A DNA stretch of 64,000 nt from Fibrisoma limi BUZ 3 (GTDB lineage: Bacteria; Bacteroidota; Bacteroidia; Cytophagales; Spirosomataceae): contig NZ_CAIT01000006.1 in NCBI RefSeq assembly GCF_000296815.2, forward strand, positions 1,618,777 through 1,682,776, in the 5' to 3' direction. The translations under genes and the position numbers were made by a program. Positions 1-64,000 of the stretch are shown one piece after another; position 1 is the stretch's first letter, and every line of letters begins with the position of its first letter. The notes below the pieces were generated by a model. It was not told the origin of the DNA. It saw nothing but the letters and a program-made list of their open reading frames with translations, and did no database searches.

Positions 1-210
1 TAACCGCAGGCGTTCGCCGGGAGCTATCTGAACGGACTGATTTCGAAAATAAAGCACCAGCGCCATTCCACCGGCCGCCAGCAACGTACGGTACAGCACC
101 ACCACTGGCGACGACAGTGGCTCCAGAAACTTGCCCAGAATGGCCGTGAAGCCCCAGATTACCACGATAAAGTGAAGTTGCAGGTAATCGGCAAGTGTTG
201 GTTTTGTCAT
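1..210 (-). CDS. EamA/DMT-family permease, N-terminal fragment
   Basis: Reading leftward from an ATG at 208-210, seventy codons stay open to the window edge, so only the N-terminus is visible. The protein starts MTKPTLADYLQLHF and has a first membrane segment containing VVIWGFTAILGK, followed by an LYRTLLAAGGMALVLY segment. A WGFTAI-type first helix followed by an R-T/L-rich second helix is typical of the drug/metabolite transporter (EamA) superfamily of inner-membrane permeases. The substrate cannot be told. The family call rests on about 70 residues, so it is moderately certain. Confidence 0.65.
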   Translation of the reverse strand, partial: MTKPTLADYLQLHFIVVIWGFTAILGKFLEPLSSPVVVLYRTLLAAGGMALVLYFRNQSVQIAPGERLRL

Positions 211-295
211 AATGGATGTGATCGCGCTGAAGGTCCTCGATTACACAAGGCAACATCCGCCCGGCTACGTGTAATTCGTGGCATTATATTTCAGT

Positions 296-1372
296 TCATC
301 GGGGGATTGTCTTGTACAGCAACACTCCGATGCCCGCAAAAATAAGGTTTGGCAGCCAGACCGCCAGCACGGGATTCAGATTACCGGCTTCGGCGATACC
401 CTTGGCCAGCATGAAAAACAGCAGGTACGTGAACGCCAGCATGAAACCCAGCGCTACCTGCCAGCCTACCCCCCGCCGGGTTTTACGGGCCGACATAATG
501 ACGCCGATCACCGTCAGGATGATAATGGCAAAGGGTCGGGTGTCGCGGGCATATTTTTCGAGCAGGTACGTTTCCACACCATCGGCCCCCCGGCTTTGCA
601 GCAGTTCAATATGCCGGTTGAGTTCGGGCCGCGTAAAGGTTTCGTAGAGGTTGAAGTCGCTGCCGAAGTCGTCGGGTTTCAGGTTCAGGGTGGTATCCAT
701 GCGGGTGCCAGGCGTCAGGGTTTCGCGCTGACCGTCAATGTTCCGCACTTTGTAGTCGTAGACCGCCCACTTCTTTTTCTTGGCATCCCACTCAATCCGG
801 TCAGCCGACAACTTCTGCTTAAGCTGGTTACCCTCGATTTTCTCCAGGGTAAACTTATAGCCGGTGTTGCTCGAGTTGTTATAGCTCTCCAGGTACGCAT
901 ACACATCCGGCGCAATCTTAAGGTGTACGTTGCGGCCAGAATACGTATAGGCGTCGTTGATGTACTGTACTTCAAACGCGATTCGGGTCTTGTTGGCCCT
1001 CGGAATCACGTAGTTGACCAGAAAGAACGTCAGCACCGCCAGCACCGACGCCCCAACAACGTAGGGAAACAGCAACCGCATGAAACTGATGCCGCTGCTC
1101 AGCATGGCAATGATTTCGGTCCGGGCCGCCAGCCGCGAAGTGAGGAACACCGTGGCAATGAAAACCATCAGCGGACTGATGTAGTTGGCCCAGTACGGAA
1201 CAAAATTCAGGTAGTATTCCCCCAGAATTTTATCAGTCGGGGCATTGTGGTGGTGAAAGTTATCCACCTTCTCGGTGTAGTCGATTACCACGACCACCAG
1301 TACGATAACCAGCACCACGAAGATGTACGTCTGCAGGAATCGTTTGAGTATATACCAGTCTAATAATTTCAT
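296..1372 (-). CDS. LptF/LptG-family permease (YjgP/YjgQ)
   Basis: The protein has 358 residues, the usual length for LptF/LptG inner-membrane subunits of the LptBFG ABC transporter, which extracts lipopolysaccharide from the inner membrane. It begins MKLLDWYILKRFLQTY, the characteristic amphipathic start of the family. Membrane segments lie near residues 15-35, 60-80 and 100-120, then comes a large periplasmic beta-jellyroll-like part (about 130-260) and three C-terminal membrane segments. The tail GIGVLLYKTIPR is also typical. It is monocistronic here; the partner permease and LptB are not in the window. Whether it is the LptF or LptG paralogue is not decided. Confidence 0.85.
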   Translation of the reverse strand: MKLLDWYILKRFLQTYIFVVLVIVLVVVVIDYTEKVDNFHHHNAPTDKILGEYYLNFVPYWANYISPLMVFIATVFLTSRLAARTEIIAMLSSGISFMRLLFPYVVGASVLAVLTFFLVNYVIPRANKTRIAFEVQYINDAYTYSGRNVHLKIAPDVYAYLESYNNSSNTGYKFTLEKIEGNQLKQKLSADRIEWDAKKKKWAVYDYKVRNIDGQRETLTPGTRMDTTLNLKPDDFGSDFNLYETFTRPELNRHIELLQSRGADGVETYLLEKYARDTRPFAIIILTVIGVIMSARKTRRGVGWQVALGFMLAFTYLLFFMLAKGIAEAGNLNPVLAVWLPNLIFAGIGVLLYKTIPR

Positions 1373-1435
1373 ACATCGATCGACCCGTTTGGGGGTCGGT
1401 TAGCGAGTTAAACAGCCCGGATCGCAGGTAGAGCC

Positions 1436-2101
1436 TTAACCGGCCGGTTGATTAACCAATAAATTTTTAGCCACTTCGTAGCTGATAAACACCGTCCGAT
1501 CCCCCACCAGTTGTACCAGCACCGATCGGTCGAAGGTGTTAACTTCCTGAACGACTACCGTACAGCCCAGCGTCAGGTTCGACCGGTCGAGATGTTGCAG
1601 AAACTCCGTCGAATGTTCGAGCACTCCCATCAGTTGAACAGGTTCGCCCACCACCACTTCCGACAACTTCTGATAGCCCGTTACCGGCATCTGCCCCGCC
1701 GGTGTCGGGATTGGGTCACCGTGCGGGTCGAACTGCGGGTGGCCCAGAAACGTATCGAGTCGCTCCACCAGTTCCTCCGACCGGATGTGCTCCAGCTCTT
1801 CGGCCATTTCGTGCACCTGGTCCCACCGGAAGCCCAGCTTATCGACCAGAAACACTTCCCACAACCGATGCCGCCGGATAATCTGTAGCGCCAGTCGCTC
1901 CCCTTCTTCCGTCAGCCGGACACCCTGGTATTTTTTGTAATGGATCAGTTGTTTATCAGCCAGTTTACGCAACATATCCGTCACCGAAGCCGCTTTGGTA
2001 GCCGTCATTTCGGCCAGCGCATTCGTACTTACTTCGCCCTGCTGTCGATTAGCGAGGTAGTAGATGGTCTTTAGATAGTTTTCTTCGGTGAATGACTGCA
2101 T
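1436..2101 (-). CDS. mntR: DtxR/MntR-family metal-dependent transcriptional repressor
   Basis: The protein has 221 residues. It opens with the winged helix-turn-helix start of the DtxR/MntR family (MQSFTEENYLKTIYYL, recognition region about residues 25-60). The metal-binding and dimerisation domain follows (about 65-140, with HEMAEELEHI and SEELVERLD), then a C-terminal SH3/FeoA-like domain (about 150-217). These repressors bind DNA when loaded with Mn(II) or Fe(II). The gene is divergent from an Nramp importer, and a 26-base palindrome sits between the two promoters, so I infer that it represses both itself and the importer. The mntR name is an inference from this context; an iron-sensing IdeR-like role is the alternative. 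Confidence 0.87.
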   Translation of the reverse strand: MQSFTEENYLKTIYYLANRQQGEVSTNALAEMTATKAASVTDMLRKLADKQLIHYKKYQGVRLTEEGERLALQIIRRHRLWEVFLVDKLGFRWDQVHEMAEELEHIRSEELVERLDTFLGHPQFDPHGDPIPTPAGQMPVTGYQKLSEVVVGEPVQLMGVLEHSTEFLQHLDRSNLTLGCTVVVQEVNTFDRSVLVQLVGDRTVFISYEVAKNLLVNQPAG

Positions 2102-2152
2102 AAGTACTGTCTGCCTTCAAAAACGACAGAAAACGGTAAAACAGTTTTCCCA

Positions 2153-2160
2153 CAAAGGTA
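2153..2160 (-). promoter_or_regulatory. -7 promoter element of the MntR-like gene
   Basis: On the minus strand these bases read TACCTTTG, matching the Bacteroidota TAnnTTTG -7 box, about 50 bases before the repressor start codon. No clear TTG -33 box lies at the usual distance. The operator palindrome at 2181-2206 begins about 20 bases upstream, where the -33 region should be, which fits autorepression. Confidence 0.5.
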
Positions 2161-2180
2161 GTTTTTATGTTAAACTTTCT

Positions 2181-2206
2181 AAAAATTTAGACTTGTCTAA
2201 ATTTTT
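2181..2206. promoter_or_regulatory. Palindromic operator between the MntR-like and mntH genes
   Basis: AAAAATTTAGAC (2181-2192) and GTCTAAATTTTT (2195-2206) are exact reverse complements separated by two bases. The TTTAGAC-n2-GTCTAAA core resembles the AT-rich palindromes bound by DtxR/MntR proteins. It lies between two outward-facing -7 boxes and so could control both genes. Binding is inferred from position and symmetry. Confidence 0.75.
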
Positions 2207-2220
2207 ATTTTAACAATCCT

Positions 2221-2228
2221 TATCTTTG
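2221..2228 (+). promoter_or_regulatory. -7 promoter element of mntH
   Basis: TATCTTTG matches the Bacteroidota -7 consensus TAnnTTTG. A TTG at 2193-2195 lies 25 bases upstream, slightly farther than the usual 17-23, and falls inside the operator palindrome. If this promoter is used, translation from a TTG at 2226 is impossible because it lies within the promoter. This favours the ATG at 2331 as the mntH start. Confidence 0.55.
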
Positions 2229-2330
2229 ATCCCTGAGAAATTAGGTAGCAGATACGGCACATTAAATCCGGAGCGGGTAGATGTCCACGGTCTTTCGTCG
2301 ACACTCGGGCCTTCAACATTCGATATCAGT

Positions 2331-3665
2331 ATGAATACAACAAATACGTTCATGAAAGGCTGGCGACAGGACAACGCATCCCAATCGCTGCCGGACGTCC
2401 ATAGTACCATAAAAGTACCCCGTAACAGCGGCTTCTTCCGCACCCTGATGGCCTACGTGGGCCCCGGACTCATGGTAGCCGTCGGCTACATGGACCCTGG
2501 CAACTGGGCTACCGACATTGCCGGGGGCGCTCAGTTTGGTTACCGGCTGCTGTCTGTCATTCTGATCTCCAATTTATTTGCCATCCTGCTTCAGCATCTG
2601 TCCTTAAAACTCGGCATCGCCACGGGCCGCGACCTGGCCCAGGCCTGCCGCGACCACTACAGCCGTCCGGTGTCGATTGGGTTGTGGCTGCTGGCCGAGA
2701 TCGCCATTGCGGCTACCGACCTGGCCGAAGTAATTGGTTCGGCTATTGCTCTGAATCTGCTGTTTGGCCTGCCGCTGCCGATTGGTATCAGTATCACCGC
2801 CCTCGATGTCATGCTACTGCTCTATTTGCAGCACAAGGGCTTCCGGGTGATCGAAAGCATCGTAGCCAGCCTGATTTTGATTATTCTGCTGTGTTTTGGT
2901 TACGAGCTGATCGTTTCCCAGCCGTCTGTTAGTGCCATTGCCGGGGGGCTGCTGCCCCGTGTGGAGATAGTCACGAACCCCAGTATGCTCTACATCGCCA
3001 TCGGGATTCTGGGTGCTACGGTGATGCCGCACAACCTGTACCTCCATTCCAGCATTGTACAGACCCGCGACTACGACCGCACGGACACCGGACGGCAATC
3101 GGCCATTCGGTTCGCCACCATCGACTCGACGGTTTCGCTGTTTCTGGCCTTTTTCATCAATGCGGCCATCCTGATTCTGTCGGCGGCTACGTTTCACTTC
3201 TCGGGCAATCAGCACGTGGCCGATATTACGGACGCTCATCAACTGCTTAACCCAATTCTGGGGGTTCAACTGGCGGGTATTCTCTTTGCGGTTGCGCTAC
3301 TGGCTTCGGGGCAAAACTCGACGCTGACGGGTACGCTGGCGGGGCAAATTGTGATGGAAGGGTTTCTGAACCTGCGGCTGAAGCCGTGGGTACGCCGACT
3401 CATTACGCGGCTGCTCGCCATCGTCCCGGCCCTGATTGTTGCTCTGCTGTACGGCGAAAAAGGAACCGCCGAGCTACTGGTGCTGAGCCAGGTTATACTG
3501 TCGTTGCAGTTGAGCTTTGCCGTGGTACCGCTGGTACAATTTACGGGCGACAAGCTTAAGATGGGCCGCTTTGTGAATCCACGGTGGATGAATGCCATTG
3601 CGTGGGCGATCGCCACGGTGATAATCGGCCTGAACGGCTACCTGCTCTGGAATACGCTGCTCTAA
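2331..3665 (+). CDS. mntH: Nramp-family Mn(II)/Fe(II) transporter
   Basis: This is a proton-coupled divalent metal importer of the inner membrane with about 444 residues from the ATG at 2331. The reading frame is open upstream to a TTG at 2226, but that codon lies in the promoter. The two Nramp signature helices are both present: DPGNW in the first membrane segment and [15 protein letters not shown] in the sixth, which together hold the metal. About eleven hydrophobic segments fit the family. It is divergent from the MntR-like repressor across a shared palindrome, so repression at sufficient metal is the likely control. The last four bases overlap the convergent response-regulator gene. Confidence 0.92.
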
Positions 3666-4066
3666 CGACTGCCTGTTCCGGTGAGGTGTACAATCGCCGA
3701 CATGAGTGAATTGAAGCCGGCCAGCGTGGTCGGCTTTGTTATAAATTCGTTTGCGCCCATCGCATAACAGTAATCACGGTCTTCGTTTGCCGACGACGTA
3801 GTGAGCACAAGCACCGGAACCTGTCGGAAGTGATCGGTAGCCTTGATCTGCTTCAGTACGTCCCGACCATGCACCAGCGGTAGGTTGAGGTCCATCACAA
3901 TAATATCGGGCTGGCTTGGCGACGTAGCCAGATACGGCGCAATTTCGTCTCCCTGCATAATGACGTTCAGTTCACAGGCGACGGCGTTGGTTTGAAGCGC
4001 GTATTGAAACAGGTCCACATCATCCTGATCATCTTCGATCAGTAAAATCTGAATTTCGTCGCTCAT
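3662..4066 (-). CDS. Single-domain response regulator (Rcp1/CheY-like)
   Basis: The protein has 134 residues and consists only of a receiver domain: acidic pair in [13 protein letters not shown], phospho-acceptor Asp in [14 protein letters not shown], conserved Thr/Ser in [10 protein letters not shown] and conserved Lys in FITKPTT. There is no output domain, so it must act through protein contacts. The long spacer after the acidic pair is typical of regulators paired with phytochrome-like histidine kinases. The tail of such a kinase survives as a relic at 4487-4606 on the other strand. The end overlaps the mntH stop by four bases. Confidence 0.9.
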
Positions 4067-4094
4067 GGTTATATGGTGGAAGGTAACTATCTGT

Positions 4095-4102
4095 CAAAGA
4101 TA
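4095..4102 (-). promoter_or_regulatory. -7 promoter element of the response regulator gene
   Basis: On the minus strand the bases read TATCTTTG, a perfect TAnnTTTG box 29 bases before the response regulator start codon. No well-spaced TTG was found upstream. Confidence 0.5.
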
Positions 4103-4486
4103 AGGATAGCCCTACAAAGCACCTTATTATTTATTGATTATTCGGTACAAACGGTTCATTGTGTTCTCATCAGCCATAGCCAATGGCCTCAGGGGATTAC
4201 GTACGCTGCCGGAACGAACCACACGTATCAGATGCCTGTTGCCGGCCGGGCCGTATCAGGAAATATTGCCTTGCAGCACAGCTTACTCCCTATTCAGCGC
4301 GGGGTAAACCAGAACCGCCGGCTTATTAACTGATCAGGATGCACCATAACACAACGCCCGTTGTTTCGGTTGATCAGATGATGCGATACCAACCGGGTTA
4401 GTAATCAGAGCCAATTAGATAAGGTGATAATGACTTTGGCTACGTCCGGGTAGCCAGCCGTACAGCATTGGCGTCTACAATGTCAC

Positions 4487-4606
4487 TGCGATGAAATTTT
4501 CGGTATTTTTCGGCGGCTCCTTACTACGACGTTCGGCGGCACGGGTATTGGGCTCGTCATTGGTAAGAAAACTGTTCACGGCCCGGTCTGGACGGTAAAT
4601 TTAACG
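4487..4606 (+). pseudogene. Relic of a histidine kinase C-terminus
   Basis: In one forward frame the bases from 4490 translate to DEIFGIFRRL, then FGGTGIGLVIGKKTVHG and a Trp-containing strand. This is the order of the end of an HATPase domain (F-box, G2 box, KK-V-HG-W) in sensor kinases next to Rcp1-like regulators. No start codon or upstream kinase body exists in the frame, and the part between the F-box and the G2 box is not typical. I read it as the last trace of a deleted kinase. The rest of 4067-4653 holds nothing I recognise; an 86-codon frame at 4073-4333 looks fortuitous. Confidence 0.5.
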
Positions 4607-4653
4607 GGACATTTACGTGGCCCTGCCGGTACAGCACAGCAGGCGTATTAAGT

Positions 4654-5418
4654 ATGACATCGATTGACTGGTCGTCCGTATTCGCTTACGGACTGTTATT
4701 TCTGGCCGCGCTGGGCGGGGGTGCCATGAACGCCGTTGCCGGGGGCGGTACCTTCCTGACGTTTCCATCCCTGACATTTTCGGGCTTATCGCTACTGTCG
4801 GCCAACGCCACCAGCACCGTAGCACTCTGGCCCGGTACTGTTTCGAGCGCTATCACGCTGCGGCAGCAATGGGGAGCCTACCGAAACCGACTCACCAGCT
4901 ATCTGCTGATCAGCCTGCTCGGCGGACTGGCCGGTTCCCTGCTTCTGCTTCGGCTTTCGTCCGACACGCTGGGCGAGGTTTTTCCGTATCTGCTGCTTAC
5001 GGCCACACTGCTGTTTGCGTTCAAGTCGCGGCTGGAGAAGCAACAAACCGCCGAACGCCCGGCTCCCGGCTGGCTCCAGACACTGGTTCTGTTACTGGTG
5101 TCCATTTACGGCGGATTTTTCGGCGGGGGCATGGGCATCATGATGATGGCTACGTTCAGTCTGCTGGGCATGACCGACGTCCGCAATGCCAATGCCCTGA
5201 AAGTCCTGCTGACCGTCGTCGTGAACGGCATTTCGGTCGTTACGTTCATCGTGGCCGATGTGATCGTCTGGCCGTCGGCCCTGGTTATGATCGGGGGGGC
5301 TATTCTGGGTGGGTACGCCGGGGCCGTTTACGCCAAACGGGTATCACCCCAGCGGCTGCGGATCATTATCGTAAGCATCGGCCTGATCCTGACGGTGTAT
5401 TTCTTCCTGCGTGCGTAA
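4654..5418 (+). CDS. TauE/SafE (TSUP) family sulfite/organosulfonate exporter-like protein
   Basis: The protein has 254 residues and about eight membrane segments in two repeats. The Gly-rich start of the first repeat (AVAGGGTFLTFPSLTFSGLS) and of the second (SIYGGFFGGGMGIMMMATF) are the duplicated TSUP signature. Members export sulfite, sulfoacetate or related anions; no neighbour indicates the substrate. The gene stands alone and its stop abuts the stop of the convergent WYL regulator gene with no spacer. Confidence 0.87.
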   Translation: MTSIDWSSVFAYGLLFLAALGGGAMNAVAGGGTFLTFPSLTFSGLSLLSANATSTVALWPGTVSSAITLRQQWGAYRNRLTSYLLISLLGGLAGSLLLLRLSSDTLGEVFPYLLLTATLLFAFKSRLEKQQTAERPAPGWLQTLVLLLVSIYGGFFGGGMGIMMMATFSLLGMTDVRNANALKVLLTVVVNGISVVTFIVADVIVWPSALVMIGGAILGGYAGAVYAKRVSPQRLRIIIVSIGLILTVYFFLRA

Positions 5419-6462
5419 TTATTCGTTTTCCGGCACCGTCAGGGCTTGACTCGCTTCGTAGCGCATGGTAGCAGCAGCCAGTCGCTGTTCAAGCCGGTGG
5501 CGAAGGCGGGCCGGTGCCAGCACCACCATTCCATCCCCGAAGCCCAGCACCTCGCGCTCCAGTTCGAAGTTCAACTGGACTTTCAGTTCGATCACAACAC
5601 CATCGTCACGTCGTTCAACAACCTGCTGCGACGCATGTAAAGGTTTGGTCTCTACATAGGGGGCCTGTTCCAGCGCTACCCAGATCAGTACCCGGCATGC
5701 CCGCATGGTCGTGCTAACCGTCACCCCGATCACATCCCGGTAGAACACATCAGGATCGATGCCCGGATTAGGGCGATACGTCACCTCGTCGGCCAGTTGT
5801 ACAGCCTGCATGCGATCCAGCGCCAGATTGACAACCTCGAATTGTTTTTCCCGAACGCCCACGGCGAACCAGCGGTTTTTATACTCTTTCAGCCACCAGA
5901 TTTGGAAACAGAATTGGCTAGGATTACGAGCCTGAAAGGCTTGATACATAATCTTCACCGGCTTCTGCTGCACGACCGCCTGGTAGAGCATGTCGAGGTA
6001 AACTAACCCTTTCAGGTTCTCATTTTTCTCGAAATCAATGACAGATTGGTTGTTCGTGGCCGCCGAGTACACGTGCGCTTCGAGTTTCTGCACTACTTCG
6101 TTCAGTTGCTCAAAATGCGAGAAGCCTTTGAATTGCCTTAATACCTCAACGGCCGCGCTCATCCGGCCGAGGTCCTGCCCCGTCAGTGGGATCTGCGTGA
6201 TGCTGTAGCCGGGATCTTCGTAGGCGTAATACTTTTTGCCAATCACCACGATGGGCGCATTGTACCCCAGCTTATCGCTGCGCATCATCTGAATGTCGGC
6301 CTGGATCGTTCGGCGACTGATGCCTTTCACAATCCCCTCGTATTCGTAGAGGGCTTCCGACACTTTTTCGATCAGATCATCGAGCGTCCATTTCCGGTAC
6401 CGGTTTGTCAGGCAAGTATCAATGGCACGGTAACGAATCAGGGCGTTGCGGTTGGCGGGCAT
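5419..6462 (-). CDS. WYL-domain transcriptional regulator divergent from the Ro60 gene
   Basis: The protein has 347 residues: an N-terminal winged helix (about 1-75, with GISRRTIQADIQMM as likely recognition helix), a linker (about 85-140) and a WYL domain (about 150-245) whose signature appears as WWLKEYKNRWFAVG. A C-terminal WCX-like extension (about 255-340) follows. WYL proteins are regulators thought to sense nucleic acids or nucleotides. The gene is divergent from the TROVE gene with about 110 bases between start codons. I infer that it controls the Ro60/Y RNA transcript, replacing the RtcR activator of enterobacterial RNA-repair operons. Activator or repressor is not decided by sequence. 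Confidence 0.87.
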   Translation of the reverse strand: MPANRNALIRYRAIDTCLTNRYRKWTLDDLIEKVSEALYEYEGIVKGISRRTIQADIQMMRSDKLGYNAPIVVIGKKYYAYEDPGYSITQIPLTGQDLGRMSAAVEVLRQFKGFSHFEQLNEVVQKLEAHVYSAATNNQSVIDFEKNENLKGLVYLDMLYQAVVQQKPVKIMYQAFQARNPSQFCFQIWWLKEYKNRWFAVGVREKQFEVVNLALDRMQAVQLADEVTYRPNPGIDPDVFYRDVIGVTVSTTMRACRVLIWVALEQAPYVETKPLHASQQVVERRDDGVVIELKVQLNFELEREVLGFGDGMVVLAPARLRHRLEQRLAAATMRYEASQALTVPENE

Positions 6463-6482
6463 GGAGGGCGCAAAATTTTTTA

Positions 6483-6525
6483 GAAAAATCTTGAAAATTT
6501 TTCAACTGCGCAAAAAGGCTGCGCA
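6483..6525. promoter_or_regulatory. Inverted repeats between the WYL and TROVE genes, possible operator
   Basis: Two symmetrical elements lie side by side. GAAAAAT (6483-6489) and ATTTTTC (6497-6503) form an inverted repeat with a 7-base spacer. TGCGCA occurs at 6507-6512 and again at 6520-6525, each itself a palindrome. Their position between the divergent starts makes them candidates for binding the WYL regulator. An approximate -7 box (AACCTTTG, ending at 6542) lies downstream facing the TROVE gene. Function is inferred. Confidence 0.4.
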
Positions 6526-6574
6526 GGAGGGCTAAACCTTTGTATCGTCAAGGTTGACACAAACGCCAAAGACC

Positions 6575-8098
6575 ATGAAATTCAACATCCGCAACCAGAA
6601 CAAAACGGTAAACTATGAGGGCGCTCAAGCCTTCACGTTGACTCCTGAGATGGAGCTTTACGCGGCTGTCGTTACGACTATGTTGAATGACAGCCACTAC
6701 GAAAAGACAGATAGCCGACTAATTCGCATCAGGGAGTTGATCGGTCAGGTCAATCCGGCGTTTGTGGCTAAGCTGGCAGTGTACGTTCGTAAAAAAATGT
6801 ATTTGCGCACAGCTCCGGTTATGCTCGTCGGCGAACTGGCCAAGGTTCACAACGGTAATAAGCTGGTCGGTAACGCCATCGGCCGGGTCGTACAACGCCC
6901 GGACGAAATCACGGAGCTGCTGGCCTATTACCAATTGACCAACGAGCGCACCGGCACGAAAAAGCTGAACCGCGTTTCGAAACAGGTGCAGAAAGGCCTG
7001 GCAACAGCCTTCAACAAGTTTGACGAGTACCAGTTCGCCAAGTATAACCGCGACACGGCCGTGAAGCTCCGCGATGCGTTATTTCTCGTCCATCCAAAAG
7101 CAAAAGACGAAACCCAACAAGCCGTTTTCAACAAGCTTGTCAGCGGTTCGCTGGCAACACCATACACCTGGGAAACCGAGTTGAGTGCATTGGGGCAAAC
7201 CAAGTTTGCAACCGACTCGGAAAAAGAGGCTGCCGTCCGGGCGAAATGGGAAGCGTTGATCGACAGCGGCAAAATGGGCTACATGGCTACCTTGCGGAAC
7301 CTTCGTAACCTATTGGAAGCTGGCATCAGCGCGGTTCATGTCGAAAAAGTATGCGCGCTGCTGGCCAACGAAAAAGCCGTCCGAAATGCCAGGCAGTTGC
7401 CGTTTCGATTCCTGGCGGCCTACCGCGAACTGACGCTGTTGAAACTAGGGCACGTTCCGATGGTGCTGGAGGCACTGGAAGACGCAGTCTATGCCAGCAC
7501 GGCTAATCTGCGCGGTTTTGGAGCCGATACCCGTGTGGTTGTAGCCTGCGACGTATCAGGATCGATGCAGCAGGTAGTTTCACCGAAAAGTAAAGTGATG
7601 CTCTACGACATTGGTTTACTCCTTGGTATGTTGCTGCAATCGAGATGCAGGCATGTGCTGAGCGGTATGTTCGGCGACAAGTGGAAAACGATCAGCCTGC
7701 CGACGAAACACGTACTGACCAATGTGAGCGAGTTCTACCAGCGCCAGGGTGAGGTTGGTTATTCAACCAACGGCTACCTCGTGCTCGACGACCTGATCAA
7801 GCGCCGATACGTAGCCGACAAGGTGATGTTTTTTACCGACTGCCAGATGTGGGACAGCGCAACCAGGAACCAGGTAGCTACGAATACCCTGGCTGCCAAG
7901 TGGACAAAGTACAAGCAGATTGCGCCCAATGCGAAATTATATCTGTTTGACTTAGCCGGCTATGGACAAGCACCATTGCGAGCAGAGAACAACGACGTTT
8001 ATCTGATCGCGGGTTGGTCAGACAAAATATTTGACGTATTGCAAGCCCTCGAAGAAGGGCAAACGACGCTGAGCCTGATTAACGAAATCGCGCTCTGA
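6575..8098 (+). CDS. rsr: TROVE-domain protein, bacterial Ro60 orthologue (Rsr)
   Basis: About 507 residues from the ATG at 6575 (MKFNIRNQNKTVNYEG); the frame extends seven codons up to a TTG, but the ATG fits the family start better. The TROVE HEAT-like ring spans about residues 10-320, and the von Willebrand A domain about 320-500, with an intact MIDAS start (VACDVSGSMQQ, the DxSxS motif). Ro60 rings bind the ends of misfolded RNAs in the channel and Y RNAs on the outside; bacterial Rsr works with exoribonucleases in RNA decay. The stop codon is only six bases before the first of four structured RNAs, so gene and RNAs are probably one transcription unit. The divergent WYL gene is the likely regulator. 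Confidence 0.93.
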   Translation: MKFNIRNQNKTVNYEGAQAFTLTPEMELYAAVVTTMLNDSHYEKTDSRLIRIRELIGQVNPAFVAKLAVYVRKKMYLRTAPVMLVGELAKVHNGNKLVGNAIGRVVQRPDEITELLAYYQLTNERTGTKKLNRVSKQVQKGLATAFNKFDEYQFAKYNRDTAVKLRDALFLVHPKAKDETQQAVFNKLVSGSLATPYTWETELSALGQTKFATDSEKEAAVRAKWEALIDSGKMGYMATLRNLRNLLEAGISAVHVEKVCALLANEKAVRNARQLPFRFLAAYRELTLLKLGHVPMVLEALEDAVYASTANLRGFGADTRVVVACDVSGSMQQVVSPKSKVMLYDIGLLLGMLLQSRCRHVLSGMFGDKWKTISLPTKHVLTNVSEFYQRQGEVGYSTNGYLVLDDLIKRRYVADKVMFFTDCQMWDSATRNQVATNTLAAKWTKYKQIAPNAKLYLFDLAGYGQAPLRAENNDVYLIAGWSDKIFDVLQALEEGQTTLSLINEIAL

Positions 8099-8104
8099 CA
8101 ACTA

Positions 8105-8240
8105 ACAGGATGTCGTAGGGGCGGGTTACTTCGCTCACCATTGGGGAAGAATAGTGTGATTCTTAACGTAGGATGAGACTATCCGGTGCAAATCCGGAAT
8201 GCGGTGCCCCAGACCCGCCCCGCCTGTTACTCCTGTTTTT
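8105..8240 (+). ncRNA. Y RNA-like RNA 1 (YrlA type)
   Basis: Outer stem ACAGGA (8105-8110) pairs with TCCTGT (8231-8236). A 7-base loop TGTCGTA (8111-8117) faces a 9-base loop GCCTGTTAC (8222-8230). The inner stem GGGGCGGGT (8118-8126) pairs perfectly with ACCCGCCCC (8213-8221). The 5' strand GGGTTACTTCG resembles the GGGTTAT side of the Ro-binding helix of animal Y RNAs. Inside are a hairpin AAGAAT/ATTCTT (8147-8164) and a 5-bp arm with a T-loop-like 7-base loop (8182-8198, loop TGCAAAT). No D-arm is obvious. A T-run follows the outer stem. It starts six bases after the Ro60 stop codon. Confidence 0.8.
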
Positions 8241-8253
8241 AATTGTTTGTAGG

Positions 8254-8367
8254 TGCAGTTGAGCAGAGTTCGCGCTACGGTGGACCGCTTCGTTCGATTG
8301 GTTGAAACCGGCAGGGGGAGTTGGGGTTCGAATTCCGGTTTGTTCTCTGTTCGCCTGTTACACTGCA
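8254..8367 (+). ncRNA. Y RNA-like RNA 2, divergent copy
   Basis: Outer stem TGCAGT (8254-8259) pairs with ACTGCA (8362-8367), and inner stem GAGCAGAG (8261-8268) pairs with CTCTGTTC (8345-8352) through one G-U pair. The 3' loop GCCTGTTAC (8353-8361) is identical to that of RNA 1. The 5' loop TGYCGTA seen in the other three copies is missing: a single T separates the two stems. A GGGGTTCGAATTCC segment (8323-8336) looks like a T-arm with a TTCGAAT loop and a short stem. No D-arm is clear. It may bind Ro60 differently, or be decaying. Confidence 0.65.
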
Positions 8368-8375
8368 TTGTTCTT

Positions 8376-8505
8376 AGCAAGTGCCGTAGTATTGCGTTAC
8401 TTCGGAAGAGCATCCCTTTGGGGAAGGCTGCGAGTTCGATTCTCGCTCCCGAGCAGTCGGGATAGCTCAACAACATCTCAAACGCTGTACGCCTGTTGCC
8501 TTGCT
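8376..8505 (+). ncRNA. Y RNA-like RNA 3 with circularly permuted tRNA-like domain
   Basis: Outer stem AGCAAG (8376-8381) with CTTGCT (8500-8505); loops TGCCGTA (8382-8388) and GCCTGTTGC (8491-8499); inner stem GTATTGCGTT (8389-8398) with AACGCTGTAC (8481-8490), one mismatch. Between them lie the parts of a tRNA in permuted order: D-stem half GAGC (8408-8411), hairpin TCCC/GGGA (8413-8424) in the anticodon-arm place, a perfect T-arm with TTCGATT loop (8430-8446), acceptor-like stem TCCCGA/TCGGGA closed by GCAG (8447-8462), bases TA, and the other D-stem half GCTC (8465-8468). The Y stem thus sits in the D-loop of a closed tRNA fold. YrlA RNAs are known tRNA mimics. Confidence 0.82.
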
Positions 8506-8520
8506 TACAATAAACACCGT

Positions 8521-8665
8521 AACCGGTGCCGTAGAATAGGGTTACTTCGACTGTTAATCAGGCGGACGCCGGTTCGAGCCCGGCCTTTGGAAACATCCCG
8601 GGATGATCCAGAGTAGCTCAGTGGGTAGAGCACCAAAACGTACCTTATTCGCTTTTTGCCCGGTT
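8521..8665 (+). ncRNA. Y RNA-like RNA 4 with complete D-arm and T-arm
   Basis: Outer stem AACCGG (8521-8526) with CCGGTT (8660-8665); loops TGCCGTA (8527-8533) and GCTTTTTGC (8651-8659); inner stem GAATAGGGT (8534-8542) with ACCTTATTC (8642-8650), one G-T pair. Inside are a stretch like a tRNA-Asn anticodon loop (CTGTTAATCAG, 8551-8561), a perfect T-arm (8568-8584, loop TTCGAGC), an acceptor-like stem CTTTGG/CCAGAG (8585-8613) capped by the palindrome CATCCCGGGATG (8594-8605), and a textbook D-arm TAGCTCAGTGGGTAGAGCA (8614-8632). The T-arm comes before the D-arm and there is no free acceptor end, so it is not a tRNA gene. The T-run at about 8672-8680 may end the transcript. Confidence 0.82.
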
Positions 8666-8692
8666 GTAGTGTTTTTATTTTCATAAATTTTC

Positions 8693-8708
8693 ATCGCAAT
8701 ATTGCGAT
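8693..8708. promoter_or_regulatory. ArsR operator upstream of arsR
   Basis: ATCGCAATATTGCGAT is a perfect 16-base palindrome. It covers the -33 TTG (8702-8704) of the arsR promoter. ArsR-family repressors bind such short palindromes and leave when arsenite binds. A close variant lies before arsM at 9080-9095, which supports a real operator. Confidence 0.8.
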
Positions 8709-8731
8709 AAATAAATTAACCATTACCTTTG
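8702..8731 (+). promoter_or_regulatory. arsR promoter (-33 TTG and -7 TACCTTTG)
   Basis: TTG at 8702-8704 and TACCTTTG at 8724-8731 are separated by 19 bases, an ideal Bacteroidota promoter. The -7 box ends only four bases before the arsR ATG at 8736, so the message would have almost no leader if this start codon is used. Confidence 0.75.
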
Positions 8732-8735
8732 TCGC

Positions 8736-9062
8736 ATGGGAGTGACGAAGACTGAAGTATTTACGGTTGAGCAAAACCGGATTGCCGAACTTGCCAAAGC
8801 GTTCGCCCACCCGGCGCGGGTAGCCATTCTGCAATATCTGGTGGCCACCAAAACCTGCATCTGTGGCGACCTGGTCGATGAACTGCCTTTGTCGCAGGCC
8901 ACCGTATCGCAGCACTTAAAGGAACTGAGCCGCATTGGCATCATCAAAGGCAACATTCAGCCGCCACGGGTCTGCTACTGCATCAACGAACCTGTCTGGG
9001 ACGAAGTGAAAACGGTGTTTGGCGATCTGCTGGCTTCATTTACCGTGAACGAGTGCTGTTAA
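8736..9062 (+). CDS. arsR: ArsR-family arsenite-responsive repressor
   Basis: The protein has 108 residues, the typical ArsR/SmtB winged helix. The region [15 protein letters not shown] leads into [20 protein letters not shown], where the C-x-C pair sits at the start of the DNA-reading helix, the usual arsenite site of ArsR proteins. The end VNECC offers two more Cys. It heads the arsenic operon, with a palindromic operator over its own promoter and a second copy before arsM. No ribosome binding site is visible before the ATG, and the promoter almost touches it; a GTG at 8742 is an alternative start. Confidence 0.9.
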
Positions 9063-9079
9063 TTTTTTTGCTTGCAATC

Positions 9080-9095
9080 ATCGTAATATTACAAT
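9080..9095. promoter_or_regulatory. Second ArsR operator, between arsR and arsM
   Basis: ATCGTAATATTACAAT matches 13 of 16 bases of the operator at 8693-8708 and keeps most of the symmetry. It lies in the 46-base gap between arsR and arsM. Either arsM has its own ArsR-controlled promoter or this is an auxiliary site. Confidence 0.6.
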
Positions 9096-9108
9096 AAACC
9101 AATTCCTT

Positions 9109-9987
9109 ATGTCTACTGGAGAACAACTCAAAGAAATCGTACGGCAGAAGTACAGCGACATTGCCGAGGCCGACAGCTCGAAAGGGGTTGCGGTCGATTG
9201 TGGCTGCGGGCCAACTTCATGCTGCGGACCGTCCAGTTCGGGACCGGCTGCAGCAGGCAGCGATTACACGATCCTAATGGCGGATGAATACACTGATCTG
9301 AACGGTTACGTAGCCGGTGCTGATTTGGGCCTGGGGTGCGGGCTGCCTACCCAGTTCGCCCAGATCAAACCCGGCAATACGGTGGTTGACCTCGGCTCCG
9401 GGGCTGGCAACGACTGCTTCGTGGCCCGCGCCGAAACCGGCGAAACGGGTCGCGTGATTGGCCTCGACATGACCCCGGCCATGATCGACCGCGCCCGCAA
9501 AAACGCCAAAGCCCTCGGCTACACGAACGTCGAGTTTGTCTATGGCGACATCGAAGAGATGCCCCTGGCCGACAACCTCGCCGATGTGGTGGTCAGCAAT
9601 TGCGTCATGAATCTGGTGCCGGACAAAGAACGGGCCTTTGCCGAAACGTACCGCATCCTCAAACCCGGTGGCCACTTCAGCATCTCGGACATCGTGCTGG
9701 TGGGCGAGCTGCCAGAGGGTTTGCAGCGCGACGCCGAACTCTACGCGGGCTGCGTATCGGGAGCTATTCAGGAAAGCGCGTACCTCGATATTGTTACCGG
9801 AACCGGCTTCACCAACGTACAGATCCAGAAGAAAAAGGAAATCAACTTACCAACCGACTTGCTGAAGAACTACCTGACTACCGATGAGCTGGCCACCTAC
9901 CAGCAGGCAGATCGGGGTATCTACAGCATCACGGTGTTTGCTCAGAAACCAACCGCTTCGCTGGCCGACGAGAACGAGGTTTGCTGA
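9109..9987 (+). CDS. arsM: Arsenite S-adenosylmethionine methyltransferase
   Basis: The protein has 292 residues. ArsM methylates As(III) with S-adenosylmethionine to methylarsenicals in the cytoplasm. Seen are the Cys-rich N-terminus ([10 protein letters not shown]), the SAM-binding motif [15 protein letters not shown], the acidic residue in [14 protein letters not shown], the conserved Cys in [11 protein letters not shown], and another in [10 protein letters not shown]. These Cys positions are those that bind arsenic in ArsM. The gene follows arsR and precedes acr3 by 34 bases. Start ATG at 9109; no unusual composition. Confidence 0.93.
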
Positions 9988-10021
9988 GGGCCTACCTGCT
10001 GCGCTTGATAGGCAACAGCTT

Positions 10022-11107
10022 ATGAACCAACTACGTATGAATACCCGAACCCTGACCGGGGTTGCCAAGCCCCCACGATTAACCTTTCTGGATCGATTCC
10101 TGACGCTCTGGATCTTTCTGGCCATGGCCATCGGCGTGCTGCTGGGTAACCTGTTTCCGCAGATTGAGCAGTCGCTGAACGCCTACCAGTCGGGTACAAC
10201 TAACGTTCCGCTGGCCCTGGGCCTGATTCTGATGATGTACCCGCCACTGGCCAAGGTGCGCTATGATCGTTTGCCTCAGGTGTTTCGAAACACAAAGATC
10301 CTTGGCCTATCGCTGGTTCAGAACTGGCTGATTGGCCCGGTGCTAATGTTTTTGCTGGCCATTCTGTTCCTGCCCGACAAGCCCGATTACATGACCGGTC
10401 TGGTTATGATCGGGGTGGCCCGCTGCATCGCTATGGTTATCGTCTGGAACGACCTAGCCTTGGGCGACCGCGACTACGTAGCGGGTCTGGTCGCCTTCAA
10501 CAGCATCTTTCAGGTTTTGTTCTATTCCATTTATGCTTACGTATTCGTCACGCTGCTTCCGCCCCTGTTCGGTCTGCGGGGTATTGATGTAAACGTAAGC
10601 ATTGGGCAGATTGCTCAGAGTGTGTTCATCTACCTGGGTATTCCGTTCATTGCCGGGATGCTCTCCCGCTGGGGCCTGACGCGCTGGAAAGGGCAAACCT
10701 GGTATGAAAAGACGTTCCTGCCCACCATCAGCCCCATTACGCTCGTTGCCCTGCTGTTTACCATTGTGTTGATGTTCAGCCTGAAAGGGCAACTCATTGT
10801 CCAGATTCCGCTGGATGTACTCCGCATTGCCGTACCGCTGGTAATCTACTTCGTTTCGATGTTCTTCATGGCCTTTTCCCTGGCCAAACGCGCCGGGGCC
10901 GATTACGCCAAAAGCACGTCGCTTGCGTTCACGGCGGCTGGTAACAACTTCGAGCTGGGCATTGCCGTAGCCATTGCGGTGTTCGGTATCAATTCCGGCG
11001 TAGCGTTCGCAGCCGTCATCGGTCCGCTGATTGAAGTCCCCGTGCTGATTCTGCTGGTCAACGTCGCCCTCCGCCAACGTAACAAATTCAAAACTACTAC
11101 CTCATGA
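10022..11107 (+). CDS. acr3: ACR3-family arsenite efflux permease
   Basis: About 361 residues from the ATG at 10022. The frame is open farther upstream to 9884, but that part overlaps arsM and reads as nonsense, so it is not coding; an ATG at 10037 is an alternative. There are about ten membrane segments. The key Cys of the fourth segment is in [18 protein letters not shown], the ACR3 hallmark, and [15 protein letters not shown] is the conserved C-terminal motif. The pump removes arsenite across the inner membrane. The end overlaps the next gene start (ATGA), indicating translational coupling. Confidence 0.92.
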
Positions 11108-11907
11108 CAATTGCCCTCTTTTCCGACATTCACGCCAATCTACCGGCCCTGGAAGCCGTCTTAGCTGACATTGACAGCCGCCAGCCCGACGCTGTATATT
11201 GCCTCGGCGACCTGGTCGGCTACAACGTATGGCCGAATGAAGTGATCAACACAATCCGCCAGCGGGGTATTCCGACGATTGCCGGTAACTACGACTACGG
11301 TATTGGCCGGGCCAGCGACGACTGTGGCTGTGCCTACCGCGAAGAAGACGAAAAAGCGATGGGAAAGGTGTCAATTGCCTACACCAACGGGGCGGTGGGT
11401 GAAGCCGAACGGGCTTACCTGCGCACCCTGCCCACCCACATCCGGGTGGAATTTGAGTTGGAAAACAACCCGGAAAAGCTTTGGCAGCAGCAGAAGCCTC
11501 TGAGTTTACTGCTGGTTCACGGCAGTCCCCGGCGCGTGAACGAATACCTGTTCGAGGACCGGGGCGACCGCAGCCTTGGTCGGGTGCTGGAAGGCGCCAA
11601 TGCCGACATCCTTTGCTTTGGCCATACCCACAAGCCGTTCCACAAGGTAGTGAGTGCTGAGCCGGAAGACCAGCAAACTTACTTCCGCCATGCTATTAAC
11701 ATTGGCTCGGTAGGCAAGCCTAAAGACGGCGACCCACGGGCGTGCTACCTGCTGCTGACCATCGACAAAATGGCCCAGCCGGGCGGGGTTGAAGGCATTT
11801 CGGTGGAACCCATTCGGGTCGACTACGACATCGAACGGGCGGCCAGAGGTGTCGAAGAAAGTGAGCTGCCGGATCCGTACGCGGATATGCTCCGACGGGG
11901 CCGATGA
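11104..11907 (+). CDS. Calcineurin-like metallophosphoesterase of the arsenic operon
   Basis: The protein has 267 residues with the full metallophosphoesterase motif set: [30 protein letters not shown] (Asp in place of the usual His-Glu), [10 protein letters not shown] and CFGHTHKPF. It resembles YfcE/DUF2156-type cytoplasmic phosphodiesterases. A Cys-rich insert ([12 protein letters not shown]) follows the third motif. Its start overlaps the acr3 stop, so it is made together with the arsenite pump. A role in arsenic resistance is inferred from the operon only; the substrate is unknown. Confidence 0.85.
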
Positions 11908-11967
11908 TGACGACCGGTGCCGAAAATGGCTCAGAACTTATTCAACTCGGTATTAATTTAGCCATAC

Positions 11968-11984
11968 GTAACAAAATTTGTTAC
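11968..11984. repeat. Palindrome between the arsenic operon and the radical SAM gene
   Basis: GTAACAAA (11968-11975) and TTTGTTAC (11977-11984) are perfect inverted repeats around one A. The element lies between convergent genes and overlaps the stop codon of the radical SAM gene. It may form a terminator hairpin, but no clear T-run follows on either side. A protein-binding site is possible. Confidence 0.4.
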
Positions 11985-12937
11985 AGAGTCAGTGGCTCCG
12001 CTGCTTTCAGGGACTTCATGTCGTAGTGTTCCGTCAAGAACTCATCGCACCACAGGCAGACGTTACCCAGTTCGCCACACCGCTTGCGGGCGTACTCTTC
12101 CGATACGCCAACGCTCTCCCCCATCCGGTACGGATCGCCCTTATCGAGAGATTGAAACACGGGTAATTCTGCAACCCGCCGGAGTACGTCGGCCACCGTT
12201 TCGGTCCGGGCGTCGCCGAGCGGGTCTTTGGTGCCGGGGCAGCAGGGATTAATCCGCCAGAGCTGAATGGATATTTCCTGCGGGATGCTATCTCCACCAC
12301 TCAAGAAACCGACTGCTCCCGACAGAATCGCGCAGAAATTGTGATCAGGGTCACGCTTCCAGAGGCCGGTCTGGTAGGCCCGGCCCCTCGCCCAGTTGCC
12401 GCCCAGCCACATGTCGTCGGTAGCGCCCCAGTACCCCCAGGTCAGGCAGTGCTGTTGGAGGTAGTTATCTTTTTCGATCAGTGGGTCTTTTTCGTCGCCG
12501 TTGACGCCCCTCGACGCAAACAGGTCGGCCAGGTCCATCAGCCGCGCTCCGGCCTGCTTATGAAACCGATCAATGCTGGCGATGTCGAAGCGCGTAATGC
12601 CTTTTTCAATCAGGGTGTCCAGGATTTCACCCGTCAGCAGATCACCATTGGTTTGCAGCATAAGCTGTGGACGCTGTTCAGCCGGTAAATCAGCGTACCG
12701 GTCGGCCAGCCGATCAAGGATAGTGTAGAGAAGCTTCCGATCGGCCAGCGGTTCCCCTCCCGACAGAATCAGTCGGTCGATACGGTCCGGCAGATTGTTG
12801 ATAATGGCCATACAGTCAGCTTCACTGATCCGCTCCCCTTTCGGACCAGACAGATTATAGCAGTGCGCACATTGGTCGTTGCAAAGCTGCGTAAACACCC
12901 AGTAAACAGATTCAATGTGGTTGTAATCGCGGAACAT
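11981..12937 (-). CDS. Radical SAM protein with extra C-terminal cysteines
   Basis: The protein has 318 residues. CNDQCAHC (about residues 19-26) is the CxxxCxxC iron-sulfur motif of radical SAM enzymes, and LILSGGEPLADR is the SAM-binding GGE motif. The C-terminal part has further Cys (NPCCPGT, and KRCGELGNVCLWCDEF near residue 290), suggesting a second cluster as in SPASM-type proteins. The reaction is unknown. It is the last gene of a minus-strand run with an ABC ATPase and two amidotransferase-fold proteins, 50 bases after the ATPase, so it probably acts on the compound they handle. Confidence 0.8.
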   Translation of the reverse strand: MFRDYNHIESVYWVFTQLCNDQCAHCYNLSGPKGERISEADCMAIINNLPDRIDRLILSGGEPLADRKLLYTILDRLADRYADLPAEQRPQLMLQTNGDLLTGEILDTLIEKGITRFDIASIDRFHKQAGARLMDLADLFASRGVNGDEKDPLIEKDNYLQQHCLTWGYWGATDDMWLGGNWARGRAYQTGLWKRDPDHNFCAILSGAVGFLSGGDSIPQEISIQLWRINPCCPGTKDPLGDARTETVADVLRRVAELPVFQSLDKGDPYRMGESVGVSEEYARKRCGELGNVCLWCDEFLTEHYDMKSLKAAEPLTL

Positions 12938-12987
12938 GAGGGTTGATTTTGGCTACTGGACGTTGGTAATTGGATGTGATCGATACG

Positions 12988-13731
12988 CTAACGTCCGACA
13001 TCCAGCGTCCGGTGTCCTTGCACAGCTTCCCAGAAGGCCAGTTCCTCGCGGACACCCGTTCTGGGATCGGCAATAAACTCACTGACAGACGCAAACGTAG
13101 TGAGCACACCCCGGTCGAGGTAGCCGAATGACGTACCGATCGTCAGAGCCTCGCGGCTGTCGTGGGTAACGAACAGGGCTGTCATCTGGTGCTGGCGGGC
13201 CACCCGACCGAACAGTTCCTGCATCGATGCCCGGGTCTGCGCGTCGAGGTTCCCGAATGGTTCGTCCAGGAGCAGCAGTCGCGGCTGGATGATGAGCGCC
13301 CGACCAAACGAAACCCGCTGCCGCTGCCCACCCGACAACTGCCCCGGCTGCTTCTCCGCCTGGTCGCTCAAACCCAGCTCGGCCAGCAAGTCGTTGACGC
13401 GCTGCGTTACAGTAGCCTTATCGACCTTGCGGATACGCAGACCAAAGGCTACGTTCTCGAACACGTTGAGGTGCGGAAACAGCAGCGGCTCCTGATACAG
13501 ATACACAATCTGCCGACGTTCGGGCGGTACGTACAGCATGCTTTGCCCGTCCATCCGAACATCACCCGAGTCGGGTGTTTCCAGCCCCGCCAGTATCTTG
13601 AGCAACGTAGTTTTACCGCAACCCGACCGGCCCAGCACGGCCAGAATTTGCCCGGCCGGGAGGTCAAACGAAAGATTATTCAGGATGGTAGCCGATCCGA
13701 AACGTTTAGCGAGCTGCGTGACTTGAAGCAT
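12988..13731 (-). CDS. ABC transporter ATP-binding protein
   Basis: The protein has 247 residues with Walker A GRSGCGKTT, the Q-loop (YLYQEPLLFPH), signature LSGGQRQRV, Walker B LLLLDEPFGNLD and the switch His in FVTHDS. It resembles the ATPases of iron, thiamine or polyamine importers (YnjD/PotA/FbpC group). The two permeases and the binding protein that complete such a system are on the same strand at 16894-19811, beyond three genes of the other strand. I infer that they form one importer. Confidence 0.88.
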   Translation of the reverse strand: MLQVTQLAKRFGSATILNNLSFDLPAGQILAVLGRSGCGKTTLLKILAGLETPDSGDVRMDGQSMLYVPPERRQIVYLYQEPLLFPHLNVFENVAFGLRIRKVDKATVTQRVNDLLAELGLSDQAEKQPGQLSGGQRQRVSFGRALIIQPRLLLLDEPFGNLDAQTRASMQELFGRVARQHQMTALFVTHDSREALTIGTSFGYLDRGVLTTFASVSEFIADPRTGVREELAFWEAVQGHRTLDVGR

Positions 13732-13796
13732 GAGTGTGACAAACTATTGCCGCCGATTACGTTGGTTTCGCAGGCGCAATCGGCGGCAATTTACGT

Positions 13797-14450
13797 TCAT
13801 ATAAGCGCCCCCTCCCCATACACGCCTGACTCGATAGTCATACGGCCGGGGGTTGGTTTGACGCCGGACAGCCACTCGGTCAGCCGGTCGACATAATTAT
13901 CGAGGTGGGTAATCTGCTGAACGCCGTGTTCTACAATGGGGTCGAGCGTTGTGGCAAACAACGTACCGCCGTAGTGGTGCGTTTGCCAGGAAATGATGTC
14001 GCCCTGTGGGTTTGCCTGGATCATCTCAGCATGCGCCGGAATGCGGGTGTAAACGCCATGCGTGTGCCAACAGGCCTGCCGGGGTGTCAGTCCCTGATAA
14101 ATCGGGTGGTCGTAGTTCGTTTCCGATACCGGCGGATTGTTCGGGTTTTCGACCCACCAATAGTTATTGACCGGCCGGTCTTCCCACTGCGCATCCAGCC
14201 AGTCGGCAGTGCTGTCGCCTTCCACAAATACTTTTTTGCCTTGCTTCAGGAAAGTATAGATCACCTCTTTTCGGGCCGCCAGTTCCTGTTGATTCGACTG
14301 GAACGGAATAACCAGCGCATCCAGCCCCGCTACGGCCTCGTTGTCGAGGTCATAGACGTAAATGAGTTTATAGATGTCGCGGTATTTGGGGGCAGTTGCC
14401 ATGGCGTAATGCGACCACACGCCGTTGAATACAAGACCGATTGATTGCAT
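13797..14450 (-). CDS. Amidotransferase/ThuA-fold protein, paralogue 1
   Basis: The protein has 217 residues and no recognised catalytic motif. A flavodoxin-like alpha/beta pattern is visible: LDALVIPFQSN, then a helix, then KKVFVEGDSTADWLDAQW. This resembles the class I glutamine amidotransferase or ThuA fold, but the nucleophile Cys is missing. It is a paralogue of the next upstream gene: the hydrophobic strand, the helix and the D-W--D-W segment line up. It lies 65 bases upstream of the ABC ATPase in the same direction. It may bind the transported compound or a derivative. Family naming is tentative. Confidence 0.5.
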   Translation of the reverse strand: MQSIGLVFNGVWSHYAMATAPKYRDIYKLIYVYDLDNEAVAGLDALVIPFQSNQQELAARKEVIYTFLKQGKKVFVEGDSTADWLDAQWEDRPVNNYWWVENPNNPPVSETNYDHPIYQGLTPRQACWHTHGVYTRIPAHAEMIQANPQGDIISWQTHHYGGTLFATTLDPIVEHGVQQITHLDNYVDRLTEWLSGVKPTPGRMTIESGVYGEGALI

Positions 14451-14531
14451 GCTTAACAGTTTTTAGAACACAGGGAACACTGACTAAATATATTGAACTC
14501 AACGGTTTACCGACTACCAGCGACAATCTAC

Positions 14532-15173
14532 TCAATCAGCGTTTACCGGTATTGCCCTGCTTTTTACCTGAACCCGTCTCAGGAAATTACGGTACAGTTT
14601 AACCAGAGCATCTTCCCTATCGCCACTGAACGTAACGTCGGCTAACGGACCGCTCGCCGTCAGGAGCATGATCCCGTTCGTGCTGACCTCGTCCAGCACA
14701 ATAATGGGTCGCTGCCAGGTGTCTTCTACCACCACATCAGCGCCATCGGCCGCCCGAATATAGCCGCAGGCCCACCAGCCGCTCATCCCGTGCGAAAACG
14801 TTAGTTCATTGAGGTCTACATCGCTGAACAGGCCATAGCGATCGGTTTTCAGATGGTACCGGATGTCGATGGTTCGTTTGCTGTTGTCCATGACCCACTG
14901 ATTTCCCGGCACCCAGTCCGTAAACCAGCCGTCGGAGCAGATCAGGGCTTTGCCTGCATCCAGAAACGCCCGCACTTTGTCTTTGATCTTCAGCATGGCC
15001 ACGTGGTCGGAACCGTTGGGAACAACCAGCAGATCGTAGGGTGTCAGGTCAGGGTCAAAGTCTTTCGTGATCCGACAGACGGTATACTGCACCAGTTCGT
15101 TCGATACGTAATACTCGTCCAGACCGGCGATGTTGTTCGAAATAAGCAGGGCGTTTACCATAACGAATGGCAT
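14532..15173 (-). CDS. Amidotransferase/ThuA-fold protein, paralogue 2
   Basis: About 213 residues from the ATG at 15171-15173 (MPFVMVNALL); the frame is open to 15254, but the extra 27 residues have no match in the paralogue. An ATG at 15161 is also possible. The segment YDLLVVPNGSDHV, a helix, and KALICSDGWFTDWVPGNQW correspond to the same part of paralogue 1. Here a Cys (LICSDG) sits where amidotransferases have their nucleophile elbow, though the GxCxG context is absent. It is the first gene of the minus-strand run to the radical SAM gene and is divergent from the PadR gene. The function is unknown. Confidence 0.5.
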   Translation of the reverse strand: MPFVMVNALLISNNIAGLDEYYVSNELVQYTVCRITKDFDPDLTPYDLLVVPNGSDHVAMLKIKDKVRAFLDAGKALICSDGWFTDWVPGNQWVMDNSKRTIDIRYHLKTDRYGLFSDVDLNELTFSHGMSGWWACGYIRAADGADVVVEDTWQRPIIVLDEVSTNGIMLLTASGPLADVTFSGDREDALVKLYRNFLRRVQVKSRAIPVNAD

Positions 15174-15376
15174 TGAATTGTTGGCTACATACAGCGATTT
15201 ACGAAATTCTGGCAGATTCCGATTGATTTCCCGACAATATCCGAATAACCTCACCCAGAAAACCTGGCACCCGATGATCAGGTTCGTTAAAAAATTAATA
15301 CCTGACTTTCTTTGGATATATCAGATCCTTACATATATTTACCATACGTAAGTAAATTAGTGAACGACTATTACCT

Positions 15377-15730
15377 ATGGAATCATCCAGCAATGAATTT
15401 TTACGCGGCACCCTCAAGACGATTGTCCTGAAGATGCTTGCTGAGCGGGGACGCATGTACGGTTACGAAATTACGCAATCGGTTAAAGAACGGACGCAGG
15501 GACAGATCGCCCTGACATTCGGCGCTCTGTATCCGGTGCTGCATAAACTCGAACAGGAAGGCATGCTCCTCACGGAGTCGGAAGAAGTAGACGGCCGACT
15601 GCGTAAATATTATTCGCTCACTCCGCAAGGTACCGAAACGGCCGAGCGGAAAGTGTCGGAATTTGAGCGATTCGTCGAAGCCATGCGCAGTCTGCTGAAA
15701 CCGCAGCCGAAACTGACCGTAGGTCACTAA
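15377..15730 (+). CDS. PadR-family transcriptional regulator
   Basis: The protein has 117 residues. The winged helix pattern is typical of PadR: ILKMLAERGRMYGYEITQSV, FGALYPVLHKLEQEGML and the wing GRLRKYYSLTPQG. PadR proteins usually repress an adjacent gene for a membrane protein. Here that is the next gene, 33 bases downstream. A possible operator, ATTTAC and GTAAAT nine bases apart around TACGTA, lies at about 15338-15358 just before the start. Confidence 0.9.
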   Translation: MESSSNEFLRGTLKTIVLKMLAERGRMYGYEITQSVKERTQGQIALTFGALYPVLHKLEQEGMLLTESEEVDGRLRKYYSLTPQGTETAERKVSEFERFVEAMRSLLKPQPKLTVGH

Positions 15731-15763
15731 CAGCCAGATACTCAACTTTTATCCCCTACGTTT

Positions 15764-16291
15764 ATGCAAACCCTTACGCAGCACCAGGTAGATATTCTTC
15801 GTAATCACCTCCTCCTGAACGGCTCCGACCCTTTTCTGCTCGACGAACTCCTCGATCATCTGGCCTGCGAAGTGGAATACTACGTATGGCTCGGCCTGCC
15901 CTTCGAAAAAGCCCTGGAGCACGTCCAGCACAATACTGACCGACAAACCGTCAGCCAGTTGAACAAGACGTATTACCAGGAACTGACGACCCAGTCGGAC
16001 AACCAGCTCCGGGTCGACACCCTCGACGACATTGTGTTCGAAAACCGAAACAAGGCCTATGGTGCCTACGATTTGCGGCAGATGTACCCCAAAGTGATGC
16101 GGAATGCGCTGTTCCTGACCCTCGGCTTATTTCTGATGTTGATGGGCCTGATGGGTGGCGTCAGCAAAGGAAACTGGTCCTACGCCAGCCGCTGGGGCGT
16201 GATGTGGATCGTCGGCCTTTGCACCACGGCCTACGGGGGTGGCAACTGGTATTTGCAGAGCGTCCGGCAGAAATACATGATCCGGGAATAG
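15764..16291 (+). CDS. PadR-partner membrane protein with TonB-like N-terminal motif
   Basis: The protein has 175 residues. Residues 1-60 are helical (FLLDELLDHLACEVEYYV and a following helix with FEKALEHV), similar to the HAAS/permease-prefix domains often encoded after PadR genes. Then comes LDDIVFENRNKAYGAY (about 86-101), a motif that in Bacteroidota normally starts TonB proteins just before their membrane anchor. Two membrane segments follow (about 112-132 and 143-162). There is no TonB C-terminal domain. The combination suggests a regulated membrane sensor or adaptor, but its role is unknown. Confidence 0.6.
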   Translation: MQTLTQHQVDILRNHLLLNGSDPFLLDELLDHLACEVEYYVWLGLPFEKALEHVQHNTDRQTVSQLNKTYYQELTTQSDNQLRVDTLDDIVFENRNKAYGAYDLRQMYPKVMRNALFLTLGLFLMLMGLMGGVSKGNWSYASRWGVMWIVGLCTTAYGGGNWYLQSVRQKYMIRE

Positions 16292-16458
16292 TGGCCAGAA
16301 CTGCCCGGGTTGGCAGGAACGGGGAAGCGACGGATTCATCGGTAATTTACTGGCGCTTCATCTAGCAAAAGGCCCCATTGGTCGATCTGAGGGAGAAGGT
16401 TGTTAAACGGCGGGAGTCAATCGGCTTCTAACCGACAAACAACAAAAACTCAGAAACC

Positions 16459-16848
16459 ATGAAAAAGTCACTCATGTTCCTCGCCACCCTTACCGTTCTG
16501 ACCGCTGGCTGCGCCGTTGCCCAACCCGGCTATAACCGGTACCCCACTCCGGCCCAGACGAATCCGAGGGCTGACGATGCGTACGAAGCCTACCGAATTG
16601 ATCAGTTGGATAACATTGTTGGGCTGACCAACCGGCAGGAAAAACAACTGAGAAAGATTGAGAACGACTACGACCGCCGTGGCCTGACAGCCCGTGAGCG
16701 CCGGAATCCACAAGCGTTCCAGCGACTCCAGCGGGAGAAACAGCAGGCCATGCTCGCGGTACTGACACCGGCTCAGCGGCAAAAGCTGTTTGCCTTCCAG
16801 CAGGGCCGTCGGTACGACCGGGGCGGCATCTACGGTCGTCGTGGATAA
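16459..16848 (+). CDS. Small secreted protein, Spy/CpxP-like
   Basis: The protein has 129 residues with a signal peptide (MKKSLMFLATLTVLTAGCAVAQ). TAGC could be a lipobox, but the following AVAQ fits a signal peptidase I site. The mature part is helical and rich in Arg and Gln. It contains LTNRQEKQLRKIENDY and VLTPAQRQKLFAFQ, which resemble the LTPxQ repeats of Spy/CpxP periplasmic chaperones. The end is Gly/Arg/Tyr-rich. It follows the PadR pair by 167 bases and ends just before a shared terminator. Confidence 0.6.
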   Translation: MKKSLMFLATLTVLTAGCAVAQPGYNRYPTPAQTNPRADDAYEAYRIDQLDNIVGLTNRQEKQLRKIENDYDRRGLTARERRNPQAFQRLQREKQQAMLAVLTPAQRQKLFAFQQGRRYDRGGIYGRRG

Positions 16849-16854
16849 ACCAAT

Positions 16855-16892
16855 GCAAAACCCCAGTCGCGTTCGTGTGGCTGGGGTTTTGC
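16855..16892. terminator. Bidirectional terminator
   Basis: GCAAAACCCCAG (16855-16866) and CTGGGGTTTTGC (16881-16892) pair over 12 bp with a 14-base loop. The T-run on the right and the A-run on the left make it work in both directions, ending the plus-strand gene at 16848 and the minus-strand permease gene at 16894. Confidence 0.85.
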
Positions 16893-16893
16893 G

Positions 16894-17739
16894 TTAGACA
16901 ACCCGCCGGACAATGGCCTTCCGGTTGAGCCACAACAGCAGGACGGGGGGTATTAGCAACAGCAGCGACGCCACGGCTGCAAGCCGGCTGTTAGCCTCTC
17001 CCACATAAATGAACACCTGCACCGTCAGCGTCTGTACTTTTCCAACACTCAGGTAATTAGTCAGCCCAAAATCAAACCAGGCGATCAGGAACGTCTGAAA
17101 CAGGCACGTAATGAGCAGCGGCCGGGCGAGGGGCAGCAGTACCCGCCGAAATGCCTGCACCTGCGTACAGCCGAGCGTCCGGCTTAGCTGCTCATACTGC
17201 CTTGCCTGTTCTCCCCAGAAACTCCGAAAAAACAGCGCGGCAAACGGTATCGTAATCAACAGCAGGCCAAGCACCACCCCGACCAGCGAGCCCGACAGGT
17301 GCAGCCGGATGAAATACGGCTGGATCAACACCGCCAGCAGTACGGGCGGCAAAGCATACGGCAGATAGCTCAGCGTTACCCAGCGGTCGGGCCGAGTGGC
17401 ACCGGCTATGGCGCGGGCCACCACAAAGCCCCCTGCCGTCGAAACAATCGCCACGACCGTAGCAATCAGCAGGCTCAGCAGCAACCCGGAAGCCAGCGCA
17501 CTATCCGCCGACAACACACGGGTCAGCGCATCGAGGGCGTAGGTCGGCGGCAGTACGTCGGGAAAGCGCCAGTACTGACCCAGCGCCAACAGTAGCAGCA
17601 GCACGAACGGCAGACTGAACAACAGCAACAGGCCCCAAGCCAATCCGCTACGCGGCATGGAACCTGGCAGACCGGCCCGCGATTTGGTATCCGGATTTGC
17701 CCGGACGACTTCGTCAAGTGTCGACTGATTAGAGGGCAT
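16894..17739 (-). CDS. ABC transporter permease 2
   Basis: The protein has 281 residues with a cytoplasmic leader of about 30 residues, then six membrane segments. The EAA-type loop that contacts the ATPase is EQLSRTLGCTQVQAFRRV followed by LLPLARP, typical of binding-protein-dependent importers. It overlaps the preceding permease gene by 11 bases and ends at a shared terminator. The matching ATPase gene is separated from it by three plus-strand genes (15377-16848). Confidence 0.85.
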   Translation of the reverse strand: MPSNQSTLDEVVRANPDTKSRAGLPGSMPRSGLAWGLLLLFSLPFVLLLLLALGQYWRFPDVLPPTYALDALTRVLSADSALASGLLLSLLIATVVAIVSTAGGFVVARAIAGATRPDRWVTLSYLPYALPPVLLAVLIQPYFIRLHLSGSLVGVVLGLLLITIPFAALFFRSFWGEQARQYEQLSRTLGCTQVQAFRRVLLPLARPLLITCLFQTFLIAWFDFGLTNYLSVGKVQTLTVQVFIYVGEANSRLAAVASLLLLIPPVLLLWLNRKAIVRRVV

Positions 17740-18571
17740 GACGTTGGGTCCAGCGGGTTGTTGCGTAAATAACAGCCATCAATACCAGGGTGACCAGAAA
17801 CCCGACCAGATAGCCCATGGGCAGTTCCGTCAGGTCGAAACGCTGCAGCTTTGTGGTGATGTACAGCGACAGCATCTGCGGGTAATTCCGGCCCAGCAGC
17901 AGGGGAATGTCGTAAGCCCCCAGCACCGCCACGCCGTACAGAACCAGCGTTGGGGCGGCCCGGCGAAGGAGAATGGGCGCAGCCACCCGCCGGTTGAACT
18001 GCCAACTCGACGCTCCCAGTGTTCGGGTCAGGTTTCGCAGCTCATCCAGCCGGGCGTCAGCGTAGAGGGACTGAAACAGCAGGGTAAAAAACGGAAATGC
18101 CAGCCCTACCTGCGCCAGCAGAATACCCAGGCCCGCTCCATCCTGAATCAGCTCCGGGAAACCAGCCGGCGATTGAATCAGGTGCAGTTGGTAGGCCATC
18201 CGCGCCAGCCAGCCCGATCCACCCAGCAACTGAAACAGATAAAAGGCCATCACCAGCGACGGAAACAGGAGAGGCACGTACAGCAAGGTCGGGAACGGCC
18301 AATGGCGTAATGTGGTCTGGTATCTCAGAACCAGAACCAGAGCAAGTATCACCGCCAGTCCCACCGACACTACCGCTACGTACAGGCTGAATCCCAGCGA
18401 TGTCAGCAATGAGGTTTCGCCAGGTAGCTGCTGCCAGTACCGGGGGGTAAAACCCACCGATAACGGCCCCACCAACCCAACACTGTACAAAAACGCATTG
18501 AACAACCCGGCCAGTGGCAAACCCACCACCAGCAGGGCGTATAGCCAGAGCAGAAGTGATCGCTGTTTCAC
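17729..18571 (-). CDS. ABC transporter permease 1
   Basis: The protein has 280 residues with about six membrane segments. The EAA-type loop is ELRNLTRTLGASSWQFNRRV followed by AAPILLR. It pairs with the overlapping permease gene at 16894-17739. In the enterobacterial YnjBCD system both halves are fused into one long YnjC; here they are separate. It begins 13 bases after the binding-protein gene. Confidence 0.85.
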   Translation of the reverse strand: MKQRSLLLWLYALLVVGLPLAGLFNAFLYSVGLVGPLSVGFTPRYWQQLPGETSLLTSLGFSLYVAVVSVGLAVILALVLVLRYQTTLRHWPFPTLLYVPLLFPSLVMAFYLFQLLGGSGWLARMAYQLHLIQSPAGFPELIQDGAGLGILLAQVGLAFPFFTLLFQSLYADARLDELRNLTRTLGASSWQFNRRVAAPILLRRAAPTLVLYGVAVLGAYDIPLLLGRNYPQMLSLYITTKLQRFDLTELPMGYLVGFLVTLVLMAVIYATTRWTQRHAL

Positions 18572-18584
18572 CGTATCGGTCCTA

Positions 18585-19811
18585 TTATTTGTTGTTTTCG
18601 ATCACCTTTGTCCGGAAATCTTTGTATAGCCGAACCATATATTCCGGCGCAGGCTCCTGAAACGCCAGTCCCTGAATGAGGTCCCGTTTGGGTGCGTACC
18701 GGCGCGTGGGCAGGTTATTGAACTTCGTCTGGTAGTCAGCCGGTAGTTTGTTGATGGCCAGCACGGTATGATCACCCCAGACGTTTGGGTCCATTTTTTT
18801 GAGCTGCGCTTCGGGCGACATCAGGAAATTCGCGACTACCATAGCCGCTTCCGGATGCTGACCGGTACGAATAATACCCATGTAGTGCGTGTTCTGGATG
18901 GTACCGGGTGCCGGTACGTACGCCCGGGCCGTTTTTGGGAAAAAGCCCAGATTTACCTTATTGTCGACCTCGGCATCGTTGTTCGAGAACGTAAAGGCGA
19001 CTTCGCCGTTGGCAAACAACTGGTGCAGGGTTGAGAGTTGCTCCGGAAAGGTTTCACCCCGTTTCCAAAAGTATGGTTTCAGCTCGTTGATCTGCCGAAA
19101 TACCTCCCCCGACCACTTTTCGTAGACGTCCTCACGGAATTTACCCTGAAATAGTTTCGGATCACCAGACAACGCAATCATCCATGATTTTAGAACGGTC
19201 ATCCCCGTAAATTCATTCGGGATGGTGAACTGGCCGGGGTGCGCCTTTATGTAGGCCGGTAACTCGGCAAACGAACGGGGCGGCTGGCTGATCCTCTGCG
19301 AATCATAGATGAACGCCAGTTGTACGTTGCCCCAGGGCACCTCCATGCCATTGACCGGCTGCTGAAAGTCAACTCCAATGAACGGATTGCTGAAATCAAC
19401 GTAGCGGGCGTTCGGCATCCTGTCGGTTACGGGTCCGAGCAGGCCATCGATCTGCCGGAGCTGGTAGAAGGTTTCCCCGTTAATCCACACCATATCGATC
19501 TGGCTGGGTTGGCCGGCCTCCCGTTCGGCCACGAGTGTCTGCACAATCTGTGCCCCCTGCCCGCCCGAAATCTGGAGATCGATACCGAATCGTTCTTTCA
19601 CAGTCGGCTTCACGTACTTGTTCATGTAGTCATTGATGTACGGATCGCCCAGCCACATCAGCAGTACTACGGGCTGGTTCCGCCCCCGCTCGTCAATCTG
19701 GTCCCACGATTGGTTCAGAACAGTGGCCGGATCGCGCTGTTCATTTGTGGAACAGGCCGTGCAGAGTAGCGAAAGAAAAAGTATGACTCTAACGAGGTTC
19801 ATGGTAAACAT
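18585..19811 (-). CDS. ABC transporter substrate-binding lipoprotein, YnjB-like
   Basis: The protein has 408 residues with a lipoprotein leader ending LLCTACST. The mature part starts with a strand ending WLGDPYINDYMNKYV and shows the two-lobe periplasmic binding pattern; VNGMEVPWGNVQLAFIYD is a hinge-type segment. The long form and W-GD-YIN-Y start resemble YnjB (COG4134), whose substrate is not firmly known. It is first of three genes transcribed leftward with the two permeases. The substrate might be a metal chelate or small organic compound, but the sequence does not tell. Confidence 0.75.
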   Translation of the reverse strand: MFTMNLVRVILFLSLLCTACSTNEQRDPATVLNQSWDQIDERGRNQPVVLLMWLGDPYINDYMNKYVKPTVKERFGIDLQISGGQGAQIVQTLVAEREAGQPSQIDMVWINGETFYQLRQIDGLLGPVTDRMPNARYVDFSNPFIGVDFQQPVNGMEVPWGNVQLAFIYDSQRISQPPRSFAELPAYIKAHPGQFTIPNEFTGMTVLKSWMIALSGDPKLFQGKFREDVYEKWSGEVFRQINELKPYFWKRGETFPEQLSTLHQLFANGEVAFTFSNNDAEVDNKVNLGFFPKTARAYVPAPGTIQNTHYMGIIRTGQHPEAAMVVANFLMSPEAQLKKMDPNVWGDHTVLAINKLPADYQTKFNNLPTRRYAPKRDLIQGLAFQEPAPEYMVRLYKDFRTKVIENNK

Positions 19812-19862
19812 TCGTAAGTGGCTAAAATAAAGCCTTTTTGTTTTTAATAATCGTATTCGTTT

Positions 19863-19986
19863 AGCGGTCAGACGTACCGTCGACCGGCTTTAACCAGACA
19901 CGAGCTTTCCAGCGGTCAGACGTACCGTCAGACCGAGTCATCCGACCCCTCAGGTCTGACGGTACGTCTGACCGGCTTCAACCAGA
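19863..19986. repeat. Palindromic repeat element with three partial copies
   Basis: Bases 19913-19934 and 19953-19974 are perfect 22-bp inverted repeats with an 18-base spacer. A third copy of the first 19 bases (AGCGGTCAGACGTACCGTC) is at 19863-19881. The tail GACCGGCTTTAACCAGA (19882-19898) recurs with one change at 19970-19986. It looks like a REP-type dispersed element between a transporter operon and a receptor gene. The rest of 19812-20195 holds nothing else I recognise. Confidence 0.75.
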
Positions 19987-20195
19987 TATTCACCAATACC
20001 GGGAATCAGCCCCTGTTGCCCGGAACAGATCAAAAAAGAGACGGCCCGCTCAAAGAACAAGCCGTCTGCCAGAACACACCTAATTAAAACAAACTTGGTA
20101 GTGAAGATGGACGGGTTGGGTAGAAATTGCTTCTCTTCCTGACGAATCCCGTTCATCCCCAACTACTCAACACACTGTTCAATCCCACGGTTACG

Positions 20196-23100
20196 TCAAA
20201 ACAGATAGCGCACCCCAAACTGAAACTGACGGGGTGGAGCGGCATTTCGCTGGACAATGCCGCTGCCCCGGGGGCCAATCTGAATTTGATTACTCTGCGT
20301 GGCATTGTTGGAATAACCACTCAGGTTATTCGTATTAAATACGTTAAAAACATCCGCCCGGATTTCAATCCGTCGATTAAGTTGACTAGTCAGCGGAACG
20401 GCAAATTGAGCACTGACATCCACCACTTTAGACCAGGGCAGGCGGTCATTATTGCGGCTCTCGCCGGGCTGCCGATCGCTGTTACCCACATACGCATCAC
20501 CAAATGCCCCGCCGTCGCCGTTCAGATCGTTGGTCGTGATCTGCTGGCCATTAACCAGCACTGGCTGTAGGTTCTGGTCCACAACAACGTATCGTGTTCC
20601 ATCGGGCACCCGGTTAATCGGCTGACCGCTCTGCACCAGGGCCGCGGCTGTTAAGGTCAGCCAACGCCCCACGTAATAGTTCACGATCCCGTTGATGATG
20701 TGCCGCCGGTCGTTGACGGACGGTCCCCATTCGGCCGCGAAGTTGTTGGCATCCATAGCCCGGAAGTTAATATCCTCGGTGTCGTTGTACAACCGCGACA
20801 GCGTGTAGATCAGCCGATAGGCATAGTTGCTAGCTCCCTTGTCCTTTTGCAGGTTCACACTCAGGGCCATGTATCGCGAGCGGCCCGCCGTTTCGGTCAT
20901 CACCAGGCTCTGCGCCACGCCGGTCAGCGTCCGTCCGTCGATGACGGCCGAGCCGTTCGAGATCGGTAGCGGTCGGGTCGAGTTGGCCCAGTCGGTCGAC
21001 CGGGCGATGTTCCGCTGCGCACTCAGGCTGTAGTCCCACGGGGCCGGTGCGTTCAGGTTGCGGGTGCGGAACAGGTTGTACGATTCGTTGTAGACGGCAT
21101 CGGCGTAGAACAGCACATTGTCATTCACCTGATACTGGTAGCCGAGCGTCGTCTGGAGGGTGTACGGGTTCTGGTAGCCATTGGGGTTCAGAATCCGGCG
21201 TTCGCCACTGAACAGGTTCCGCTGCCCGGCATACGAGGAAGCCGGTGGGCCCTGAAGGTACCGAATGGGTTGCCCCGTATTGCTGGTAGCGCCCCCAACG
21301 GTCAGATTACCATCGAACGTAACCCGGTCGATGTTGGTGTTCGCGGGCAGAATCCCCCGCTCCACAAAGTACTGAATCTGGCGCCGGAAGTCGGCCCCGG
21401 TGTTGTTCTGCTGGAGGGCGTCGCTGTAGATTGAGTACAGGATCTTATCGTAGAAGAGCCCTACCCCACCCCGCAAGGCCGAGCGGCCGGTCAGTTTGTA
21501 ATTGAAGCTACCCCGGGGAGCAATGTTGTTAAAATCGCCCTGAGCCGCCCCTCCTTTCGACAGGTTGTCGTAGTCGTAGCGCAGCCCGAGCGTTACGTTC
21601 AACTGCGGGCTAACCGTCCACTGATCCTCGGCATACAGACTGACAATGTTCTGAGTGGTACCATACGCAGCCGGACGTAGTTCCACGGCATAGCTCAGCA
21701 CCCGGGCATCGGCCGGAATATCAGTCGGGCTGAGATTTGTGCCGATGTTCCGTTCGCGAAGTGCAGCCAGTTGAGCCGCCGTTAGCTGCACCGTATAGCT
21801 TCCGTTTGGATTGCCCCCGCCGAAGAGTTCATGGTTTGCTGAAATGAGTTCAGCCCCGGCCCGGAACGTATGATTGCCGCGGTAAAACGAGAATTTCTGC
21901 TGTACCTGAACGGTACTTTCGTGCGAATCGAACAGGTAGCCCGGATGACCCAGGTAGGCAACGCCCTGCCCGGTTGGGTCAAGCACCGTTACGTCGGGGC
22001 TGTCGGGGTTTTCGGCCCGGGCGTAGTTCCAGCGGAAGCGGCTGTACTGCACGTTCGTTTCCGACGCGAACCGATCCGTCGCATACGTATTCCTCGACGC
22101 AATCAGCAGCGAATTACGATCCTGCGCATTGGCCCCCGACGGGAACGTGATGCCGCCGGAGAGCCCACCGGCCTGCCGACCGATGGCCACCTGCCCAACG
22201 TTGACCCGTAGCGATGACTTAAAGCGATCGTTCCAGAACTGGTCGATCTTCCCCGAGATGTAGGTAAAGCGGTTTGTGCCACGGATGGTCTCGTTGATGC
22301 CGAGCAGCGGGGCCGTGAGCAGATTGTCCTTGATGTCGGTCGTATGCTCTACGTTCAGGTAGTAGAACGTTTTGTTTTTAACGAGGGCACCGCCTACCCC
22401 AAAACCGCCCTGGTAGCGCTGGAAGCCGTCTTTCACCTGATTGCCGGATAGATCACGCAGCGGATAGCTGGTCTGGGCATCGATCACCGCACCAGGTCGG
22501 GTCAGGAAAAATACCTCACCGGTGGTTTCGTTACTCCCCGATTTGCTGGTGATGTTGATAATTCCGTTGCCGGTATTTCCAAACTCCACCGAATAGTTGT
22601 TGGTCAGTACGGTTACGTTGCGCGTAAAGCCCACCGGAACGGCAAACTTCTGACCACCCAGAAACCGCTCATTATTGTCCATTCCGTCGATCAGGTAGTT
22701 GTTGTACAGGCCGTTGGCTCCGTTGATACTGACGTTCGGAGCTTCCGGAAAGAAGCCCGTTGCCTGACTGACGTTGGGCAGACGGTAGAGCACCCGGGTG
22801 ATGTCGCGGCCCTCAACCGGCAGTTCTTCCACTTTCCGGATGTCGATTTCGGAAGCCACTTCAGCGTTGACGGTATTGATCCGCGACGCACTCGTACTCC
22901 GAACCTGAACTTCCGACAGTGAGACTTCCCGTTTGGCCGGCAGCAGCAGCGTCACCGACCGGCGGAAGTTTGCCCGCAGCACAATACCTGCGGCTTCACT
23001 TTCCAGGTACGTATCATTTTCTTTCGTGTACACGCGATACACCCCGTTTAGCGACAAAGCCCGGAACAGCACTTTTCCATTGGCATCGGTCTGCGCCGAC

Positions 23101-23261
23101 TGGTTCAGACCAATCGCCGGGTTTTCAAGGTACACCGTCTGACCAGTTACGGCCTGCTGCCGGGTGAGTTCGCGGACAGTCACAAGCAGATCGGTCGTCT
23201 GGGCAAACGCGTGATAAGTCAGGCTCAGCATGAGCCAGCAAAACAAGAATAGTTTTTTCAT
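20196..23261 (-). CDS. TonB-dependent outer-membrane receptor with carboxypeptidase-like N-terminus
   Basis: The protein has 1021 residues. A signal peptide (MKKLFLFCWLMLSLTYHAFA) is followed by a carboxypeptidase-regulatory-like beta domain (about 25-115), a plug domain (about 130-260: VEELPVEGRDITRVLYRLPN, then YNNYLIDGMDNNERF) and a long beta-barrel ending in RQFQFGVRYLF. It takes up a substrate across the outer membrane using TonB energy. No SusD partner is present, so it is not a standard glycan importer. It lies 103 bases downstream of the DUF2064 gene, and a GCTGC-GTGA-GCAGC hairpin occurs in that gap. The substrate is unknown. Confidence 0.88.
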   Translation of the reverse strand: MKKLFLFCWLMLSLTYHAFAQTTDLLVTVRELTRQQAVTGQTVYLENPAIGLNQSAQTDANGKVLFRALSLNGVYRVYTKENDTYLESEAAGIVLRANFRRSVTLLLPAKREVSLSEVQVRSTSASRINTVNAEVASEIDIRKVEELPVEGRDITRVLYRLPNVSQATGFFPEAPNVSINGANGLYNNYLIDGMDNNERFLGGQKFAVPVGFTRNVTVLTNNYSVEFGNTGNGIINITSKSGSNETTGEVFFLTRPGAVIDAQTSYPLRDLSGNQVKDGFQRYQGGFGVGGALVKNKTFYYLNVEHTTDIKDNLLTAPLLGINETIRGTNRFTYISGKIDQFWNDRFKSSLRVNVGQVAIGRQAGGLSGGITFPSGANAQDRNSLLIASRNTYATDRFASETNVQYSRFRWNYARAENPDSPDVTVLDPTGQGVAYLGHPGYLFDSHESTVQVQQKFSFYRGNHTFRAGAELISANHELFGGGNPNGSYTVQLTAAQLAALRERNIGTNLSPTDIPADARVLSYAVELRPAAYGTTQNIVSLYAEDQWTVSPQLNVTLGLRYDYDNLSKGGAAQGDFNNIAPRGSFNYKLTGRSALRGGVGLFYDKILYSIYSDALQQNNTGADFRRQIQYFVERGILPANTNIDRVTFDGNLTVGGATSNTGQPIRYLQGPPASSYAGQRNLFSGERRILNPNGYQNPYTLQTTLGYQYQVNDNVLFYADAVYNESYNLFRTRNLNAPAPWDYSLSAQRNIARSTDWANSTRPLPISNGSAVIDGRTLTGVAQSLVMTETAGRSRYMALSVNLQKDKGASNYAYRLIYTLSRLYNDTEDINFRAMDANNFAAEWGPSVNDRRHIINGIVNYYVGRWLTLTAAALVQSGQPINRVPDGTRYVVVDQNLQPVLVNGQQITTNDLNGDGGAFGDAYVGNSDRQPGESRNNDRLPWSKVVDVSAQFAVPLTSQLNRRIEIRADVFNVFNTNNLSGYSNNATQSNQIQIGPRGSGIVQRNAAPPRQFQFGVRYLF

Positions 23262-23364
23262 CGATGAAACGGCTGCTCACGCAGCAAATTGACGTTCTAA
23301 AGGGGTAAAGCAATTCGAACCGGTGTTGTAGTTACCGGCGAGCTCAGCAGACATGGAACGGCTA

Positions 23365-24099
23365 TCAGCCAAGAGCGGGAGGAGCGCGCAAACTGCGGCT
23401 GCAACTGGAGAAGTGAAGTGAAGAAGAAACAATGAAATAAACGTCGGCGATAACCCAATCCAACAGGGTGCCAATACGACCGGTCAGCCACGCAAACGCA
23501 CCGGCCAGCCAGCTACCGGTTCGTACGTCGGTGGCCTCGTTCCAGTCGGCCCGTAATGTTGCCAATGCCCTGGTTCTGCCAAACGATTCCTGCAGCAGAG
23601 TGTGCAGGGCCGCCCCCAGTCCGGCCGTCTGCCAGGGCAGTTGCTCGAACGAATCGGCATGATCGGCGGTCAGGAAACGATGGTCGAGACCGAACAGGAA
23701 AACGCCCCCCCGCTGATCGAAGCCAAGCGGCAGGCCACCCGCAGCCAGCGTATCGGCAGCAGCCCGCAAATCAGCGACGTGAAGGCTGGGGCAGTCGTTT
23801 CCGATGACGATGATCCGATCGTATCCCTGCTGCAGGGCGGCTGTTGCGGCCAGGCGAAGTTGCCGGCCAAAAGGCAACGTCTGTTCGGGCGGGGCAAGAA
23901 GAGTGGCTGATCGCAGACAAGGCAGACCGGCTGCCTGTATTTTAGCCACGGCCAGTTGCTGAAGGTTATCCCACAGTTGTTGCCCTCTCCGCTGACGTCG
24001 CCTACCCAACCGCGTCGTTACCGATGCTTTACGGATCGTTTCAGCACGCGCGGAGAGCGTAAACAGAAGAACAGCAGTACGGGAATAATTGGCAGCCAT
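23365..24099 (-). CDS. DUF2064 (TIGR04282-type) nucleotidyl/glycosyltransferase-like protein
   Basis: The protein has 244 residues and starts with TAVLLFTLSARAE, the family's first strand. The key motif is VIGNDCPSLHVADLRAA, equal to the G-DCP motif of the DUF2064 family, followed by PLGFDQRGGVFLFGL, the usual D-GG-L segment. The family is related to GT-A transferases and is often found with radical SAM or arsenosugar genes. Here it lies near, but not next to, an arsenic operon and a radical SAM gene. The last 40 residues are hydrophobic and Ser-rich, unlike the family core. It is divergent from kup. Confidence 0.75.
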   Translation of the reverse strand: MAANYSRTAVLLFTLSARAETIRKASVTTRLGRRRQRRGQQLWDNLQQLAVAKIQAAGLPCLRSATLLAPPEQTLPFGRQLRLAATAALQQGYDRIIVIGNDCPSLHVADLRAAADTLAAGGLPLGFDQRGGVFLFGLDHRFLTADHADSFEQLPWQTAGLGAALHTLLQESFGRTRALATLRADWNEATDVRTGSWLAGAFAWLTGRIGTLLDWVIADVYFIVSSSLHFSSCSRSLRAPPALG

Positions 24100-24261
24100 A
24101 ACGTTAAAACCGACGCAATGTACAGGTTCGACTTCACTTCCGATAGCACATTACCAATAAAATCTACGCACGAAGCTAGTTCATGGATTTCCCGCGGCTC
24201 CGAACGGACCCAGGCAGATTAACTTTCTTGTCGCACTCAGTCAATAATAGTAAACATAGCC

Positions 24262-24269
24262 TATCTTTG
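24262..24269 (+). promoter_or_regulatory. -7 promoter element of kup
   Basis: TATCTTTG is a perfect TAnnTTTG box 45 bases before the kup start codon. The nearest TTG upstream (24228-24230) is too far for a standard -33 box. Confidence 0.5.
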
Positions 24270-24314
24270 CCGCGTTTTTACCCTCTGCACAGTACGTAGG
24301 CTGAAGCCTCATTT

Positions 24315-26255
24315 ATGGAAGACAAACGACACTTAGACACCGTTTCGGCCGCCGGCCTGCTGGTTGCTCTGGGGATCATCTACGGCGACATTGGTACGTC
24401 ACCGCTCTACACACTCCGAGCTATTGTGGGAACCAATGTAGTCCAGGCTAATCTGGTAAAGGGGGCTCTTTCCTGCGTGTTCTGGACGCTGACGCTCCAG
24501 ACATCCGTCAAGTACGTCATCCTGATTCTGCGGGCCGACAACCGGGGAGAAGGCGGTATTTTTGCCCTGTACGCCTTGGTCCGCCGACACGCCCGCTGGC
24601 TCACACTCCCGGCTATGGTTGGTGGAGCCGCCCTGCTGGCGGATGGCATCATTACGCCCCCCATCTCGGTCTCATCGGCTATTGAAGGTCTGGAGCTGCT
24701 GTACCCCAATATTCCGACCGTCCCGATTGTTATTGCCATCCTGACGGTACTGTTTCTCATTCAGGCGTTCGGGACAAGCGTGGTCGGCACGGCGTTCGGG
24801 CCTATTATGCTGGTCTGGTTTGTCATGCTGGGTACGCTCGGTCTGATCCAGATTGTTCAGGCCCCCTCGGTCCTGGAGGCTTTTAACCCGTATTACGCCT
24901 ACTGGTTATTGTCAGAATACCCCGGTGGATTCTGGCTGCTCGGTTCGGTATTCCTGTGTACAACGGGGGCCGAAGCCCTCTACTCGGACATGGGCCACTG
25001 CGGCCGGGCCAATATCCGTACCAGTTGGGTGTTTGTAAAAACGTGTCTGCTGCTTAACTATTTTGGCCAGGGTGCGTGGCTACTGGCCATTGAAGGGCAA
25101 ACGCTGAATAACCGCATTCCGTTTTACGAACTCATGCCCTCGTGGTTTCTCACGATTGGCATCGGCATTGCCACGGCCGCTACCGTTATTGCCAGCCAGG
25201 CGCTCATCAGTGGTTCGTTTACGCTCATCAGCGAAGCCATCCGACTCAATTTCTGGCCTAAAGTGCGGCTACGGTATCCGAGTGCTCAGAAAGGTCAGCT
25301 CTACGTACCGAGCGTGAACCTGCTGCTGTGGGCCGGCTGCGTAGGCGTAGTGCTCTACTTCCGCGAATCGTCGAATATGGAAGCCGCCTACGGTCTGGCC
25401 ATTACCCTGACGATGCTGATGACCACGCTGCTGATGTCCTACTATCTGTACATTAAGAAATTCAGCGCGTGGGGTGTGCTGCTGTTTCTGGTTCTTTACC
25501 TCTCCATCGAAGGGTCGTTCCTGGTCGCAAACCTGATCAAATTCCCGCATGGCGGCTGGGTATCTGTGCTGATCGGCTCGGCCATTGCCGGTGTGATGTT
25601 CATCTGGCTGCAGGCCTTCCAGATCAAACTACGCCTGACAGAATACGTCCGCATCGACCACTACATTCAGGCGATCAAAGAATTGAGCCGCGACATCAGT
25701 ATTCCAAAATACGCGACGCATCTGGTGTTCATGAGCAACGCGGCCCGGCAGTCGGAGATCGAGTCGAAGATTATCTACTCTATTTTTCAGAAACGCCCCA
25801 AACGCGCCGACATTTACTGGTTTGTTCACGTCGATACGACCGACGATCCGTATACGATGGAGTATAAAGTCAACACCATTGCCCCCGACGACTGCTACAA
25901 GGTAACCTTCCGGCTGGGCTTCCGGGTGGAGCAGCGGATCAACCTGTTTTTCCGAAAGGTGATCGAAGACATGGTGCGGAACAAGGAAGTGGACATCACG
26001 AGCCGCTACGAATCGCTGAGCCGCCAGAACGTCATCGGCGATTTCCGGTTTGTGGTACTCGAAAAATTCCTGTCGTTTGAAAATGATCTGCCCGTCCGCG
26101 AGCGGCTGATCATGAACCTCTATTTCTTCTTCAAGAGTTTCACTACGTCCGAAGATCGCTGGTTCGGGCTGGACAGCAGTTCCGTCAAAGTGGAAAAAGT
26201 GCCGCTGGTCATCCGCCCGGTGGAAAACGTCAAACTGAAACGAATAACGAGTTAA
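24315..26255 (+). CDS. kup: KUP-family potassium uptake protein
   Basis: The protein has 646 residues, normal for Kup. The first membrane segment region holds the signature IYGDIGTSPLYTLR, and GALSCVFWTLTLQTSVKYVI and DNRGEGGIFALYAL are the next conserved blocks. About twelve membrane segments fill residues 15-440, and a cytoplasmic C-terminal domain follows (about 460-640). It imports K+ with protons. It stands alone, divergent from the DUF2064 gene, with its own -7 box. The end is followed by an unusual set of short repeats. Confidence 0.93.
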   Translation: MEDKRHLDTVSAAGLLVALGIIYGDIGTSPLYTLRAIVGTNVVQANLVKGALSCVFWTLTLQTSVKYVILILRADNRGEGGIFALYALVRRHARWLTLPAMVGGAALLADGIITPPISVSSAIEGLELLYPNIPTVPIVIAILTVLFLIQAFGTSVVGTAFGPIMLVWFVMLGTLGLIQIVQAPSVLEAFNPYYAYWLLSEYPGGFWLLGSVFLCTTGAEALYSDMGHCGRANIRTSWVFVKTCLLLNYFGQGAWLLAIEGQTLNNRIPFYELMPSWFLTIGIGIATAATVIASQALISGSFTLISEAIRLNFWPKVRLRYPSAQKGQLYVPSVNLLLWAGCVGVVLYFRESSNMEAAYGLAITLTMLMTTLLMSYYLYIKKFSAWGVLLFLVLYLSIEGSFLVANLIKFPHGGWVSVLIGSAIAGVMFIWLQAFQIKLRLTEYVRIDHYIQAIKELSRDISIPKYATHLVFMSNAARQSEIESKIIYSIFQKRPKRADIYWFVHVDTTDDPYTMEYKVNTIAPDDCYKVTFRLGFRVEQRINLFFRKVIEDMVRNKEVDITSRYESLSRQNVIGDFRFVVLEKFLSFENDLPVRERLIMNLYFFFKSFTTSEDRWFGLDSSSVKVEKVPLVIRPVENVKLKRITS

Positions 26256-26261
26256 ATTAAT

Positions 26262-26383
26262 GAGTGAAAGAGCGAATGAGTGAATGAGCGAAAAAATGAT
26301 GGGCCGTCGGGTGTAAAAGATTGGTCCGCCGTACAACGATAACGGATCGCCTTTCGCTCATTCACTCTTTCACTCTTTCACTC
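26262..26383. repeat. Octamer repeats arranged as a large inverted repeat
   Basis: On the left (26262-26293) the sequence is built from units GAGTGAAA, GAGCGAAT, GAGTGAAT and GAGCGAAA. On the right (26352-26383) the reverse complement units follow in order. The two 32-base blocks are complementary with two mismatches, 58 bases apart. The right block ends seven bases before the epimerase ATG, so a hairpin could reach the translation start or end the kup message. Confidence 0.8.
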
Positions 26384-26390
26384 TTTGCTT

Positions 26391-27452
26391 ATGAAAATCC
26401 TCATCACCGGCGGGGCCGGCTTCGTTGGCTCATCGCTGGCCATTTCGCTCAAGAGTAACTACCCTAACTACCAGATTTTTGCGCTGGACAACCTCAAACG
26501 GCGCGGTTCAGAACTGAACATTGCCCGGCTGAAGCAGGCCGGTATCGAATTCGTACACGGCGACATCCGCAGTAAGGAAGACTTTGATGCGCTGCCAGCC
26601 GTTGACACCGTCATTGAAGCGTCGGCGGAGCCATCGGTACTGGCCGGTCTGGACGGCACACCCGACTACCTCATCAACACCAATCTGTTGGGCACGGTCA
26701 ACTGCCTCAATTATGCCCTGCGTCATAAAGCCAGCTTTATTTTCCTGTCGACGAGCCGGGTGTACCCGATCAAAACGATTGAAACGCTGAATTTTGAGGA
26801 AGCCGAAACTCGGTTCATACTGACCGACAACCAGCCGGTACCGGGCGTATCATCGCGGGGCATTGCCGAAAACTTCCCGCTCGACGGAGCCCGGTCCCTC
26901 TACGGCACTACCAAGCTGGCATCGGAACTGATCATTCAGGAATACAACGAGTTCTACGGTCTGAAGACGGTCATAAACCGCTGCGGAGTCATTACCGGAC
27001 CGTGGCAGATGGGTAAGGTCGATCAGGGCGTCATGGTACTCTGGATTGCCAAGCACTACTTCGAACAGTCGCTGGCCTACATCGGCTACGGCGGTACGGG
27101 CAAACAAACCCGCGACATGCTGCACATCGCCGATCTGTATCGGCTGGTGGATTGGCAACTGCATAACCTCGACCAGGTCAATGGCGAGATTCTCAATGCG
27201 GGCGGTGGTGTCAACAGCAGCGCGTCGTTGCAGGAGCTGACAACAATTTGCCAGGAGGTGACGGGTAAAACCATTCCGATCCGTCAGGTAACCGAAAACC
27301 GGGCCGCCGACATTCGACTCTACATTACCGACAACACGAAGGTTACGCAGATGACCGGCTGGAAACCCGAACTGGGCATCCGCGAAATCGTAACGGACAT
27401 TACCCAGTGGCTCGACGAAAACCGGGCTGCTCTGGAGCCGATTCTTAAATAA
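26391..27452 (+). CDS. NAD-dependent sugar-nucleotide epimerase, CDP-paratose 2-epimerase-like
   Basis: About 353 residues from the ATG at 26391 (MKILITGGAGFVGSSLA); a TTG six bases upstream is less likely. It is an extended short-chain dehydrogenase: Rossmann motif GGAGFVG, catalytic Ser/Thr region FIFLSTSRVYP and Tyr-Lys motif YGTTK. The block YGGTGKQTRDMLHIADL is typical of CDP-paratose/tyvelose epimerase-like proteins, which act on CDP-sugars for cell-surface glycans. No other CDP-sugar gene is near, so the exact substrate is open. It is followed by a terminator hairpin. Confidence 0.8.
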   Translation: MKILITGGAGFVGSSLAISLKSNYPNYQIFALDNLKRRGSELNIARLKQAGIEFVHGDIRSKEDFDALPAVDTVIEASAEPSVLAGLDGTPDYLINTNLLGTVNCLNYALRHKASFIFLSTSRVYPIKTIETLNFEEAETRFILTDNQPVPGVSSRGIAENFPLDGARSLYGTTKLASELIIQEYNEFYGLKTVINRCGVITGPWQMGKVDQGVMVLWIAKHYFEQSLAYIGYGGTGKQTRDMLHIADLYRLVDWQLHNLDQVNGEILNAGGGVNSSASLQELTTICQEVTGKTIPIRQVTENRAADIRLYITDNTKVTQMTGWKPELGIREIVTDITQWLDENRAALEPILK

Positions 27453-27462
27453 TAACAAAGCA

Positions 27463-27513
27463 AAGGTTTACACCAGTTGTAGGCTCGTTGGAGCTACATT
27501 CGGTGTAAACCTT
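27463..27513 (+). terminator. Terminator hairpin after the epimerase gene
   Basis: AAGGTTTACACC (27463-27474) pairs with GGTGTAAACCTT (27502-27513), and GCTC/GAGC (27483-27486 and 27491-27494) can add an inner stem. It lies eleven bases after the epimerase stop. The following sequence is AT-rich rather than a clean T-run. Confidence 0.7.
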
Positions 27514-27889
27514 ATAATTTGATCATATAAAATATTATTTCTATATATTATATTAACTTATATCTAATCTTGTTTTAACCAATCATTAATACTGACTACT
27601 TAGATTTGCCTGAGTGATAATCAATTACCTTTAGCTTGCTACAAGACGTAGCTTTCAGCCAATACACCTGGCAAACATTCAATTAAGTATTGACATTGAT
27701 CCTGTCAACCAGTTAAATTGTTGGCTTGTACATTCATAGCAGTTCTTTTCTCATACGGCTAATCCTGCCAACTACTACTGATTCTGATTACGAGTACCCT
27801 AAAACTCTACTAATGGGTTTTTTACACTGATACTTTCTTAGTTGTTTTGTTAACAACAATTAAAAAAAGAATCATTTATCGCCAACTGT
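27514..27889. other. AT-rich intergenic region before the two-component pair
   Basis: About 375 bases without a credible reading frame. The first 60 bases are almost only A and T. I see no tRNA-like, repeat or clear promoter element. It probably holds the promoter of the response regulator operon. Confidence 0.5.
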
Positions 27890-28273
27890 ATGGAGTCAAG
27901 TCTTGCCGGAGTACGTGTTTTAATTGTGGATGACAACACACTGAATCTAAAGCTTTTCAGCAAGTTAATTGCCAAATGGGGTGCCATGACTGCTACAGCC
28001 GAGAATGGCAAGCAGGCTGTTGACATGGTACGACAGCATCAGGAGAACTTAACGCCTTACCACGTTATCATCATGGATCTTCAGATGCCGGTTATGGACG
28101 GAGCCACCGCCTGCCGCACCATCCGCGAATTTGACCAGTCGGTGGTCATACTCGCTGCATCGGCCAATGAGCTGCTCAAAGAAGAGATGATGCTGAGTGG
28201 CTTTACGGACTGTGTTTTGAAACCGTTCGATACCGCCCAACTGCACGAGAAATTAATAGCCAGCATAACCTAA
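27890..28273 (+). CDS. Response regulator receiver protein
   Basis: The protein has 127 residues, a receiver domain only: VLIVDDNTLNLKLF (acidic pair), IIMDLQMPVMDG (phospho-acceptor Asp), VILAASANEL and CVLKPFDTAQL (conserved Lys). The DDN-LN-K start resembles the receiver domains of hybrid kinases. It has no output domain. A histidine kinase gene begins four bases after its stop, so the two form a pair. They lie directly upstream of a polysaccharide synthase operon. Confidence 0.92.
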   Translation: MESSLAGVRVLIVDDNTLNLKLFSKLIAKWGAMTATAENGKQAVDMVRQHQENLTPYHVIIMDLQMPVMDGATACRTIREFDQSVVILAASANELLKEEMMLSGFTDCVLKPFDTAQLHEKLIASIT

Positions 28274-28277
28274 TCCT

Positions 28278-29651
28278 ATGGTAATAGACGCTACAAGCAA
28301 CCATACTACCACCGTTTCTGAAGCTGAGTTAAGTCAACAGGTCTACCGCCGTTCCTGGTATGTCACCAACATTATTATCTGGGCGTTCCTGTTCATTTAT
28401 CCGTTCTTCTCGATCCTGGATTTGATTTTCGCCCCATACGTCTGGCAATCAGTGCTTATGATTCGCCTGATCACCGTGCTCTTCGTATATGTTGTGTATG
28501 AACTGGTGCGAAAACGACGACTGGATTACCGCCTTCCCCTGCACGTCATGTTTACGACGGTATCCGTTACGTACGCTGTGCTGTGCAACATTGTCGATCT
28601 GAGCGCTGTCAGTACGTACTTTCTGACACTTTCGGTTATTTTTCTGCTCATTAATTCAGTCATCTACTGGGAATCGACAAATTCCTACCTGCATACCGCG
28701 CTGGCTATTGTACTGCTGCTCCTGGGGTATTATGCCCTGAATCAGCGGTATCCGTTGGCTACGTTTTTTGAAGAAGGGGGGCAGATTTTCCTTGTCGTTG
28801 CGCTGTTCTCCGGCTACATTCCCCGCACCCGCTACCGGCTGTTGTGGAAAGAAACCCGACTGCAACTGATTACCCAACAGGCGAACCAGCAACTGCAGGG
28901 ACTCAACGAAGAACTGTCCGACAAAAACCGGGTCATTTCCGAAACCAACGGCCAGTTGCAGCGGCTCAATGAGCAGAAAAATAATTTCATCTACATTGCC
29001 GGCCACGACCTGAAAAACCTGGTCGGTACGATTAAAATGTCGGTTGGTGAGCTACAAACCGAAAGCTGGTCATTTAACAGCGACCAGCGCGAATACGTCG
29101 AGTATATCGGCGATGCTACCCAGCGCATTCAGTACTTACTGAACAAGCTGCTGGACGTTAAGGACATCGAAGGCCCGGCCATCTCCTTCAATTACGAGGT
29201 ATTTGAGGTTAACCAGGAGATTGAGAAGATTGTCCATAACCTCGAGGAAGTAGCGGCACAGAAGAACATCACGCTGAACTACGATCCGGCGACCATTCCG
29301 ATCTCGCTGCGGCTGGACCGGGTGTTTGCCGGGCAGATTTTTCAGAACCTCATCAACAACGCCATCAAGTTTTCGCAACCGACCAATACGCTTACGCTGC
29401 AAACCACCCTGGCCGACAACCTGTTCGTTTTTGAACTGACCGACCGGGGAAAGGCTATCGGCCAGGACCGGCTGGACGAAATGTTCGGGAAGCTCGATGA
29501 ACTGTCGCACAACAACGTCAACTCCCCCGATCGGGCGGGTTTGGGCCTATCCATTGCGCTTCGGCTGACCGAAGCTATGAACGGTCATCTGTACTACCGC
29601 AGCAGCCCCGAAACCGGCAATTACTACCGGGTCGAGTTTCCCAGCGTTTAA
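28278..29651 (+). CDS. Membrane sensor histidine kinase
   Basis: The protein has 457 residues. Six or so membrane segments occupy residues 25-195, then a coiled coil (about 200-235, rich in Q, L and N). The phospho-acceptor is His243 in YIAGHDLKNLVGTI. The HATPase domain follows, with N-box FQNLINNAIKFS and G2 box DRAGLGLSIALRL. The G1 box reads DRGKAIGQD, lacking the usual second Gly, so ATP binding may be altered. It is probably coupled to the upstream receiver protein and may control the exopolysaccharide operon that begins 51 bases later. Confidence 0.88.
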   Translation: MVIDATSNHTTTVSEAELSQQVYRRSWYVTNIIIWAFLFIYPFFSILDLIFAPYVWQSVLMIRLITVLFVYVVYELVRKRRLDYRLPLHVMFTTVSVTYAVLCNIVDLSAVSTYFLTLSVIFLLINSVIYWESTNSYLHTALAIVLLLLGYYALNQRYPLATFFEEGGQIFLVVALFSGYIPRTRYRLLWKETRLQLITQQANQQLQGLNEELSDKNRVISETNGQLQRLNEQKNNFIYIAGHDLKNLVGTIKMSVGELQTESWSFNSDQREYVEYIGDATQRIQYLLNKLLDVKDIEGPAISFNYEVFEVNQEIEKIVHNLEEVAAQKNITLNYDPATIPISLRLDRVFAGQIFQNLINNAIKFSQPTNTLTLQTTLADNLFVFELTDRGKAIGQDRLDEMFGKLDELSHNNVNSPDRAGLGLSIALRLTEAMNGHLYYRSSPETGNYYRVEFPSV

Positions 29652-29702
29652 TCGAATTAGTGTCAATACCTACCCGTAATTCTGTATAACCACTTCTATA
29701 CA

Positions 29703-31790
29703 ATGTCACCGATCTTTGTACGTCTAATCGCCAGTGGCTTACTGGCAATTGTACTCATACCGTTTCAACTTCAGGCTCAGCGGCCGGCTGTTGCTAGCCC
29801 CAAGGCAACAACGGCACCGGTTACAACACTGGCACCGGTTTCAGCGTCCCGTATTTCGTTTCAGACGGCCGGTTATGATGATCAGACGATCCAGGGGCTC
29901 AGCGGCTCGTCGGCGTATTACCTGCGACTACCCGCTACAGCTACGTTACAAAACGGGCAACTGGTGCTGTTTATGAAACCGTCGCAGGCATTGCAGCTCG
30001 GCCAGTCGTCGGTAACGGTGCTGATACGTAATCAACCGGCGCTGAGTCTGCGACTCGACCAGCTCGACCCAACCGCGCCCGTAACGATTCCCTTATCGGA
30101 AGCCAGCCGGGACGCCGGTTCGCCGTTCGTACAGGTCGAGGTAAAAACGCAGCTCAACATCACCAACGACCGCTGCAAGGACCTCGAAAATCCGGCTCTG
30201 TGGCTACGGGTGAGCGGAGCGTCGTTCGTGGCCTACAACACGGCCGCCAATGGCGCCCAGCGACTGAACCTATCGAACTGCCTGCCGTCAAAGGAAGCCA
30301 TCGTCTACCCGGCTAACCCAACCCCGAACGACATTCAGTTGGTGAGCGCCCTCTACAGCCGGATGTTCACCCTGCGTCCCCGTGGCGTTACGCTTTATGC
30401 CGCCGATAAAGCGCCGGATTCGCTCCGGAACGTCATTGTTGTCGGGGAAGCGGGTAGCCTGCCCGCGCGGTACAAAGCCATGCTCACCCGCCAGCCGCAG
30501 GCCGGTCAGGGGCTGTTTTTCCTGCAAAAAGGCATTCCCGCTGGCCCTGAAGTCCTGTTTGTGACCGGGGCCGATCAGGCTGGGTATGCCAAAACGGTAG
30601 GTGCCATAGCCAATCCCAACATTCTGGCTTCAGCTTTCGGCGATTTTCTGGTTGTTGATAAAGCCGCGGCTGCTGCACCGGCCGTTGAACGTACCGACCG
30701 GCTGACCCTCGCTCAGTTGGGCGGTACGCCCGACATGATGCAGGGCATTGGTTCGCTGCGCCGTTCGTATTCATTCCGGCTGAGCGATTTTGCCGAGCAG
30801 CCGGGAGAAATCGAAACCCACCTCGAAGCCCGCTACAGCGGCCTGCAGCCCGGCGACCGGGGTTTTCTGAACCTCTACATCAACGGGGTACTGTTCAGCA
30901 CGACGACGCTTGACAAGTCGGGACTGGTGTCGATTTCACCCCGGCTGAAGCGGTACCTGCTCAAGCCGTTCAACTCACTGCAGGCTGAGTTCCGGTTCTT
31001 TCCCGGCACCAACGTCTGTCAGAACAGCTTCCTGAATTTCTTTGCACAGGTCGACGTCCAGCGGTCATCCATCCGCCTTACATCGCCGTACTCAACCGAG
31101 CAGTTAAGTTTTCTGCAATTCCCCGGAGCGTTCCAGAACAAGCCAATCGCGTTGGTAGTCAGCAAATCACAGGTAGCATCGGCGATTCCGGGCATCTGCG
31201 AAGTGGTTCGTCAGTTAAATATCGGCAACACCAGCCAACCAGCCTTTTTATCAGTACCGGCGGTCTACACCTCCGATACGTATGCCAAGGGCGATTCTAC
31301 CAAAGGTAACCTGATCGCATTCCTTGATCGGGGCGACAACCTGTGGGGGCAATTTGACAAAGCGCCGGTACAGTTTCAGCGCGACTTCCGCCTGTATAGC
31401 GACGACCGCAGCCAGCCGCTGTTCGCCGTGTCGGACTCGGTATCGTGCGGAGTGGCGCAGGTATTTGAGCAGGGCGATCAGGCCGTGCTGCTCATGGCTG
31501 TCAACGGCCCCGCAGCCAACGAAGCCTTCCGCAATGCCGCCCGCTACGTAACGGATCAGCTAACAAATCTCGCCAGTAACGTACTGATCACGGCCGGAAC
31601 CAACCGGTACCTGTTCAACCTGACCGAAGATCAGTCGGTGATTGATTACAACGACGGATTCGGGAAAGCCCGCGACTGGTGGCAGCAATACAACCTGTAT
31701 GTGCTGGGGGTCCTGCTGGTCCTGGTTCTGCTGGCCTTCCTCTACGTTCGGTCCAAAGTCAAAGGCTCACAGGCTATTTTCGAAAATTAA
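29703..31790 (+). CDS. BcsB-like periplasmic subunit of a polysaccharide synthase
   Basis: The protein has 695 residues: signal peptide (LASGLLAIVLIPFQLQAQ region, 1-25), repeated beta-rich lobes with flavodoxin-like parts, and one C-terminal membrane segment (YNLYVLGVLLVLVLLAFLYV). This layout matches BcsB, the periplasmic partner of cellulose synthase BcsA, which guides the chain through the periplasm. Segments such as LPATATLQNGQLVLF and LNITNDRCKDLENPALWLRV agree with BcsB family patterns. It leads an operon with an outer-membrane barrel, a GT2 synthase and a large membrane protein. The polymer need not be cellulose. Confidence 0.75.
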   Translation: MSPIFVRLIASGLLAIVLIPFQLQAQRPAVASPKATTAPVTTLAPVSASRISFQTAGYDDQTIQGLSGSSAYYLRLPATATLQNGQLVLFMKPSQALQLGQSSVTVLIRNQPALSLRLDQLDPTAPVTIPLSEASRDAGSPFVQVEVKTQLNITNDRCKDLENPALWLRVSGASFVAYNTAANGAQRLNLSNCLPSKEAIVYPANPTPNDIQLVSALYSRMFTLRPRGVTLYAADKAPDSLRNVIVVGEAGSLPARYKAMLTRQPQAGQGLFFLQKGIPAGPEVLFVTGADQAGYAKTVGAIANPNILASAFGDFLVVDKAAAAAPAVERTDRLTLAQLGGTPDMMQGIGSLRRSYSFRLSDFAEQPGEIETHLEARYSGLQPGDRGFLNLYINGVLFSTTTLDKSGLVSISPRLKRYLLKPFNSLQAEFRFFPGTNVCQNSFLNFFAQVDVQRSSIRLTSPYSTEQLSFLQFPGAFQNKPIALVVSKSQVASAIPGICEVVRQLNIGNTSQPAFLSVPAVYTSDTYAKGDSTKGNLIAFLDRGDNLWGQFDKAPVQFQRDFRLYSDDRSQPLFAVSDSVSCGVAQVFEQGDQAVLLMAVNGPAANEAFRNAARYVTDQLTNLASNVLITAGTNRYLFNLTEDQSVIDYNDGFGKARDWWQQYNLYVLGVLLVLVLLAFLYVRSKVKGSQAIFEN

Positions 31791-31791
31791 G

Positions 31792-32631
31792 ATGCGCTAT
31801 CTGATTTGCCTGCTCCTGCTGATTGGCAGCCTTGGCAGTTATGCCACCCCGAAATCGGCCTGGCCAATGCCCAAGCGTAAGTTCATGCTCGTGCCGGGTG
31901 TGTATTACTACCGGGCTACCAGCTACTGGAACCCCGACAGACAGGTAATTGCGTTCGGCGACGATGCCCGCTTTACCTCGGTGAACGTCCGGCTCTACGG
32001 CGAATACGGTCTGTCGGATCGCTGGACACTCGTCGGTACGTTACCGTTTACGGCTAACGCCTACACCAGTAATACCACCGATGTTCGTAACAACGGTCTG
32101 GCCGACGCCGAACTGGGTGTTCGGTATAACCTGCTGAACGTCGAGAACCGGCGGTATCTGTCGGTGCAGGGCGTCGGTATTGCCCCGCTGTATCAGAACG
32201 GCACGAAGATTCCGTTTCTGGGCTACGCCAGCAGTGGTGCCGAACTGCGGCTGCTCTACGCCGGTAGCCTGAAACTCGGCACCAGGGATGCGTATTTCAA
32301 CACGGAAGTTGGCTATCGACGGTTTTTCAACGCGGGCGATTTCCAGTTGAGCCAGGTTCCACTGCTGGCTACGTTTGGCTGGTACGTATCCCCCAAGAAC
32401 GTACTGGTCGGCGAACTGAGCGGGCTGATTTCCTACAGCAACCGCTTTCGTGAGCTGAACCCCGCCAACCTCTCGGTTAACACCGATTTTCGGTTTTTCA
32501 AAGCCAGCATCAGCTACGGCCGAAAACTGGGCGAATCAGCCTGGATCTACGCCGGTATCTATCGTGATTTCTACGGCCGGAACGTTGGGATTGGTCGTGG
32601 CTTTACAGTAACCTCGGTTATTCGGTTTTAA
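31792..32631 (+). CDS. Outer-membrane beta-barrel protein of the synthase operon
   Basis: The protein has 279 residues from the ATG at 31792, directly after the BcsB-like stop; an in-frame ATG at 31642 lies inside that gene and is not used. A signal peptide (MRYLICLLLLIGSLGSYA) is followed by alternating beta strands (VNVRLYGEYGLSDRWTLVG, and GVRYNLLN) and the final aromatic residue in TSVIRF, all signs of an outer-membrane barrel. There is no TPR part as in BcsC. It may export the polymer or serve as an anchor. Confidence 0.7.
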   Translation: MRYLICLLLLIGSLGSYATPKSAWPMPKRKFMLVPGVYYYRATSYWNPDRQVIAFGDDARFTSVNVRLYGEYGLSDRWTLVGTLPFTANAYTSNTTDVRNNGLADAELGVRYNLLNVENRRYLSVQGVGIAPLYQNGTKIPFLGYASSGAELRLLYAGSLKLGTRDAYFNTEVGYRRFFNAGDFQLSQVPLLATFGWYVSPKNVLVGELSGLISYSNRFRELNPANLSVNTDFRFFKASISYGRKLGESAWIYAGIYRDFYGRNVGIGRGFTVTSVIRF

Positions 32632-32634
32632 GTT

Positions 32635-34497
32635 ATGCAAGACGCAACGATTCATACCGTATCCGCCACCGACTGGCTTCGGGAAGCCGGCCTGCTAACC
32701 CATGATCAACAGGAACGGATCGCCCGCTTTCAGACCCGGACAGGATTTGCTGCGGTCAAGATTCTGCTCAACTACGGCTACCTGTCCCGCAAGCAATATG
32801 AACGGGTACTGGGCGAACACGGCTACGAACTGGTGAATATCCGGACCGAAGAGCACGACATGGACGTCGTGAGCCGGATCGACCTGCGTGTTGCCGACCG
32901 CTTTCTGGCCCTGCCACTGCGGTTGCAGGACGACAAAGTGGTGGTAGCCATGGCCGACCCTACCGACGAAACATACATCCAGTTGGTTCGGGAGACGTTC
33001 GGGCGCGACCTGCTCATTCTGACGGCTTCTGACCTCGACATCACCTGGTTGAGCCACAAGCTGCTGGGCGAGCCTTTCGTCAAATCGGCGGTATTCGAGC
33101 TGGTTAACCGCGACCCGCAAAGCTCGGCGCTCATTACGTTCACCACCACGCAGTTGGTTGTCATCTTCGGCGCGATTGCCGTGGTGATAGCGCTGCTGTG
33201 CCTTGATTTTGTTAACACGACGATTGCCATCAATGTGGTAATGAGCAGCTTCTTCCTGATTGCGATCTGTTTCAAGCTGTTTCTAGCCCTGGTTGGTTCG
33301 CGCTTTGAACTGCACCAGGCCGTCACGAAGGAGGAGGTGAAGCAAGTGCGGAACGAAGACCTGCCAGTCTACACCATCCACCTGCCCGTTTACAAGGAGG
33401 ACAAACTGATTCGGAAACTGATCTGGAACCTCCAGAGCCTCGACTACCCGATGGAGCAGTTGGACATCAAGCTGCTGATCGAGGAAGACGACGATAAAAC
33501 GCTGAATGCCGTGCGGGCGCTGGAGTTTCCGGCCATTTTCGAGGTGGTGGTCGTGCCGTTCCACATGCCGAAAACCAAACCGAAAGCCTGCAACTACGGC
33601 CTGCATTTTTCGCGGGGTAAGTTTCTGACCATCTACGACGCCGAAGATATTCCGGACCCGGACCAGTTGAAAAAGACGGTATTTCTGTTCAATAAACTGC
33701 CCGAAAACTTCATCTGCCTGCAAGGAGCGCTGAACTACTTTAACCGGAACGAGAACCTGCTGACCCGGATGTTCACGCTGGAATACAGCTACTGGTTCGA
33801 CTACATGCTGCCGGGCCTGGGTACGCTCGATATTCCCATTCCACTGGGCGGCACCAGTAACCACTTCAAGCTCGACGTCCTGCGCGAATTGGGTGCCTGG
33901 GACCCGTTCAACGTAACGGAAGACGCCGACCTGGGCGTTCGGGCGTTCGCGAAAGGGTACAAAGTGGCCATCGTAAATTCGACTACCTACGAAGAAGCCA
34001 ACAATGAGCCGTTCAACTGGATTCGGCAGCGGTCGCGGTGGATTAAGGGGTATATGCAAACGTACCTGGTGCACATGCGGAGCCCGCGCAAGCTGATCAA
34101 CAAAATTGGCTGGAAGGGTTTCCTGGGCTTCAACTTCTTCATCGGCGCTACGCCCATGACGTTCCTGCTGTATCCGCTGCTGCTGCTGTTTTTCATTACG
34201 TACCTGGTGTTTGACCTGAAGGCAATCCGACCGCTGTTCCCCGACTGGGTGTTGTACATCTCGACCTTCAACCTGATTGTGGGGAACATCCTGATGATCT
34301 ACATCAACATGCTGGCGGTGTTCAAACGACGGTTCTACGAACTGATCTGGTTCTCGCTGGTGAACCCGCTGTACTGGCTGATGCACTCGATTGCCGCTTA
34401 CAAAGGACTCTGGCAGTTGATTACGAAACCGTTCTACTGGGAGAAAACCAACCACGGTCTGAGCAAAACCAACCCCGTTGCCCCGAAACCATCATGA
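32635..34497 (+). CDS. GspE_N (MshEN-like) domain fused to GT2 polysaccharide synthase
   Basis: The protein has 620 residues. Residues 10-150 form a GspE N-terminal/MshEN-like domain with two helical units (WLREAGLLTHDQQERI and VKILLNYGYLSRKQYERVL). Two membrane segments follow (about 170-220), then a GT2 catalytic domain: YTIHLPVYKED, LLIEEDDDKT, the DxD-type YDAEDIPDP, TEDADLGVRA and the processive-synthase motif RQRSRWIKGY. Four more membrane segments end the protein. This is a BcsA-like processive synthase without a PilZ domain. MshEN domains bind cyclic-di-GMP in other proteins, so allosteric control by that messenger is a reasonable inference. Confidence 0.85.
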   Translation: MQDATIHTVSATDWLREAGLLTHDQQERIARFQTRTGFAAVKILLNYGYLSRKQYERVLGEHGYELVNIRTEEHDMDVVSRIDLRVADRFLALPLRLQDDKVVVAMADPTDETYIQLVRETFGRDLLILTASDLDITWLSHKLLGEPFVKSAVFELVNRDPQSSALITFTTTQLVVIFGAIAVVIALLCLDFVNTTIAINVVMSSFFLIAICFKLFLALVGSRFELHQAVTKEEVKQVRNEDLPVYTIHLPVYKEDKLIRKLIWNLQSLDYPMEQLDIKLLIEEDDDKTLNAVRALEFPAIFEVVVVPFHMPKTKPKACNYGLHFSRGKFLTIYDAEDIPDPDQLKKTVFLFNKLPENFICLQGALNYFNRNENLLTRMFTLEYSYWFDYMLPGLGTLDIPIPLGGTSNHFKLDVLRELGAWDPFNVTEDADLGVRAFAKGYKVAIVNSTTYEEANNEPFNWIRQRSRWIKGYMQTYLVHMRSPRKLINKIGWKGFLGFNFFIGATPMTFLLYPLLLLFFITYLVFDLKAIRPLFPDWVLYISTFNLIVGNILMIYINMLAVFKRRFYELIWFSLVNPLYWLMHSIAAYKGLWQLITKPFYWEKTNHGLSKTNPVAPKPS

Positions 34498-36119
34498 ACC
34501 GCGCCCGACTCTGGATTTTTCTATCGGCCGTTCTGCTGGCCGCATACTACCTGCTGATTGGGCTGAACGGCCAGCGGCTGGGCTTTCATACGCAGGAAGC
34601 GCTGTTTCTGACCGAAAAAGCCATGATTGTGTGGCAGGGCATCGGCGACAAACTACCGGTCATCGGGCTGACGTTCCCGGTCTTCCCGTTCTTTTTCAGC
34701 CTGGCGTTCAGCAGTGTCTTTCCGCTGCTTGGCCCCGTGATCGCGTCGGCGCTGGGCATGGCCGTTCTGTTCTATCTGGTACTGGACGATCAGCGCGAAC
34801 TCGACGTACCGTGGCTGATCCGGCTCGGAACGGCGCTGACGTTTTTTCTGCATCCGGGTCTGCTCTACGCAGCCGCATCGGGACGTAGCGTGTATGCCGT
34901 TCTACTGTTTGGGTACCTGTTTTTTCGGAGCCTCCTGGCTTATTTCCGCTCGAACACGACCTACCACGTATCGCTGGCCAGCCTGTTTCTGGTCTGCCTG
35001 GTATTCAGCGCGTTCGATTTTGCCTGGCTGTGTCTGTTCCTGCTGCCGCTGGTGCTGTTTATGTCGCTGCAGGGTCTTTCGCTACGGGGCGACGATACGT
35101 TGATTCGGCTGGGGCTGGCCTTTAATAACCTGTCGCTGCGCCGGAAACTGGTCAACAAATCGTTTGCGCTACTGGTCCTGTTGTTCATGCTGCCGTTGGC
35201 GGGCCTGTTTTTGTTTAGCCTGCTGAACCGGGTGTATGCCGGTGATACGCAGTACTTTCTGGACAGTCCGTATGCCAACTGGCGCGTACTGACCAACCAG
35301 ATTTTACAGGTTGATTACGTTAACCACCCCGACGAGTTCCTGCTGCCGGACACAAGCCTGCTGATCTCACTACGTCGGTTGTTGTATGCGCCCCTGCTGC
35401 TGCTGGTGCTGCTGAATTTCCGGGGACGAACGTATCAGTTGCTGACCTTGCTGAGTCCATTCGCGCTCATCGAGTTCCTGTACATTAAGAACCCGTCCGT
35501 CCCGTTCGTGGCCGAGTATTACCAGATTTTCCTGGTGCTGGGCTGGGTAGGGCTGGTTACGCTATCGGTCACGCAACTTCGTCGGCTGAAGGGACTGGCC
35601 TTCACCCTGATGCTGGTCCAGATCCTGATGGGTGGATTACGCATCTCAACGTCGGCCTACGAGGAGGAGCGCACGTTTCTGGAGTCGGCGCTGCCGTGGC
35701 GTCCGGCGAATAATCTGGCCCACCGCGAAACGGATGACCTGGTTCAGATCATCCGGAAACTGCCGCGCAACAGCCGCATCCTGACCGACGATGCTACGGC
35801 CTACCCAATCATCGCCCTGACGCAGAACGTCCGCCCGTTTGTGCTGCCGTACCAGCAGAACTACTTATCGGCGCTGACAAACCCCGATTCGTTCGCTGAT
35901 TTTTTGCTGATTCACCTTGAAGCCACCAACCCGGTAGCCCGGTTTGCGGTCATTAACCAGGCCTATCTGGGCAGTTTACGCACCCGAGCGCAGCGTCCGC
36001 TGGCGCTTGTGGGCAGCAGCTCGGAATGGCGGCTCTATCGGTTCGCGAAACCCCAGAAGGCCTCATCCCCTACCCAGGAGCCGAACCTTGCCCTGGCGGG
36101 AAAAACCGCTCAGCCGTAA
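34494..36119 (+). CDS. Large integral membrane protein, GT-C-like
   Basis: The protein has 541 residues with about eleven membrane segments (1-400) and a soluble C-terminal region (about 400-541). The first segment is followed by a loop with GFHTQEALFLTEKAM, which could carry an acidic catalytic residue as in GT-C glycosyltransferases, but no family motif is certain. It overlaps the synthase stop by four bases (ATGA), so it belongs to the same operon. It may modify or polymerise the surface glycan. Product not recognised beyond this. Confidence 0.55.
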   Translation: MNRARLWIFLSAVLLAAYYLLIGLNGQRLGFHTQEALFLTEKAMIVWQGIGDKLPVIGLTFPVFPFFFSLAFSSVFPLLGPVIASALGMAVLFYLVLDDQRELDVPWLIRLGTALTFFLHPGLLYAAASGRSVYAVLLFGYLFFRSLLAYFRSNTTYHVSLASLFLVCLVFSAFDFAWLCLFLLPLVLFMSLQGLSLRGDDTLIRLGLAFNNLSLRRKLVNKSFALLVLLFMLPLAGLFLFSLLNRVYAGDTQYFLDSPYANWRVLTNQILQVDYVNHPDEFLLPDTSLLISLRRLLYAPLLLLVLLNFRGRTYQLLTLLSPFALIEFLYIKNPSVPFVAEYYQIFLVLGWVGLVTLSVTQLRRLKGLAFTLMLVQILMGGLRISTSAYEEERTFLESALPWRPANNLAHRETDDLVQIIRKLPRNSRILTDDATAYPIIALTQNVRPFVLPYQQNYLSALTNPDSFADFLLIHLEATNPVARFAVINQAYLGSLRTRAQRPLALVGSSSEWRLYRFAKPQKASSPTQEPNLALAGKTAQP

Positions 36120-36123
36120 GTCC

Positions 36124-37371
36124 TTACTCCGTTTCGACGTAGTTAAGGTCTTTGCTGAACGTTTCTTCCATGTAGTACAGGGCGATCAGGGCCAGGGCGA
36201 TGGTCAGCAAACCAACCCCCAGGGCACTATACAGCGTACCGACATACGATTTACCAAGAATGAACAACGACGTCAGTGGAATGACGGCTCCCCGTACAAA
36301 ATTGGGGACCGTCGTTGCCACGGTTGCCCGGAGGTTGGTGCCAAACAATTCGGCGGCAATGGTCACGAACAACGCCCAGTAGCCGTTGGCAAAGCCGAGG
36401 AAGACGCACAGCAGATAAAACGAATCGACGTCGCGCAGGGGAGCCAGCAGATACACCAGCACAAACACCGACGACAGCAAAATGAAGCCGCCAATGGCCC
36501 GTTTCCTGCTTTGCAGGCGCTGACTAAGCAGGCCACTCGCTACGTCGCCGAACACCTGACCAGTAAACGATAACATCACCGCCTTTCCCGCTACGACGGG
36601 CGCCGACAGCCCCATGGCCTGACCAAACTCCGGGGAGAACGTAATCAGAATCCCAACCACGAACCAGATCGGCAATCCAACCAGAATGCATTGCAGGTAT
36701 TTCAGTAGGCGGGTTCGGTCGGAGAACAACATGATGAGGTCGCCCCGCTTCACCTGCCGTTCCTTGACCGTTTCAAAGATGCGGGATTCGAAGATGTTTA
36801 CCCGCAGCACCAGCAGCAGCAGACCAAGTCCCCCACCGATAAAGTACGCGTTCCGCCACTCAAACAGGTCCGCGACGAAGTACGCCATGATGGCTCCCAG
36901 CACACCCATCGTCGCAACGATTGTAGTACCGTAACCACGGATTTTCTTCGGCAGGACTTCCGTCACCAACGTAACGCCGGCACCCAGTTCACCGGCCAGA
37001 CCAACGCCCGCGATAAAGCGAAGAATGGCGTACTGGTTCAGGGAGGTGATCAGGCCGTTACCGATGTTGGCCAGCGAATAAATCAGGATGGAGCCAAACA
37101 GCACTGACAATCGGCCGCGTTTGTCGCCCAATACGCCCCAGAAGATGCCACCGATCAGCATCCCGGCCATCTGCATGTTCAGGAGCATGATGCCATCGGG
37201 CAGCAACCGATCGGGGGTTGTTCCCAACGCTTTCAGACTCGGCACCCGCACGACGCTGAACAGAAACAGGTCATACATGTCCACTAAATAGCCCAGCGCG
37301 GCCACGAGTACCGGGAGTTGTAACAGTTGCTGGGCGAGGGTTTTCGGCTCGGTTTTCGGTTGTTCGACCAT
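36124..37371 (-). CDS. MFS transporter, sugar/organic acid type
   Basis: The protein has 415 residues and twelve membrane segments. The MFS signature appears as GVLGDKRGRLSVLFGS between segments 2 and 3, and an acidic start VDMYDLFLFSVVRV lies in segment 1, as in the metabolite:H+ symporter and sugar porter groups. VGLAGELGAGVTLVTEVLP is the segment 4-5 region with the conserved E and R. It is the most downstream gene of a minus-strand run with oxidoreductases and a glycosidase and may import their substrate. Confidence 0.85.
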   Translation of the reverse strand: MVEQPKTEPKTLAQQLLQLPVLVAALGYLVDMYDLFLFSVVRVPSLKALGTTPDRLLPDGIMLLNMQMAGMLIGGIFWGVLGDKRGRLSVLFGSILIYSLANIGNGLITSLNQYAILRFIAGVGLAGELGAGVTLVTEVLPKKIRGYGTTIVATMGVLGAIMAYFVADLFEWRNAYFIGGGLGLLLLVLRVNIFESRIFETVKERQVKRGDLIMLFSDRTRLLKYLQCILVGLPIWFVVGILITFSPEFGQAMGLSAPVVAGKAVMLSFTGQVFGDVASGLLSQRLQSRKRAIGGFILLSSVFVLVYLLAPLRDVDSFYLLCVFLGFANGYWALFVTIAAELFGTNLRATVATTVPNFVRGAVIPLTSLFILGKSYVGTLYSALGVGLLTIALALIALYYMEETFSKDLNYVETE

Positions 37372-37380
37372 GGTTTGTCT

Positions 37381-37402
37381 GGCCCAGGCTCAAGCCTGGG
37401 CC
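37381..37402. terminator. Perfect palindrome between the MFS and Gfo/Idh/MocA genes
   Basis: GGCCCAGGCT and AGCCTGGGCC pair over ten bases around CA. It lies just upstream of the MFS start codon on the minus strand. No T-run follows, so it could be an attenuator, a REP-like repeat or an operator. Part of it, GGCC(T/C)GGCCCAG, recurs imperfectly near 37448-37458. Confidence 0.4.
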
Positions 37403-37461
37403 GTGTATGTTAATTATCAGGCCAAGCGCAAACGGTACGCCGTAGCGGCCTGGCCCAGACG

Positions 37462-38766
37462 TTAGACTTGTTGTGGTACGGTATAGGGTGCGCGGTACTT
37501 ACGGCTGAGCATGGCATTTGCTTCTGCATCGCTGATGAATACTTCTTTCTTCGGATCGAACTTCAACGTCCGGCCCAGGCGATACGCAATGTTGCCCAGG
37601 TGCGCAATGCCCGACGACAGATGCGCGGTTTCGACCGGGCCGTTCAGCCTGGACTTGTCCCGTGCCCGAACCGCTTCTATGAAATTCAGGTAGTGATCAC
37701 CCCCGGCTTTGCCCGACGGCCCCGGCTCACGCTCCCGGCCCAGGAAGGTTTTGTAGTCGTTATAGCCGTTGATAACCATGTAGCCCTTATCGCCATAGAA
37801 TATATTGCCGATCTCCACGCCATCTTCCTTGTTGGTCATCCACGGCCGGACCTCAAACTGAATCACTTTCCCCTCTTTCGGGTACTTGTAGACCGACGTT
37901 AGCGTTTCGGGCGTTTCCTTGCAGTCATTCCAGAGAAACTTACCGCCTGCCGAGCTAATTTCTTCCGGCAATCCTACGTCCAGTCCCCACATGCACAGGT
38001 CGGTTTCGTGAATGCCCTGGTTACCAATATCGCCATTGCCGTAGTTCCAGAACCAGTGCCAGTTGTAGTGCACGTAGTTCTTGCTGAACTCGCGGGCTTC
38101 GGCGGGGCCTTGCCACAGGTCCCAGTTCAGGGTGTCGGGCGCGGTGGAGTTGCCCTGATTGCCAATGTCGGGACGCCACTTATACACGAGTCCCCGCGCC
38201 ATGTACACTTTCCCGATCAGGCCGTCGCGCAGGTGTTTGATGGCTTCCTGAATGGCCGTTGAACTACGTAGCTGCACCCCGTGCTGTACAATCCGATTGT
38301 ATTTCTTAGCGGCCTCAACCATCTTCCGGCCTTCGTACAGGTTGTGCGAACCGGGCTTTTCGACGTACACGTCCTTGCCAGCCTGACACGCCCAGATAGC
38401 CGCCAGCGAATGCCAGTGGTTGGGCGTAGCGATGCTCACGGCGTCGATGTTCTTGTCGTCGTAGACCTTCCGGAGGTCCTGCTCCATCTGCACCTTCCGG
38501 TTGTATTTTTTCTCGAATTCGTCCGCCCGTTTGGCCAGAATGACTTTGTCGACATCGCACAACGTAACGACCTCAACGTTGGTCAGCTTTGAGAAACCAG
38601 CGATGTGGTCAGTACCGCGACCGTTCACGCCGATAACCGCTACACGAATTCGGTCATTGGCACCAAAAGCATGAGCCGGAATGATCGTCGGCATACCGAG
38701 TACCGCCAGGGAACCGGTGGCGGCCGTTTTGAGGAATGTCCTCCGGGAGTTGGGTTGGTTGTTCAT
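37462..38766 (-). CDS. Gfo/Idh/MocA-family oxidoreductase with Tat signal
   Basis: The protein has 434 residues. The leader NSRRTFLKTAATGSLAVLG is a clear twin-arginine signal, so the folded enzyme goes to the periplasm with its NAD(P) cofactor. The Rossmann region is RVAVIGVNGRGTDHI, and the family EKP motif is in VYVEKPGSHNLYEG. The C-terminal substrate domain spans about residues 160-420. Members oxidise or rearrange sugars and sugar acids; the exact substrate is unknown. It is in line with a transporter and other sugar enzymes. Confidence 0.88.
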   Translation of the reverse strand: MNNQPNSRRTFLKTAATGSLAVLGMPTIIPAHAFGANDRIRVAVIGVNGRGTDHIAGFSKLTNVEVVTLCDVDKVILAKRADEFEKKYNRKVQMEQDLRKVYDDKNIDAVSIATPNHWHSLAAIWACQAGKDVYVEKPGSHNLYEGRKMVEAAKKYNRIVQHGVQLRSSTAIQEAIKHLRDGLIGKVYMARGLVYKWRPDIGNQGNSTAPDTLNWDLWQGPAEAREFSKNYVHYNWHWFWNYGNGDIGNQGIHETDLCMWGLDVGLPEEISSAGGKFLWNDCKETPETLTSVYKYPKEGKVIQFEVRPWMTNKEDGVEIGNIFYGDKGYMVINGYNDYKTFLGREREPGPSGKAGGDHYLNFIEAVRARDKSRLNGPVETAHLSSGIAHLGNIAYRLGRTLKFDPKKEVFISDAEANAMLSRKYRAPYTVPQQV

Positions 38767-38893
38767 GGGGGTTTAGGAGTTTTAAACGCAGAGAGGCAAA
38801 GGACACGCAGAGAAAACAGAGTTTATATTTTAACGTGAATCATGAATAATCCCTAAAACAATCCGCTGAATTACAGCTATATAGCTTAGCCTA

Positions 38894-38984
38894 TTTTTGT
38901 CATCCCGACGCAGGAGGGATCTTCGGTAGAAAACAATTACATACAAGCTACTGAAGATCCCTCCTTTGGTCGGGATGACAAAAA
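38894..38984. repeat. Dispersed hairpin repeat of the Bacteroidota GTCATCCCGAC type
   Basis: TTTTTGTCATCCCGAC (38894-38909) pairs with GTCGGGATGACAAAAA (38969-38984), GGAGGGATCTTC (38913-38924) with GAAGATCCCTCC (38953-38964), and GTAG with CTAC inside. A long imperfect hairpin of 91 bases results. Elements with this start are common in Bacteroidota genomes. The A and T runs at the ends suggest a terminator role in both directions. Confidence 0.8.
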
Positions 38985-39055
38985 TTCAAATGCTTATCTA
39001 TATCCTTTCTCAGCGCACTCGGCGCGTCCTCTGCCCCTCTGCGTTTAGAAAAAAT

Positions 39056-39832
39056 CTACAATCTCGGTACCGTCAGGCCACCATCGACCAGGATGACCTG
39101 CCCGGTTGAATACGGGAAGTCGCCACGCGCCAGAGCTGCCACGGCCTTGCCTACGTCGTCGGGAAGGCCCCAGCGTTTCTGGACACAAAGGCCGTCTTCG
39201 ATCAGCTTGTCGTACTTGCTGGTTACGCCCGCCGTCATGTCGGTACGAATAACGCCCGGCCTGACTTCGTACACCGGAATATCAAACTCGCCCAGCCGGG
39301 CCGCAAACAACTGCGTGGCCATGCTCAACCCGGCCTTCGCCACACAATACTCCCCCCGATTCACCGACGCCACCGTCGCTGAAATCGACGATACGTTGAC
39401 GATGCAGCCCCAAAATTCCGGCTGTTCGCTACGTTGTTGGATCATCCAGTTGGCAGCCGCCTGCGTCAGAAAATACGCGCCCTGCAAATTCGTGGTCAGT
39501 ACGTATTGAAAGCTTTCTTCGGTAGCTTCCAGTATGTCGCGCCGTTCTTTGGGGGCTACCCCCGCGTTGTTAACCAATACGTTCAGTCGCCCGAAATGCT
39601 GACGGATTCTGTCCAGCATTCCGGCACGGGCGTCACCCGATGCCACGTCGCCGGGGCAGTATATCACCTCGGCACCCAACGCCCGTAACTCACCCAGTGC
39701 TTTCCGGGCCGCTTCCTCCGGCCGAACGCCGTTGATCGCCAGATCAAACCCGGCTTTGGCCAGGTGTTCAGCAATGCCGTAGCCGATGCCCCGACTGCCG
39801 CCGGTTATAAACGCGACTCGTTTCAATGTCAT
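39056..39832 (-). CDS. SDR-family oxidoreductase (3-ketoacyl reductase-like)
   Basis: The protein has 258 residues, a classical short-chain dehydrogenase: cofactor motif FITGGSRGIGYGIA, structural LVNNAGVAP, catalytic Ser in NVSSISATVAS and the Tyr-Lys pair in EYCVAKAG, with VRPGVIRTDM following. The acidic residue that would select NAD over NADP is not obvious (INGVRPEEA). The context with a GH88-like glycosidase suggests a sugar or keto-acid substrate rather than fatty acids. It is transcribed leftward like its neighbours, but repeats separate it from them. Confidence 0.88.
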   Translation of the reverse strand: MTLKRVAFITGGSRGIGYGIAEHLAKAGFDLAINGVRPEEAARKALGELRALGAEVIYCPGDVASGDARAGMLDRIRQHFGRLNVLVNNAGVAPKERRDILEATEESFQYVLTTNLQGAYFLTQAAANWMIQQRSEQPEFWGCIVNVSSISATVASVNRGEYCVAKAGLSMATQLFAARLGEFDIPVYEVRPGVIRTDMTAGVTSKYDKLIEDGLCVQKRWGLPDDVGKAVAALARGDFPYSTGQVILVDGGLTVPRL

Positions 39833-39884
39833 TCTGCTTTCGCTTCAATGTATGCGTTTCGGTAAGTGGAGTTAGGTTCAGATC

Positions 39885-39919
39885 CTGACCAGTTAGGTTT
39901 CAGAAACCTAACTGGTCAG
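39885..39919. repeat. 17-bp-arm palindrome between SDR and Old Yellow Enzyme genes
   Basis: Bases 39885-39901 and 39903-39919 are exact reverse complements around one A (arms CTGACCAGTTAGGTTTC). Weaker pairing continues outward to about 39866-39940 (GTCAGATTC-type segments). The compact hairpin lies between two genes of the same direction and may be a terminator or a dispersed repeat. Confidence 0.75.
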
Positions 39920-39949
39920 ATTTGAGAATCTGACCTTACTTGTTCCTGT

Positions 39950-41392
39950 TCAGAGTCCCTCTTTTATCGCTTTCAACTGATCGGCTTCGGGCATTTTCTT
40001 GTAATGTGGGTCCAGCGGGTAACAGCCCGAAATCAGGCCGTTGCGCGGAGCCGTGGTGCAGTCCGAAAAGGTGCGGCACAGCAGGTTGCGGGTCAATGGA
40101 CGACCAGCCACCATATCGGCCGGCATGGTTGGGTACGACAGCACCATCCGCCCAAATCCTACGCTATCCGCCATGCCCGTTCGGAGTACGTACTGCGCTA
40201 CGTTCGGCAGCCATTCCTGCAAATACGAATACCCCGACCCGATGATGATCAACTCCGGAAACGCCCGTTTCAGCATACACGTTACGTCGATCTGGCGTTT
40301 TACGCCCAGCAGCGGCTCTTCGGGCGGCAGATACCCATCCGAAGGCGGAAACAGCGCCGGGCGCATCAGGTGCGGATTGTAGTACGGACTGCCACCGGTA
40401 ATGCACACCAACTGGATACCCAGCGACTGCACCAGTTCGAGGACGGCCTTCGTTTCGGTCAGGTCAATACCCAGCCCGTTGGACTGGCCGCCAAAGGCGA
40501 AGTACTGATCGGCGGATTCGGGAATGCCTACCTCATCGGGGCCTTTTTTGAACGGCAGGAAATCGAACGCACTCAGGCGAATACCCATTTCCAGCCCCGG
40601 CGCGGCCTGCTGGATACCGGCTACGATGTTTCGCAGGTAGCGAGTACGGTTTTCGAACGACCCGCCGTATTTGCCCGGCCGATTGACCGCACTCAGGAAC
40701 TCGTGGCCGAGGTAACCGTGGCAATGTTTGATGTCGACGAAATCGAAGCCCGCTTTCTGAGCCAACACAGCCGCCTGAACGTAGTGCTCGATGATCTGAT
40801 CAATCTCGTCGTCGGTCAGCGCCGGATAATCCGCGTCCATGCCGAAACGCTTGTTCAGAAACGGGTGACTATACAGGATTTTAGACTCAAACGCCTTGTG
40901 ACTGTGTGGTTTGCAGAACCGCCCCGAATGGGTCAGTTGCAGGCCAATCACCAGATCGTCGGTATTGCCAAACTTCGCCCTGTGCTGCTCCAGAATCAGT
41001 TGCCGCAGTTCGACAAAATCCGGGAACGTATCGGCGTTCAGCACCAACTGATTGGGATTCGCCTTTCCCGAGTGGCAAACGGCCACGGCCTCACAGCCAA
41101 ATAGCAGCTTGGCCCCGCTCACGGCAAATTTCACCCAGCGGCCACGGGTCAGGTCCGACGGCCGACCATCGGGCAGACCATCCCAGCCTTCCATCGGCAG
41201 AATGCAGAGACTGTTCCCGATCGTTTTGCCCGATTTTAGCTGAATAGGCCGGTTGAACGGACTTTCGTCGGGTGGCAGCAGGGTTTCGTCGAACGGCAGG
41301 TCAACGCCACTGGCCTGCAGGTAATTCTGCAAGTCGGCTGCCGTTTTCAACTGCGCCATTCGGGTGTATCGGGGTTTAGACTTTGTGCTCAT
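39950..41392 (-). CDS. Old Yellow Enzyme family NADH:flavin oxidoreductase
   Basis: About 480 residues from the ATG at 41392 ([15 protein letters not shown]). The frame is open to 41488, but that part lies inside the next gene; an ATG at 41359 is an alternative. The TIM barrel of OYE is visible: [11 protein letters not shown] at the FMN site, [11 protein letters not shown] with the active-site His region, [19 protein letters not shown] (H-C-H-GYL), and the C-terminal [11 protein letters not shown]. The enzyme reduces activated C=C bonds with FMN and NAD(P)H. It overlaps the GH88-like gene end by 17 bases, so the two are coupled. Confidence 0.87.
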
Positions 41393-42782
41393 CGGAGGGC
41401 TTTCGTAGACAATTGAAGAAAGCATAATACGGCTCATCGCTACCCATGCGCTGCACGTACAAAGCCAGCTCGCGGAGGTGATAATCACCCCACATACTCG
41501 ACTCGCCGTACGGAATCGGGCTACCCTCGGGTACGTAATCCCAGCCGTTCGGCCGGTGGTAGATCGAGTGCAGCAGCAGTCCCTGGTGGTTCGGGTCGGT
41601 GCTCAGATACGGTTCGTCGAGCAGCGTGTTCAATACGGTCAGACCCGCCTGCCAATAGCGCTTACCGGCTTCGGTATCCCCTTTTTCGGTCAGGTACTTC
41701 CCCAACCGCAGCAGGCCCTGCGCGCCGATGGCTGCGGCCGTGCTGTCGACCGGTTCAAACGCATTGTACGGATCAGCCGGCCGGTCCAGGTAATCGCCCA
41801 GCTTGTGAAGATTCGGCGCGCCGGTATCCCAGTACGGTATGCCGTTGGTCGGTGTATGCTCGATGTAAAAATCGCAGGTAGCCCGGGCGGCTTTGAGCAT
41901 AAAGGCTTCCACGGCATCGCGGCCGCCAACCGGCTCAAGCTCAGCGTCCTCCAACGTAGCGAGGTATTCGAGTTCCTCGGGGAAGCCGCACATGGCCCAG
42001 GCCAGACCTCGCGTCCAGGTCGTAAAGCCGGAATAGCCCTGCTGCGAGTTGGGGCACCGGAAATTACCGTCTTTGGTGTTGAACACGCTCTCGTGGGCCG
42101 TTCGTCCCCAGATGTCGTACGTATCGCGCCCTTCGCCGTAGAAAACGGAGTAGTCAGCGGTGGCCCGCATGTGCAGAATAGCCCGCTCCAGCAGGTTGAT
42201 TTTTACGTCGCCCTCAGCCTGATACACATGCCCCAGGCTGTGGCTCAGCACCAGCGCCCGGCACGACCGGATGGTGTCGACAAACAACGAATGCGGTCCA
42301 TTGAAGGAGTGAATAAAACCGCCGGACTTCGTTGTCGTCCAGCGACTGGCCTGAACGGCTCCCGAGATTTTCAGGGCCAGTTCGTAGAAGTTGCGCTCCT
42401 GTTCGTTGTACGGCAGTTTGCCCTCCACCATCAGCCTCAGCAGGTTGCCGTAGGTGCTGACGTTGTTGAAGCCGTGATCATGAACGCCGATGTGGCTGAC
42501 GTGCGGGGCCATGACCTCGACGGTTTTCTGCCGACCGAGATCAACAAAGTACGGGTCGCCGGTCGCATCGAATTGGAGAATGGCCGAACCGTACTGGAAC
42601 CCTTGCGTCCATTCGGTCCAGCCACGAGTGGTATACTTGCCCTGAACAGTGAAAACGGGTGAGCCTTTGGCCGTATCGTACTGCTCGTCGATCAGGCGGA
42701 TCTTCTGGGCAGACTGCTCCCAGAATCGGGACAGTTTGGTAGAGAAATCGGTGGGGTTGAGCGTATCGTCAATCTGAATCAT
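41376..42782 (-). CDS. GH88/GH105-like unsaturated glucuronyl hydrolase
   Basis: The protein has 468 residues and no signal peptide. The (alpha/alpha)6 barrel pattern of GH88/GH105 shows in [39 protein letters not shown] and [17 protein letters not shown]. Such enzymes split unsaturated uronic acids from oligosaccharides made by polysaccharide lyases. The strong W-TRG-AW motif supports the call. The catalytic Asp residues cannot be assigned with certainty by eye. It is coupled to the flavin oxidoreductase gene. A decayed copy of its first 21 codons lies about 1.1 kb upstream (43889-43954). Confidence 0.8.
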
Positions 42783-42935
42783 TCGTCGGTTGTAGGTGAA
42801 AGCGGGATTACACCGACAAAAGGAAATGCATAAGGAGAGCTACTGAGCCATACCATCTACACCCCAAAAATTCTGTGAGCTATTCACCGTACGTTTTTTA
42901 ACGTACCTGTACATCCGCACCATTCAGCAACACGC

Positions 42936-43820
42936 TCACATCGTTGGCTGCACGGTCTGCTGCAGGATGGCATCGAGCTTCGGGTCATCCGGTAGCTTGA
43001 TGCGGAACGTATCCGTCAGCGTCTGGCGTAACGTGTCCGCATCCGCAATCACCGTCCGTTCAGTTTCCCCACCGACAGCATGCACAGCCAGTTCGTTACC
43101 TCGCAGGGCGTACCGTCGATCCGGCATGGTGCGGGCGGCAATGATGCCTTTCAGAAAATGTGAGTCCGGATGGCTGCACAAATACCAACTGGCCATTTCA
43201 TAATCCGGCAGTAACTGCTCCTGAAGCGAAAACCGGTACACCGACTTCCACTCGTCCCGGACGTTGGCCTGCAATACGTATTCGTCGTTCTCCAGAAACA
43301 GTCGAAATGGTTCGTGCGGAGTTGGTTGCTCAACATTCGGTTCCAGACGCAGCGGAGCTGTCAGCGTCATTCCGCCGAAACCCACATCAGCGATATACGG
43401 CTCGCCGGCTACGTCTACCAGCAGCAACATATGGGTACGGGGCTTCACCTCGCCTTCCGGTACGTTCCACACCACGCGGGCCGCCAGACCTTTGACGGAA
43501 AAACCCAGTGCCCGCAGCACGTGACTGAGCAATGTATTCTGCTCAAAGCAGTAGCCACCCCGACCATTGTAAACAAGTTTTTCCTGCAACGATGCCAGGT
43601 CCAGACGAACCGGCAACCGTAGCAATGGATTGACATTCTCAAAAGGTATAACCTGCGGGTGCAGAAACTGAATAGCGGTCAGCGTATCGAGGGTCGGCGT
43701 TCGCGCCCCGGAGTAACCGATGCGTTCAAAATAAGCGTCCAGGTTGATGGTCGCAACGGCATCGGCCAACAGGGCATCTGCCGTTGCGACCTCTGGTAAT
43801 GGGACTTCGATTATGTTCAT
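42936..43820 (-). CDS. nat: Arylamine N-acetyltransferase
   Basis: The protein has 294 residues. It has the family start DAYFERIGYSG, and the catalytic triad Cys in GGYCFEQNTLL, His in PRTHMLLLV and Asp in YIADVGFGG is complete. QVIPFENVNPLL is the conserved segment before the Cys. It transfers acetyl (or a similar acyl) from CoA to aromatic amines. The gene lies between the GH88-like gene and its decayed duplicate and is read in the same direction; a link to sugar metabolism is not apparent. Confidence 0.92.
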   Translation of the reverse strand: MNIIEVPLPEVATADALLADAVATINLDAYFERIGYSGARTPTLDTLTAIQFLHPQVIPFENVNPLLRLPVRLDLASLQEKLVYNGRGGYCFEQNTLLSHVLRALGFSVKGLAARVVWNVPEGEVKPRTHMLLLVDVAGEPYIADVGFGGMTLTAPLRLEPNVEQPTPHEPFRLFLENDEYVLQANVRDEWKSVYRFSLQEQLLPDYEMASWYLCSHPDSHFLKGIIAARTMPDRRYALRGNELAVHAVGGETERTVIADADTLRQTLTDTFRIKLPDDPKLDAILQQTVQPTM

Positions 43821-43888
43821 GAAAAGAGGAAAAATCTACTAATTAACCGCTTGGGGTGGTCTTGTTCACAACGTACTGAAAGCAAAAG

Positions 43889-43954
43889 GCTACAGAACTG
43901 GGCCAAGTTAGTAGAAAGATCGGCGGGTTTGAGCGTATTGTCAACCTGAATTAT
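43889..43954 (-). pseudogene. Relic of the 5' end of a GH88-like gene
   Basis: Read on the minus strand from 43951, 21 codons give IQVDNTLKPADLSTNLAQF followed by CS. The intact gene at 42782 starts [20 protein letters not shown], so about half the residues match in register. The start codon is ATA here instead of ATG. Similarity also continues into the upstream DNA (43955 to about 44030 against 42783 to about 42851). The remainder of the gene is absent. This looks like an old duplication or rearrangement scar. Confidence 0.75.
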
Positions 43955-44509
43955 TCATCGGTTGTGTTAGAGATGCAGGATTATATCGACTAAAGGATGC
44001 GGGGACTTACTGAGTCAGATTGACATATCTGGTCATGGCGCCGACTACCGATTTAGTAAAAAATTTTAGCTCAACGCTGCTCATCTGAGACATGACATTG
44101 AGCTAAAGATTGAACTACCAGTAGTGTCACTTTGTAACTGGTGTGGATAGAAGCTGCCCCTCCTGCACAAATCAACAGCAAACAGAACATCACAAAGTGC
44201 ACCTCACGCCTAGTATTCGTTGAATACGTGCATTATCATTATGGTCAAAGCCTCGTAAAGACCGTTCCAATAAGCCATACTCATCACTTAATAGGCAGCC
44301 GCTAGAAAAGGTAAGTCGAGACTTTCTCTTTTTTTCTGCCCGTCTTGTCTACCTAACTCCGGGCTGTTTAGATTTTGTAAAAAACCTGCAAACATCACTC
44401 ACTTTCAAGGACTATCACCTATTAATAACCAATAAGCTGAGAACTGGTATTCAAACAAACGAGAACACTTAATAGCGTTACGTTTTATCTTCGTCCATTC
44501 TACAGCTTT
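43955..44509. other. Intergenic region before the sigma factor gene
   Basis: After the relic's upstream part, about 480 bases hold no credible gene. A TATCTTCG at about 44488-44495 is one base off the TAnnTTTG box and lies about 15 bases before the sigma factor ATG. Base composition becomes AT-richer here, marking the left edge of the island. Confidence 0.45.
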
Positions 44510-45097
44510 ATGGCTATCCGACCATTACCTACTTTCCTGTCAGACCAGGAGCTATATGACGCGTTGAAAAGACGTGATGACCGAGCGTACCAGTATTTAT
44601 ATGCTGAATCGTTTCCATCGTTTCGGCACTGGATGCTTACGCACAATGGCTCTGAAATGGACGCAGAAGATGCTTTCCAGAAAGGAATGCTAAGCTTTCT
44701 GCTCAATGTTGAAACCGGTAAATACCAGTTTCAGGCAAGTACTCAGGTAACAACGGTACTATTTGAGTACTGTAAACGTGTATGGCTAACCGAGTTGAAA
44801 TCGGCGCGAGTTCGCACTAAAGCAGCAATGCCTGATTCGGTAGATAGTATGGATACAGGTAATGTGGTTGAAGATTTGGAAAGACTTGAAGTGGTGAATA
44901 CCGTTCAGAAGTCGCTTAGCCAACTTAAAGACGAATGCCGCAAACTCATCGAGTGGTTTTACATAGAGGAATTATCGCTACGTGAAATTGCCGAGCGCCT
45001 TGGCATGAAAGAAACTTCTGTCAAATCCAAGCGGTACGATTGTGCCGAAAAGCTGAAAGGGTTCTATGCGCAGAACGCTAAAAAAATGGGCCTATGA
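44510..45097 (+). CDS. ECF-type RNA polymerase sigma factor
   Basis: The protein has 195 residues. Region 2 spans about residues 20-95 (DRAYQYLYAESFPSFRHWM start). Region 4 (about 130-185) has the helix-turn-helix LSLREIAERLGMKETSVKSK. This size and layout are those of ECF sigma factors; the region 2 sequence is divergent from classic SigE types. It overlaps the next gene by four bases (ATGA), which encodes its probable anti-sigma factor. It may direct transcription of the kinase-phosphatase operon that converges on it. Confidence 0.88.
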   Translation: MAIRPLPTFLSDQELYDALKRRDDRAYQYLYAESFPSFRHWMLTHNGSEMDAEDAFQKGMLSFLLNVETGKYQFQASTQVTTVLFEYCKRVWLTELKSARVRTKAAMPDSVDSMDTGNVVEDLERLEVVNTVQKSLSQLKDECRKLIEWFYIEELSLREIAERLGMKETSVKSKRYDCAEKLKGFYAQNAKKMGL

Positions 45098-45888
45098 GAC
45101 TTTCTGAAGAACAGTATGAGCTAATCGAAGCGTATCTGAACAACGAGCTTTCGGCAGCAGACCGTACTTCGTTTGAGAACGAACTGCAAGCGGACAGTGA
45201 ACTCATGGCGGAAGTGACGCTACAACGTGACCTGCGGCTAGGTTTTAGGGCCATTGGTATCTCTCAGGCACTCGACAAGGCACGTGCTCAGTACAACGCA
45301 AACCGACGTGTTGAAGCCGTTCCCGCTGATCCATCATCGAAACCAATGCCTGTTACACGTCCTTTATCAACCTGGCAGTACTGGGCCGCTGCGGCCTCGG
45401 TAGTGGTTGTATTGGGGGTTGGCTATTTCGTCTTTCAACAAACCACAGAGCAGCCAACTGACTTAGCTTATAATGAGACGTTCGTGCCTGTGGATGAACT
45501 GACCAAAGAGTTCCCACGTGGCCTGGCCCCAAACACTCGTCAGCAGTTTCTCGATATACTTAAAGAGTACGAAGCCGGAAACTATAGCACGGCTATTGAC
45601 CAGCTCAAGACATTGCCCGCCGACCGGCAGACGGTTCACTACAGAAACTTTTTTTTAGGCTTAAGCTATTTAGCCAACAAACAACCGACCGAAGCCATTC
45701 CGCTGCTACAGAAAGCCTTAGCTACACCATCCGTTGCGTTGCGGCAAAAAGCAGAGTGGTTTTTGGCCCTGGCCTACGTGAAGAATGGCCAAAAAGAGAA
45801 GGCTCTACCAACTCTGAAGCGAATCAGTGCCGATAAAGCCCATCCTTTTAACTTGTTGGCGCAGCGCGTGCTGCAAAAGATTAACTAG
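45094..45888 (+). CDS. Anti-sigma factor-like membrane protein with TPR region
   Basis: The protein has 264 residues. The first 45 residues (YELIEAYLNNELSAADRTSF, then a further helix) match the N-terminal helical domain of Bacteroidota anti-sigma proteins. One membrane segment lies near residues 90-112 (YWAAAASVVVVLGVGYFVF). The periplasmic part (about 140-260) has TPR-like helix pairs (FLGLSYLANKQPTEAIPLLQ and FLALAYVKNGQKEKALPTL). The TPRs may contact envelope partners such as the TPR protein at 47587-48495 and release the sigma factor. This role is inferred. Confidence 0.75.
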   Translation: MRLSEEQYELIEAYLNNELSAADRTSFENELQADSELMAEVTLQRDLRLGFRAIGISQALDKARAQYNANRRVEAVPADPSSKPMPVTRPLSTWQYWAAAASVVVVLGVGYFVFQQTTEQPTDLAYNETFVPVDELTKEFPRGLAPNTRQQFLDILKEYEAGNYSTAIDQLKTLPADRQTVHYRNFFLGLSYLANKQPTEAIPLLQKALATPSVALRQKAEWFLALAYVKNGQKEKALPTLKRISADKAHPFNLLAQRVLQKIN

Positions 45889-45894
45889 AACTAT

Positions 45895-47559
45895 TTATTG
45901 GTTGAACAAGATTTTAACCTCGTTGTCAGATAATACTCGACGATATATCCGGATATCATCCATTGACCCGTAGAAATAGTCAGGGTCAAACTGGACTTGA
46001 GCGCCAAATTTCAATTCCCCACCACGGCACTTATCAATGCTATTAGTAGGTAGAGGCTGGACAGATATCAGTGTTCCATCATAATACATACGTGCAGTAT
46101 TACCACTGTAGGTAAGCACCACTTGATGCCATTTATTGAATTCAACATTACTGGTCATAGCTATATCCTGCCATCCTTTACCGGCTTGACAATTACTTCC
46201 CTGCTTAATATTGGTCATAACAGTAACGCCTGTCCCATTTTCATTAGGCTTTAATAAGGAACTGTACACCTCATGGGCACTATCACTAAAGCGCGACTTA
46301 TTGTAGATCTGTGCCCGACCGGCACTTGTAATAGCAATTGGCTTAATCCAGATACTAACTGAAAGAGCATCCGGATTCAAGCTTTCACTATCATCCATGT
46401 AGAAATAGCTGCCTTGCCCATTTAGGTAAATTGCGGAGTTGGGATTACCCTTTCGGTCCTCCGTAAACGTAGGGTTGTTGACCAGCTTAACATGATTACC
46501 ATTACCACTTGCGTCCTGCAGCGAACGATCTGTAAACGATATAGACGCCACTAAATCCTGTGTAACAGTCTCAGCTTGTGTAGTAAATGATTGAGCAGGT
46601 CCGAGGCTATAAATTATCTCACCAGAAGGAAGCTTGGCGTAAGCCCGATAGAAATAAGTAGTGTTAGGCGTTAAGCTAGTAAGGCCTACAAGCGTATTAG
46701 TACCTACACTTGGACTAGTAACACCGACTTTGCTCGAGTTATTAACATCCGGTGCATTAGTGCTCGAAGAATAGCAAATTCCATACTCTACAGCGGCCGG
46801 GCTTCCAGCATTATTTAACACAAAATTGACATTGGCAGTAGTAGTAGCCACATTAGAAATTCCATTGGTAGCTACTGACGGTAAAGATCCTGTCCGAAAT
46901 GTTATGACTGGCGTACTGTACGCTGGACCAACCTTTTCATTATAGGCAAAAGCCCGAACGTAATACAATGTATTTGGTTCAAGACTCAATGCAGTGAATG
47001 ACTTAGGATCGTTTATAGCCAATCCACCCTTCACATCAGCGGTTCGATCTTTATCAACTTCTGGTATTCCACTTGAACTAGAATAACAGATACCGTATCT
47101 CGTGATGGTTGCATTACCAGTCGATGTCAAAGTCAGACGGAACGAAGCTGAGTTTAGCGATATGTCAGTAGGTGACTGTAAAGTTACAGCAGGTAAAACT
47201 GCATCACTTACTACAATCGTTTGCGACAACGTAGTTTCATCACCACAAGTGTTTGATAAAGTGACTTTTACCGTATAAGTGCCAGAAGTTGGGTAAGTGT
47301 ACTTTGCTGACAGGCCACTGGTAACCGTTGTGCTATTATTGCCGAAATCCCATTGTACTTTATCGATCGTACCTGAACTACCTTCAACTGCAAAATCAAC
47401 TTGCCGCTGTTGAATTTTCGTAGTTAGCGTTCCGGATGGCTTTACGCAGTTTCGTTTGGTTTTCCGGGTAGGTAAGTCCCAGGGGTCGCAGCTTACTAAC
47501 AGCGCTCCAGCCAGGCAAATAGTAAGTATGCTTAATATGTAAGCAGATATGGTTTTCAT
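45895..47559 (-). CDS. PKD- and LamG-domain surface lipoprotein
   Basis: The protein has 554 residues. A lipoprotein leader ends LLVSCDPWD. A PKD domain covers about 45-115 (VQWDFGNNSTTVTSG and YTYPTSGTYTVKVTL). Two fibronectin-like repeats follow, each with a YGICYSSS block (near residues 155 and 260). A LamG/concanavalin-type domain forms the C-terminus (about 335-550), with GSMDDIRIYRRVLSDNEV as its typical end. Such domains bind glycans or proteins outside the cell. It is the last gene of the island operon, 27 bases after the TPR gene, and its stop lies close to the convergent anti-sigma gene. Confidence 0.82.
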   Translation of the reverse strand: MKTISAYILSILTICLAGALLVSCDPWDLPTRKTKRNCVKPSGTLTTKIQQRQVDFAVEGSSGTIDKVQWDFGNNSTTVTSGLSAKYTYPTSGTYTVKVTLSNTCGDETTLSQTIVVSDAVLPAVTLQSPTDISLNSASFRLTLTSTGNATITRYGICYSSSSGIPEVDKDRTADVKGGLAINDPKSFTALSLEPNTLYYVRAFAYNEKVGPAYSTPVITFRTGSLPSVATNGISNVATTTANVNFVLNNAGSPAAVEYGICYSSSTNAPDVNNSSKVGVTSPSVGTNTLVGLTSLTPNTTYFYRAYAKLPSGEIIYSLGPAQSFTTQAETVTQDLVASISFTDRSLQDASGNGNHVKLVNNPTFTEDRKGNPNSAIYLNGQGSYFYMDDSESLNPDALSVSIWIKPIAITSAGRAQIYNKSRFSDSAHEVYSSLLKPNENGTGVTVMTNIKQGSNCQAGKGWQDIAMTSNVEFNKWHQVVLTYSGNTARMYYDGTLISVQPLPTNSIDKCRGGELKFGAQVQFDPDYFYGSMDDIRIYRRVLSDNEVKILFNQ

Positions 47560-47586
47560 TCGTCTGAACTATTATGGTGTGAAGAA

Positions 47587-48495
47587 TCAGAATGTGTAAC
47601 TGATAGCCAATCCTAAGGAATGCGAAGCAGGATACCAGCTTATTGGCTTAGCTCCGGTTCGTGGTTTTGGTTTGTGAAGCAGCAGATATATTTCGGTTAT
47701 GGTAGCCACAGCCGCTACGCCCAATAACACTTTATATGTACTGGTTTTTTGCCGGGCCGATTCTGCATCATTATAAGCATCATCATACTGTTGATAGGCA
47801 TTAGAGTTGGCGATAATACCTGTATTCTCAGGGTCTACGGCCTGACTAATGCGATTCAATTCTGACAGTTTGCTTTGGTAATCACTGCGCAGCATAATCG
47901 CATAAGCTCCACTGCCAACCGCAACAGCCCCTGCGAGTAATTTCAAACCAATCTTCTTATTGGGCTTTGCCACAAGGTTTTCGTCACAATTCCGGATTTG
48001 AATACGCAGGATTTCCTGCTTTGGGGTGTATTGCAAAGCCTTTGTGTACAATTCTTTAGCCTGAGCGTACTTTTGCTGACTGTACAGTTGATTCCCTTCC
48101 CGCTCGTAGTAGTCAGCTATCCGAGATTTAGTAATCGCGTCATCCGGGTTCATAGCCAGCACCTGATTGAATAAGCCAATAGCCTCGGTTACTTTATTCT
48201 GCTTCAGCGCATCGTCGGCTTGCTGGCGTAATGCGAGTGCATTTCCGCATTTTTCAATCTGTGCTTTTGCATAAGTATCGTTCTCAAAACCAGGAACTAA
48301 CAGGCAATTCTGGTATTGTCTACGAGCATCGGTATAGTTTCCGGCTTTGAAGAATTCGTCACCTCTTTTTTTGTAACGGTCATATTCTTCATCAACAATA
48401 ACGGTCGCCACAGGTGCTACCACTGCCGACCAGACAGGTCGACTCAGCGTAGTCAAAAAGAGGATAAGTACCAGATGAGGTATTGATCTAAGCAT
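47587..48495 (-). CDS. Secreted/membrane TPR protein of the kinase operon
   Basis: The protein has 302 residues with a signal peptide (about 1-24, ending VWSA). Helix pairs of TPR type fill about residues 35-165 (GDEFFKAGNYTDARRQYQ, AIGLFNQVLAMNPDD, GNQLYSQQKYAQAKELYT). A hydrophobic segment lies near 180-200 and another near 245-265. It begins nine bases after the kinase stop. It may relay envelope signals between the surface lipoprotein and the kinase's extracytoplasmic TPR region. Confidence 0.75.
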   Translation of the reverse strand: MLRSIPHLVLILFLTTLSRPVWSAVVAPVATVIVDEEYDRYKKRGDEFFKAGNYTDARRQYQNCLLVPGFENDTYAKAQIEKCGNALALRQQADDALKQNKVTEAIGLFNQVLAMNPDDAITKSRIADYYEREGNQLYSQQKYAQAKELYTKALQYTPKQEILRIQIRNCDENLVAKPNKKIGLKLLAGAVAVGSGAYAIMLRSDYQSKLSELNRISQAVDPENTGIIANSNAYQQYDDAYNDAESARQKTSTYKVLLGVAAVATITEIYLLLHKPKPRTGAKPISWYPASHSLGLAISYTF

Positions 48496-48504
48496 ACGGA
48501 TAGG

Positions 48505-50715
48505 TTATTGATTGGTGCATTGTTTGATTTTCGTGCGGACTTCAGGAGTATCCTTGATGGATTGAGCCACTAAGTACCATGCTTTAGCGCCTTCAAATTC
48601 GTCAGTATCAAAAATTCGATTGGCACGAGTCATGTTTTGAGAATAAGCAGCATCTCCTTTCTCAGTGCTCAGCCCATACTTTTTCGCTAAAGTTTGAGCT
48701 TCACTGAAATCCGCCATTGCCTTCGCCTTGTTGTTTCCGTTTGTGATGGCTTTCTGTCCCGACTCAACCAAGTCATCATATTTTGCCTGAGCTTCCTGCT
48801 GTTCTTTTAAGCGCTTCTCCTTCTCAGTATCAACTGTCACTACTTTTTCTGGTGGTGCATCTTGACCTTCAGTTTTCGGCTCCTTTTCTAAGTTAGCTGG
48901 CACAGAGAACGTCTTAAGCACCTCGTTGCGAAGTCCAATTACGTCCCTACGCTGAGGGTCAAGTAGATTAGCACTGTTTAAAAATTCAAGTGCGGTTTTG
49001 TAATCCTTTTGACTGTAAGCCCGACGAGCTTTCACTAGTGCTACGTCAATTCGCTTAGCTGTTGCATCAGTCAATTTTGATTGGGGCGGGACAACTGTTA
49101 TCACGGCACCGGGAGCCGGCGCTGCTTCCTCGGTTGGCGTAGAACTCTCATTTTCACTTCCCCGCGGCTCAGTTGTTCCTTGTGTCGAACCAACTACTTG
49201 TTTTCCGTCACGAACCGAAGATGTGTTATTAGACGCAAAGTACCATGCAGTTCCTCCTACTATTGCGACTACTGGTACGATTACTTGCCATGGCAAACGC
49301 TTTACGGGCGAATCAACTGGCTGTTGTACCATTAAACTCTTGGCAATCGTTGGGTTGGCTTTGCCGCTATTGGCCATCACAGTTTTAGGCACTGTAGCAG
49401 GTTTGGACTTCGGAACCTCTTTTATCGCCACATCAGCTTGTGGAGTCGGCTTCGCCAAAGGCACGTACATATCCGTTTCTTCCAGGTAAACATCTGTTGT
49501 TTCCGGTGAAACGGTGTGAATAGGCTCCTTTGCTTTCGCTTTGAGTCCATCCAAACACAACGTTAAGCCTTTGGCAGCAATAGGATGAGTCGGATCAAGC
49601 CGTAACACATGCTCGAAATCAGCCTTAGCCATTTCGTATTGCTGCGCTGCTACACACGCACTGGCTCTATCTACCAATGCATTGATTTGCCTCGTTTTCA
49701 GCAGCGAATGGCATTGTGCCAATTCCTTTGTAGCCTGAGAGTGATTTTCACGTTTGGTTAATACCTGCTCATATACTTTAATCGATTCTTCGTACAACTG
49801 CGCATCGCGTAGTTTTCGGGCCTCGGTCAGCAACTGTGGAATGTTGTCCAGCAGATCCAGCAACTCGTCTTCTTTGCGCACCCGCTCACGGATGTCACGT
49901 ACCAGGCACCGCCGAATCATCGTTCTGTAAGGCTCGACAATTCGTTCAAATTGGTTGGGAAGCTCAACGGAAACAATCTTTTTCTCAATCTCCCGCCGGA
50001 TCGATTGTTCACTGCTATTACGTGTATCTGCCTGGAAGGGCTTTTGCCCAGTGAGCATTTCATATAGAATGACACCAAAAGCCCAAAGATCAAGATTGAA
50101 GCTAACTCGACTACCCTCAATCTGTTCCGGAGCCTTGTAAGATGGGGTACCCCGGCCATCGCTTAGGTCGAAGTCAGAACTATCTAGTTCATCGTCGCTA
50201 ACCAGCTTGCTCAGGCCAAAGTCCGCGATTTTAGGAATAAAACGCCCGGCATTATCGCGCGAAATGAGGATGTTAGCAGGCTTAAAATCGCGGTGGACAA
50301 TCCGGTTCCGATGCAGATGCTGTAAGCCTAACAGAATTCCTTTGGTAATGTCATAGATTTGAACCGGAGTTAAGGGCTCGCGCCGAAGCAGGTCCGCCAG
50401 ATTACCATCAGGATAATACTTCATGATGGCAAAATCACTGATCGACGTATCGGTCTCGAGTCTGAAACAGGCATCGTACCGGGCAATATTAGTCTGACGG
50501 GGAACCCGCTGAGCTAATTCGACTTCGGCTTTTAAAGACTTAGTATCATTGCCTTTAAACTCGCTGATCTTAATAGCCACCCACTCGGTTTCGACTTGGT
50601 CCTCTACCTTAAACACGCGTCCATAGGAGCCACTTCCTAACAGACTTCCTTCATCGTTGGGGCGGATCGGATACCGTTGTTTAAAGTCTTGAAATGACGT
50701 AAAGTTTTGGCTCAT
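48505..50715 (-). CDS. Transmembrane Ser/Thr protein kinase with TPR regions
   Basis: The protein has 736 residues. The kinase domain (about 20-290) is complete: Gly loop LLGSGSYGRVFKV, Lys in WVAIKISEF, catalytic loop IVHRDFKPANILI, metal site IADFGLSKL and SYKAPEQ. TPR-like helices follow (about 295-395), then a low-complexity linker, one membrane segment near residues 475-495, a Pro/Thr-rich stretch and a second TPR-like region outside (about 555-730). The kinase would face the cytoplasm with a sensor tail outside. PP2C and two FHA genes in the same operon are its probable antagonist and readers. Confidence 0.92.
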   Translation of the reverse strand: MSQNFTSFQDFKQRYPIRPNDEGSLLGSGSYGRVFKVEDQVETEWVAIKISEFKGNDTKSLKAEVELAQRVPRQTNIARYDACFRLETDTSISDFAIMKYYPDGNLADLLRREPLTPVQIYDITKGILLGLQHLHRNRIVHRDFKPANILISRDNAGRFIPKIADFGLSKLVSDDELDSSDFDLSDGRGTPSYKAPEQIEGSRVSFNLDLWAFGVILYEMLTGQKPFQADTRNSSEQSIRREIEKKIVSVELPNQFERIVEPYRTMIRRCLVRDIRERVRKEDELLDLLDNIPQLLTEARKLRDAQLYEESIKVYEQVLTKRENHSQATKELAQCHSLLKTRQINALVDRASACVAAQQYEMAKADFEHVLRLDPTHPIAAKGLTLCLDGLKAKAKEPIHTVSPETTDVYLEETDMYVPLAKPTPQADVAIKEVPKSKPATVPKTVMANSGKANPTIAKSLMVQQPVDSPVKRLPWQVIVPVVAIVGGTAWYFASNNTSSVRDGKQVVGSTQGTTEPRGSENESSTPTEEAAPAPGAVITVVPPQSKLTDATAKRIDVALVKARRAYSQKDYKTALEFLNSANLLDPQRRDVIGLRNEVLKTFSVPANLEKEPKTEGQDAPPEKVVTVDTEKEKRLKEQQEAQAKYDDLVESGQKAITNGNNKAKAMADFSEAQTLAKKYGLSTEKGDAAYSQNMTRANRIFDTDEFEGAKAWYLVAQSIKDTPEVRTKIKQCTNQ

Positions 50716-50748
50716 AGCGTGTGATTAAGTTGCACGATGTGGAAGATA

Positions 50749-51543
50749 TCAAAGGTATGCTAAAGCCAGATTATCGGAAAACCGTCCGTAAAAAACCGGG
50801 GCCTGCCTGCCTCGTGTCATTTTCCGCACCAGTGGAGATACGTACTGGTGCAGCTCACGAATAGATACAATTCCGTCAGCGTTATGATCGGCCCGGCCGT
50901 TAAGCCCCTGCAAAAGATAGTGGGTAAATACGCCACCTTCCAGCCGTCGGGCTTCAACGGCTGATTCGGTGGATCGACTGGCCAGCAACATGGCTACATT
51001 ACTTCCATCACTTACGCGGCCAGCCAGAGTCCGTGCTACAATTTTAGAATCCGCCTGTGGCCTGGTCATCCCCCCCGACATACACGCATCAGCCACACAC
51101 AGCTTAGTGGTAGCCTTCGACGCGTGAAAAGCCGACTTAATATCACGATGGGTTAGCAATGAAGTAACAGAATTAGCTTTCACATCAAAAGGAACAAAGC
51201 TATCTGACAACCCATGACCAGAGAAGTAAAGAATCACTCGATCCCCGGCCTTTGCCTGTTGAAACACAGTCAGGGCGCGTTGGATATTTGCACGCGTTGC
51301 CTGTCGATTGGTCAACAGGCGAATATGTGATACTGGTACGTTTCCTCCTTGCTTACTACGCAGAAATGTAACCATTTGGCGAGCATCCCGGTCAGCAAAG
51401 CGTAAATCACCACTCCGATAAGTCAGCGCTTCGTAATCGGAAATACCAATTATCACAGCATAGGTTTGTCCTTGAGCCACTGCCGTGTGACTCACTACCC
51501 ACGCTACGAAAATTACCAAACAACGTACAAGCATATTCGTCAA
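50749..51543 (-). CDS. Secreted caspase-like (C14) cysteine protease
   Basis: The protein has 264 residues with a signal peptide (about 1-24, ending TAVAQ). The C14 fold shows in YAVIIGISDYEAL, the catalytic His110 in ILYFSGHG and Cys154 in VADACMSGG (Met where most have His). DHNADGIVSIREL near residue 220 reads like an EF-hand loop, so calcium may be bound. Such bacterial metacaspase relatives cut after basic residues or act in cell death. Its start overlaps the PP2C stop by four bases, and the kinase gene follows after 33 bases. Confidence 0.87.
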   Translation of the reverse strand: MTNMLVRCLVIFVAWVVSHTAVAQGQTYAVIIGISDYEALTYRSGDLRFADRDARQMVTFLRSKQGGNVPVSHIRLLTNRQATRANIQRALTVFQQAKAGDRVILYFSGHGLSDSFVPFDVKANSVTSLLTHRDIKSAFHASKATTKLCVADACMSGGMTRPQADSKIVARTLAGRVSDGSNVAMLLASRSTESAVEARRLEGGVFTHYLLQGLNGRADHNADGIVSIRELHQYVSPLVRKMTRGRQAPVFYGRFSDNLALAYL

Positions 51544-52346
51544 GAAGCGATGGCTGGTTCCAGAGTTTTTGTTTCAGTTACGCTTTTGACCCCAACCAGA
51601 TAGCCTGAATAATTATCTCTAGTCTCACCTTCGCACATAGCCAGCAGCGACTGTACCTTCGCCTGGTCAGGTATGTTACTCGCCATTATGCCTTCCAGGG
51701 CAAGGTCGTCAAGCTGTTCGTATACACCATCCGTACAGAGAAAGAAGTAATCATCTACATGGATATCTTTGATGAACGTAACGTCTGGTTTCGATCTGGC
51801 TGACTGTTCATTTGTATCGGATGAACTGGCCACAACTGCGCGACTGAGCCGATTACGCCAGGGATGCGAAAGGGCCTGAGTAGCCGTAATAATACCGGCT
51901 TCAACCATATCATTAACCTGCTTATGATCCTGCGTTCTGAAGATTATCTTTCCGTCCCTGAACTGGTACACCCGGCTGTCGCCAATATGAGCGATTGTCG
52001 CCCCTTGCGAGTGCAGTTGGAGCATGGCAAACGTTGACCCCATACGGTTGACAAGCGGATGCTGGCGTAGGAAACCATAATACGCTTCGTACGCCCGATC
52101 CAGTGCCGTTTGTATGTGCACTTCATCGAATGTAGGATAACCCAGGGTTGCTGCATACTCCACTATGGCAGTACATAGTAGTTGACTGGCCACTTCTCCT
52201 TTATCGGCTCCTCCCATCCCATCGCAGACGACAAAAAGCTGAGCTTGTTCGTCCGCCGTACCGACAGCAGGGTATAAGGCATCCTGGTTAATTGTTCGTT
52301 GACCTGTATACGAAAATGCAAACGGTTGTGCTGGTTGAATGTGCAT
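51540..52346 (-). CDS. PP2C-family Ser/Thr phosphatase
   Basis: The protein has 268 residues with the PP2C metal-site motifs: FVVCDGMGGADKGEVASQ, ATIAHIGDSRVYQF, and FFLCTDGVYEQL, with a final Asp in TRDNYSGYLVGV. The N-terminus FSYTGQRTINQDALY is also typical of bacterial PP2C. It is cytoplasmic and would reverse the phosphorylation by the operon's kinase. It lies between the FHA gene (three bases upstream) and the caspase-like gene (overlap of four bases). Confidence 0.92.
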   Translation of the reverse strand: MHIQPAQPFAFSYTGQRTINQDALYPAVGTADEQAQLFVVCDGMGGADKGEVASQLLCTAIVEYAATLGYPTFDEVHIQTALDRAYEAYYGFLRQHPLVNRMGSTFAMLQLHSQGATIAHIGDSRVYQFRDGKIIFRTQDHKQVNDMVEAGIITATQALSHPWRNRLSRAVVASSSDTNEQSARSKPDVTFIKDIHVDDYFFLCTDGVYEQLDDLALEGIMASNIPDQAKVQSLLAMCEGETRDNYSGYLVGVKSVTETKTLEPAIAS

Positions 52347-52349
52347 AGG

Positions 52350-52952
52350 TTATTGGGTACGGTCAGGATCGTATGCTAGATCAACTTTATACGTATCAAG
52401 CATCGCCTGATTAATCATAAAATGTGAAAGTCGGAAGCGATCGATTCCTCCCAACGTAATCACACCTCCGTTATCAACATCGATAATCTCGGTCTTTTGT
52501 AGTCCAACTCCATTAAGCATTGTACCATTTAGACTATATCGAAGAGACTGCTCATTTGGATCAATAGCTCCGTCCTGAAGCTGATAGCGTAACACCCCCG
52601 TCCACTTATCGAACGTAACGGTTAACGTACAATGACGACGACTAATGAAACAGCGCCCATCGTGCATATAGCGATCAACCCGGACATCACAGCCATCGGC
52701 CGTACCGATGATGTTGCCGCCTACGTGAAGTTTGAAGGTGCGCCCCGGGCTTTCTAAATAGGTCAGTTCGCCAAAACCAGGCAAGCCCTGAAGAATACTA
52801 TCGTCATAGTAGAAGGCGGTGTTAAGTGCGTTGATAGCTCCACATCCAATATGGGAGCATACAATTGAGCCGCGCTCCATATCAGTAGCCCTGACCATAA
52901 TTCGGCGACCACATTGCTGGCAACTAATCAATGTCGTTCTAAATCCACCCAT
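52350..52952 (-). CDS. Zinc-ribbon and FHA-domain protein
   Basis: The protein has 200 residues. The N-terminus has four Cys in a zinc-ribbon pattern (SCQQCGRRI and VCSHIGCGA). The FHA domain (about 70-185) has the phosphothreonine-binding set: GNIIGTADGCDVRVDR, CFISRRHCTLTV and YSLNGTMLNGV. It would bind phosphorylated targets of the operon's kinase in the cytoplasm. It is packed between the membrane protein gene (five bases) and the PP2C gene (three bases). Confidence 0.85.
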   Translation of the reverse strand: MGGFRTTLISCQQCGRRIMVRATDMERGSIVCSHIGCGAINALNTAFYYDDSILQGLPGFGELTYLESPGRTFKLHVGGNIIGTADGCDVRVDRYMHDGRCFISRRHCTLTVTFDKWTGVLRYQLQDGAIDPNEQSLRYSLNGTMLNGVGLQKTEIIDVDNGGVITLGGIDRFRLSHFMINQAMLDTYKVDLAYDPDRTQ

Positions 52953-52957
52953 GAACT

Positions 52958-53905
52958 CTATTCATCCATTTCCTGAACATTACCGTTGTTGATGTACGTA
53001 TCATCCGGCTCATACGAATCCGCCAGATATACATTATCCACCTCTTCCGCGGCCTCAGCTTCTACTTCTGGCGTATTTACAGTTGAATCAGTTTCAAGAA
53101 TAGAATCGACTACCTCCTTACCCATTCTAACTTCTAAATCCTCACTGAACTCATCATTAGTTAGCACAACAGGATGATCAAGCTTTGTGACTCCCACCAA
53201 CTCATCCTTAATGGAATCATACTGCATGATTGTATCCAGCCCGTCATCACCGGTAGCATCAACTACCCGATAGGTGTAGCCATCTGCGCCATTCATCACT
53301 AACGTATCAATAACCCCATCAAGGTTGTAATCCAGCCCCATAACCCTTTGACCATTCATATATCCCTCAATGATAGTCGGATCCGGCTGGACAGTTTCCT
53401 GATCTGAAACCGCCGTAACATATGAAGCTGTTGGCACACTGTAGGGTTTGACAGGCAAGTGTTCCTGAGTAACCATCTCCGTAAATTCCAGACGTTGCTC
53501 TAATGAGAGGCTGCTCCATTCATCCTTTGAAAAAGTATTATACCAGCGTCCATGCCAGCTAAATACCCCCCCTACTCCAACTTGCTTAGAGGCAGTCTGA
53601 AAGGCATCATCAAATGACATTTCATCAGTGACCTGATCCGCCACATCAATATCAGAAGGTAAATTCAGTACGGTCGGATGAGATTCAGGGCTTTGTTCTT
53701 CATTAGAAGCTGATTCTGGGCCATTATCAGCCTTTCTGTTCGTAATTGCCCAGGCAGCCCCTCCTAGTAGCATAGTAGCCGCTGCAATTCCGAGCATTTT
53801 CTTTCGGTTATTGATCTTATTCGATTCGCTGTTGCTATTGCTAACTGGCTGAACCGCTGCATACGTGTCTGTTTGCAGATCTGTTTGATCGGATAATTGT
53901 GCCAT
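52958..53905 (-). CDS. Single-pass acidic membrane protein with G-GGVF-W-G--YNTF motif
   Basis: The protein has 315 residues. A membrane segment lies near residues 37-55 (MLGIAAATMLLGGAAWAI), and the rest outside is acidic. Near residues 100-140 is SFDDAFQTASKQVGVGGVF, then SWHGRWYNTFSKDEW, a block I know as a recurrent Bacteroidota motif of unknown function. LDYNLDGVIDTLV and ATGDDGLDTIMQY later resemble Ca-binding dockerin/VCBS-like turns. No enzyme motif is present. As part of the kinase operon it may be an envelope component. Confidence 0.6.
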   Translation of the reverse strand: MAQLSDQTDLQTDTYAAVQPVSNSNSESNKINNRKKMLGIAAATMLLGGAAWAITNRKADNGPESASNEEQSPESHPTVLNLPSDIDVADQVTDEMSFDDAFQTASKQVGVGGVFSWHGRWYNTFSKDEWSSLSLEQRLEFTEMVTQEHLPVKPYSVPTASYVTAVSDQETVQPDPTIIEGYMNGQRVMGLDYNLDGVIDTLVMNGADGYTYRVVDATGDDGLDTIMQYDSIKDELVGVTKLDHPVVLTNDEFSEDLEVRMGKEVVDSILETDSTVNTPEVEAEAAEEVDNVYLADSYEPDDTYINNGNVQEMDE

Positions 53906-53978
53906 GTTTTACATTAGTTTATGTTAACGGACAGCAGTTAATCGGATTGAAACAAAAAAGGTAAGTCAAAAAAGTTTA

Positions 53979-54761
53979 TCAATTTACCCAGATAGCCTGG
54001 CAGCGACGGCAAGCCTTTTGCTGAGCAAGCAGATCCCATTCCCGGTTCACAAACGGATCACGACAGTTAGGATTAGGGCAGCGGTATTTATCTCGATATT
54101 CTTTATCAATAATTTCCAGCTTTTCCTCCGTAGATAAAAGAGTGGAACAGAGTGTAGGAACTAACATGCTTAAGCCAGCCCCCGACATAATTTGTAACAA
54201 TGGAAACATAGTCCCTCCAGTAGCCAATGCAGCACTTACTCCTACAACAGAGGACAGAATCACACTGCCGGTACGAATCATCTTCTCGCGATTACGGCAA
54301 TCTTTTCTCAGCTTTGGGTATTGTTCGAAAACCTGCCGGAGTTCAGCAAACTCCTGGGTAAAGCTAAGTTTAGTATCATTCCCCTTATGATCTGACTCCT
54401 TGGGTAATGGCTTTGCAGCTTCTGCGATTACTGGTTGAGGTAAGTTACTACTCAGCAAGTCCATCAATTGGTTAACTGTATAATCACTATCCGCTAACCG
54501 CAACTTATCCTCCGCACCAATCACTTTGCGAGTGATACGCATTCCGTTTACATATGTACCATTTTTACTATTGAGGTCTTCCAACACGTAGGTTGTGTTT
54601 GTACAATATATAAGTCGAGCATGCTGACCACTAATCTTACCATTAGCAATCACTATTGAGTTATTTGCCCCGCGACCAATAGTGTATGTAGGAAGCTTAC
54701 TCAGTTGATCAATCCATTTCTCGAATTGATCATCGCTAGTGGATAGCACTGAAACAGACAT
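53979..54761 (-). CDS. FHA-domain membrane protein with C-terminal zinc ribbon
   Basis: The protein has 260 residues. The FHA domain (about 20-105) is clear: YTIGRGANNSIVI, KISGQHARLIY and DLNSKNGTYVNG. A hydrophobic hairpin lies near residues 168-205, and the tail has a four-Cys ribbon (RCPNPNCRDPF and KACRRCQAIW). It is the first gene of the island operon, 73 bases before the next. The FHA would read kinase-phosphorylated Thr at the membrane. Confidence 0.87.
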   Translation of the reverse strand: MSVSVLSTSDDQFEKWIDQLSKLPTYTIGRGANNSIVIANGKISGQHARLIYCTNTTYVLEDLNSKNGTYVNGMRITRKVIGAEDKLRLADSDYTVNQLMDLLSSNLPQPVIAEAAKPLPKESDHKGNDTKLSFTQEFAELRQVFEQYPKLRKDCRNREKMIRTGSVILSSVVGVSAALATGGTMFPLLQIMSGAGLSMLVPTLCSTLLSTEEKLEIIDKEYRDKYRCPNPNCRDPFVNREWDLLAQQKACRRCQAIWVN

Positions 54762-55134
54762 ATCGATTTAGAAGGGATCAACAAAACATATCAAACTAAT
54801 TATTAACCTGCTACTAAGAAGTAATTTTTTGTTTCAGTTATAAGCTGAAAACTATCTCGGCTTAACAATTCAACAGTGCACCTCTTAATTAGCTGCTATA
54901 TATACATCCTTAAACTACCTAATCGGATAAGTAAGCGTCTGTCAAAAGTTATGTAAACGCTCATCATATAGCACATAATTTATAGGTTTAGGGACAAATT
55001 TAACAAAACATAATATCAACGCTAAGTAATAGTAAAGTTACTTTGGCAAATGTGACCTTGAAATTGTGTAAGCGGCTATGTCGTGTTTTTTTTCCAAATC
55101 AGCATTCATGCTAAATCCGTAACAACTACTCTTC
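54762..55134. other. AT-rich intergenic region upstream of the island operon
   Basis: 373 bases with no gene. It should hold the promoter of the leftward operon and marks the right edge of the AT-rich island. I see no perfect TAnnTTTG box, only near matches on the minus strand (TTAGTTTG at about 54797-54804). AAGTAA/TTACTT around 55023-55042 is the only small inverted repeat noticed. No integrase, tRNA or direct-repeat junction was found. Confidence 0.45.
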
Positions 55135-56217
55135 TCACAAATCCAGCGCCAGTTGCCCGTTCGCCGACGTAGTAGTAACAGTGTCCAGGTTCGAGATGGA
55201 GACGCCCAGCAGTCGGACGGGTTTTGGCAGGGGCAACAGGCCGGTGAGCAGGTCGGCGGTGATTTGTTGCAGGATGTTCCGGCTGGCTACGGTTGTCGGG
55301 AGGGTGCGGCTGCGGGTGATCTGCTGGAAGTCGGCGTACTTCACCTTCAGCGTTACCGTACGTCCATACACGCCGGTTCGCTCGCAGTACGCCCATACAT
55401 CGTCGGTCAGCGGTTCCAGGCCAGTTAGCAGCTCCGACTCCTCGGTCAGGTCATGAGAAAAGGTGTTTTCCGAGCCCACCGACTTCCGGACGCGGTTGGC
55501 CGTTACGGGGCGGTCGTCGATCGCCCGCGCGATGGAATAATAGTGGTGGCCGACTTTGCCGAAGTGCCGGGTCAGAAAGGCTTCGGTCTGCTGGCGGAGA
55601 TCCAGACCCGTGAAGATGCCCAACTGGTTCATCTTCTCGGCTGTAACGCGCCCCACGCCGTGAAACTGACCTACGTTCAGTTGCTCCACAAACGCCAGTC
55701 CCTGGTGCGGCTTGATCACAAACAGGCCGTCGGGTTTGCGGTAGTCGGAAGCCAGTTTCGCCAGAAACTTGTTGTACGACACCCCCGCCGAGGCCGTGAG
55801 CTGCGTTTCCTGCCGGATACGTTCCTTAATTTCCTGCGCGATCTGCGTAGCGGTCAGGTCCGCACTGGCCCGCTCGGTTACGTCGAGGTAGGCTTCGTCC
55901 AGCGACAGTGGTTCGATCAGGTCCGTGTAGTCGGCGAAAATGGTCCGAATCTGCGCCGATACGGTCTTATATACCTCAAAGCGGGGTTTGACAAAAATCA
56001 GGTGCGGGCATTTCCGGATGGCCATCAGTGACGACATGGCCGATCGCACACCGTACTGACGAGCCTCGTAGCTGGCAGCCGCTACGACGCCCCGCTCCCG
56101 CGATCCACCCACGGCCACGGGTTTACCCCGCAGGTCGGGATTGTCGCGCTGCTCCACGGATGCAAAGAAAGCATCCATGTCAACGTGAATGATTTTCCGT
56201 TGGGGTGCCGTTTCCAC
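55135..56217 (-). CDS. dinB: DNA polymerase IV (Y family)
   Basis: About 360 residues from the GTG at 56215-56217; the frame is open to a TTG at 56259, but the codons between read as non-conserved and no ATG is available. The palm motifs are IIHVDMDAFFASVEQ and PLSLDEAYLDVT, with SAGVSYNKFLAKLASD between them and a helix-hairpin region near GQFHGVGRVTAEKM. The C-terminus NGQLALDL is a beta-clamp-binding motif. It copies damaged DNA. It stands alone beside the island; I cannot see a LexA box with certainty. Confidence 0.92.
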   Translation of the reverse strand: METAPQRKIIHVDMDAFFASVEQRDNPDLRGKPVAVGGSRERGVVAAASYEARQYGVRSAMSSLMAIRKCPHLIFVKPRFEVYKTVSAQIRTIFADYTDLIEPLSLDEAYLDVTERASADLTATQIAQEIKERIRQETQLTASAGVSYNKFLAKLASDYRKPDGLFVIKPHQGLAFVEQLNVGQFHGVGRVTAEKMNQLGIFTGLDLRQQTEAFLTRHFGKVGHHYYSIARAIDDRPVTANRVRKSVGSENTFSHDLTEESELLTGLEPLTDDVWAYCERTGVYGRTVTLKVKYADFQQITRSRTLPTTVASRNILQQITADLLTGLLPLPKPVRLLGVSISNLDTVTTTSANGQLALDL

Positions 56218-56362
56218 TTCACCAATCGCCTTAGTATACAACTGCAATATATACAACAAATTTGTATTATAACGGATAGATTATTGTAGAAACGCGGAAT
56301 GCAAATTTTAATAGCATGATAATTGAATCGCCTGGTACGTGACCACCGGCTGCGTGCTATCG

Positions 56363-56444
56363 CCCCAAACCCCTGAAGGGGCTTAGCGCTGCTAAATATG
56401 ATCTCCTGACATTAGCAGCGCTAAGCCCCTTCAGGGGTTTGGGG
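56363..56444. repeat. 33-bp perfect inverted repeat
   Basis: Bases 56363-56395 and 56412-56444 are exact reverse complements with a 16-base loop. Each arm holds CCCCTGAAGGGG, itself a palindrome, and AGCGCT. It lies between the divergent dinB and phosphatase genes. Similar CCCCTGAAGGGG hairpins are dispersed in Bacteroidota genomes. The rest of 56218-56598 holds TAGTTTTG (56538-56545) and TAAATTTG (56550-56557), two possible -7 boxes for the phosphatase gene. Confidence 0.85.
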
Positions 56445-56598
56445 TAACATTGCTTATACCCCTAAATCGTATTTATACACGTCACTTCTTAATATATACT
56501 TAACCATTCCTTAACAGGCTTTCTAACGGGTAAGTGATAGTTTTGCGGCTAAATTTGGCGATTACGTCATTCTATAGGGTTTCGAGTTTACTCAATCA

Positions 56599-57807
56599 AT
56601 GAAAAACAGGAAGGAACAGGTCGGGCGTCGGCGTTTCGTCGCGTCAATGGGTCTGCTTAGTATGACGGGGTTAGGGGCCGCCCCCAGGCTGGATGCTCAG
56701 CCAACACAGTCCGATGAGTCGCCTATTCTGAAAGTCGGCCCCTACCTCCAGGCACCCCGCCCTGATTCAATTACCATCCGCTGGATCACGACAGTTCCAT
56801 CGTATAGCTGGGTCGAGTTCGGTGAAACGCCCGATCAACTGAGCCAGAAAGCCCACCGCGTTAACGCCGGTCTGGTCGAAGCCAACAACACAGTACAGGC
56901 CATTACGCTCCGAAACCTCCTTCCCGGCAAACAGTACGCCTATCGAATCTGCTCCAAAGCACTAACGGGTTTTGATCCATACAAGATTACCTACGGCGAT
57001 ACGTTCACCAGCGACGTCTTCACGTTTACGACGCCGAGTGCCGATGCCGACCGGGTCCGGTTTGTGGTGCTGAACGATATCCACGACCGCCCCGATTCAT
57101 TCGCTCATTTGCTGCAACTACCCGAGTTGCCGGAGAAGGACTTCGTGTTCCTGAACGGCGATATGTTTGATTATCAGACAGACGAGGATCAGTTGGTCAA
57201 TCACCTGCTCAAGCCCGTTACGTCGCTTTTCGCTACCCAGATTCCTTTTATCCTGTCCCGGGGCAACCATGAAACCCGGGGTAAATTTGCCCGGCAGTTG
57301 GTCAACTACTTCGACGGTCATGACCAACCGTTTTATTACTCATTCCGGCAGGGTCCCGTCTATGGCATCGTGCTGGATTCGGGGGAGGATAAGGCCGACG
57401 ATACGCCCGTGTACGCCGGTATCGTGGATTTTGACCAGTACCGGCTGGAGCAGGCCGAGTGGCTGAAGCAGGAGGTTCGGAAGAAGGAGTTTCGGCAGGC
57501 TAAGTACCGGGTTGTTTTCAGCCATATCCCCCTCTTTTACTCCGGCGACTGGCACGGACCGATGCACTGCCGCAAGGTGTGGGGACCGATCCTGAACGAT
57601 GCCAATATCGATCTGCTCATTTCGGGGCACACGCACAAATATGGTATTCACCCAGCCGTTAAAGGCGAGCATTCCTATCCGATTGTTATCGGCGGAGGTC
57701 CCCAGGCTGGTCGCCGGACCATCATCAGTGTTCAGGCCGATAAGGCAGCGCTGACCGTAACGATGCTCAACGATGCCGGTAAAACGGTCGGAAAGCTGAC
57801 CGTGTGA
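56599..57807 (+). CDS. Purple acid phosphatase-like metallophosphoesterase
   Basis: The protein has 402 residues. The leader GRRRFVASMGLLSMTGLG is a twin-arginine-type signal. A fibronectin-like N-terminal domain (about 45-145) has the purple acid phosphatase pattern (ITIRWITTVPSYSWVEFG and LLPGKQYAYRI). The catalytic domain shows VLNDIHDRPD, FLNGDMFDYQ, ILSRGNHETRG, VFSHIPLF and LISGHTHKYG, the full metal-binding set. It probably releases phosphate in the periplasm. It lies upstream of the SusC/SusD pair, which may bring in its substrate. Confidence 0.88.
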   Translation: MKNRKEQVGRRRFVASMGLLSMTGLGAAPRLDAQPTQSDESPILKVGPYLQAPRPDSITIRWITTVPSYSWVEFGETPDQLSQKAHRVNAGLVEANNTVQAITLRNLLPGKQYAYRICSKALTGFDPYKITYGDTFTSDVFTFTTPSADADRVRFVVLNDIHDRPDSFAHLLQLPELPEKDFVFLNGDMFDYQTDEDQLVNHLLKPVTSLFATQIPFILSRGNHETRGKFARQLVNYFDGHDQPFYYSFRQGPVYGIVLDSGEDKADDTPVYAGIVDFDQYRLEQAEWLKQEVRKKEFRQAKYRVVFSHIPLFYSGDWHGPMHCRKVWGPILNDANIDLLISGHTHKYGIHPAVKGEHSYPIVIGGGPQAGRRTIISVQADKAALTVTMLNDAGKTVGKLTV

Positions 57808-57907
57808 AGGATTTCATGCCTAACCAGTCCGCCGGATCGGTTGGAGATCAACGACTATCTTAACGATTTCATAATCGTATATCCTGACGTTCCACACCAG
57901 CCGACCT

Positions 57908-57915
57908 TACTTTTG
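57908..57915 (+). promoter_or_regulatory. Possible -7 promoter element for the SusC/SusD operon
   Basis: TACTTTTG fits TAnnTTTG. It lies 180 bases before the SusC ATG, leaving a long leader. No good -33 TTG lies upstream. The leader contains hairpin-forming parts (CCTGAAGGCCTTCAGG near 57992-58007, CCACGCCGATACGTGG near 58046-58061). Confidence 0.4.
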
Positions 57916-58094
57916 TATATCTATTCAGTAGAGTTGTAACTCAATGTTGACTAACCCGTAAGCAGTACCCAGGAGTCTCCTGCCCATAGCGACCTGAAGG
58001 CCTTCAGGCTCGTGTTAAATCCCCTTCAACGGATTTGTCTTATACCACGCCGATACGTGGTAAGGGATCGTTTTGCCTAATTTTTAACTAAAAC

Positions 58095-61000
58095 ATGCTT
58101 AAACCTCTAAACGCAACAGCAGCCCAGCCGACAAAGACAGGCATACGTCTGCTTTCCTGTGCCCTACTCGCGACTTTTGTGGGTACGTCAACCGTGGCGG
58201 TTAAGGCCGGCCCCGATCGGCCCGTGTCAAGTCAACTGGCTATTCAGGCCATATCGGTGCGGGGCAAGGTAGTGTCTTCGGAAAACAACGAGCCCCTGCC
58301 CGGCGTAAACGTAGTCGTTAAAGGCTCGCAGCGCGGTACCAACACCGACGCCAAAGGGCAGTTTGAACTCCTGGTTCCGGACAACAACGCCGTGCTGGTG
58401 TTCAGCTTTGTAGGCTATACGGCTCAGGAAGTACCGGTAGGTAACCAGACGCAGCTCAACGTTGTTCTGAAGCCCGATGATAAAGCCCTGAGCGAAGTAG
58501 TTGTGGTCGGCTACGGTACGCAGAAGAAGGTCAATCTGACGGGCGCGGTGTCGCAAGTACAGGCCAAAGACCTGGAAGATCGCCCCTTGAACAACCTCTC
58601 CCAAATCCTCCAGGGCACCGTTCCGAACCTGAACATTACCTTCGGGACCGGTCAGCCGGGCTCGGGCGGCAGCCTGAACGTCCGGGGTGAAACGTCGTTC
58701 AACGGGGGCGGCCCGCTGGTGCTCATCGACGGTGTTCCGGGCGATATTAACCGGATCAACCCGAACGACGTAGAAACCATCTCGGTGCTGAAAGATGCCG
58801 CGGCTTCGGCGATCTACGGAGCCCGGGGTGCGTTCGGCGTGGTGTTGGTGACGACCAAAACCGCCAAAAACGGCAAAACGACCATATCCTACACCAACAA
58901 CTTCGGCTGGTCGACGCCGACGGTAAGCACCGACTTCCTGACCAACGGCTACGAACACGCCCGGCTCAACGACGAAGCGTTTCTGCGGGCAACCGGCAAT
59001 ACGTACACCCGCTACAGCGAGGAAGATTACAAGGAACTGGAAGCACGCCGGTACGATAAAACCGAAAACCCAGCCCGCCCCTGGACGGTCGTTAAAACCG
59101 TGAACGGCAAAGAAATCTACAACTACTACGGTAACTACGACTGGTGGAACACGCTGTTTAACATGACGCAGCCGTCTCGCCAGCATAACCTGAATCTTTC
59201 CGGCGGAACCGATAAAGTCAACTACTACCTCTCGGGGTCGCTTTATGAGAAAGATGGGATCATGCGGATCAACACGGATAAGTTTACCCAGTACACTCTG
59301 CGGAGCAAGATCAACGCGCAGTTGACGCCCTGGCTGAAAATCAGCAACAACACCCAGTACTTCGATTCAAAATACAAGTACCCCGGTCTGGAAGGTGGAG
59401 CTAACGCCAACTTTGTGGCGATCACGGTACACGCCCTGCCCGCCTATGCCCCCCGCAACCCGGACGGCACCGCTACGTACAATACGCTGAAAAACAACTA
59501 TTCCATTGGCGACGGTCTGTTTGCCAACCTGCTCAAAGGCGTAGCGGGTGGCGAAAAGAAGGTGCACGAGCTAACCACGATCAACTCCGCAACGATTGAT
59601 TTTACCAAGAACTGGAATCTGGTTGCCAACTATTCGTTCTCGTTCTACATCGCCGACGACTGGTACCGCTCGGCCGTAGCGCAGTACTCAATCCAACCCG
59701 GCATCCTGACCACGGTGCCCAACTACAACACGGACCAGTACCGGCAAACGATGTGGTTCGACCCCATGCACGCGACCAACGTCTATACCTCGTTTAATCA
59801 GACATTCGGCAAGCATTACCTCGGCGCAACGGCGGGGATCAACTACGAATCGAAGAAACACCAGCGCCTGTTCGGGGCCCGGAAGAATCTGCTGTCCGAG
59901 AGCCTGAACGACCTGAACCTGGGTACCGGCGAACAACTCTCGTCCGGCGATTCCTACCAGTACTCCCTGTTCGGAGCCTTCTTCCGGCTGAACTATGATT
60001 ATGAAGGTCGGTACCTGCTCGAAGTGAACGGCCGCTACGATGGTACGTCGCGCTTTGGCGAGGGACGCCGGTATGGTCTTTTCCCATCCGTATCGGCGGG
60101 CTGGCGTGTCAGCGAGGAGTCGTTCTTTACGCCCCTGCGGAACGTCGTGAACAACCTCAAAATACGAGCTTCCTACGGAACGCTGGGGAACCAGTTGCCA
60201 TCGAACACCAGTTCGGCCAGCTTCTACCCATACATCCCCATCATGCCCACGGCCCAGTCGAGCTGGATCAACAACGGGCAGAAACTGTACTACGTCGACA
60301 GCCCCAACCCCATTTCACCGAACCTGACCTGGGAGAAAGCGACTACGACGAACCTGGGTCTGGACGTTGATCTGCTGAAAAGCCGGCTGAACCTGGCGTT
60401 CGACGTGTACACCCGCAAAACTACGGACATGCTGGTACCGGGGCAGGTGCTGCCGGCCGTGTACGGCGCTACGGTACCCACCCAGAACGCGGGCGACCTG
60501 AAAACTACGGGTTTTGAACTGGCCATTGGCTGGCGGGACCGGGTTAAGGTGGCCGGAAAACCGCTCTCCTACAATGCTTCGTTTATTGTTTCCGACTCCA
60601 AGTCAACCGTAACCAAGTACGACAATCCGAACAAGATTCTGTCGAGCCGCTACGAAGGGCAGACCATTGGTGACATCTGGGGCTACTCGATCGATGGGTT
60701 CTTCCAGACCAATGAAGAAGCGCAGGCTTATACTGTCGATCAGACGGTTGTGAACCGGCAGCGCCTGAACGCTCCCGGCGACTGGAGCAAGCTGCAGGCC
60801 GGCGATCTGAAATTTATCGACCTCGACGGCAACGGCAAGATCGATCAGGGCGCCAATACGCTGACTGACCACGGCGACCTGCGGATCATCGGTAACAGCC
60901 GCGCCCGCTACCGCTACGGTATCAACCTTGGGGCGTCCTGGAATGGCTTCGACCTATCGGTACTGGCTCAGGGCATCTGGCGCAAACACTGGTATCCGGG

Positions 61001-61418
61001 CAACAACGCCGATAAGTTCTGGGGACCGTATTCGCGTCCGTACTACTCATTCATCCCGGCCAACTTCGCCGACGATGTCTGGACACCGGAAAATAGGGAT
61101 GCCTACTTCCCGATTCTGCGCGGCTATACAGCCCTGAACAGCGGTGGTGACCTACAGGCCGTTAACGACCGCTACCTTCAGAATGTTGGCTACCTGCGCT
61201 TAAAGAACGTAGTGATCGGCTACACGATTCCGGAGACGCTGACCCGAAAGATTCGGGTACCGAGAGCCCGGGTGTACGTAAGCGGTGAAAACCTGCTGAC
61301 CTACACGCCGTTGCGGACCAAGTATATCGATCCGGAGCAACTGGACGGCGACGCTACCAACGGGCGGACGTACCCCTTGTCGAAAACGATTTCTGCCGGC
61401 CTTACCGTCACGTTCTAA
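58095..61418 (+). CDS. SusC/RagA-type TonB-linked outer-membrane importer
   Basis: The protein has 1107 residues. After a signal peptide (about 1-40) comes the carboxypeptidase-regulatory-like domain (VRGKVVSSENNEPLPGVNVV, then GQFELLVPDNNAVLVFSF), the SusC plug signature VVVGYGTQKKVNLTGAV and a Gly-Asp rich plug (GGPLVLIDGVPGDINRINP). The barrel ends ISAGLTVTF. SusC proteins form the outer-membrane channel under a SusD lid. SusD follows after 24 bases. The substrate is not shown by the sequence; neighbouring phosphoesterases suggest a phosphate-containing compound. Confidence 0.94.
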   Translation: MLKPLNATAAQPTKTGIRLLSCALLATFVGTSTVAVKAGPDRPVSSQLAIQAISVRGKVVSSENNEPLPGVNVVVKGSQRGTNTDAKGQFELLVPDNNAVLVFSFVGYTAQEVPVGNQTQLNVVLKPDDKALSEVVVVGYGTQKKVNLTGAVSQVQAKDLEDRPLNNLSQILQGTVPNLNITFGTGQPGSGGSLNVRGETSFNGGGPLVLIDGVPGDINRINPNDVETISVLKDAAASAIYGARGAFGVVLVTTKTAKNGKTTISYTNNFGWSTPTVSTDFLTNGYEHARLNDEAFLRATGNTYTRYSEEDYKELEARRYDKTENPARPWTVVKTVNGKEIYNYYGNYDWWNTLFNMTQPSRQHNLNLSGGTDKVNYYLSGSLYEKDGIMRINTDKFTQYTLRSKINAQLTPWLKISNNTQYFDSKYKYPGLEGGANANFVAITVHALPAYAPRNPDGTATYNTLKNNYSIGDGLFANLLKGVAGGEKKVHELTTINSATIDFTKNWNLVANYSFSFYIADDWYRSAVAQYSIQPGILTTVPNYNTDQYRQTMWFDPMHATNVYTSFNQTFGKHYLGATAGINYESKKHQRLFGARKNLLSESLNDLNLGTGEQLSSGDSYQYSLFGAFFRLNYDYEGRYLLEVNGRYDGTSRFGEGRRYGLFPSVSAGWRVSEESFFTPLRNVVNNLKIRASYGTLGNQLPSNTSSASFYPYIPIMPTAQSSWINNGQKLYYVDSPNPISPNLTWEKATTTNLGLDVDLLKSRLNLAFDVYTRKTTDMLVPGQVLPAVYGATVPTQNAGDLKTTGFELAIGWRDRVKVAGKPLSYNASFIVSDSKSTVTKYDNPNKILSSRYEGQTIGDIWGYSIDGFFQTNEEAQAYTVDQTVVNRQRLNAPGDWSKLQAGDLKFIDLDGNGKIDQGANTLTDHGDLRIIGNSRARYRYGINLGASWNGFDLSVLAQGIWRKHWYPGNNADKFWGPYSRPYYSFIPANFADDVWTPENRDAYFPILRGYTALNSGGDLQAVNDRYLQNVGYLRLKNVVIGYTIPETLTRKIRVPRARVYVSGENLLTYTPLRTKYIDPEQLDGDATNGRTYPLSKTISAGLTVTF

Positions 61419-61442
61419 TCCAACTTCAAGCTAGTCATTGAC

Positions 61443-63173
61443 ATGAAAAAAATAATCTGTTGCCTGGCCGTGGCCCTGGGGCTGACGGCCTGCGACCTGA
61501 ATCTGGTCCCGCAGGACGCCATTTCGCCGGAAACTTTTTTCAAGACCGAAAACGACCTGCTGTTGTACACCAATTCGTTTTACAGTGCCCTCCCTTCCGC
61601 CGAGGATGTGTACAACGAAGACGTGGACAACGTAGTCAAAACCAGTTTACGCGACGAACTGCAGGGCACCCGGGTGGTTCCCACCAGCGGGGGCGGCTGG
61701 AGTTGGGGAACGCTACGTAATATCAACTATTTCCTGGCCAATTCCGGAAAGTGTCCCGATACCAAAGCCGTGGCCAAGTACAATGGACTGGCCCGCTTTT
61801 TCCGCGCCTACTTCTATTTCGGGATGGTCAAGCGGTTCGGGGATGTGCCCTGGTACTCGCACGTAATCGAGGTGACGGATCAGGATATGCTGACCAAAGC
61901 CCGCGACCCGCGGACGATGGTGATGGATTCCGTCATGGCCGACCTCAACTACGCCATCGCCAACCTCGACGGCTCCCGGCAGGTTAGCACCATTACCAAA
62001 TGGACCGCCTTAGCCCTCAAATCACGCCTGGCTCTTTACGAAGGTACGTTCCGCAAATACCATCCTGAGTTTAGTCTGCCGAACGCGGACAAGTTTCTGG
62101 ATGAGAGCATCGCGGCTTCGGAGGAGTTGATGAAAAGCAGCGGCTACACGATCTACAAAGCGACCCCGTCGACGGCCTATCAACGGCTGTTCTCGTCCGA
62201 CAACGCCATTGCCGAGGAAGTGATTCTGGCGCGGGATTTCAGTGACGAGTTGCAGGTGTACCACAACCTGAACTATTACACCATGACGGCTTCGTACGGT
62301 CGGCCCGGCCTGGAAAAGAAGCTGGTGAACAGCTACCTGATGGCCGACGGTTCGCGCTTCACGGACATCAAGGGCTACGAAACCATGCAGTTTGCCGAGG
62401 AGGTTAAAAACCGCGACCCTCGCCTGTCGCAGACCATCCGGACACCCGGCTATACCCGCATCGGCGAAAACGCCCAGCTTGTTCCCGAATTTGGTGCTAC
62501 GGTCACGGGCTACCAACTCATCAAATTCGTGTCGGCGCCCAAGTGGGATACGTTCAACAAGGATATTACGGACATGCCCATTTTCCGGTACGCCGAGGTT
62601 CTGCTGAACTTTGCAGAAGCCAAAGCCGAGCGAGGTACGTTGACCCAGGCGGACCTGGACCGCTCGATCAAACCGATCCGTGACCGGGTGGGTATGCCCA
62701 ACATCAACCTGGCCGCTGCCAATGCGAATCCGGACCCGTATCAGGCGCAGCTATATACCCAGTTGAGAGGTGCCAATTCGGGCGTCATTCTGGAAATCCG
62801 TCGGGAACGGCGCATCGAGCTGGTCATGGAAAACTTCTTCCGCTGGGATGACATTATCCGCTGGAAAGAAGGCCAATTGCTGACCAAACAGTTTAAAGGC
62901 ATGTATTTTCCGGGGCCGGGTAACTACGACCTGGACGGTAACGGCAAGGTCGATCTGGTGATTTACGAGGGCACCAAACCGACCGTACCGGGGGCACAGA
63001 TCCTCAAACTGGGCAGCGAGATCGTGCTCGAAAACGGCAACAAAGGCGGCAACATTGTCGTGAACGGCCACATTGCCAAGAAGTTCAACGAAGCCCGGGA
63101 TTATCTGTATCCGATTCCGCGGCAGGAGCGCCTGCTCAACCCCAACCTGACCCAGAACCCGAACTGGGAGTAA
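61443..63173 (+). CDS. SusD/RagB-family substrate-binding lipoprotein
   Basis: The protein has 576 residues. The leader ends LGLTACDLNLVPQD, a lipobox, followed by the family start AISPETFFKTENDLLLYTN. TPR-like helices of the SusD core appear (LARFFRAYFYFGMVKRFGDV), and the C-terminal SusD part holds EIRRERRIELVMENFFRWDD and ends NPNLTQNPNWE, as most SusD proteins do. It is the lid of the SusC channel and catches the substrate at the surface. Confidence 0.94.
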   Translation: MKKIICCLAVALGLTACDLNLVPQDAISPETFFKTENDLLLYTNSFYSALPSAEDVYNEDVDNVVKTSLRDELQGTRVVPTSGGGWSWGTLRNINYFLANSGKCPDTKAVAKYNGLARFFRAYFYFGMVKRFGDVPWYSHVIEVTDQDMLTKARDPRTMVMDSVMADLNYAIANLDGSRQVSTITKWTALALKSRLALYEGTFRKYHPEFSLPNADKFLDESIAASEELMKSSGYTIYKATPSTAYQRLFSSDNAIAEEVILARDFSDELQVYHNLNYYTMTASYGRPGLEKKLVNSYLMADGSRFTDIKGYETMQFAEEVKNRDPRLSQTIRTPGYTRIGENAQLVPEFGATVTGYQLIKFVSAPKWDTFNKDITDMPIFRYAEVLLNFAEAKAERGTLTQADLDRSIKPIRDRVGMPNINLAAANANPDPYQAQLYTQLRGANSGVILEIRRERRIELVMENFFRWDDIIRWKEGQLLTKQFKGMYFPGPGNYDLDGNGKVDLVIYEGTKPTVPGAQILKLGSEIVLENGNKGGNIVVNGHIAKKFNEARDYLYPIPRQERLLNPNLTQNPNWE

Positions 63174-63287
63174 ATTGGCTACAATGTCAACCGACAGCAG
63201 ACCCGTTTGCCGGCAACAACCCGCAAACGGGTCTGCCATTATTCCCCCTATCTTCAGCGAATCATTACCCTATTTGTTATCAAACCC

Positions 63288-64000
63288 GTGAAAAAGTTTT
63301 TATCTGTTTGCTTACTGCTTATCTCCGTCTCGGTACAGGCAACTACCAGTCGCGTGTCATCATCTGATCAGCCGGCTGAACGCGCTCGTAAGCTGACCGT
63401 GATGACCTATAACATTCATCACTGCAATCCGCCCTCGGCGGGCACCACCATCGACGTAGCGGCCATTGCGCGCGTCATCAACAAGGCCAAACCGGACCTG
63501 GTAGCCCTTCAGGAAGTTGATGTTAACACGGAGCGCTCCGGCAAAGGCCTGAACCAGGCCAAGGAGCTGGCCCGCCAGACCGGGATGCAGTTCTTTTTCG
63601 CCAAAGCTATCGACCACCAGGGGGGCGATTATGGCGTAGCAGTCCTCTCCCGCTTTCCGATTATTGACTCAACCCGGCTTATTCTGCCAATCGACCCGGC
63701 CATTGGTGGCGAAACCCGGACGATTGCCGCTATTACGGTGGAGATCGCCAAAGGGAAACTAATCATCTTCGCCAGCACCCACCTCGATCTGAAAGAGCAA
63801 AACCGGCTCACCCAGGCCGACCAGATTGTCAATCTGTTCAAAACGTCCAACCTGCCCGTAGTTCTGGCGGGCGATTTTAATGCCCTGCCGGATAGTCAGG
63901 TGATGCAGTTGCTGGACCAGCATTTTACGCGCAGTTGCCAGAACTGCCAGCCGACCATTCCCGTTCGCAACCCGAACCGCGCCATTGATTTCATCATGTT
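63288..64000 (+). CDS. Endonuclease/exonuclease/phosphatase-family protein, partial
   Basis: Read from a GTG at 63288 the frame stays open to the window end, giving 237 residues with the C-terminus missing. A signal peptide (VKKFLSVCLLLISVSVQA) is followed by the EEP fold motifs: VMTYNIHHCNPPS, DLVALQEVDVNTE, GDYGVAVLSRFPI, FASTHLDLKEQ, LAGDFNALPDS and NRAIDFIM. It is probably a secreted phosphodiesterase or phosphatase. It follows SusD by 114 bases and likely works on the same substrate. No ATG is available near the signal peptide, so GTG is chosen. Confidence 0.85.
   Translation, partial: MKKFLSVCLLLISVSVQATTSRVSSSDQPAERARKLTVMTYNIHHCNPPSAGTTIDVAAIARVINKAKPDLVALQEVDVNTERSGKGLNQAKELARQTGMQFFFAKAIDHQGGDYGVAVLSRFPIIDSTRLILPIDPAIGGETRTIAAITVEIAKGKLIIFASTHLDLKEQNRLTQADQIVNLFKTSNLPVVLAGDFNALPDSQVMQLLDQHFTRSCQNCQPTIPVRNPNRAIDFIM

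What the first reader, a model, noticed from the sequence alone, without database searches (positions are those of the whole stretch)
8105..8665. Tandem array of four Y RNA-like genes directly after the Ro60 gene
Seen: four units of 114-145 bases, 8-17 bases apart, starting six bases after the Ro60 stop. Each unit has a 6-bp outer stem (ACAGGA/TCCTGT, TGCAGT/ACTGCA, AGCAAG/CTTGCT, AACCGG/CCGGTT) and an 8-10 bp inner stem. The stem sequences differ entirely between units but each pairs with itself, while the loops between them are conserved (5' TGYCGTA in three, 3' GCYTKTTRC in all). This covariation is strong evidence for structured RNA. Known: bacterial Rsr proteins bind YrlA-type Y RNAs. Inferred: the array is made as one precursor with the Ro60 message and cut into units, giving one Ro60 protein four different RNA partners.
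Basis: partly seen in the sequence, partly recalled or inferred. Interest (0 to 1): 0.9.

Follow-up and report, generated by a model that had tools for sequence, protein, structure and literature searches.

The report
Tandem tRNA-mimic Y RNAs beside Ro60
Directly behind its gene for a Ro60-type RNA-binding ring protein, this bacterium carries a row of small RNA genes that share one stem, probably the part that binds the protein, but wear different heads, one of them a whole circularly rearranged transfer RNA with its anticodon loop, and similar rows lie beside the same gene in many related bacteria.

Summary
In detail: four units lie at 8105-8665, the first six bases after the stop of a TROVE/Ro60 (Rsr) gene.

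The Y RNA reading is right in kind. Such units follow rsr in 93 of 110 related loci (219 units; 0 on the reverse strand, 0-2 in shuffles). Of 37 family genomes with a strong model hit, 36 have rsr.

Unit 4 is a complete circularly permuted tRNA (Asn, GUU) with the Ro stem let into its anticodon stem. Put back in tRNA order, 97 of 99 such units are called tRNAs (swapped halves 43-49), with varied anticodons. Ten Chryseobacterium units copy a stretch of 23S rRNA. A dyad precedes rsr in 71 of 80 loci.

Bacterial Y RNAs with tRNA-like domains are known. Anticodon arms, rRNA copies and the operator look new, but the key paper (Chen 2014) is not held. Expression, processing and binding are untested.

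The parts
6575..8098 (+). rsr, Ro60-type TROVE protein, 507 aa (the ORF can also be read from 6554)
   Evidence: Pfam TROVE 2e-32; vWA_Ro60 20.7 bits, below its cut-off of 27.7; PDB TROVE protein 2.5e-23, 60-kDa Ro (1yvp) 7e-5
6506..6526 (.). Dyad CTGCGCAAAAAGGCTGCGCAG before rsr, probable operator
   Evidence: TRCGCA-N7..10-TGCGYA within 180 nt before rsr in 71 of 80 loci, 42 elsewhere in 720,886 bases (pattern drawn up); only exact copy in the own genome
5419..6462 (-). WYL-WCX regulator, divergent from rsr; candidate reader of the dyad
   Evidence: Pfam WYL and WCX; relative upstream of rsr in 29 of 78 loci
8105..8236 (+). Y RNA unit 1, GGGG-class head (GGGG 8143-8146 with CCCC 8207-8210, T-arm-like hairpin 8183-8197)
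   Evidence: R1 48.9 bits, E 2e-10; aligned with 29 GGGG-class units, 25 of 34 consensus pairs with both-side changes
8254..8367 (+). Y RNA unit 2, divergent; T-arm-like stretch 8323-8336; 5' side probably from 8248
   Evidence: R1 17.3 bits, E 0.023; at the place of T-arm-only units of relatives
8376..8505 (+). Y RNA unit 3, permuted tRNA-like head with T-arm (8430-8446) and acceptor (8447-8453 with 8456-8462); D-arm degenerate, no recognisable anticodon loop
   Evidence: R1 70.3 bits, E 7e-16; YrlA 16.7 bits
8521..8665 (+). Y RNA unit 4, complete circularly permuted tRNA head
   Evidence: R1 122.0 bits, E 5e-29, not among the sequences used to build R1; YrlA 32.1 bits; called tRNA-Asn (gtt) when un-permuted
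8521..8529 (+). Unit 4 Ro stem, 5' strand: AACCGG, bulged U, G, C; pairs with 8658-8665
   Evidence: consensus
8549..8559 (+). Unit 4 anticodon loop and part of its stem (GA CTGTTAA TC, triplet GTT)
   Evidence: same 11-mer in the own tRNA-Asn gene
8568..8584 (+). Unit 4 T-arm
8585..8613 (+). Unit 4 acceptor stem (8585-8591 with 8607-8613) closed by a 15-nt loop where a tRNA has its free ends
8614..8634 (+). Unit 4 D-arm, nucleotide 26, and the first two nucleotides of the anticodon stem

Best explanation
The locus encodes an Rsr (Ro60-type) ring protein followed by a tandem set of its Y RNAs. Shown by comparison: the units share one Ro-binding-type module (6-bp outer stem of free sequence, bulged U, G-C, a covarying Y-R pair, conserved internal loop CGUA / GCYUKUU, inner stem) and carry exchangeable heads. 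One class of head, with unit 4 as an example, is a complete tRNA turned inside out: its two ends are fused in a loop and the Ro stem interrupts the 5' strand of its anticodon stem, leaving an anticodon loop exposed. Inferred mechanism (my odds for this step about 0.4): the stem docks on Rsr, as in known Ro60-Y RNA complexes, and the head decides what the ring meets, either by recruiting tRNA-binding partners (PNPase, tRNA-modifying enzymes) or by occupying the ring in competition with substrates that look like the head. Several units give one Rsr several such heads. Expression is probably switched through the dyad before rsr, perhaps by the WYL regulator. The confidence given is for the identity.
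For: Units within 1.5 kb behind rsr in 93 of 110 loci, 0 on the reverse strand, 0-2 in five shuffles. Motif-only stem test 120 of 163 against 25 of 156; Y-R pair standard in 142 of 163, Watson-Crick in 125 against 68 of 156. Covariation 235 both-side cells against 69 in shuffles, on selected units. Strong model hits in 37 of 222 family genomes, 36 of them with rsr. Head anatomy: acceptor pairing of at least 5 of 7 in 110 of 116, about 40% for other units' halves; anticodon-stem pairs 27-43 and 28-42 in 95 and 99 of 99 against 41-47 with swapped halves; 97 of 99 called tRNA after un-permuting, against 43-49 for swapped halves and 1 of 110 in native order. Dyad in 71 of 80 loci.
Against: No expression or binding data. 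Unit 2 is near noise, and units 2 and 3 fold no better than many shuffles. In the permuted units U33 is present in 75 of 99; a purine at 37 (79 of 99) is no more frequent than one register away (81 of 100); a loop with U33, purine 37 and both inner pairs is present in only 35 of 99; unit 3 has none. 17 of 110 loci have no unit within 1.5 kb downstream. 76 of 325 units show neither T- nor D-arm. Co-occurrence is not clean: G195 keeps a unit without rsr; G084 and G177 have a split rsr, and G083 and G169 a stop inside the match, yet keep strong hits; G210 keeps a weaker unit beside its rsr fragment.
Confidence: 0.85

Rival explanations
1. Bait array: the units are decoys or sensors that show cleavage sites of RNA-cutting toxins (anticodon loops; in Chryseobacterium a 23S rRNA stretch, recalled as H69-H71), sparing the real RNAs or signalling attack through Rsr.
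For: Complete anticodon arms whose triplets change between close relatives in units of the same stem class or place (GTT, TTT, GTG, GAT, CAT, TGG in Spirosoma-type units with stem AGCAAG/AGTAAG/GGTAAG; GAT, TTC, TTT in the first unit of Flavobacterium loci). 10 of 325 units carry 25-33 nt of 23S rRNA at one fixed place. Three of eleven Rsr viral contigs have 10-18 tRNA calls; strong unit hits in one of these three (L159), 31 bits or less in the other two. WYL regulator with PADLOC hits. A competitor role for YrlA against an anticodon nuclease is proposed in PMC7790460 (passages).
Against: I identified no nuclease partner (only some neighbours were annotated). No RtcB in the genome. Rsr itself has no PADLOC hit. 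Many heads lack an anticodon loop. The same paper says YrlA is not a substrate of that nuclease.
Confidence: 0.25
2. Relics: heads are tRNA and rRNA pieces captured by recombination; only the Ro stem matters, and the anticodon loop is an inherited leftover.
For: Solitary units lie beside tRNA genes in two genomes (L168, L169); unit 4's best DNA matches elsewhere in the own genome are a tRNA-Asn fragment and the tRNA-Asn gene; head classes are very varied.
Against: Acceptor and anticodon-stem pairs are kept through changes on both sides in diverged units.
Confidence: 0.2
3. Tandem ordinary tRNA genes or degenerate tRNAs rather than Y RNAs.
For: T- and D-arms present; real tandem tRNA-Lys genes reach 49 bits with R1 (L171).
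Against: ARAGORN and Rfam find no tRNA in the window; arm order is reversed; Ro stem and internal loop conserved; no free acceptor end.
Confidence: 0.03

Closest known systems
YrlA-type bacterial Y RNAs (Rfam RF02553; Salmonella rsr-yrlBA-rtcBA)
   Same: Next to rsr, more than one copy, Ro-binding stem, T-arm / acceptor / D-arm head (PMC8394870 and PMC7790460, passages; arm order from the Rfam alignment).
   Different: Below the YrlA cut-off (best of seven other array loci 53.6 against 69); an added hairpin completes the anticodon arm; internal loop with a Y-R pair; no rtcB; other head classes.
Deinococcus radiodurans Rsr-Y RNA-PNPase (RYPER)
   Same: Ro60-type protein with Y RNA (PMC4726728, PMC8394870, passages).
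   Different: No PNPase link tested; array of dissimilar heads; WYL regulator.
Metazoan Ro60-Y RNA particles
   Same: TROVE protein; lower stem with a bulge (the bulge of animal Y RNAs is recalled, not looked up).
   Different: tRNA-derived heads; no direct comparison of the RNAs was made.
tmRNA
   Same: A tRNA-like domain carried by a longer RNA.
   Different: No free acceptor end or tag reading frame seen; only sub-threshold tmRNA matches in L076 and L086 (19.6 and 17.3 bits against 47).

Membership tests
Bacterial Y RNA (broad) | Encoded next to an rsr gene | tested here: met
Bacterial Y RNA (broad) | Long end-to-end Ro-binding stem with conserved internal loop, supported by covariation | tested here: met
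   (unit 2 weak)
Bacterial Y RNA (broad) | At least one unit with a tRNA-like domain | tested here: met
   units 3 and 4; unit 4
Bacterial Y RNA (broad) | Binds Rsr in the cell | not testable with these tools
   needs pull-down
Rfam YrlA RF02553 | Reaches the gathering score (69 bits) | tested here: not met
   32.1 and 16.7 bits for units 4 and 3; none at gathering
Ro60/Rsr | TROVE domain | tested here: met
   2e-32, 113.4 bits against 23
Ro60/Rsr | Ro60-type vWA domain | tested here: inconclusive
   20.7 bits against 27.7
rsr-yrl-rtcBA RNA repair operon | rtcB in the operon | tested here: not met
   no RtcB in the own genome; 9 of 14 control genomes positive
tRNA gene | Recognised as a tRNA in native order | tested here: not met
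   none in the window; 1 of 110 permuted units

The most novel reading that the evidence does not exclude
Bacteroidota, and some viral contigs, keep beside one Ro60 protein a diversified and switchable array of RNA mimics in which whole permuted tRNAs with changeable anticodon loops, and in some genomes a piece of the 23S rRNA, are mounted on a common Ro handle: a modular bait or substrate-mimic display that matches Ro60 activity, or resistance to RNA-cutting toxins, to particular RNAs.
Probability: 0.25. Interest if true: 0.9.

Novelty: new variant of a known kind. Interest (0 to 1): 0.66.

Why it matters
Why bacterial Y RNAs imitate tRNA is, as far as I know, open. Here the imitation can be read position by position. 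It extends to the anticodon arm, the triplet changes between close relatives, and ten Chryseobacterium units imitate ribosomal RNA instead. That turns 'Y RNAs resemble tRNA' into testable guesses about which proteins or nucleases each head is aimed at, and gives a broad comparative set to test them on.

Tried and rejected
Rfam at gathering score: nothing in the window; with a loose E-value the STnc180, mir-4874 and tRNA lines are sub-threshold. Tandem Repeats Finder: no array. Single-sequence folding does not separate units 2 and 3 from shuffles. A free search for own-tRNA loop 7-mers was weak: 14 of 116 permuted units against 3.2 in shuffles, 9 of 114 other units against 5.4; so I anchored the register on the T- and D-arms. 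The rest of one 23S-bearing unit did not match the own rRNA operon above shuffles; three other unit hits to the operon (E 0.018-0.028) are chance-level. Hits of 46-65 bits in Spirosoma-type genomes away from rsr lack the Ro motif by my descriptor (four fetched) and are not counted as Y RNAs. A group I intron idea for the 23S-bearing units was dropped because the Rfam scan of L076, L086 and L090 listed no such match at E 0.01. RtcB was looked for and not found. Chen 2014, Wang 2018, Sim and Wolin 2018 and Burroughs and Aravind 2016 are not held, so how much of this is in print is not settled.

Limits of selection: the units were found by requiring outer-stem pairing, and their 3' end was chosen with a bonus for the Y-R pair. 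A1 holds 28 of 33 selected units (five left out, all from Chryseobacterium loci with outer stem ATCAAG or GTCAAG), themselves picked for good pairing, so overstate; searches are fairer. One search counted a unit if either of two junction choices was called, in the test and in the control alike, and added a CCA tail. Loci are the best 80 of 253. Five genomes occur in both locus sets (L010/L039, L015/L040, L016/L041, L018/L042, L020/L043).

Full report
WHERE IT IS. The window lies in a 7.63-Mb genome whose nearest named rsr relative is Spirosoma (78% identity). The gene at 6575-8098 is a TROVE protein (Pfam 2e-32; vWA_Ro60 only 20.7 bits against 27.7), related to solved TROVE proteins (2.5e-23) and 60-kDa Ro (7e-5). 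A WYL-WCX regulator is divergent from it and an ArsR-type gene follows the array. No RtcB was found in the genome. The one other genome of the genus has no rsr at E 1e-20.

THE OBSERVATION. Unit 2 is the weak one: several relatives have NGCAGG-TGCCGTA at that place, which puts its 5' side at 8248 with 5 of 6 pairs. Folding z-scores are -3.6, -0.8, -1.4 and -2.0, so single-sequence folding alone proves little.

RELATIVES. rsr matches at E 1e-20 are in 38 of 222 genomes of the family. The named collection gave 253 relatives, of which the best 80 were kept: Spirosoma, Flavobacterium, Chryseobacterium, Taibaiella, Chitinophaga, Mucilaginibacter and others; one MAG is labelled Williamsia, which I take to be mislabelled. 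A descriptor (S6-TGNCGT ... T[TC]NC-S6') finds 219 units in 93 of 110 loci within 1.5 kb downstream, 0 on the reverse complement and 0-2 in five shuffles. In the 80 named loci at full length it finds 280 units on the rsr strand and 6 on the other. In all there are 325 distinct units in 99 loci. Because that descriptor requires pairing, I also picked units by motif alone: 120 of 163 have all six outer pairs, against 25 of 156 for neighbouring units of the same array.

THE RO MODULE. After six outer pairs and a bulged U come a G-C and a Y-R pair. In one search the latter is CG 99, TA 97, TG 13, AT 2, GC 2 and not a standard pair in 6 of 219 (the descriptor favours it). In the motif-only set it is a standard pair in 142 of 163 and Watson-Crick in 125, against 68 of 156 between neighbours. 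RNAalifold, given 28 units, found this stem, the inner stem, T-arm, acceptor and D-arm by itself: 32 pairs, 23 of them with changes on both sides; it did not propose the anticodon stem. My structure of 36 pairs has 95.2% paired cells and 235 both-side cells against 69 in shuffles; its anticodon-stem helix is paired in 77% of cells, with pair 29-41 failing in 17 of 28. These units were selected for good pairing, so this is an upper estimate.

CO-OCCURRENCE. Model R1, which holds no window unit, hits the four window units at 122.0, 70.3, 48.9 and 17.3 bits. Over 222 genomes I set the line at a gap seen afterwards (2.7e-15 against 2.4e-12): 37 genomes lie above it, 36 of them with rsr. The exception, G195, keeps a unit without rsr within the 5.5 kb fetched. 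The two rsr genomes below the line, G095 and G210, have only rsr fragments, but G210 keeps a weaker unit beside its fragment. Against a simple rule, G084 and G177 have a split rsr and G083 and G169 a stop inside the match, yet all four keep strong hits. Twelve of the 36 supplied sequences to R1, so 24 are independent. Weaker hits are plentiful (173 of 222 genomes at E 0.01); one set that I looked at is tandem tRNA-Lys genes (L171).

POSITION. The array is not always behind rsr: it lies 1-3 kb downstream in many Chryseobacterium loci, and upstream in L112 and in G042, G100, G106 and G107.

THE HEADS. By simple patterns 118 of 325 units are permuted tRNAs (T-arm, then D-arm), 45 are a GGGG-class with T-arm, 80 have a T-arm only, 6 a D-arm only and 76 neither. 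Window unit 1 falls in 'neither' there, because its T-like loop reads TGCAAAT, but it aligns with 29 units of the GGGG-class, whose consensus has 34 pairs, 25 with both-side changes.

PERMUTED tRNA. In 116 units the seven bases after the T-arm pair with the seven before the D-arm: 7 of 7 in 72 and at least 5 in 110; for other units' halves about 10% reach 7 and 40% at least 5. For the next test 110 units passed a D-arm pattern and 99 were long enough. With the variable loop fixed at five bases, the bases after the D-arm pair with anticodon-stem positions 43 and 42 in 95 and 99 of 99, against 41-47 with swapped halves. The inner pairs 31-39 and 30-40 hold in 64 and 83. Position 33 is U in 75 of 99 (41 of 100 and 43 of 99 at the neighbouring registers). 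A purine at 37 (79) is not specific: 81 of 100 one register away. U33, purine 37 and both inner pairs together occur in 35 of 99, against 0-2 of 62-104 at six shifted registers. Joined in tRNA order, 97 of 99 are called tRNAs by ARAGORN, 87 with the anticodon at the expected triplet; five swapped-half controls gave 43-49; in native order 1 of 110 is called. So these heads are built as a complete tRNA with fused ends and the Ro stem let into the 5' strand of the anticodon stem. Passages of PMC8394870 describe YrlA as resembling the D, T and acceptor arms; the anticodon arm is the addition here.

ANTICODONS. Unit 4 reads Asn (GTT), and its best DNA matches elsewhere in the own genome are a tRNA-Asn 3' fragment and the tRNA-Asn gene. 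In Spirosoma-type units of stem class AGCAAG/AGTAAG/GGTAAG the reading is Asn, Lys, His, Ile, Met or Pro; in the first unit of Flavobacterium loci it includes Ile, Glu and Lys. The window's own AGCAAG unit (unit 3) has no such loop. Only three loci have two units passing the strict loop test, with different triplets in each, too few to say that an array avoids repeats.

rRNA COPIES. Ten of 325 units, all from Chryseobacterium loci, carry 25-33 nt of 23S rRNA (33 of 33 identical in L076) right behind the 5' strand of the inner stem, at E 8e-6 to 7e-13; the best shuffled unit reached 0.008. The match lies within 3670-3702 of L176; that this is H69-H71 is recalled. The rest of one such head did not match the rRNA operon. 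None of the four window units is among these ten.

CONTROL ELEMENT. TRCGCA-N7..10-TGCGYA lies in the 180 nt before rsr in 71 of 80 loci, 69 of them 60-98 nt upstream, with 42 copies in 720,886 other bases. The exact window dyad is unique in the genome. A WYL relative was found upstream in 29 of 78 loci, so the dyad is commoner than the adjacent WYL gene and the link is a guess.

VIRAL CONTIGS. Eleven have an Rsr relative. R1 hits four of them (L152, L157, L159, L155) at 89-114 bits, within about 350 nt upstream of rsr; other hits are 49 bits or less, some of them over tRNA genes. Three contigs carry 10-18 tRNA calls (L154, L156, L159), one of which in L159 is the unit itself. Both L155 units have G-C at the Y-R position.

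KNOWN AND NEW. Bacterial Y RNAs, tRNA-like domains, more than one Y RNA (yrlBA) and a suspected phage case are known: PMC7790460, PMC8394870, PMC4726728 and PMC12282133 (passages only). I recall, unread, that Chen 2014 reports Y RNAs near Ro60 in more than 250 bacterial and phage species. In eight answered searches (listings only) I saw no paper on anticodon arms in Y RNAs, rRNA copies in Y RNAs, or this operator; the searches were not worded for the last two and the key papers are not held, so this is a weak negative.

MECHANISM. Shown: anatomy, conservation, co-occurrence. Inferred: binding to Rsr, that the head steers the ring, regulation by the dyad. Unknown: transcription units, processing, partners.

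Noticed in passing
L069 8453; L076 7606; L078 8524; L080 8330; L081 7297; L086 6353; L090 7415; L092 7669; L109 7840; L118 7519: Ten Chryseobacterium Y RNA units carry 25-33 nt of 23S rRNA. The same stretch is, from memory, the I-CeuI homing-endonuclease site.
   Followed up: partly
L164, L165, L167, L170 (Spirosoma-type genomes): A different RNA of about 125 nt with a permuted T-arm/acceptor/D-arm plus, by eye, a second T-arm (46-65 bits with R1, no Ro motif by my descriptor); Rfam sees tRNA (31-36 bits) in three of the four.
   Followed up: partly
L168 3142-3280 (-), L169 2681-2819 (+): Solitary Y RNA units next to tRNA genes, on another contig than rsr; ARAGORN calls part of the L169 one a tRNA-His.
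   Followed up: partly
L152, L155, L157, L159 (viral contigs): Rsr with strong Y RNA hits upstream of it; L159 also has a run of tRNA genes.
   Followed up: partly
L002 1501-1553 (own genome C11:434893): Orphan 3' end of tRNA-Asn about 29 kb from the tRNA-Asn gene, like an attachment site of an integrated element.
   Followed up: no
L171 (G221 C1:5441676): Four near-identical tandem tRNA-Lys (ttt) genes.
   Followed up: no
L172 (G095), L173 (G210): Broken rsr genes; no model hit in G095, only weak ones in G210, one of them beside the rsr fragment.
   Followed up: partly
L107 6595-7119: In this Chryseobacterium locus a DUF6584 gene lies between rsr and the array.
   Followed up: no
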